Origin: a virus
Length of the DNA stretch: 27,867 nucleotides
IMG/VR virus record: IMGVR_UViG_3300025132_000216
Coordinates: 1-27,867 of that record
Strand: one strand, 5' to 3'
Part shown: positions 1 to 27,867 of the stretch, one piece after another
Numbering within the stretch: position 1 is the first letter of the stretch
How the letters are laid out: the number at the start of each line of letters is the position of its first letter
Program-made: the position numbers and the translations under genes
The notes under the pieces: model-generated
The model's database searches: none
What the model saw: the letters and a program-made list of their open reading frames with translations, nothing else
What the model was told of the DNA's origin: nothing

Positions 1-1
1 C

Positions 2-2821
2 AATCATAAGAACTTACACTATCTTAAAGACAACGGTGTATACGATATCCAAGGTGTACACTTTAACGTAATGGCGGTGGATGAAAAGCCTGCAAAATAT
101 ATGCACGCTAAAGATTTTGAAGGAGATTTTAAGATCGCATTACATCATGGCTCAGTCCATAATGCATCCACAGATGCAGGATTCACATTAAGTAATACTC
201 ATGTAACTACAGATATGTTTATAGGACATGATTTAGTATTATTAGGAGATATACATAAACCACAATATCTTGATAATGAAAAAACTATAGCATATGCAGG
301 TTCGTTAATTCAACAAAATCATGGAGAATCATTAGGACATGGCATTATGGTATGGGATCTAAAAACTAAAAAATCAGAATTTGTTGAGATTGTAAATGAC
401 TATGGATATTATACATATGAAATTGATAATGGTAAAATTTTAAACCAAAATCCAAAAGTTCCAAAAAAGCCAAGACTGAGATTAAAAGTCAAAGATACAG
501 ACTCAGGAACATTAAAACAAATAATAGCAGATATAAGATCAAAATATCGAGTACAAGATATTTCAATTCAAAAAATAAATGCTTTAAATACTACAGATGC
601 TCAAAATAAAATTAATTTTGGGAATGTTAGAGATGTAGAATGGCAAAATGGCGTAATAACTGATTATTTATCTGATGAATATGGATTAGATGATACTTTA
701 TTAGATACTATAAGACATATTAATAGAACTGTACATTCAAAATTACCAACAAGTACATTAACAAGAAATATTACTTGGACGCCTAAACATTTTGAATTTT
801 CAAATATGTTTAGTTATGGTGAAGATAATAATGTTGATTTTACTAACATGTTAGGAAGTTATGGACTATTTGCTCCAAATGCATCTGGTAAATCAACTTT
901 ATTAGATGCAATCGCATTTTGTTGTTTTGATAGATGTTCAAGAACTAAAAAAGCAGCTCATGTACTTAATAATAAAAAATCTAGATTTCATTGCAAATTT
1001 GAATTTGAATTAGGAAAATATTCTTATTTTATTGAGCGTGTTGGTAAAAAAAATAACCGTGGCCATGTAAAGGTTGATGTTAATTTTTGGAGAATTGATA
1101 AAGACGGAAATATAGAAAATTTAAATGGAGACCAAAGAGATACTACAAATAAAAGTATAAGGCAATATTTAGGTTCATACGAAGATTTTGTTTTAACAGC
1201 ATTATCTTTACAAAATAACAATACAGGATTTATTGATAAAACTCAAAGAGAAAGAAAAGATTTATTATCTCAGTTTTTAGATATTGATATATTTGAACAA
1301 CAATATTTAGTAGGACATGAAGAAATTAGAGAAACTGCAGCTTTAATTCGTGAATATAAAAGAAAAGATTTTTCATCTGATTTAGTTAATGCAAATGATA
1401 TTATAACTCAATATACTGGGTCATATGAACAAATGAAATTAGATAAATCAGAACACGAAGAAATGAAGACAAATCTTAATGATATTATTTTTTCATTGAC
1501 AAAAGAACTAAAAAAAGTTGATACATCATTAGATAAGCCAGATGATATTTTATATGAAACAACTCAATTAAAAGATCAAATTGGTAATCTAAAACTAGAT
1601 TGTGAACGACAAAAAAGTTTAATAAAATCACAAAAAAAGCTTATAAAAGAAACAACTCAAAAAATAGATAAAATTGATGAAAAGGCGTTACAACATGCAT
1701 TAGTTGAATTAAAAGATTATCAAGATATAGTAATTAAATTGAACAATGATCTTAAATTAAAACAATTAAAAATACAACATGCCCAAAAAATGGTATCTAA
1801 ATTAGATAAGCATGAATGGGACGAAGATTGTAGTTATTGTATGGCTAATCCATGGTTACAAGAAACTAAACAAGTTGCAGATTTATTACCTAAACTAATT
1901 GACGAAGAACAAGTTTTAGAATTTGATATTAAACATTATGAAGATGGCATTGCAAAAATAGAACATGAAGACAAACCAAAAGAAAAACTAAAAGTTTTAG
2001 GAGAGGTAAAGCATTCGTTAGGAATAAATAACGGGACATTAATAGCACAAGAACATGAATTAGAAAAAATGGAATGGGATATAGAATCTATTCAAAATGA
2101 AATTCGTAATAAGAAAAAACAATTAGCAAAATCTATAAAACAAAAAGATAATATTGAATTTAATAAAATAAAAAATTCTGAAATTCAAGAAATAAGAGAT
2201 GAAATAACAACTGTTAATACAGAATTAAATCAGTTACATTCAAAATTATTAACATTATCTGGTAAACTAAAGATGGCCGAAAAATCTCGTCAAGATGCCC
2301 AAGATGGTATAGATAGATTAAAAGATTTAGAGCAACAGTATAAAGGATATGAATATTATCAAAAAGCGGTTCAGCGTGATGGAGTTCCATATCATTTAAT
2401 TACAAAAGCACTTCCACAAATTGAATCTGAAATAAATAATATTCTAAATCAAATTGTTGAATTTACAATTGTATTACATACAGATGGTAAAAATATAAAT
2501 GCTCATATTGTTTACGATGATGACAATTATTGGCCATTAGAATTGACATCAGGTATGGAAAAATTTATCTCATCATTAGCTATTAGAACTTCTTTAGTAA
2601 ATGTATCAAATCTTCCAAGGCCAAATTTCCTTGCAATAGATGAAGGATTTGGAGTATTAGACTCGGATAATCTTAACTCAATGTATATGTTATTTGATTA
2701 TCTAAAATCTCAATTTGGATTTATTTTATGTATATCTCATATAGATGCAATGCGAGATATTGTAGACAAATTAATTGAAATAAAAAAGACAAACAGTTAT
2801 TCAAAAATTTCTTATAATTAG
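2..2821 (+). CDS. Fused Mre11-Rad50 recombination nuclease (gp47-gp46-like), 5' end outside window
   Basis: The reading frame is open from base 2 through the ATG at 71, and conserved Mre11 sequence continues upstream of that ATG, so the gene starts before the window. Residues below count that ATG as 1. Residues 1-110 are the end of an Mre11/SbcD-type phosphoesterase, with LHHGSVH (25-30), GDIHKPQ (59-65) and YAGSLIQQNHGE (75-86). From about residue 237 it is a Rad50/SbcC ATPase: Walker A GLFAPNASGKST (265-276), long coiled coils, a zinc-hook CSYC (587-590), a signature-like LTSGMEK (825-831), Walker B FLAIDEG (853-859) and an H-loop CISH near the C-terminus. In T4, gp46 and gp47 are separate proteins that resect DNA ends for recombination-dependent replication and host DNA breakdown. 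Here both lie in one chain with no stop or start between them. The first metal-binding motifs of Mre11 are outside the window. Confidence 0.93.
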   Translation, partial: NHKNLHYLKDNGVYDIQGVHFNVMAVDEKPAKYMHAKDFEGDFKIALHHGSVHNASTDAGFTLSNTHVTTDMFIGHDLVLLGDIHKPQYLDNEKTIAYAGSLIQQNHGESLGHGIMVWDLKTKKSEFVEIVNDYGYYTYEIDNGKILNQNPKVPKKPRLRLKVKDTDSGTLKQIIADIRSKYRVQDISIQKINALNTTDAQNKINFGNVRDVEWQNGVITDYLSDEYGLDDTLLDTIRHINRTVHSKLPTSTLTRNITWTPKHFEFSNMFSYGEDNNVDFTNMLGSYGLFAPNASGKSTLLDAIAFCCFDRCSRTKKAAHVLNNKKSRFHCKFEFELGKYSYFIERVGKKNNRGHVKVDVNFWRIDKDGNIENLNGDQRDTTNKSIRQYLGSYEDFVLTALSLQNNNTGFIDKTQRERKDLLSQFLDIDIFEQQYLVGHEEIRETAALIREYKRKDFSSDLVNANDIITQYTGSYEQMKLDKSEHEEMKTNLNDIIFSLTKELKKVDTSLDKPDDILYETTQLKDQIGNLKLDCERQKSLIKSQKKLIKETTQKIDKIDEKALQHALVELKDYQDIVIKLNNDLKLKQLKIQHAQKMVSKLDKHEWDEDCSYCMANPWLQETKQVADLLPKLIDEEQVLEFDIKHYEDGIAKIEHEDKPKEKLKVLGEVKHSLGINNGTLIAQEHELEKMEWDIESIQNEIRNKKKQLAKSIKQKDNIEFNKIKNSEIQEIRDEITTVNTELNQLHSKLLTLSGKLKMAEKSRQDAQDGIDRLKDLEQQYKGYEYYQKAVQRDGVPYHLITKALPQIESEINNILNQIVEFTIVLHTDGKNINAHIVYDDDNYWPLELTSGMEKFISSLAIRTSLVNVSNLPRPNFLAIDEGFGVLDSDNLNSMYMLFDYLKSQFGFILCISHIDAMRDIVDKLIEIKKTNSYSKISYN

Positions 2822-2830
2822 TATATTTCC

Positions 2831-2844
2831 ATATTTATATAAAA
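2831..2844 (+). promoter_or_regulatory. Intergenic A+T motif (ATATTTATATAAAA), candidate promoter
   Basis: A perfect copy of the recurring intergenic motif, in the 50-nt gap before the large fibre gene and 27 nt upstream of its ATG. It may be a late or middle promoter element. The core TATTTATA is the reverse complement of the T4 late promoter TATAAATA, so the active orientation is uncertain. Confidence 0.45.
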
Positions 2845-2859
2845 GTATACTATAATTAT

Positions 2860-2868
2860 TAGGGATAA
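2860..2868 (+). promoter_or_regulatory. Shared leader element TAGGGATAA with ribosome-binding site
   Basis: TAGGGATAA lies 3 nt before the ATG at 2872. The identical nonamer precedes the ATG at 16384, again downstream of the A+T motif. Its AGGGA is a weak Shine-Dalgarno sequence and supports both starts. Confidence 0.4.
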
Positions 2869-2871
2869 TAC

Positions 2872-5800
2872 ATGCCAATAAGAAAAGAAGCTGCATATAT
2901 AGGATTAGCAGAAAATTCTGAATTACGATATGATGTTGTAGATAGAACTCCAAGTTCTGAAGATTATTTCCAAGTTACAGAATTTCCTGAAACATTAACA
3001 GCTGGAAAAAATGTTTTCAAGTTTAGAGGTAATCCTGACACGCTCGTTGATGATTCAAAAGTTCATATTGAAATATTAGATTATAATGGCGATCCTATTT
3101 ATTATGAAGTTTTAAGATATTTAGAAAAAGATGGCACTCGAGTACTTGCAGTATATATTTATCCTGATACTCCAGAAGGTCGTGCAACAATATATTTAGG
3201 TGGTAGAGTTCGATATGATGCAGAAAGAGGAACCAACTTCCCATATTCATCAGATGCAATGTCAGATAATTGGAAAGATTTACCAAATCTTTTATGGCTT
3301 AGAGAATCTAGAGTAGCTCCAAATAGGCGTAATAGTTCTGAAATTATTATGTTACAACAACCAAAAGTAACTATAAAAGAAGAAGTAAAAACATTTTCAG
3401 AAATAACAGACTTGCCGACATTTTTTAATGTTGTAAAAGGTAATATATCAGACGGAAAATCAATATCAGGTACTGGACCTGGTGCAGGATATACAACACT
3501 AACAGTAACAACTACAACAAATCAAATGACAGATATTGCAGGTATGCCTGTATCACCTATTGCAGAAGCGTCATTTACATCAAGAACTCCTTCAAGAGGT
3601 TCGGCTGCTATATCAATTGCATTGCCATCTTCATTAGCTAATGCACCTGCGGTAATAGGTAATACTAGTGCAGTAAATTCAAATGCAATTTCTTCTACAA
3701 CAGGATTATCCACATCGGCATTAAATACAGCAACCACAAATGTAGGAAATTCAGGACCAGGTGGTACAACAATTGGAAGATTACCACCTCCAATGCCTGT
3801 ATTTACATCACCAGCAAACTCAACTGCGACATCTCAAAATAACGTTAATGATTCAGCAACCGTCGAAGATACTACAGTAACATCAGTATCAACACTTGTA
3901 TTTAATCCACCAGATACAACAACTATTTCAGTTACAGGATTTCCATTAACATCAAGTCACCATTTAGGTGCAACTGTTATTATAAATCAACCAAAGGTAA
4001 GTGTAGCCAGTGATACTCATTTAGATTCAGATGGAAGAGTTGTTCATAAAACTGCAACAAATACAACTACAGGTGGAGGACAACGAAGAGTTGATTGTAC
4101 ATATGTAGGAACAATAGTTGATATAGAAAATTCAACTACGGCCAAATTACACCCACCTTTTGATTTTAATTCTGGCAGAACTAGTAAACCTGAAGGCGAA
4201 CATATTATAGATTTTAATGCTTCAGAATTTACTATGAGTTATTGGGTGCCCCAAATGACATCAGATACAGAAAATTCAATGTCGTTTGCAAACATAGTTC
4301 TTAATAATATAGAACCAGCAACAGGTGATATTTATTCTGTTAAAACTTCATATAAATTAATGGGAGCTCCTGGAGATTATATAGATGCAGGAAATACTAT
4401 TCTTGAAAAAACAGATTTATTAATTGACCGTACAAATACATCGCCTGACATAATATTAGGAGTAAAAGATACATCAATGGGAGAATTTACTTCTCAAACT
4501 CGAATAGATGCTTATTGGAACAAAGGTGTAGGAACTACTGCAACATTTGATAATGATACATCAAGTGAATCAGTTTTATTAGAAGGAGATATAGGTACAA
4601 ACTTAGATAAACTTGTATTTAATATTAAAGAATTTTATGCTCCAACATTATATAAAGATACAGAATATCAATTATCTTTTTTTGCAAAAGGATTTACATC
4701 TCAAAGTATGAATCCATTGAATACATCTGAAAAAGATTTACGAATGGATGTATATATTTCTGGTTCAGCTGGAGAAGCTTCAACTTTAAGGCCTATTAAA
4801 GAATATCATGGTGGAATGTTAGGAGCTCCATTAGAAACATCAAATGAAGCGTTAACAGACATATCTTTAGGCCAATATTTAGGAACAGTTGAAATAGATG
4901 CAAATACTGCAAATATTGGTAATATAGTACAATTTGTACCAGAAGATACTGACAATTACGTTTTAAAATTTGTTGTTAGAAAAGGTAAAATGTATCTTAA
5001 AAATGTACAATTGACAGCAAATATTGAAACTGGATTTTCTCCTAATACTACAGAAATGAATGTCCGAATACCAACGGATAAAATGAATGCTCCGGTGGCA
5101 TTCAAGTTTCAATATTTAGATTATTTAGGAGCTCCAGCCGAAGTTGAAACATTTGCCCAAGGTGCAATTTTTGATGGTGATAATGTTTATATTGAAGGAG
5201 ATGGAAATTTATTATCTGGATCTGTTTTTATTGGTAATTCAGTTGGTTCTGGTATTGAACTTGCAGGTGTACGTTCAGCATTTATTAGATCAGTAGGATA
5301 TGAAGGATTTACTTCCGCATCAAGAACAGATAGGCCTGGTGGATTTATGATATTTACAGGATCTATTCTTCCAGATGCGCCTGATGATTATGCTAACTTA
5401 GGTACAGGTTTAGAACTAGTACAAGACTCGTCAAGCTTTTTTAGATTTAATACAGTAAATGGATTAGATATAAGAGCAAAGACATTCTTTATTGGAGATA
5501 CAGATTCGCAATTTATTTCTGGTTCTCAAGGACAAATAGAAATTAGTTCTTCATTATTTCATTTAGACCCAGCTAATAATATATTAATAATTGGAGCAGA
5601 TGCTGTTATTAATGCAGATTTATCTGTTAACCAAATATTTACTCCTGCAGGAACTACTGCAGCTGATGCGCGAGCATTTATTAATAGTTCTGGAGCCGCA
5701 AAATTTGCTGGTGATGGAGCAGGTGCATATAAAGCTGAATTTAATGAGGATGGTACTGCGACTGTAGCAGGATGGAGTCTTGGAACTGAAGAATTTCGTG

Positions 5801-8301
5801 GAGGTAATATAACAATTAGTTCATCAGGTGAGATAAAAACAACAAACTTTATTTCATCAATGGTTGGTGGACTAGCAGGAGGAGGTTATAGAATTGGTGC
5901 TGATGGTATTGCTGAATTTGAAGAAGCAAGAATTAGAGGAACATTATCAACCGCTGTATTTGAAAAAGAAACTGTATCAGCAGTAGGTGGTGCATTAATA
6001 GTAGCAAATGCAACAGCACTTGCATCTGGTTCAAATATATTAAGTAATATTGCAAATTTAAACATTGCAACTCAAGTAGATGATGCAACAATAGATAGCC
6101 CAACTCAAGTAACATTTAATTCAACAGCAGGCGTGGATAGAGTTAAACCAATAACTCCTCAATCAGGTCCACATAAATTAGTTGCGGGTAGAACATATAG
6201 AGCTAAAGCTACTATTTCAAGTTACGCGGGTTCTAATACCATAGGATTTTCAAATGAAGGTGGTATTGACACAGATACCGGAAGAAGATCAAGTAATGGT
6301 GATATAGAAACAACTTTTGTTTTTTCTGGAACAGGAGATGTTCATGTATTTTCTAATACAAGTAATACCGGTGTTATATCAAATATTACAATTGAAGAAA
6401 TGTCATTACCAGTTGATAACGCCGCAGGATTTGCAGCAGGTGAATATATTCTAGCTAAAGCAACTTCATCACTTGGGTTTACTGAAGAGATAATGGAAAT
6501 AGCATCAGTTGATACAGCAACTAATACTCTTGTAGTTTCAAGAAGTAGAAATGACAATTTAATTGTTAGTATGTCAGCTGGTCAAGTATTGGTTTCTCAA
6601 GGTAAACAAGATACAGGGTTTATTTTATTAAATGCAACTTCAGGTTCTGAAACACCTTATATTGATATAACAGAAAGAACAGGTTCAGGTGTAAATGATC
6701 TTGACGTAAAAGTTAGATTAGGAGATTTATCAGGAGTATCAGATACACAGTTTGGAACGTTATCAGGATTTGGATTATACACTGACAATGTATTTTTAAA
6801 AGGAACAATATCTGCATCTGCAGGCCAATTAGGAGCTTTTAATATTGATGGAAATGATTTACATTCATTAGATTCAGGAGCTCCAAATAATGCTCCAAAT
6901 GATGGTATAGTAATATCAGGTAGTGGTGGTCCTAACGGCCGAATGGTAATTGATATTTTTGATGGCACAACCAAAGTAGTATCCTTAGGTAATTATAGTT
7001 CAGGTAAAGATGGATTGTTTGCATCAAATGGAGATATTGGAGGTTGGGACATTGATGCTACTAAATTAGAAGCTGGTTCAGGAGCTACCAAAATAGTATT
7101 GTCACCAGGTGTAGGTATTCATATGGGAGCAGATGCATTTGCATCCGCACCATTTTCAGTTACCACCGCTGGTGTTATTAAATCAACTTCTGGAACCATT
7201 GGAGGATTTACATTAGGAGCCACTGAACTTTCAGCAGGATCATCAGGTACTGCGCAAATATCATTAGATTCATCTACACCATTGTTACAAATGGGTGATC
7301 CTTCCGGTGAACATATAGATCTTACAGCTGGCCAATTGAGATTTCATAATGGTTCTGGAACTGAAGTGTTTCGATTTGATGCTTCAATTCCTACAGGACA
7401 AAATAGATCAAACAATGGTGCTGGTGGAGCAGCTGGTAACTGTGTAGCAACAAATATTAATTCTAATACTAGATCAGGGTTAGAAATATTTTCAAAAACG
7501 ACAGGTCTTTTCTTTGCAACTCCAACTACAACCGTAACAGATTATAGATCTATAGATTTCATGCCAGGCAGATTTTTTATGGAAGGTGGTAAGAAAATGA
7601 ACTCCAATTCAAATACTGTTGCTCATACCATGGAAGTGCGAAGATATTTTGATTGTACAACAGCAAATACAGCAGGTGATTTAACAGGAACTACAAGTGC
7701 AATAAAAGGAAAATATGAAGCATCTGGTGTTTCTGTTTCTGGAACAAAATGTGGTGTAATAGGTGAGTCTATCAAAAACTTAGGTACTGCAACAAGTATG
7801 GGTGTTAAAGGTGTTGCAACTGGTACTGGTACTTTGTACGGTGTGCATTCAACAGGTAACATGAAATCTACAGGAACAATATCAGCAACAAATAATATTA
7901 CTGCATATTCATCTGATGGTCGATTGAAAGAAAACATTGTACAAATTTCTCATCCATTGGAAAAAATAAAACAATTGCGCGGTGTTATTTATGATTGGAA
8001 AGAAGAAGTTTATAAAATGGGATTCACTCCAATGGGAGATGGTAAACAAGAAATGGGATTGATTGCACAAGAGGTGCAAAAAGTAATACCATGCGCTGTA
8101 ACAACTGCACCATTTGATACGCCGTTAATAGAAAGTGATGATGGTGAACGATGGGACGGAAATCCAAATCATAATCCAGATGATCCATATTTAACAGTAG
8201 CATATGATAGAATAGTTCCATTGTTAGTGGAATCAATAAACGCGCAACAAAAATTGATTGAAGAAATGCAAGATAAAATTAAAAAATTGGAGAAAAACTA
8301 A
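2872..8301 (+). CDS. Large tail-fibre/adhesion protein with C-terminal S74 self-cleaving chaperone
   Basis: 1809 aa. The C-terminal 130 residues are an intramolecular chaperone of the peptidase S74 family. They carry the SSDGRLKEN motif (S1680 onward), then GLIAQEVQKVIP, a YDRIVPLLVESI segment and a terminal coiled coil. In this family the domain drives fibre trimerisation and cuts itself off at the Ser-Asp region; here that would be close to S1681-D1682. The body is Ser/Thr/Gly-rich beta structure. Four short repeats of the type G-x-I-G-G-W/F end near W968, F1323, W1392 and F1446, and a GVxG-rich shaft precedes the chaperone. Residues about 1-150 are a distinct N-terminal domain that may attach to the virion. 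It opens the fibre block, and its TAA overlaps the next ATG (TAATG). The role in host recognition is inferred from architecture; no receptor-binding specificity can be read. Confidence 0.88.
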   Translation: MPIRKEAAYIGLAENSELRYDVVDRTPSSEDYFQVTEFPETLTAGKNVFKFRGNPDTLVDDSKVHIEILDYNGDPIYYEVLRYLEKDGTRVLAVYIYPDTPEGRATIYLGGRVRYDAERGTNFPYSSDAMSDNWKDLPNLLWLRESRVAPNRRNSSEIIMLQQPKVTIKEEVKTFSEITDLPTFFNVVKGNISDGKSISGTGPGAGYTTLTVTTTTNQMTDIAGMPVSPIAEASFTSRTPSRGSAAISIALPSSLANAPAVIGNTSAVNSNAISSTTGLSTSALNTATTNVGNSGPGGTTIGRLPPPMPVFTSPANSTATSQNNVNDSATVEDTTVTSVSTLVFNPPDTTTISVTGFPLTSSHHLGATVIINQPKVSVASDTHLDSDGRVVHKTATNTTTGGGQRRVDCTYVGTIVDIENSTTAKLHPPFDFNSGRTSKPEGEHIIDFNASEFTMSYWVPQMTSDTENSMSFANIVLNNIEPATGDIYSVKTSYKLMGAPGDYIDAGNTILEKTDLLIDRTNTSPDIILGVKDTSMGEFTSQTRIDAYWNKGVGTTATFDNDTSSESVLLEGDIGTNLDKLVFNIKEFYAPTLYKDTEYQLSFFAKGFTSQSMNPLNTSEKDLRMDVYISGSAGEASTLRPIKEYHGGMLGAPLETSNEALTDISLGQYLGTVEIDANTANIGNIVQFVPEDTDNYVLKFVVRKGKMYLKNVQLTANIETGFSPNTTEMNVRIPTDKMNAPVAFKFQYLDYLGAPAEVETFAQGAIFDGDNVYIEGDGNLLSGSVFIGNSVGSGIELAGVRSAFIRSVGYEGFTSASRTDRPGGFMIFTGSILPDAPDDYANLGTGLELVQDSSSFFRFNTVNGLDIRAKTFFIGDTDSQFISGSQGQIEISSSLFHLDPANNILIIGADAVINADLSVNQIFTPAGTTAADARAFINSSGAAKFAGDGAGAYKAEFNEDGTATVAGWSLGTEEFRGGNITISSSGEIKTTNFISSMVGGLAGGGYRIGADGIAEFEEARIRGTLSTAVFEKETVSAVGGALIVANATALASGSNILSNIANLNIATQVDDATIDSPTQVTFNSTAGVDRVKPITPQSGPHKLVAGRTYRAKATISSYAGSNTIGFSNEGGIDTDTGRRSSNGDIETTFVFSGTGDVHVFSNTSNTGVISNITIEEMSLPVDNAAGFAAGEYILAKATSSLGFTEEIMEIASVDTATNTLVVSRSRNDNLIVSMSAGQVLVSQGKQDTGFILLNATSGSETPYIDITERTGSGVNDLDVKVRLGDLSGVSDTQFGTLSGFGLYTDNVFLKGTISASAGQLGAFNIDGNDLHSLDSGAPNNAPNDGIVISGSGGPNGRMVIDIFDGTTKVVSLGNYSSGKDGLFASNGDIGGWDIDATKLEAGSGATKIVLSPGVGIHMGADAFASAPFSVTTAGVIKSTSGTIGGFTLGATELSAGSSGTAQISLDSSTPLLQMGDPSGEHIDLTAGQLRFHNGSGTEVFRFDASIPTGQNRSNNGAGGAAGNCVATNINSNTRSGLEIFSKTTGLFFATPTTTVTDYRSIDFMPGRFFMEGGKKMNSNSNTVAHTMEVRRYFDCTTANTAGDLTGTTSAIKGKYEASGVSVSGTKCGVIGESIKNLGTATSMGVKGVATGTGTLYGVHSTGNMKSTGTISATNNITAYSSDGRLKENIVQISHPLEKIKQLRGVIYDWKEEVYKMGFTPMGDGKQEMGLIAQEVQKVIPCAVTTAPFDTPLIESDDGERWDGNPNHNPDDPYLTVAYDRIVPLLVESINAQQKLIEEMQDKIKKLEKN

Positions 8302-9176
8302 TGGCTTTGCAACAAAATGGTTCTATAAGTGCTAATAATGTTAATCAAGAATTTGGATTGTCAGGAAACACTCAACATTCATTTCAAGCAGCTCATACAG
8401 GAACAGGAACTTTTTCAGGATTAAATGGAGGATCTCCATCAGGTCCAAATGGTTCTGCACCACATAGTTTATCAGAATTTTATGGATATGATCATGATTT
8501 TCAAACAGAAAATACAGAAAACACTGTGCAACAGGTTCCAACCACTCAACAAGTATTTACTACACAAGTTGTTAATACAGTAAACGTGAATAGCTGTATT
8601 GTAGAAGGCCAAAAAGTTAGATTGAGTTCAGGATTATTAATGAACATAGAACGTTTACAAAGAGGAGATGAATTGTTAGGTTATGCAATTGAAGATATGC
8701 CTATGGATCATAATGTGACAGATGAATGGAAAATAACAGTTTTAACTAATGTAAGAATAAAACCACATCCGGTGCAAATTATAAGTATAACATCAGGCAC
8801 TAACCCTTTGTATATTGATATAAATAGAAATATAAAAGATAACATTAAATTAACGCAAGAACATCCATTATTTATCAAAAGAAAAGTTGATCAAACTTAT
8901 ACATATAGATGGATGCGTGCTGATGAGGTAGAAGTTAATGATTATATGTTATGTGCAAATTATTTTGATAAACATGATGTTGTTTGGAAACAAAGCCAAG
9001 ATAAAGATTGGATATTGATAGAAAATAAACATGTAGTAAAAGAAAAATGTATAGCATACTCAATAGACGTTAATAACACGGATACATACGTAGTTGGTAA
9101 TATTGTTGTACATAACGATATAAATGTAGGTAAAGGGGGAGATATTGCAATAGATTTTGACAAATTTAGTGGATAA
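8301..9176 (+). CDS. Fibre-like protein with an intein-like Hint (self-processing) domain
   Basis: 291 aa. Residues 1-65 resemble short virion structural proteins of marine phages (MALQQNGSIS..., ending SLSEFYGYD), followed by a Gln/Thr/Val-rich linker. Residues 99-272 form a Hint fold. C99 starts block A (CIVEGQKVRLSSG, then IERLQRGDELLGY); block B is TQEHPLF (185-191) with its Thr and His; the C-terminal block reads YSIDVNNTDTYVVGNIVVHN, ending at N272. At about 174 aa it is mini-intein sized, with no homing endonuclease. The residue after HN is D273, not the Cys/Ser/Thr needed for normal protein splicing, and a 19-aa tail follows. This fits a bacterial-intein-like domain that cleaves at its ends, or a degenerate intein. 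It overlaps the fibre gene upstream by one base, with GGAGA before its ATG. Hint identity is strong; splicing or cleavage activity is inferred. Confidence 0.85.
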   Translation: MALQQNGSISANNVNQEFGLSGNTQHSFQAAHTGTGTFSGLNGGSPSGPNGSAPHSLSEFYGYDHDFQTENTENTVQQVPTTQQVFTTQVVNTVNVNSCIVEGQKVRLSSGLLMNIERLQRGDELLGYAIEDMPMDHNVTDEWKITVLTNVRIKPHPVQIISITSGTNPLYIDINRNIKDNIKLTQEHPLFIKRKVDQTYTYRWMRADEVEVNDYMLCANYFDKHDVVWKQSQDKDWILIENKHVVKEKCIAYSIDVNNTDTYVVGNIVVHNDINVGKGGDIAIDFDKFSG

Positions 9177-9184
9177 AATAAGTT

Positions 9185-10255
9185 ATGAAAAAAAAATTAT
9201 TAAAGAATAAAAAAATAGAAGTAAAACAATCTAATATTCATGGTTACGGAGTTTTTGCAAATAAAGATATTAAATCAGGAGAAATATTAGAGGAATGCAA
9301 CTACACTAATGTTTTAGGAGCAGAAAACAATTTGTATAATTATGCATACCATTGGCCAAAAGCTATTCAATGTGCATTTGTAGAAGAAAAAACGACAATG
9401 CCATTTGGATATGCATGTATATATAATAGTTCAGATAGCAGAAAAAAGGCAAATGCTGATTGGGAATGTGATATTGAAAATGATATATATGTTTTCAAAG
9501 CTAAAAAAGATATTAAAGCTGGAGAAGAAATATTAGTTTATTATGGTGGAGGTTATTGGGGTAAATGGAAAAAACAATTATGGCATCAAAATTGCGTTTT
9601 AATTGTAGACGATTTAATAACACCTGAAATGCATAAAAATGTATTAGAAGCCGCAAATTCTCCATATCATCCAACAAATGTTGGAGGATTATATAAACAA
9701 TCTATAGATGATACAAAAGATATTTGTGATAATAAAGTAACAACTATTCGTAAAAGTAAATTAACTTATAAGTATCAAAAAGCATGTTTTGATTTATTAG
9801 ATGATTTTGGTCAAGTTAAATACGGTAATCTTACATTGGATACTCCTAAAAAATGGAACTCACATATGCCTAATAAGAATGGAGTTTATTATATGACATA
9901 TGATAAAGATCAACATTTCGAATGGCATAAAGATAACATATTAACGGAAGAAGCTGACCAAACAATTGCACCATGGTTAAACTGGAGATCATGGACAGTT
10001 ACAACATTTTTAAATGATGATTATGAAGGCGGTGTTTTTAAAATATCAGATATATACAAAAACGAGCTTACAATAAAACCTAAAAAATATAGAACTGTAT
10101 TATTTAGATCTTTTTTACGTCATAAAGTTGAGCCAGTTATATCAGGAACAAGAAAACAATTGGTACATTGGATACATACTGAAGATACTTATCAAACACA
10201 AGAAAAAGAGGTCAGTAAACTTATTCGTGATATTTATAATAAAGGGAAAAGATAA
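9185..10255 (+). CDS. SET-domain / 2-oxoglutarate-Fe(II) oxygenase fusion enzyme
   Basis: 356 aa with two catalytic domains. Residues 8-128 match a SET lysine methyltransferase: GYGVFANKDIKSGE (20-33), a degenerate N-x-S...N-A motif (N81, S82, N90, A91), and VFKAKKDIKAGEEILVYYG (103-121), whose end supplies the conserved Tyr. Residues about 135-335 match a prolyl-4-hydroxylase-type 2-oxoglutarate/Fe(II) dioxygenase. The metal ligands are H248-x-D250 and a distal H313, R323 is the likely 2-oxoglutarate-binding Arg, and TTFLNDDYEGGVFKI is the usual core strand. The substrate cannot be read. It sits between fibre genes and overlaps the next fibre ATG (TAATG), so modification of a fibre or other co-expressed phage protein is a reasonable inference, as is modification of a host protein. 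The start at 9185 lies 8 nt after the previous stop and has only a weak ribosome-binding site. Confidence 0.85.
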   Translation: MKKKLLKNKKIEVKQSNIHGYGVFANKDIKSGEILEECNYTNVLGAENNLYNYAYHWPKAIQCAFVEEKTTMPFGYACIYNSSDSRKKANADWECDIENDIYVFKAKKDIKAGEEILVYYGGGYWGKWKKQLWHQNCVLIVDDLITPEMHKNVLEAANSPYHPTNVGGLYKQSIDDTKDICDNKVTTIRKSKLTYKYQKACFDLLDDFGQVKYGNLTLDTPKKWNSHMPNKNGVYYMTYDKDQHFEWHKDNILTEEADQTIAPWLNWRSWTVTTFLNDDYEGGVFKISDIYKNELTIKPKKYRTVLFRSFLRHKVEPVISGTRKQLVHWIHTEDTYQTQEKEVSKLIRDIYNKGKR

Positions 10256-13251
10256 TGTCTATAGTATCTGTAAATAATTTAGTAGCATCAGGTGGTAATC
10301 TTGTATTTGTTCCATCTGGTAGTGGCGCATTACCTAATTCAGGTCAAGCAGCTGGTATTCGTGCTATACAGGATTTTACTGTTCAAAGAAATTTATCAGG
10401 ATCAGATTTTGCAACAACTGGTTCAGAAGGTGTATTCTTTGCATGGTCTGGTAGCCATGTTGATAGTACAACTGGTGGATCTATAGGTGGTGGTGACCCT
10501 GAAGATATGTATCTGGCATATTATTATACATCATCTGGAGTAACCACATTAGATTCATCAAGCCTTGATCCAGATAATTCTGAAGCATTTTACAATTTAT
10601 TTCAGACAGTGTTTCCAACATCATCATTTGCAGATCTTATACCAGATGCAAATAAAATTCAAATACGAATACATCATGATGATGACTCAGCAGCAATTGC
10701 GTCTGCATCTATGCTTGCTTTAAATTCACATGAACATGCAGGAATATTTTTTACTGCATCTATGGGAGTTCCTATTTTAGCTGGTGATGGAAAATTTCTT
10801 ATTGAAAATGTAAGAGAAGGTCAAGTTAATGGTCCAATAACATCATCAACATTTATATCCGCAAGTACAGCTCAATCATCGTCTGGATTCTTTGGCCAGG
10901 TTGAAGTGAAAACGCTAGGAGATCCAAGATCTGGATCGGCAACGCTTAGATTAGATCCATTAGATCCTGGATCATTTATAATGTCAGGATCTCAAGATTC
11001 AAAACTTTATTTATCTGGATCTGGTCAGATAGGAATAAATACAACAACTCCAGTACAAGATGTTGATATACGTGGTAATGAAATTGCATTAACAAGAACA
11101 AGAGAACAAAAAGGAATCCGTATTAATCAATTTGGTGACTTAGAATCATTTAATTTTGATGCAGATTCTGCTTCTACAGGTAGTGAAGTAATATTAAAAT
11201 ATCAAAAAGGTGGTGCAACTACAATAAGTGTTGTATTAGCAGCGGAAGTTGCAACTACCGTGCCACTCGAGATTGGAGGAAGTTCAGATGCGGGAGCAGT
11301 AGAAACTTTAATTAATGGAACATTTGGAGGTGATGTATCTGCTTGGTTAGCTACACAAAAAGCAGAATTTGTTAAATTTTTTAATGATTCTGCACAAAGA
11401 CAAGGATTCTTTGAACAATCAGATCCAGGTAATGTAATTGGAGCTATACGATATGTTGTGGTATCCGGGTCTGATGATACAGCAGATGATAGATCATCAG
11501 GTGAAGCAGCTGCAATCAAAGCAATTGTAACATCTGTTGATGATACATCAGGTGGAGTAACATCAAGATTATCATTTAATGTTGCAAAACAAACAGGTGA
11601 TCCGGCAACTCAGTTATTTAATTTATCTCCAGAGTTTGGTGTTGAAGTATCTGCTAGTTTGGTAATGCAACAAGGTAGTAATATACACCTTGGACAAAAT
11701 ACAGATGGCGCTGATAAAAAGATAGATTTTCGACATGCAACAGCTCGGTTTGCAGTTGGTATAGATGATTCAACAGATCGATTTACAATTAATAAAAATA
11801 GCGTAGGTAATTTTGAAACAACAGGAGATAATAATGATTTCCAGATAGATGCATCAGGTAATGTATATATTAATCAAGGACAGCTTAAGGTTGGAAGTAA
11901 TATAATTTTACCAGCTCAAAAAATTGCATTAAACACAGGAACATCAGCAGATTATATTCAATATGCAGATACAGGAAATGGTAATGGGTTTGTTTATAAA
12001 GGTAATGGAAAGTTTGATGGAAGTTTAACTGTAACTGGTGCAATAACATCATCTATTGTAACATCATCTGTAATATTTTCAAGCGGTTCTAATATATTCG
12101 GAGACGAAGCATCAGATACTCATAAATTTGTAGGATCGATATCGGCATCAGGATTAATAAGTTCAAGCGGCCATATTTTTGGATCTATGATAAGATCAGA
12201 CAATTACTATGACCTCACTGGTATTCAACCGTTATTTAGATATACTCCAAGTAGTGGAAATGCATTTATAGCATATTCTACAGAGTTAGTACAAACAACT
12301 ATTGGTAGAGGTGATGCAGGTCGAATTGTAATTAATGGTAACGTAACAGCCTCAGGTAATATAAGTTCAAGTGCAACGCTAATAGCAAATGAAGCTAACA
12401 TTATAGGTAATATAACAGCCTCAGGTAATATAAGCGCTAGCGGTGATATAATATCAGATGGACAAATATCAGCAGAAACTATACTAGTTTCAGCTACCAC
12501 TGGGATAATTGGATTTTCTAATTATGGTTTACTTACTGATCAATTTATACAAGGATTTGGAAATCAAATAACAGTTGATGGTGACAATTATGTAGAACTA
12601 GTAGCAGACAATGAAGTAAAAATAAATGCACCTAAATTAGGAATAGGAACCATTTATTCAACAGATAATTCAGATCAAGTCCCAGAAGCATTAACAGTAA
12701 CAGGTAATATAAGTGCAAGTGGTAATATATATTCTGCAACTGAAGAACATATTCAATTTAGTTTTTTAACTGATTCAACTACAGCTAATTGGCATGGTCC
12801 AAATAGACAAGGAGTATCATATTATTATTGGAATAAAGATTATGGTACTGACTCAGGAGTAACAACTATTGATTGGAGTTCGGCGGCTAATGATGAAAGA
12901 TTATTAACTAGTGGATATCGAGTACCATATAAAATAGAAGTTACAAAAATATTTGTTGTAGGACATAATGCTCAACTTGCAACATCACCAGAATCATTAT
13001 CATTTACAGCTTCCCTGCTGGTAGGAAGTCCAGAACAAAATGCACCAGGAGCAAGTGCAATTACATTATCTAATAAAGGCAATACAATATCAAATATCGG
13101 AGAATCTAGATATGCGGCAATGACAGCATCATTGGCATATACAAATTTCATAGTAAGTGAAAGTCAATATTTATATCCAAGACTTAAATGTACTAATGAT
13201 AATCAAGATGTAAATGGTATTTGGACAATATATTATAGGAGAATTTCATAA
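10255..13251 (+). CDS. Large repeat-rich tail-fibre/virion structural protein
   Basis: 998 aa, rich in Ser, Gly, Thr and Ala, with many short SGS/ASGNIS beta repeats typical of phage fibre shafts. Two consecutive 23-residue units start at V697 and I720 (xTASGNIS...), and a related TGNISASGNIYS element lies near residue 820. An earlier fibre-like segment reads SGSGQIGINTTTPVQDVDIRGN. A C-terminal globular domain of about 180 residues begins after the last repeat (HIQFSFLTDSTTANWHGPN onward) and may be the host-contacting tip. There is no S74 chaperone here. The ATG overlaps the previous stop (TAATG) with AAAGGGA upstream, and the stop overlaps the next ATG in the same way, implying translational coupling through the fibre block. 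Which fibre (long, short or whisker-like) cannot be told. Confidence 0.8.
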   Translation: MSIVSVNNLVASGGNLVFVPSGSGALPNSGQAAGIRAIQDFTVQRNLSGSDFATTGSEGVFFAWSGSHVDSTTGGSIGGGDPEDMYLAYYYTSSGVTTLDSSSLDPDNSEAFYNLFQTVFPTSSFADLIPDANKIQIRIHHDDDSAAIASASMLALNSHEHAGIFFTASMGVPILAGDGKFLIENVREGQVNGPITSSTFISASTAQSSSGFFGQVEVKTLGDPRSGSATLRLDPLDPGSFIMSGSQDSKLYLSGSGQIGINTTTPVQDVDIRGNEIALTRTREQKGIRINQFGDLESFNFDADSASTGSEVILKYQKGGATTISVVLAAEVATTVPLEIGGSSDAGAVETLINGTFGGDVSAWLATQKAEFVKFFNDSAQRQGFFEQSDPGNVIGAIRYVVVSGSDDTADDRSSGEAAAIKAIVTSVDDTSGGVTSRLSFNVAKQTGDPATQLFNLSPEFGVEVSASLVMQQGSNIHLGQNTDGADKKIDFRHATARFAVGIDDSTDRFTINKNSVGNFETTGDNNDFQIDASGNVYINQGQLKVGSNIILPAQKIALNTGTSADYIQYADTGNGNGFVYKGNGKFDGSLTVTGAITSSIVTSSVIFSSGSNIFGDEASDTHKFVGSISASGLISSSGHIFGSMIRSDNYYDLTGIQPLFRYTPSSGNAFIAYSTELVQTTIGRGDAGRIVINGNVTASGNISSSATLIANEANIIGNITASGNISASGDIISDGQISAETILVSATTGIIGFSNYGLLTDQFIQGFGNQITVDGDNYVELVADNEVKINAPKLGIGTIYSTDNSDQVPEALTVTGNISASGNIYSATEEHIQFSFLTDSTTANWHGPNRQGVSYYYWNKDYGTDSGVTTIDWSSAANDERLLTSGYRVPYKIEVTKIFVVGHNAQLATSPESLSFTASLLVGSPEQNAPGASAITLSNKGNTISNIGESRYAAMTASLAYTNFIVSESQYLYPRLKCTNDNQDVNGIWTIYYRRIS
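12344..12434 (+). repeat. Pair of 22-bp direct repeats within the fibre gene
   Basis: Two identical 22-base copies at 12344-12365 and 12413-12434 (starting TAACAGCCTCAGG) lie 69 bp apart, exactly 23 codons, and encode the repeated TASGNIS segment. Conservation at DNA level suggests recent duplication, or recombination between shaft repeats. Confidence 0.8.
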
Positions 13252-13868
13252 TGAGTATAAGAAAATCAGATGACTTAGTAAACGAAACTAATAGTAGATA
13301 TAATAATCTAAAAGATGTAAGAAAACGAGAAAAAATTACTGAAAGGATTGATGATACGTCACATAATGATAATCCGTATGATGAAACTTTACAATATTTA
13401 AATAGAAAATTAGATGATGTAATTGACCAATTAAATACTAATTCAGGAAAAGTAGGATCTGATGGAGTTGATTTGGCAGCAGAAGCAACAACATTACAAA
13501 ATGCAAGAACAATTGGAGGAGTATCATTTGATGGCTCAGCTAATATCAATCTTCCAGGAGTTAACACCGCTGGAAATCAAAATACATCAGGTACAGCAAC
13601 TAATGCAACCAATGTTACAGTAACTGCAGACACAGCTAATGCGAATCATCCAATAACATTTATAGATGATACATCACCTGACGGCTCAGTTGAAGGGTTA
13701 AAAGCAGCATCGACCATAACGGTTAATCCAAGTACCGGTGAACTTGTATTAGGTCTACTTTCTATTACCTTTACACAAGGTGATGGTAGAACAACATTTG
13801 GCACAGTAACATTTACAGCTGCTGATGAAAGTGGTACAAGAAGAACGGCCACTATAAATTTAACTTAA
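13251..13868 (+). CDS. Small tail-fibre/virion protein with fibre repeat motif
   Basis: 205 aa. Residues 1-65 are charged and helical (possible coiled coil). They are followed by NARTIGGVSFDGSANINLPG and NTAGNQNTSGTA, a pattern common in phage tail-fibre shafts, and then a short beta-rich end (TFGTVTFTAADESGT). It is translationally coupled to the preceding fibre (TAATG) with AGGAGA before the start. It may be a connector, a second fibre or an assembly partner of the 998-aa fibre. The family assignment rests on the repeat motif and position only. Confidence 0.7.
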   Translation: MSIRKSDDLVNETNSRYNNLKDVRKREKITERIDDTSHNDNPYDETLQYLNRKLDDVIDQLNTNSGKVGSDGVDLAAEATTLQNARTIGGVSFDGSANINLPGVNTAGNQNTSGTATNATNVTVTADTANANHPITFIDDTSPDGSVEGLKAASTITVNPSTGELVLGLLSITFTQGDGRTTFGTVTFTAADESGTRRTATINLT

Positions 13869-13882
13869 AATGTAATTGGATG

Positions 13883-13896
13883 ATATTTATATAAAA
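13883..13896 (+). promoter_or_regulatory. Intergenic A+T motif (ATATTTATATAAAA) abutting a start codon
   Basis: A perfect copy of the recurring motif; its last A is the first base of the ATG at 13896. There is no Shine-Dalgarno sequence in the 27-nt gap. If the motif is a promoter for this gene, transcription would begin at or after the ATG. Confidence 0.4.
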
Positions 13897-16355
13897 TGAA
13901 TCTAGGTGATCAAATAGCAAAAGAATTAATAGAAGAAGCAAATTCTACTATCAAAACCGTCGTGGCAATATACCCAGGCAGATTTCAGCCAATGGGACAA
14001 CATCATGCAAAAGTATATGATTGGTTAGCAGGAAAATTTGGTAAACAAAATACATATATAGCAACATCAGATAAAGTTCAATTACCTAAATCACCATTAA
14101 ACTTTCGTGAAAAATTACAAGTTATTAGAAAACATGGAATAACAAATGTTTCACAAGAAAAAAATGTTTATGCACCAGAAAATATTTTAAAAAAATATAA
14201 TCCAGAAACAACTGCAGTTGTATTTGTATACGGCAAAAAAGATGCCGGAAGATTAAAATATACAAAAAAAGATGGATCACCTGGATATTTCCAAGATTAT
14301 GCAAAGTCTAAATCAAATCTAAAAGGATATGAACAACATGGATACGTTGTTATATCTCCGCATATAGAGTTAAAAGTACCAGGATTTGGTGAAATGTCAG
14401 GAACTACTATAAGAGCCGCATTAGCAACCGCAGATATGAAAACATTTAAAAATATAATGGGTTGGTATGATCCAAAAATATATCAGCTATTAAGAAAAAA
14501 GTTTTCTCAAGTTTTGGAATCATTTATAGTTAAAGAAGGAAGTAATGTCACTGGCCAAAGTAATGCAGATGTTGATGACGGTCCAAGATATTTTTATGGC
14601 AATCAAACTACATATAGAAAAAAGAATGATGATATGGCAAAGCGATTAGGATATGAAGTTATAAATTATATTGTAAAAGATAATCCTATTGAAGTTCATA
14701 ATACAAATTTTCCAGATGGTCCACCATTGACAGTATCATATTTTCCTACAGGAGTTAAAGGAGGAGAATTTTCAGGAACTGATTATATAAAAGATTATAA
14801 AGGACGTCCTGGATATGTAAAATGGAAAAGTTATATTTCAAAAATTGCTCAACAAGTTGGATATAAATTTTTAGATTTTTTAGGAGCAGAAGATTCTATA
14901 GAATCAAGTAAAGGAGAAAAGTTAGTGCCAACAACATTAAAAGAAGATATTAACATTCCTATCAATATTGGAGATACAATTATGATGGGAAGATTTAAAA
15001 ATAAAAAAGTAGTGGTAAAAACAATTAATTTTAATGATAAAGGAGATTTGTTAATTAATGGTAAATCTGCAGCTAGATTTAGAATTTTACCACAAGAACC
15101 TAAACCTAAGACATTAGGAGAATCAATAGCAATGCAGTTGCTTACAGAAGGCGGGGCAGCTGGTCATATGAATCATCCATTTGATGATAGAGATATTACA
15201 TTTGGAGACATGAAACAAATGATTAGATTATCTCTTGAAGGTAAATTAAATGTTGAAGCTGGCGTGCAAGAAAAAACTGATGGACAAAATTTAGCAATTA
15301 CATTTAAAGATGGTAAGGTAGGAGCAGCTAGAAATAAAACAACAATTCGAACACCAATGGATATTAATGCAATAAAATCAAAATTTGCAGGAAGAGGTGA
15401 AATAGAAAATGCATTTACGTTTGCCATGCAAGATTTAGAACGAGCATTATTAAAAATATCAAATGATAAATTATTTGAAATATTTAGAAATGGTTCTAGA
15501 TTTTTAAATATAGAAATAATATATCCAGGTACACAAAATGTTGTTATGTATGGACCAAAAGCTTATATTCAATTTCATGGTGTTGATGAATTTGATTTAG
15601 ATACAGCAACAAAAACAGATTCATATCCAGAATTTGCTCCTTTGTTACAAAAAATGATTGCTGATGTAAATGCAAATATACAAAAACAATTTGAAATTAT
15701 TCCGCCAAAAATTTTAACATTAAATCAATTACCTAATTTTGAAGAAAAAGAACAATATTTTATTCAGCAAGTAAATCAATTGCAAAAACAATATAAATTA
15801 AAAGATTCTGATGAATTAATATTGTGGCATGAGATGTGGTGGAAAGACAAAATTAATGAATTATTTCCTGATACAACAGATGATATAAAATTTGGATTAT
15901 TAAAACGATGGGGATATTTTGATAAATCAATGAGATTAAATGGAACAAATATACCTGATCCAGATATATTATCTCGAATAAAAGATTTTGATAAAACTAA
16001 TTTTGCTAAACAAAATAAACAAAATGTTTATAATTTTGAAAAAATATTTTTAGAATTAGGTGTTGAAATACTAGCTAACATTTCAGATTATTTATCAGTA
16101 GTACCAGATAAAGCAGTTAAAGATATTAGAAGACGAATAGCTGCAAAAATCAAAGTCATACAGAAATCCAAGGATCTAGCGTCACTTGAAAAATTAAAAT
16201 TTGAATTAAAGCGTATAGAAGATTTAGGAGGATTTGAAAAATTAGTGCCAACAGAAGGTATAGTATTTATATATAAAGGAAAAACATATAAATTAACAGG
16301 ATTATTTGCACCTATCAATCAATTGTTAGGAATTGGCGGACTTGGCGACAAATAG
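13896..16355 (+). CDS. Two-domain nucleotidyltransferase: NMNAT-like domain fused to ligase-like domain
   Basis: 819 aa. Residues 20-200 look like a HIGH-superfamily nucleotidyltransferase related to NMN adenylyltransferases: AIYPGRFQPMGQHH (24-37) carries the H-x-G-H-type motif in altered form, and EMSGTTIRAAL (166-176) matches the S-x-T-x-I-R motif. A middle part (210-410) is unassigned. Residues about 420-819 carry the order of motifs of covalent nucleotidyltransferases (RNA/DNA ligases): motif I EKTDG (459-463, K460 the likely nucleophile), RNK (479-481), FLNIEIIYPG (537-545, E540), motif IV EGIVF (787-791) and a motif V-like YKGKTYKLTG (793-802). The insert between E540 and motif IV is long and helical. 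Possible roles are nucleic-acid repair or end joining, NAD metabolism, or nucleotide transfer to RNA or protein. The motifs are seen; the substrate is not. LxE sites at 12-14 and 416-418 suggest possible cleavage by the prohead protease. Confidence 0.72.
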   Translation: MNLGDQIAKELIEEANSTIKTVVAIYPGRFQPMGQHHAKVYDWLAGKFGKQNTYIATSDKVQLPKSPLNFREKLQVIRKHGITNVSQEKNVYAPENILKKYNPETTAVVFVYGKKDAGRLKYTKKDGSPGYFQDYAKSKSNLKGYEQHGYVVISPHIELKVPGFGEMSGTTIRAALATADMKTFKNIMGWYDPKIYQLLRKKFSQVLESFIVKEGSNVTGQSNADVDDGPRYFYGNQTTYRKKNDDMAKRLGYEVINYIVKDNPIEVHNTNFPDGPPLTVSYFPTGVKGGEFSGTDYIKDYKGRPGYVKWKSYISKIAQQVGYKFLDFLGAEDSIESSKGEKLVPTTLKEDINIPINIGDTIMMGRFKNKKVVVKTINFNDKGDLLINGKSAARFRILPQEPKPKTLGESIAMQLLTEGGAAGHMNHPFDDRDITFGDMKQMIRLSLEGKLNVEAGVQEKTDGQNLAITFKDGKVGAARNKTTIRTPMDINAIKSKFAGRGEIENAFTFAMQDLERALLKISNDKLFEIFRNGSRFLNIEIIYPGTQNVVMYGPKAYIQFHGVDEFDLDTATKTDSYPEFAPLLQKMIADVNANIQKQFEIIPPKILTLNQLPNFEEKEQYFIQQVNQLQKQYKLKDSDELILWHEMWWKDKINELFPDTTDDIKFGLLKRWGYFDKSMRLNGTNIPDPDILSRIKDFDKTNFAKQNKQNVYNFEKIFLELGVEILANISDYLSVVPDKAVKDIRRRIAAKIKVIQKSKDLASLEKLKFELKRIEDLGGFEKLVPTEGIVFIYKGKTYKLTGLFAPINQLLGIGGLGDK

Positions 16356-16356
16356 C

Positions 16357-16370
16357 ATATTTATATAAAA
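16357..16370 (+). promoter_or_regulatory. Intergenic A+T motif (ATATTTATATAAAA), candidate promoter
   Basis: A perfect copy in the 28-nt gap, starting 2 nt after the preceding stop and ending 13 nt before the ATG at 16384. The shared TAGGGATAA element follows at 16373-16381. Confidence 0.45.
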
Positions 16371-16383
16371 AATAGGGATAACT

Positions 16384-16692
16384 ATGAACGAAGAAAAATT
16401 AAGAAAAGCTATTAGAAATGAAATTCGAAAAGCGTTAGACGAAGCTCCTTCAAAATATGGATCAGGTTTAGGTAGTTCTGAAAGACAAAAAGTATCTAGA
16501 ATTTTCAATTACCTTGAAAGAAAAGGTTTATCTAGATTTTTAGGACAATTAAGAACTGATATAGAAAAGGCTCAAGCTATTATAAAATTTGCTGATATAG
16601 TTGGATTACCAATTAATAAGGTATCACAATTAAGAAGTCAGTTAGTTAAAATGAAGCAGCAAGCTAGAAGAGCAGGCGAAAGAGAAGTTTAG
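16384..16692 (+). CDS. Small basic helical protein of unknown function
   Basis: 102 aa, highly charged and predicted mostly helical, with no family I recognise. The N-terminus (MNEEKLRKAIRNEIRKALDEA) ends in an LDE-A sequence that fits the T4 gp21-type cleavage consensus, so an internal head or core protein is possible. It lies upstream of a zinc-ribbon protein, a holin and the large terminase. In T4 the small terminase precedes the large one, but nothing here identifies this protein as that subunit. The start is supported by TAGGGATAA just before the ATG. Confidence 0.72.
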   Translation: MNEEKLRKAIRNEIRKALDEAPSKYGSGLGSSERQKVSRIFNYLERKGLSRFLGQLRTDIEKAQAIIKFADIVGLPINKVSQLRSQLVKMKQQARRAGEREV

Positions 16693-16715
16693 TAAAATTT
16701 TAAAGGTTATATAAT

Positions 16716-17381
16716 ATGGCAAAATCAAATGCAAATAGCAAACTACAAAATGTAAAAGCTATTAAAGAAATGTTGTCGGGTACTCATAAATCTCAGACTC
16801 GACAAACACATTACTACGGAAAGACGTCTACAGAAATTGATGAAGAAAATATCATAGAAAAATTTGAAGACGGTACACCAAAAGTTTGGATAGAAATTGG
16901 ACCTAATGGTTCTAGAACTCGTGTTACACAACATAGTGGATTTAAATCTCGAGAATCAGAAACAGGTCATGCCGTAAGAGAAGCTCAAAAATCATTAGAA
17001 ATGCCTACTACATGTCCTAATTGTGGACAATCTACGCATGGCAAAGAAGAAAGATTAAATAGAAAATTTTGGGTAACTCATAAAACATGTTTTGATTGTG
17101 TTGTTACAATGGAAACAAGATTAAGAAATGATCCAGAAGCATGGGAAAAATATCAAAATGAAAAAATGTTTGAAAATGCAAAATCATTTTTTAAAGATGC
17201 GGACGGAGATGTTGCTGGATTGAGAAAAATGTTAACTCAAGAAATAAAAAATGTTCAAAATGCAGATGGTGATATTGAAACATATAAAGAAGCAATGTCG
17301 CCAGAAGAATTTGATAAAAAAGTTTTATCAGAATATAATGAATATAAAAACAATGTCCTTAAAGGACTTAAAGGAGATTAA
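16716..17381 (+). CDS. Zinc-ribbon protein of unknown function
   Basis: 221 aa. A four-cysteine zinc site is visible: C100-PN-C103 and C125-FD-C128, separated by 21 residues. A Lys/Gln-rich N-terminus precedes it and an acidic helical C-terminal part follows (MSPEEFDKKVLSEYNEYKNN). It is not a family I can name. Its place, two genes before the large terminase, makes a role in head assembly or DNA packaging (including a diverged small terminase) possible but unproven. AAAGG lies upstream of the ATG. It ends 2 nt before the next start, so it is probably co-translated with the holin-like gene. Confidence 0.75.
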   Translation: MAKSNANSKLQNVKAIKEMLSGTHKSQTRQTHYYGKTSTEIDEENIIEKFEDGTPKVWIEIGPNGSRTRVTQHSGFKSRESETGHAVREAQKSLEMPTTCPNCGQSTHGKEERLNRKFWVTHKTCFDCVVTMETRLRNDPEAWEKYQNEKMFENAKSFFKDADGDVAGLRKMLTQEIKNVQNADGDIETYKEAMSPEEFDKKVLSEYNEYKNNVLKGLKGD

Positions 17382-17383
17382 TT

Positions 17384-17782
17384 ATGGGATTAGGATTAGG
17401 AAAATTATTTTCAGGTGGGGCCGGAGAACTGGTAGAATCAGTTGGTGGTGTACTTGATAATCTAACAACCAGTAAAGAAGAAAAACTAGAAGCAAAAAGA
17501 AAAATGAAACAATTGGTTTCTGATTATGAAACTAAAATGGAACAGAACATAACAGATAGATGGAAAGCTGATATGAATTCTGATTCATGGTTATCAAAAA
17601 ATGTAAGACCATTAGTATTAATATTTTTAGTAGTATGTACAGTATTAATGATATTTATTGACGCAGGTTCAATAAAATTTGTAGTAGAAGAAAAATGGAC
17701 TGATTTGTTACAATTAGTATTGATCACAGTTATTGGTGCATATTTTGGTGGCCGTTCTTTTGAAAAACGTACTAAAAAATAA
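17384..17782 (+). CDS. Holin-like membrane protein (3TM holin superfamily)
   Basis: 132 aa. It has a Gly-rich hydrophobic N-terminus (MGLGLGKLFSGGAGE), a charged amphipathic stretch (residues 30-66), then SWLSKNVRPLVLIFLVVCTVL leading into a membrane segment (about 75-93) and a second one (about 106-122, LLQLVLITVIGAYFGG), and a basic end. The SWLS-x-x-VRP...GAYFGGRSFEK pattern is that of the 3TM holins seen in gene transfer agents and many phages. Holins form inner-membrane lesions that time lysis. No endolysin gene is visible nearby. AAGGAG precedes the ATG. Confidence 0.78.
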   Translation: MGLGLGKLFSGGAGELVESVGGVLDNLTTSKEEKLEAKRKMKQLVSDYETKMEQNITDRWKADMNSDSWLSKNVRPLVLIFLVVCTVLMIFIDAGSIKFVVEEKWTDLLQLVLITVIGAYFGGRSFEKRTKK

Positions 17783-17794
17783 TTATTCTTTTAC

Positions 17795-17826
17795 TTGGTT
17801 TTCTGCAAATAATTCTTTATATTAAG
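17795..17826 (+). promoter_or_regulatory. Sigma70-like candidate promoter before large terminase
   Basis: TTGGTT (17795-17800), a 17-nt spacer and TATATT (17818-17823). The same -35, spacing and -10, plus the flank ATTCTTTATATTAAG, recur before bS21. The -10 lies only 10 nt from the ATG, so the start site would leave almost no leader. The segment 17813-17826 (TTCTTTATATTAAG) is also a variant of the recurring A+T motif. AAGG at 17824-17827 may serve as ribosome-binding site if transcripts come from upstream. Confidence 0.4.
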
Positions 17827-17833
17827 GTATAAT

Positions 17834-19417
17834 ATGGCGGTAAAGAAAACATTAAAAGAAATCATACGTGATGAATATAAAAGATGTGTACAAGATCCAG
17901 TACACTTCATGAGAAAATACTGTATTATACAACATCCAACTCAAGGAAAAATATACTTTAATTTATATCCGTTCCAGGAAGATTCATTAAAACAAATTGC
18001 AGATAATAGATATAATATTATTCTTAAGTCTAGGCAGCTAGGTATTTCAACTTTAACTGCTGGATATGCATTATGGAAAATGCTTTTTAAATCAGACTTT
18101 AATGTATTGGTAATTGCAACTAAACAAGATGTAGCAAAAAACTTAGTTACAAAAGTAAGAGTTATGCATGATAATTTACCAAAATGGTTAAAAGGATCTG
18201 TTGCAGAAGATAATAAACTTTCTTTAAGATTATCAAATGGTTCACAAATTAAAGCCATATCATCAAAAGGTGATGCAGGTAGATCAGAAGCCTTATCATT
18301 ACTAATATTTGATGAAGCTGCATTTATTGATAAAATTGATGATATATGGACTGCCGCTCAACAAACATTAGCAACAGGTGGTGATTGTATTGCATTATCA
18401 ACTCCTAATGGTGTTGGTAATTGGTTTCATAAACAATGGGTAGAAGCAACAGCTGGAGGAGAATTTAATAATATAATGCTCCATTGGACAGTACATCCAG
18501 ATCGTGATGAAGATTGGAGAGCTAAACAAACAGAACTATTAGGTGAAAAAATGGCAGCTCAAGAATGTGACTGCGATTTTATTTCATCAGGTCATACAGT
18601 AGTAGATGGTGAAGTACTTCAATGGTATAATGAAACTTATGTAAAAGATCCATTAGAAAAAAGAGGATTTGATGGTAATTATTGGATATGGGAATATCCA
18701 AATTATAGTAAATCATATATGGTTGTAGCAGATGTTGCTAGAGGTGATTCTACAGATTATTCCGCATTTCATGTATTTGATACAGAACAATGTAAACAAG
18801 TTGCTGAATATAGAGGCAAAATAGGAACTACAGAATATGGTAACATGTTAGTATCAGTTGCAACCGAATATAATAATGCGTTACTTGTAATTGAAAATGC
18901 TAATATAGGATGGGCATCAATACAAGTAGCAATAGACAAAAATTATACTAATTTATACTATTCATATAAACAAGATGGATATTTAGATGAAGAGATACAC
19001 TTAAAGAAAAACTATGATCTTAAGAAAAAGTCTCAAAAAGTTCCTGGATTTTCAATGACATCAAGAACTCGTCCATTAGTAATATCTAAATTAGAAACAT
19101 ATTTTAGAGATAAAACGCCGTTAGTTTTTAGTAAAAGATTAGTAGATGAATTATTTACATTTATTTGGCTAGGACATAGAGCAGAGGCGGCAAGAGGTTA
19201 TAACGATGATTTAGTAATATCATTTGCAACAGGATTATGGATGAGAGATACAGCATTACGGTTACATCAACAAGGAATGGATTTAAATAGAAAATCATTA
19301 GGAGGCATAGGAAAAACTGCCGAAGGAGTATATTCTTCAAAAACAGATTTAAAAGGAACAGGTTGGGATTGGCAAAGTGGAGATAAAGACAACGACGATT
19401 TAACCTGGCTTTTATAA
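17834..19417 (+). CDS. Terminase large subunit (gp17-like packaging motor and nuclease)
   Basis: 527 aa, close to the size of T4 gp17 without its N-terminal extension. ATPase motifs: Walker A SRQLGIST (66-73), Walker B LLIFDEAAF (156-164) and the coupling motif STPNG (189-193). Nuclease motifs of the RNase H-like fold: D300 in VVADVARGDSTDYS, E354 in VIENANIGWA and the acidic pair D458/D459 in GYNDDLVIS. The protein drives ATP-powered DNA translocation into the prohead and cuts concatemers. All key catalytic residues appear intact. It is followed by the portal, its docking partner, after a 31-nt gap. In T4 the sheath and tube genes (18, 19) lie between these two; here they do not. Confidence 0.96.
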   Translation: MAVKKTLKEIIRDEYKRCVQDPVHFMRKYCIIQHPTQGKIYFNLYPFQEDSLKQIADNRYNIILKSRQLGISTLTAGYALWKMLFKSDFNVLVIATKQDVAKNLVTKVRVMHDNLPKWLKGSVAEDNKLSLRLSNGSQIKAISSKGDAGRSEALSLLIFDEAAFIDKIDDIWTAAQQTLATGGDCIALSTPNGVGNWFHKQWVEATAGGEFNNIMLHWTVHPDRDEDWRAKQTELLGEKMAAQECDCDFISSGHTVVDGEVLQWYNETYVKDPLEKRGFDGNYWIWEYPNYSKSYMVVADVARGDSTDYSAFHVFDTEQCKQVAEYRGKIGTTEYGNMLVSVATEYNNALLVIENANIGWASIQVAIDKNYTNLYYSYKQDGYLDEEIHLKKNYDLKKKSQKVPGFSMTSRTRPLVISKLETYFRDKTPLVFSKRLVDELFTFIWLGHRAEAARGYNDDLVISFATGLWMRDTALRLHQQGMDLNRKSLGGIGKTAEGVYSSKTDLKGTGWDWQSGDKDNDDLTWLL

Positions 19418-19424
19418 CAATATC

Positions 19425-19438
19425 ATATTTATATTAAA
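19425..19438 (+). promoter_or_regulatory. Intergenic A+T motif variant (ATATTTATATTAAA), candidate promoter
   Basis: It lies in the 31-nt terminase-portal gap, 10 nt before the portal ATG. It is intermediate between the ATATTTATATAAAA form and the TTCTTTATATTAAG form. Confidence 0.4.
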
Positions 19439-19448
19439 GTAGAAAATT

Positions 19449-21335
19449 ATGGCAAACACATCATTAAGATCTAGATTAAGAAGACTTTTTTCAACGAATG
19501 TAATAGTTCGTAGAATTGGTAAAAAGCGTTTACAAGTCGTAGATTCAAATAAGTTACAGTCGCTTGGAAACATGAAACAGACAAAATACATCGACAGATT
19601 TTCAGGTATACATACAAGAAACCCAGGTTGGAGTACATATAATAATACAGCAAATTATCATCAAAATAGAGTAGAATTATATACTGATTATGAAGGCATG
19701 GATATGGACCCAATATTATCATCAGCGTTAGATATATACGCAGATGAATCTACAGTAAAAGATGCCGACGGAGATACATTAACAATTAAATCACCAGATG
19801 ATAATATACGAAAAATATTAAGAAATTTATTTTATGATGTATTAAATCTAGAATATAACTTATGGCCATGGATTAGAAATGCATGTAAATATGGTGATTT
19901 TTATTTACATTTAGATATTAATGAAGAAATTGGTATAGTAAATGTAACACCATTATCTGCGTATGAGATGAGACGTGAAGAACAATTTGATGAACAAAAT
20001 CCATATGCAGTTAAATTCTTTTATGAAGGTATGAGTAATATAGGAGGTGTAGGAGGTAATTCGCAATTAGAATATGATCCATATGAAATAGCTCACTTTA
20101 GATTATTATCAGATACAAACTTTTTACCATATGGTAAATCTATGTTAGAAGGAGCAAGAAAAATATTTAAACAATTAACTCTTATGGAAGATGCAATGTT
20201 ACTTCATAGGATAATGAGAGCTCCAGAAAGAAGAATTTTTAAAATTGACGTAGGAAATATCCCAGCAAATGAAGTTGATTCTCATATGCAACAAATAATG
20301 AACAAAATGAAAAAAGTTCCTTATATGGATGAAAAAACAGGTGACTATAATCTTAAATTTAATTTACAAAATATGTTGGAAGATTATTATCTACCAGTTA
20401 GAGGTGGTGAATCTGGAACTAATATTGAGTCATTACCAGGAACTTCAAATGATGGTCAAACAGAAGATATTGATTACTTAAGGAATAAAATGCATGCAGC
20501 ATTAAGAATTCCAAAAGCATTTTTAGGATATGATGAAGGAGTTGAAGGTAAAGCAACATTAGCAGCAGAAGATATTAGATTTGCTAGAACAATTGAAAGA
20601 ATACAAAAAATATTTACTTCTGAACTAACCAAAATTGCAATTGTACATTTATATACTCAAGGATATACTGATGAAGATTTAATTAATTTTGAACTAACAT
20701 TAACTAATCCATCAATTGTTTACGAAAAACAAAAAGTAGAATTATTAAATGAAAAACTTGGATTGGTATCAAACTTTAAAGAATCAGGAATGTTTTCTCA
20801 AAGATACATTTATGAAAATGTATTTGGAATGAGTCAAGACGAATGGGAAGCAGAATCAGAACAAGTAATTGAAGATCTTAAACAAGATTTTAGAAAAGAA
20901 CAAATTAAATCAGAAGGTAATGATCCAAAGAAAACAAATCAGTCATTTGGAACACCTCATGATATAGCTGCAATGCATGTACAAACAAAGCTTGATATTC
21001 CAGGCCAGCAAGATGAAGGCGCAGATAACCCAGTAGCAGGACCAGGCCGTCCAAAAGAATATGGTTCATGGGGCAAAGCAAATTCTCCATTTGGTAGAGA
21101 TGCATTAGGCAGCAAAGGATTAGATAAAACGTTTGCGACGGATAAATCTCCATTGCAACATAAGTATAGAGGTGGATCACCACTTAGCACAGAAGCAAAA
21201 GCTTTTGCAAATATGATTCAAAAACAATCAAAATCGTCAGAAATTCTACATGAAAGTTTGAACACTAAACAAATTGACCCAGATAAAGGTACAATGCTTG
21301 ACGAAGATGTATTGATTCAAGAAGAAAAATCGTAG
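19449..21335 (+). CDS. Portal vertex protein (gp20-like)
   Basis: 628 aa, longer than T4 gp20 (about 524). The N-terminus is basic (RSRLRRLFSTNVIVRRIGKK). The core shows gp20-type sequence: MDMDPILSSALDIYADEST, LWPWIRNACKYGDFYLHLDI, PYGKSMLEGARKIFKQL, RAPERRIFKIDVGN, LPGTSNDGQTEDIDYLRNKM and RIPKAFLGYDE. Portals form the dodecameric DNA channel at one capsid vertex, nucleate prohead assembly and dock the terminase. The extra length is a Gly/Pro-rich low-complexity tail (about residues 497-600) absent from T4. Only a weak ribosome-binding site (AAAG) precedes the ATG. Confidence 0.94.
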   Translation: MANTSLRSRLRRLFSTNVIVRRIGKKRLQVVDSNKLQSLGNMKQTKYIDRFSGIHTRNPGWSTYNNTANYHQNRVELYTDYEGMDMDPILSSALDIYADESTVKDADGDTLTIKSPDDNIRKILRNLFYDVLNLEYNLWPWIRNACKYGDFYLHLDINEEIGIVNVTPLSAYEMRREEQFDEQNPYAVKFFYEGMSNIGGVGGNSQLEYDPYEIAHFRLLSDTNFLPYGKSMLEGARKIFKQLTLMEDAMLLHRIMRAPERRIFKIDVGNIPANEVDSHMQQIMNKMKKVPYMDEKTGDYNLKFNLQNMLEDYYLPVRGGESGTNIESLPGTSNDGQTEDIDYLRNKMHAALRIPKAFLGYDEGVEGKATLAAEDIRFARTIERIQKIFTSELTKIAIVHLYTQGYTDEDLINFELTLTNPSIVYEKQKVELLNEKLGLVSNFKESGMFSQRYIYENVFGMSQDEWEAESEQVIEDLKQDFRKEQIKSEGNDPKKTNQSFGTPHDIAAMHVQTKLDIPGQQDEGADNPVAGPGRPKEYGSWGKANSPFGRDALGSKGLDKTFATDKSPLQHKYRGGSPLSTEAKAFANMIQKQSKSSEILHESLNTKQIDPDKGTMLDEDVLIQEEKS

Positions 21336-21353
21336 TGAAAGTCCAAAAACTCT

Positions 21354-21367
21354 ATATTTATTTAAAA
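21354..21367 (+). promoter_or_regulatory. Intergenic A+T motif variant (ATATTTATTTAAAA), candidate promoter
   Basis: It lies in the gap after the portal gene, 31 nt before the ATG at 21399. It has one difference from the perfect motif. Confidence 0.35.
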
Positions 21368-21398
21368 ATAGATAGCAAACAAACGGGACGATGTGTCA

Positions 21399-22265
21399 AT
21401 GAAAAAAATTAAGCATTCAAAGTATAAAAATACAGGTATTCTTTTTGAAATGCTCGTAAGGCAAGTTGCAGCAGATACAATGCATGGCCGCAGAACAAAA
21501 GCTTTGCCAATCATTAAAAGGCACTTTAAATCTGGTACTGAGTTAGGAAAAGAATTGCAATTGTACAGAACACTTCAAGAAGAAGAGTTTAAATCAGAAA
21601 ATAGTGCACAGAAATTTCTGCAAGCTTGCGTAACTGCAAGAAAGGCATTAAATGAAGGTGCATTGCGTAGACAAAAATATAATTTAATAAAAGAAATCAA
21701 TGATACATTTATCATTGACAACTTTTTTAAATCAAGAGTATCTAACTATAATATAATGGCTGCAGCATATAAATTGTTTGAATATGCAGAAGTTGATAAT
21801 CCAGCTCAAATAGTTAGATCAAAAGCTACATTGGTAGAACATGTTTTAAGAAATGTATTAGCCACTCCTATTAAACAAAAGAGAGGCAATGTAATAAAAG
21901 AAACATATACTGTTCAACCAAAAGATGTAAGACTGCTATCTTATAAAATGTTGATTGATAAATTTAATGATAAGTATAATGGACTTAATCAACGTCAAAA
22001 AAATATTTTACGTGAATATATTAATAATGTAACAAATACAGTTGCATTAAAAGAATTTATTACTACTGAAATTCCAGTTATCCAAAAAGAATTAAAACGA
22101 GCTTCTTCACGAGTAGGTTCTAAAATAGTTAAAATAAAACTAAATGAAGTTAATAGTATGCTATCTGAGTTGCAAGGTCGTGGAGTAGTTAAAGACAAAG
22201 ATGTTTTAACAATGCTACGTTATTATGAATTGATTAAGGAACTTAAAAAAGTGGAGACTAAATAA
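21399..22265 (+). CDS. Basic helical head-region protein of unknown function
   Basis: 288 aa from the ATG at 21399 (MKKIKHSKYKNTGILFEML). A GTG at 21393 would add two residues, but GGGA at 21385-21388 is better spaced for the ATG. The protein is Lys/Arg-rich and almost wholly helical, with no recognisable catalytic motif. It lies directly after the portal, where T4 has the small core genes 67 and 68. A prohead core or portal-associated role is possible from position alone; length and composition do not match gp67 or gp68. It overlaps the next ATG (TAATG), with GGAG upstream. Confidence 0.8.
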   Translation: MKKIKHSKYKNTGILFEMLVRQVAADTMHGRRTKALPIIKRHFKSGTELGKELQLYRTLQEEEFKSENSAQKFLQACVTARKALNEGALRRQKYNLIKEINDTFIIDNFFKSRVSNYNIMAAAYKLFEYAEVDNPAQIVRSKATLVEHVLRNVLATPIKQKRGNVIKETYTVQPKDVRLLSYKMLIDKFNDKYNGLNQRQKNILREYINNVTNTVALKEFITTEIPVIQKELKRASSRVGSKIVKIKLNEVNSMLSELQGRGVVKDKDVLTMLRYYELIKELKKVETK

Positions 22266-22588
22266 TGAGTGCTAATCCATCACAAAAAGAATCATGGTTT
22301 GCAAATTATACTACAGGTTCAACTTATAGTGCAAACAGCAGAGAGCCAGGAAAATATATTGACGCATTATCAGTACCTGCAAGTACTACTGTAAACGTTG
22401 ATGGAAAAGGATATGGAGCAATACTAGTTGGTAATGCATCTAACCTTGTGGTAACAGCATCTAATGGTACATTTATTACCTCAGGACTAACAGCTGGTAA
22501 TTTGTATGAAATTGGAATTAAACAAGTAGAAATTGGTTCAACAGGAAATGCAACTATATTTAGATTAAATAATGCAAACGGAGGATAG
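22265..22588 (+). CDS. Small beta-rich protein of unknown function, possible decoration protein
   Basis: 107 aa. Short Val/Ile/Thr strands alternate with Gly/Asn turns (YGAILVGNASNLVVTASNGT, then LYEIGIKQVEIGSTGNATIFRL). There are no Cys, membrane or catalytic signatures. The composition is that of a compact beta domain like phage capsid decoration or minor structural proteins, and it sits between portal and prohead protease. I do not recognise the family. It is translationally coupled to the gene upstream. Confidence 0.75.
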   Translation: MSANPSQKESWFANYTTGSTYSANSREPGKYIDALSVPASTTVNVDGKGYGAILVGNASNLVVTASNGTFITSGLTAGNLYEIGIKQVEIGSTGNATIFRLNNANGG

Positions 22589-22598
22589 GAGTTGATAT

Positions 22599-23126
22599 AT
22601 GGATTATATGAAAAAATTTAAACAATTCCTTAAGGAAGAAGAAAAAGAAGAAGCAGTTGAATATCAACATAGCGAAGAAGATCTAGGTGAAGCAAATGTA
22701 ACTGGTAATATAGATGGAGGAGAAGGCCCACCAAAAACACCATATGCATTTCATGATGATGATAAGAAAGGTAAGAAGAAACAAAAAGATAATGCAACTA
22801 CGGCAACAGAATTTGAATTAGTTAAAGACTCATTATATAAAAAAATGATGAAAATGACAATGAATTCTGGATTAATGAATGAAACGTCGTACAGGGATTA
22901 TAAAAAAGATCCAACATCAACACCACAACAAAAAGTTAATAGAGGTATTGCTGAAGTTAACAAAATGTTAGGTCTAATGGAAAGGATCGTAAATAATAAT
23001 ATAAGGTTAAAAACAGAAATGGGTGTTAATTCAAATCATTTTTGGAAATCAACCGGACGAAGATTTGCAAAGATTAATGAAAGAATGACAAGAATTGCAA
23101 ACCGATTAAAAGAATTATCACAATAG
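22599..23126 (+). CDS. Charged head-region protein of unknown function, possible prohead core protein
   Basis: 175 aa. The N-terminus (MKKFKQFLKEEEKEEAVEY) is an amphipathic helix running into acidic sequence. A Gly/Pro-rich central piece follows (NVTGNIDGGEGPPKTPYAF) with a Lys/Asp-rich linker, then a helical C-terminal half ending RIANRLKELSQ. It has the size and position of the T4 core protein gp68, immediately before the gp21-like protease, but I cannot claim homology. AGGAG at 22587-22591 is well spaced for the ATG at 22599; a second ATG at 22608 would also be possible. Confidence 0.78.
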   Translation: MDYMKKFKQFLKEEEKEEAVEYQHSEEDLGEANVTGNIDGGEGPPKTPYAFHDDDKKGKKKQKDNATTATEFELVKDSLYKKMMKMTMNSGLMNETSYRDYKKDPTSTPQQKVNRGIAEVNKMLGLMERIVNNNIRLKTEMGVNSNHFWKSTGRRFAKINERMTRIANRLKELSQ

Positions 23127-23136
23127 GAGTCAAAAA

Positions 23137-23739
23137 ATGTCAAAACAATTATTAGTTAATTATCAAACATTTGAGATTACTCCTCAACAAATAAATGAAA
23201 GCCTATCAAAAAATGGTGGAAAATTAATTGTTTCTGGAGTTCTTCAAAGAGCAGAATCAAAAAATCAAAATGGTAGAATATACCCAAAAGAAACTTTAAT
23301 GAGAGAGGCAAATAAATATGAACAATCTTTTATTAAAGAAAAAAGAGCTTTAGGAGAATTAGACCATCCAGATTCATCTGTAGTAAACTTAAATAATGTT
23401 TCACATAATGTATTAGGCATGAATTGGCAAGGTGATGATTTGGTAGGAACAGTTGAAGTACTTTCTACTCCTGCAGGAAATATATTAAAAGAACTTTTCA
23501 AATCTGGTATTAGGTTAGGTATTAGTTCTAGAGGTATGGGATCTGTAAAAGAGGTAATGAGAGAAGGTGATGATACATTAGAAGTACAACCAGACTTTGA
23601 ATTAATTGCATTTGATTTTGTATCAAATCCATCAACTCATGGAGCATTTTTATCTCCAGTAAATGAAGGAAAAGGAAAACCAAATGATAAATACAATAAT
23701 GTAAATAAATTAATAACTGATATAATAAAGGAGTTCTAA
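23137..23739 (+). CDS. Prohead core protease (gp21-like)
   Basis: 200 aa, the usual size of T4-type gp21. The fold is that of herpesvirus-assemblin/HK97-type prohead serine proteases. Conserved pieces: SGVLQRAESKNQNGRIYP (33-50), GELDHP (73-78, H77 the likely catalytic His), GISSRGMGS (128-136, S130 or S131 the likely nucleophile) and FDFVSNPSTHGAF (159-171). The protease cleaves scaffold, capsid and internal proteins after L/I-x-E sites during head maturation, then cuts itself. A VNE-G sequence at 175-178 is a candidate self-cleavage site. AGGAG precedes the ATG by 7 nt. It lies between small core-like genes, as in T4. Confidence 0.94.
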   Translation: MSKQLLVNYQTFEITPQQINESLSKNGGKLIVSGVLQRAESKNQNGRIYPKETLMREANKYEQSFIKEKRALGELDHPDSSVVNLNNVSHNVLGMNWQGDDLVGTVEVLSTPAGNILKELFKSGIRLGISSRGMGSVKEVMREGDDTLEVQPDFELIAFDFVSNPSTHGAFLSPVNEGKGKPNDKYNNVNKLITDIIKEF

Positions 23740-23740
23740 T

Positions 23741-24001
23741 ATGTTAAAAGATATGCAATCACAATATGGACCAAATCCTAATCTTCCAAAAACAGATACA
23801 TTGGCTGGAGAAGGAAAGAAAAATGCTGGATTAGAAACTCTTGGAGCTAATAATGCTTCAAAATATTCAGCAACAGTAACTAAAGATCCATTTGCATTTG
23901 AAGGAAAAAAGAATGCAGGATTAGAAGGCGTTAAAGATGGATCTAAATTTGGTATGATGGGCGGAAGACCTACATTATACATTGATACAGTGGAGTACTA
24001 A
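23741..24001 (+). CDS. Small protein with duplicated EGKKNAGLE motif, unknown function
   Basis: 86 aa, low in hydrophobic residues and probably largely unstructured. Two copies of EGKKNAGLE occur about 35 residues apart (near residues 24 and 59), each followed by a Gly/Ser-Lys stretch (NNASKY, KDGSKFG), so the protein arose by internal duplication. The ATG follows the protease stop by one base and has AAGGAG upstream, so it is probably co-translated with the protease. A head-interior or assembly role is suggested only by location. Confidence 0.75.
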   Translation: MLKDMQSQYGPNPNLPKTDTLAGEGKKNAGLETLGANNASKYSATVTKDPFAFEGKKNAGLEGVKDGSKFGMMGGRPTLYIDTVEY

Positions 24002-24002
24002 A

Positions 24003-24389
24003 ATGAATTTAAAAAAACAATATCAAAGACTTTTTGAAGGTAGAGCAGACTTTGCAAAAGCAAATAATTTAAAAATGGAAGATTCTTTATTAAATGAAAA
24101 TCCAATGGTTCAAGCTTTTCCTAAAATGAAATCTAGAGGAGAGATGGAAGATGCCGGAGTTAAAGTTGGTCTAGATATTGAATATTTTTCAGATCAAATA
24201 AATGAACTATTGGACCAACTACAAGATTTTCATCAAGAATTAGGTACTGGAATAGAAATGAAAGGCGATGAAACAGGTGATTATATTTATGATACCGCTG
24301 AAAAACAAGTATCTAGATATATGATGAGCTCTATGAAAGGATTAGAAGATCTTCAAAAATATTTAGAAAGACAAAAGAGGAATCTATAA
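24003..24389 (+). CDS. Small head-region protein of unknown function, possible internal/core protein
   Basis: 128 aa from the ATG at 24003, chosen over an in-frame TTG at 23982 because GGAG (23992-23995) sits 7 nt before the ATG and the upstream extension would overlap the previous gene. The N-terminus ([20 protein letters not shown]) resembles T4 capsid-targeting sequences: a short amphipathic helix then LFE-G, a match to the gp21 cleavage consensus. The rest is acidic and helical ([32 protein letters not shown]). The stop overlaps the next ATG (TAATG). Confidence 0.8.
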
Positions 24390-24910
24390 TGGCAAGAAAT
24401 AAATTTGAAACAAAACTATTAAGATCTTTGATAAATGAAAATTTTGGACAAGATGAAAAAGAGCAAGCATTAACTTCAGAACAAAAGAAAGCATTTACTG
24501 AAGCTGTTGGTAATTATCATACAATGGGTGATAATATATATAGAAATTCATCGTTAAGAGAAATAACGGAAGAATTGGCACATATAGTTAAAGTTGCAGA
24601 ATCTCTTACATTGCAAGAATCAGAACATTGGTTTGATAATGTTACTACTGGACGTCATATGAAGCAGCTAAAAGAAGCTTACAAAGTTTTTGAAAAAACT
24701 GCAGGTGAAGTTCATACATTACAACAAAGGTTAGAATCAGCATATGAAGATATGGGTGGTATATTGAATAAGTATTATAAAATAGGAGAAGCTTTAGATC
24801 CGGTAGGTCAAGAAGATGGTGATATAGATAATGATGGTGATAAAGATAAAACAGATGCTTATTTATTAAATAGAAGAAAAACTGTATCTAAAGCAGTAAA
24901 AAAATCTTAA
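24389..24910 (+). CDS. Helical head-region protein with EF-hand-like Asp loop, unknown function
   Basis: 173 aa. It is helical through residue 135, with a coiled-coil-like stretch ([20 protein letters not shown]). The C-terminus holds [16 protein letters not shown] (143-158). Its Asp spacing (D145, D147, D149, D151, D156) matches calcium-binding loops of the EF-hand/dockerin type, and a basic tail [13 protein letters not shown] follows. An N-terminal LINE-N (residues 14-18) partly fits the gp21 cleavage consensus. It lies between the protease and scaffold genes, so a prohead core role is likely by context only. GAGG precedes the overlapping start. Confidence 0.8.
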
Positions 24911-24915
24911 TATAT

Positions 24916-24947
24916 TTGGTTTATTGAAATATATTCTTTATATTAAG
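24916..24947 (+). promoter_or_regulatory. Sigma70-like candidate promoter before bS21
   Basis: TTGGTT (24916-24921), a 17-nt spacer and TATATT (24939-24944), about 30 nt before the bS21 ATG. The elements, spacing and the ATTCTTTATATTAAG flank match the copy before the large terminase, with 11 of 17 spacer bases also identical. 24934-24947 is also a variant of the recurring A+T motif. Confidence 0.5.
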
Positions 24948-24973
24948 AATAGTTATAATCATAAAATAGTTAT

Positions 24974-25207
24974 ATGAACAAGAAACATAAAATTTGGCAA
25001 TCACATATTCCAGGACAACCTTTAGGGGCTAGTGTCGTTAAAGGTGATGTAGGCTTTGCAATTCGATTTTGGAAACGTGCTCTTAAAGATGCAGGTACAT
25101 TGCAAGAACTAAAAGAAAGACGATATTTTAAAAAGAAGTCTTCAAAAAGGCGTGAACAAATGGATAACGCCAAATATTTCCAAAAGATTAATTCGCAACA
25201 AGACTAA
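24974..25207 (+). CDS. rpsU: Ribosomal protein bS21 homologue
   Basis: 77 aa. Residues 22-62 follow the bS21 pattern: VKGDVGFAIRFWKRALKDAG, then LQELKERRYFKKKSSKRRE. They align without gaps to the ALRRFKR...AG...EVRRREFYEKP..ER region of bacterial bS21. It differs in a 20-residue N-terminal lead (MNKKHKIWQSHIPGQPLGAS) that replaces the usual short start. bS21 sits on the 30S platform near the anti-Shine-Dalgarno end of 16S rRNA and aids initiation; phage copies of bS21 are known in aquatic phages. A phage copy could exchange into host ribosomes and bias translation. It has its own promoter candidate, no clear Shine-Dalgarno sequence, and lies alone between core and scaffold genes. Confidence 0.85.
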   Translation: MNKKHKIWQSHIPGQPLGASVVKGDVGFAIRFWKRALKDAGTLQELKERRYFKKKSSKRREQMDNAKYFQKINSQQD

Positions 25208-25227
25208 TAAGAACTTACTTATTATTT

Positions 25228-25274
25228 GGTATACAAAAACTTTTTTTAAAAAATATAAGGGTTTTTGTATATCC
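25228..25274 (+). terminator. Long hairpin, possible terminator or RNA processing site
   Basis: GGTATACAAAAAC (25228-25240) pairs with GTTTTTGTATATCC (25261-25274), leaving one bulged base; the 20-nt loop is T- then A-rich. No T-run follows the 3' arm, so it is not a standard intrinsic terminator. It could act as an attenuator or RNase site, or protect mRNA ends. Confidence 0.45.
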
Positions 25275-25338
25275 CTGTATATTTATATTTGATTTCAAAA
25301 CATACGGTGGTTAAATATCGCTGTCCCTGAATATTTTT
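25272..25338 (+). repeat. Imperfect direct repeat TCCCTG(T/A)ATATTT
   Basis: TCCCTGTATATTTAT (25272-25286) and TCCCTGAATATTTTT (25324-25338) match at 13 of 15 positions and are 52 bp apart. The G+C-containing TCCCTG stands out in this A+T-rich gap. It is a candidate binding site or tandem promoter element. Confidence 0.5.
25279..25292 (+). promoter_or_regulatory. Intergenic A+T motif variant (ATATTTATATTTGA)
   Basis: It shares the first 11 bases with the perfect motif copies and lies about 115 nt upstream of the scaffold ATG, next to the long hairpin. Confidence 0.35.
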
Positions 25339-25351
25339 TAAACTATTCTAT

Positions 25352-25371
25352 TAAGGTTCTTAATAACCTTA
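25352..25371 (+). other. Small hairpin in the scaffold-gene leader
   Basis: TAAGGTT (25352-25358), a 6-nt loop and AACCTTA (25365-25371) form a perfect 7-bp stem, 19 nt before the Shine-Dalgarno sequence. It may stabilise the leader or tune initiation. Confidence 0.4.
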
Positions 25372-25405
25372 CTTCCGAAAAAATTTTATTAAAGGAGAGA
25401 GTTCA

Positions 25406-26473
25406 ATGAACAAACTATTGAAAGAAGCTATTGCAGACGCGAAAGCCGTACGAGAAACTGCATTAGCAAACGCTAAACTAGCATTAGAAGAGGCTTTTAC
25501 GCCAAGACTTCAAAGCATGCTATCTGCTAAACTTTCTGAAGAAGAAGAGTCACATATGGAAGAAGACGAAATGCCAATGGATGAACCAGCAGCACCAGAA
25601 ATGGAAGCGCCTGTTGAGGAACCAGCACCAGAAATGGAAGAAGAAATGGCTGACGATTCTGACATGGAAGAAGGTATGAGAGAGGACGACGAAGATCCTA
25701 CTGACGTACATTCTGAAGCACATGATGACGAAACTATGGATGAAGAAGATGCAGAACTTGAAGAAATCTTAAGAGAGCTTGAAGACGATACTATGGACGA
25801 AGGTCAAAGAGGTGACAAAGAAACTGATGAAAATGAAGATAAAGAAGAAACTAATGAAGTTTCTGATTCTTCAGATATTGGTAAAGGTGACAACAAAGTT
25901 GACGTAGCTTATGGTAAAGATCAAGATGATCCAGGAAAAGGTAAACTTAAAGAAAACGAAGGTGACGAAGAAGTTACTGAAGAAGACGAAGTTGATCTTG
26001 ACGAGATTATCAATGCTTTAAGAGAAGAAGATGAAGCTGATACAACTGATGAAGGCCAAAGAGGTGACAAAGAGACTGACGAAGACTATACCGCAGGTGT
26101 AGATGACGGCGGTGCTGCTAAGGAACTTGAAGAGGCTTACAAAGTTATCAGATTTATGAAGTCTAAACTAAACGAAGTTAACCTTCTAAATGCTAAACTA
26201 TTATTCTCGAATAAATTATTTAGAAACCATTCATTAAATGAATCACAGAAAATGAAAGTAATTGAAAACTTTGACAGAGCTCAAACATTGAGAGAAGTTA
26301 AATTAGTATTTGCTACATTATCTGAGTCATTTAAATTAAATGGTGGAAAGAAAAAAACAATCAAAGAATCTTATGCAAGTAAAGCTACTAGATCTACAAG
26401 ACCATCCAAAAGAGTCCTTTCAGAAGGAAATGAGGTGGCTAATAGATTTAAGAAATTAGCTGGACTTCTATAA
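25406..26473 (+). CDS. Prohead core scaffold protein (gp22-like)
   Basis: 355 aa. The N-terminal helix (MNKLLKEAIADAKAVRETAL) contains LKE-A and LEE-A sites suited to the prohead protease. Residues 44-230 are an extremely acidic Glu/Asp/Met-rich region with two identical DEGQRGDKETDE blocks (131-142 and 215-226), each preceded by a helix of the EEILREL/DEIINAL type, which indicates internal duplication. The C-terminal 120 residues are helical and basic at the end (FMKSKLNEVNLLNAKLLFSNK; ANRFKKLAGLL). It sits immediately before the gp23-like gene, as T4 gene 22 does, with a strong AAAGGAG at 25391. T4 gp22 is the major scaffold, later degraded by gp21. The assignment rests on position, composition and C-terminal pattern. 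Confidence 0.85.
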   Translation: MNKLLKEAIADAKAVRETALANAKLALEEAFTPRLQSMLSAKLSEEEESHMEEDEMPMDEPAAPEMEAPVEEPAPEMEEEMADDSDMEEGMREDDEDPTDVHSEAHDDETMDEEDAELEEILRELEDDTMDEGQRGDKETDENEDKEETNEVSDSSDIGKGDNKVDVAYGKDQDDPGKGKLKENEGDEEVTEEDEVDLDEIINALREEDEADTTDEGQRGDKETDEDYTAGVDDGGAAKELEEAYKVIRFMKSKLNEVNLLNAKLLFSNKLFRNHSLNESQKMKVIENFDRAQTLREVKLVFATLSESFKLNGGKKKTIKESYASKATRSTRPSKRVLSEGNEVANRFKKLAGLL

Positions 26474-26498
26474 GTTCTAATTAAAAGGAGATTTAAAA

Positions 26499-27867
26499 AT
26501 GGATATAAATTCATTAATGCCTAATGATACAATAGCTAAACAAAAAGCAGTTACTGCTGGCTTAGTATCAAAATGGGAAAGAACTGGTCTTCTTGAAGGT
26601 CTTAACAAAGAATATGAAAAGTCAGGAATGGCTGTTCTATTGGAAAACCAAGCAAAACAATTAGTATCAGAAGCAAATTCTACTGGTACATCTGCAAACT
26701 CTGAAGAGTGGTCAGGTGTAGCTTTACCATTGGTAAGAAGAATTTTTGCTGAGATTGCTGCTAAAGATTTTGTTAGTGTTCAACCAATGAACCTACCATC
26801 TGGACTTGTATTCTTCCTAGACTTCAAGTATGGGACCGCGCAACCAGGATTTACTACAAACTCTGGTAAAGATTCGCAAAACGATTCTGTATTTGGTGTA
26901 ACTGATGATAACAAAGGTGGTACTGTAGCTACTGAAGGTCTTTATGGCGCTGGTAGATTTGGATATTCTATCAATGAAACAGCTACAGATACATTAGTTA
27001 ACGGTGCTGGAGCTGCTGGAACTAACATTGTAACAGGTTCATACACTCAAACTACATTTGAAGCTGCAACTAATCATGATTCAGAATTTTCTGCTTCATT
27101 AGCTGCTGCATCTGTTGGTATTGGACAAATGGCATCTGTTGCATTTAAATTTGCAGCTGCTGATTTAATTGATAGTAACGGTGTTAGAGCATTCCAAATA
27201 TCTGGTTCAGGTATTTCAGCTTATTATCCTCAATTTACTACTATTGATGATGAAACAAGTGCAACTCCGACTGTAACATTTGTTGTTAAGTCAACTGCAT
27301 CTACTGCAGCAGTTGTTGATGCTGTAATTACATATCAAAAACAACCTGGTGATACTTCAAGAGGTGACTTCGAAGATACATCTCAAGATTCAGGAACATC
27401 TAATTCTGCATTAGCTATTCCAGAAATCAACTTAGAGATGAGATCTGAGGCAATTGTTGCTAAGACAAGAAAGTTAAAAGCAATCTGGACTCCAGAATTT
27501 GCTCAAGACTTGAATGCTTATCATTCAATTGATGCTGAGGCTGAGTTAACTTCTATGTTATCTGAATATGTTTCGCAAGAAATTGATTTAGAATTATTAG
27601 ACATGTTAATGCAAAATGCTCAAACTACTGACTTCTGGTCAGCTAGATTAGGCTTTGAATATAATTCAGCATTAACAACATTTGCTAATACTGCTGGTAA
27701 TTCTGCAGCTTACAACCAAGGAACTTGGTTCCAAACTTTAGGAACTAAAATCCAGAAAGTAAGTAACAAGATTCACCAATTAACATTAAGAGGTGGTGCA
27801 AACTTCCTAGTATGTTCTCCAACTGTTGCAACTATCCTAGAATCAATTCCTGGATATGCTGCTGATA
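26499..27867 (+). CDS. Major capsid protein (gp23-like), 3' end outside window
   Basis: 456 codons are visible from the ATG at 26499 and the frame is open at the window end. AAGGAG at 26485-26490 supports the start. T4-type capsid sequence is clear: SEEWSGVALPLVRRIFAEI, DFVSVQPMNLPSGLVFFLDF and EMRSEAIVAKTRKLKAIWTP, followed by EFAQDLNAYHSIDAEAELTSML and GGANFLVCSP. The HK97-fold subunit forms the head shell. In T4 the N-terminal 65 residues are removed by gp21; the nearest candidate here is LVSE58-A59, with LLE33-G34 as a better consensus match farther in. Codons ending in C are more frequent than in the fibre genes, as expected for a very highly expressed gene. Confidence 0.96.
   Translation, partial: MDINSLMPNDTIAKQKAVTAGLVSKWERTGLLEGLNKEYEKSGMAVLLENQAKQLVSEANSTGTSANSEEWSGVALPLVRRIFAEIAAKDFVSVQPMNLPSGLVFFLDFKYGTAQPGFTTNSGKDSQNDSVFGVTDDNKGGTVATEGLYGAGRFGYSINETATDTLVNGAGAAGTNIVTGSYTQTTFEAATNHDSEFSASLAAASVGIGQMASVAFKFAAADLIDSNGVRAFQISGSGISAYYPQFTTIDDETSATPTVTFVVKSTASTAAVVDAVITYQKQPGDTSRGDFEDTSQDSGTSNSALAIPEINLEMRSEAIVAKTRKLKAIWTPEFAQDLNAYHSIDAEAELTSMLSEYVSQEIDLELLDMLMQNAQTTDFWSARLGFEYNSALTTFANTAGNSAAYNQGTWFQTLGTKIQKVSNKIHQLTLRGGANFLVCSPTVATILESIPGYAAD

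Follow-up and report, generated by a model that had tools for sequence, protein, structure and literature searches.

To our knowledge, there are few documented cases of phages using dedicated enzymes for the post-translational modification of their virion proteins, and the many phage 2-oxoglutarate/Fe(II) (2OG) oxygenases are not known to have assigned targets. The PBCV-1 protein vSET (A612L; PDB 1n3j/3kma) is a stand-alone H3K27 methyltransferase of an algal virus, with a small SET domain of ~120 aa. PKHD-type hydroxylases (Sbal_3634, PiuC) and bacterial prolyl 4-hydroxylases carry HxD...H...R ligands on a double-stranded beta-helix core. Marine phages commonly carry 2OG genes (PMC3037559; PMC9602691). 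Cultured cyanophages have 1-5 of them each and S-SCSM1 has 24; the functions of the cyanophage enzymes have not been specifically investigated (PMC9602691). A SET protein is merely listed for Stenotrophomonas phage Ps15 (PMC9025141). Our literature search turned up neither a paper describing a SET-2OG fusion nor a functional study of a phage SET protein. In this study, we analysed a phage gene in which the two domains are joined. The sequence-only reading of this DNA did not know the pairing as a described phage enzyme, and none was found in the libraries and papers searched here. The enzyme families are known; the fusion architecture and the Hint/SET/2OG gene triad are new.

The window (the whole stretch of DNA analysed, 27,867 nt; IMG/VR virus record IMGVR_UViG_3300025132_000216) is a record of a T4-like phage, with genes for a recombination ATPase, fibres, terminase, portal, and prohead protease. 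The phage carrying the fusion is a marine virus of bacteria. Its terminase is nearest to those of Microcystis phage Mel-JY01 and Flavobacterium phage immuto (57% each); since it is equally close to both, the host phylum cannot be named safely. The features of the fibre region are as follows.

2872..8301, + strand: long tail fibre with a C-terminal Peptidase_S74 intramolecular chaperone at about 7912-8100 (Pfam S74 1.4e-16; tail fibre PHROGs)
8301..9176, + strand: 291-aa protein with a fibre-type N-terminal module and a Hint (intein-like) domain (Pfam Intein_splicing 8.6e-5, sub-cut-off)
9185..10255, + strand: SET::2OG-Fe(II) oxygenase fusion gene, 356 aa (P0001); a single ORF with Pfam and PHROG matches and a full-length homologue in L088
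9242..9547, + strand: SET domain, residues 20-121 (Pfam PF00856 4.9e-11)
9896..10177, + strand: 2OG-Fe(II) oxygenase core, residues 238-331 (Pfam PF13640, 2OG-FeII_Oxy_3, 3e-12, above the curated cut-off)
10255..13251, + strand: fibre-like structural protein, 998 aa, of repeat-rich G/S/T/N/A sequence; L088 homologue 70% over 9-735
13251..13868, + strand: small tail-fibre protein, 205 aa (PHROG tail fibre matches, best 9e-19)

The fusion gene starts 8 nt past the end of the Hint-protein gene, and its stop codon overlaps the ATG of the 10255..13251 gene (TAATG). A family match was looked for in the latter protein and none was found. The fibre operon setting described earlier for the fusion was thus confirmed, with the S74 fibre and the Hint protein before it and two fibre genes after it. 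Downstream, window 13896-16355 encodes a protein of 819 aa that begins with a nucleotidyltransferase-like GRFQPMGxxH sequence, contains an EKTDGQN ligase-like motif, and has no Pfam match; in relatives, it lies directly downstream of the variable fibre cassette.

A second full-length fusion was recovered by IMG/VR scans (L088:7001-8101; 366 aa, 59% identity). Scans with a single sequence gave no match, and an alignment query was required. The gene order (S74 fibre, Hint protein, SET-2OG, fibre, fibre) is the same in the window and in L088. Between the two copies, dN/dS (Nei-Gojobori) was about 0.36 overall, 0.24 for the SET half and 0.43 for the 2OG half, which indicates purifying selection on both halves. 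A chance ORF or an assembly chimera was ruled out by the full-length L088 copy and the dN/dS values. The two fusion members found are both on metagenomic contigs. The L088 contig overlaps that of L006 at 97.5% identity only, so the two were not treated as one virus.

The SET domain scored 43.4 bits against a curated Pfam cut-off of 22.4. The SET and 2OG halves were modelled separately, since they were misaligned when full-length and single-domain proteins were aligned jointly. A profile from 50 SET homologues had PBCV-1 vSET as its best PDB match (4.6e-28), followed by Set7 and PfSET, and the predicted model (pLDDT 88.9) had its best fold matches in PfSET, vSET, and Set7 (4rz0, 3kma, 5h6z). 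G20, G22, F24, G75, Y80, N81, and Y120 are invariant in the 50 homologues. Y21, Y53, N81, Y120, and Y124 correspond to vSET Y16, Y50, the Asn of NHS, Y105, and Y109, with Y124 just past the domain end. Unlike vSET, the window protein continues into a 2OG domain and has N81-S82-S83 (NSS) for NHS, so that the full signature is not present. The His is kept in 38/50 SET homologues, and NSS is shared by the window, L088, and the majority of their clade. On the SET tree, NSS marks a phage cluster, with two label changes against 10.9 in shuffles, which argues for an inherited clade trait rather than a local defect. By sequence and predicted fold, the SET half is most likely a SAM-dependent methyltransferase of the small vSET type.

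The fusion protein matched phrog_61 ('2OG-Fe(II) oxygenase') at 1.1e-22. A profile from 41 oxygenase homologues matched the PKHD hydroxylase Sbal_3634 (3dkq, 6.9e-21), then prolyl 4-hydroxylases, PiuC, and PHD2. The iron ligands H248, D250, and H313 and the 2OG ligand R323 are all present in the fusion; H248, H313, and both EGG-motif glycines are invariant in the 41 homologues, and D250 and R323 are kept in 40/41 each. In the predicted model, the core blocks reached a pLDDT of about 90 and the flanks were poor (mean 68.5). Its double-stranded beta-helix fold matched 3dkq, PHD2, and P4H with a Foldseek prob of 1.00, and PiuC was also matched. The sequence and the model make this half most likely a Fe(II)/2-oxoglutarate hydroxylase of the PKHD/prolyl-hydroxylase type, which differs from the described enzymes in sitting fused behind a SET domain. 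The nearest phage-record relatives of the C-terminal half are cyanophage and methylophage 2OG-Fe(II) oxygenases (phrog_61 and others; 24-32% identity). These have no SET fusion and, in the two records that were inspected, are surrounded by small hypothetical genes.

Profile searches and predicted folds therefore both bear out the SET and 2OG-Fe(II) domains that the sequence-only reading had placed in 9185-10255. Its view that both were intact stands for H248/D250/H313/R323 and for Y21/Y53/N81/Y120/Y124, and fails at the motif His. This variant, together with a 9-residue gap that the window copy has, relative to L088, ahead of its 2OG core, could affect activity, and both points would fit a protein in which one half is catalytically dead and serves the other as a binding or docking module. 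However, both halves retain every other catalytic position that was examined, and purifying selection acts on both; we consider a dead half very unlikely.

The Hint region of the protein encoded directly upstream covers about residues 99-272 (8595-9116), from Cys99 to a ...VVHN-D end. The N-terminal Cys block (Cys99) and the C-terminal HN block (VVHN at 269-272) are both present and are conserved in L088. The Intein_splicing match was 22.8 bits in the window and 32.0 bits (1.3e-7) in the L088 homologue, both below the cut-off of 35.8. The residue at +1 after HN is D in the window and G in L088, and not the Cys/Ser/Thr of a true intein. This residue suggests that the domain undergoes cleavage rather than standard splicing. 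Neither the Hint domain nor the NSS variant figured in the sequence-only reading. Among homologues of the Hint protein, the N-terminal module alone is widespread and the Hint-bearing form was found solely beside the fusion; no SET gene was found near the N-terminal-module homologues outside the fusion loci. Homologues of fib2 occur without the enzyme (L011, L020), which leaves the Hint protein as the neighbour that tracks the enzyme.

The fibre cassette is variable, and terminase relatives hold anything from nothing to extra S74 fibres in it. Searches of the 80 loci of terminase relatives and of 24 whole records did not find the fusion; many contigs end before the cassette, so absence was counted only among terminase relatives with the cassette covered. 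Those relatives lack both the enzyme and the Hint protein. A core gene of the phage group was hence rejected, and the fusion is an accessory gene. A 77% terminase relative carries, at the equivalent cassette position, a class I methyltransferase gene and then a 2OG oxygenase gene (L057:2861-4055), possibly a functional analogue of the fusion.

SET and 2OG genes also occur as neighbours elsewhere. All profile 2OG matches in SET loci adjoin the SET gene or lie at most two genes away (L104, L112, L127, L114, and L134; bacterial L180 and L183). Four phage loci (L104:3677-7402, L127:3678-7402, L114:4015-7396, and L134:4044-7390) contain runs of Hint-Hint / 2OG / (SET) / SET, in which the tandem-Hint protein ahead of the 2OG gene has 753-764 aa and a ...VHNK end; no Pfam family matched its N-terminal 450 aa. 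As in the window, the three functions stand side by side with Hint upstream. Unlike in the window, the genes are separate, the SET is of another clade, no adjoining S74 fibre gene was seen, and the phages are large and unrelated to that of the window. A Hint protein lies just upstream in every phage locus with SET, 2OG, and sufficient upstream DNA; the L112 sequence stops too early upstream. The Hint motif scan was positive in the phage SET+2OG loci, apart from L114, whose Hint it missed and Pfam confirmed; just one SET-only locus was positive (L098, 2.5 kb downstream). Because the independent SET+2OG+Hint lineages are few (two or three), the association is suggestive and not proven; the Fisher value computed for it includes related contigs and should not be read as a fair probability. 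Given the abundance of 2OG genes in T4-like phages from marine sources, some chance adjacency is expected. In a gammaproteobacterial family, a SET gene was present in 56/60 genomes, and a 2OG gene followed it directly on the same strand in 7/25 loci read. At L180:6998-8282, L183:6998-8294, and L265-L292, the gammaproteobacterial chromosomal SET gene often has a 2OG oxygenase gene overlapping it or coming next.

The proximity of SET, 2OG, and Hint in unrelated phages suggests a so far undescribed route of virion-protein modification. The three could form a recurrent phage protein-maturation module whose two enzymes were fused in the window lineage, a generalization that we regard as unlikely. 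The intein-like domain would then process itself, exposing or ligating a segment that would be lysine-methylated and hydroxylated; if true, this would be a general phage way of hardening virion or receptor-binding proteins or of making them more diverse. Alternatively, the two halves might have different targets or oppose each other, with the SET half writing methyl-lysine, the oxygenase removing the mark or hydroxylating another protein, and the fusion merely fixing co-expression. Lysine demethylases exist among 2OG enzymes, and fused enzymes often share expression and not substrate. Yet the 2OG half falls in the PKHD/prolyl-hydroxylase group, its family and PDB matches included no JmjC-type demethylase, and Hint proteins accompany SET and 2OG where the two recur, so we consider separate or opposed targets quite improbable.

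The alignment query of IMG/VR gave 159 candidate SET loci, 80 of which were retrieved. All but L088 encode stand-alone SET proteins of 117-192 aa. An immediate neighbour with an S74 motif, a collagen-like repeat, or a long G/S/T/N/A-rich protein was scored as fibre-like. Such a neighbour was present for 7/12 NSS-group representatives vs 3/33 other phage SETs (Fisher p=0.0014, kinship not corrected for). Stand-alone SETs of the same clade that adjoin S74 or other fibre-like genes are those of L085, L093, L099, L089, L100, and L141. Stand-alone phage SETs (L085, L089, L100, and L141; huge phage LR756501) are about 41-51% identical to the window SET and several lie within fibre operons, but they are without the oxygenase half. 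A link of the fusion with fibre genes in other phages, raised by the sequence-only reading, is upheld by L088, in the same order, and by these fibre-adjacent relatives.

Accessory genes are often located among late phage genes, and a place in a fibre operon is no proof that the enzyme acts on fibres. The fusion might modify a host protein in infection, such as a translation factor or a surface protein, and its location would then be incidental, an accessory gene having inserted into a late cassette that varies. Among relatives of the 2OG half, some target cellular proteins (a Pseudomonas P4H solved with EF-Tu, 4iw3, is a fold match), the viral vSET targets a host histone, as named in its PDB entries, 30/33 phage SETs outside the clade are not beside fibres, and the fusion is an accessory of a variable cassette. 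Against this, both fusion members are tightly packed within the fibre operon with identical neighbours, the clade is enriched in fibre adjacency, and the enzymes co-occur with Hint proteins. We regard a host target as rather unlikely. Action early in infection, also put forward in the sequence-only reading, gained no support, as the gene lies within what appears to be a late structural block. The T4 late promoter motif TATAAATA was no more frequent than expected by chance and gives no support to expression timing.

We tentatively prefer, at somewhat short of an even chance, a late bifunctional enzyme whose target for modification is encoded in its own fibre operon, with the Hint-bearing fibre protein as the best single candidate. 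The enzyme would be made late, together with the closely packed fibre genes. Its SET half, by family membership, would methylate a lysine on a protein of the operon, and its 2OG half would hydroxylate a residue of such a protein; the Hint-bearing protein directly upstream might be modified before or after its own self-processing. We count in favour of this reading the clade SETs near fibres, the conserved neighbours in L088, the Hint/2OG/SET runs, the bacterial SET-2OG pairs, and the methyltransferase-2OG pair of L057. Fibre-operon packing, SET coupling, and Hint co-inheritance narrow the likely substrates to a few proteins. If true, the proposal would offer a first clue to the role of phage SET proteins.

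Other phage SET genes were observed in further settings. Two lie immediately downstream of long collagen-like (SGTSGSSGT) repeat proteins (L143:1546-2124 and L147:4401-4961). At L105:6055-8190, one gene flanking the SET gene encodes a sulfotransferase (Pfam 1e-17) and the other an unrecognised protein; the cluster is bounded by large G/S/T/N/A-rich proteins and is possibly another virion-modification cluster. NSS-group SET genes at L106:1774-4390 and L158-L160 have a flavin/NAD-type oxidoreductase gene on one side and an AAA_28 kinase-like gene on the other, and the terminase lies downstream of them.
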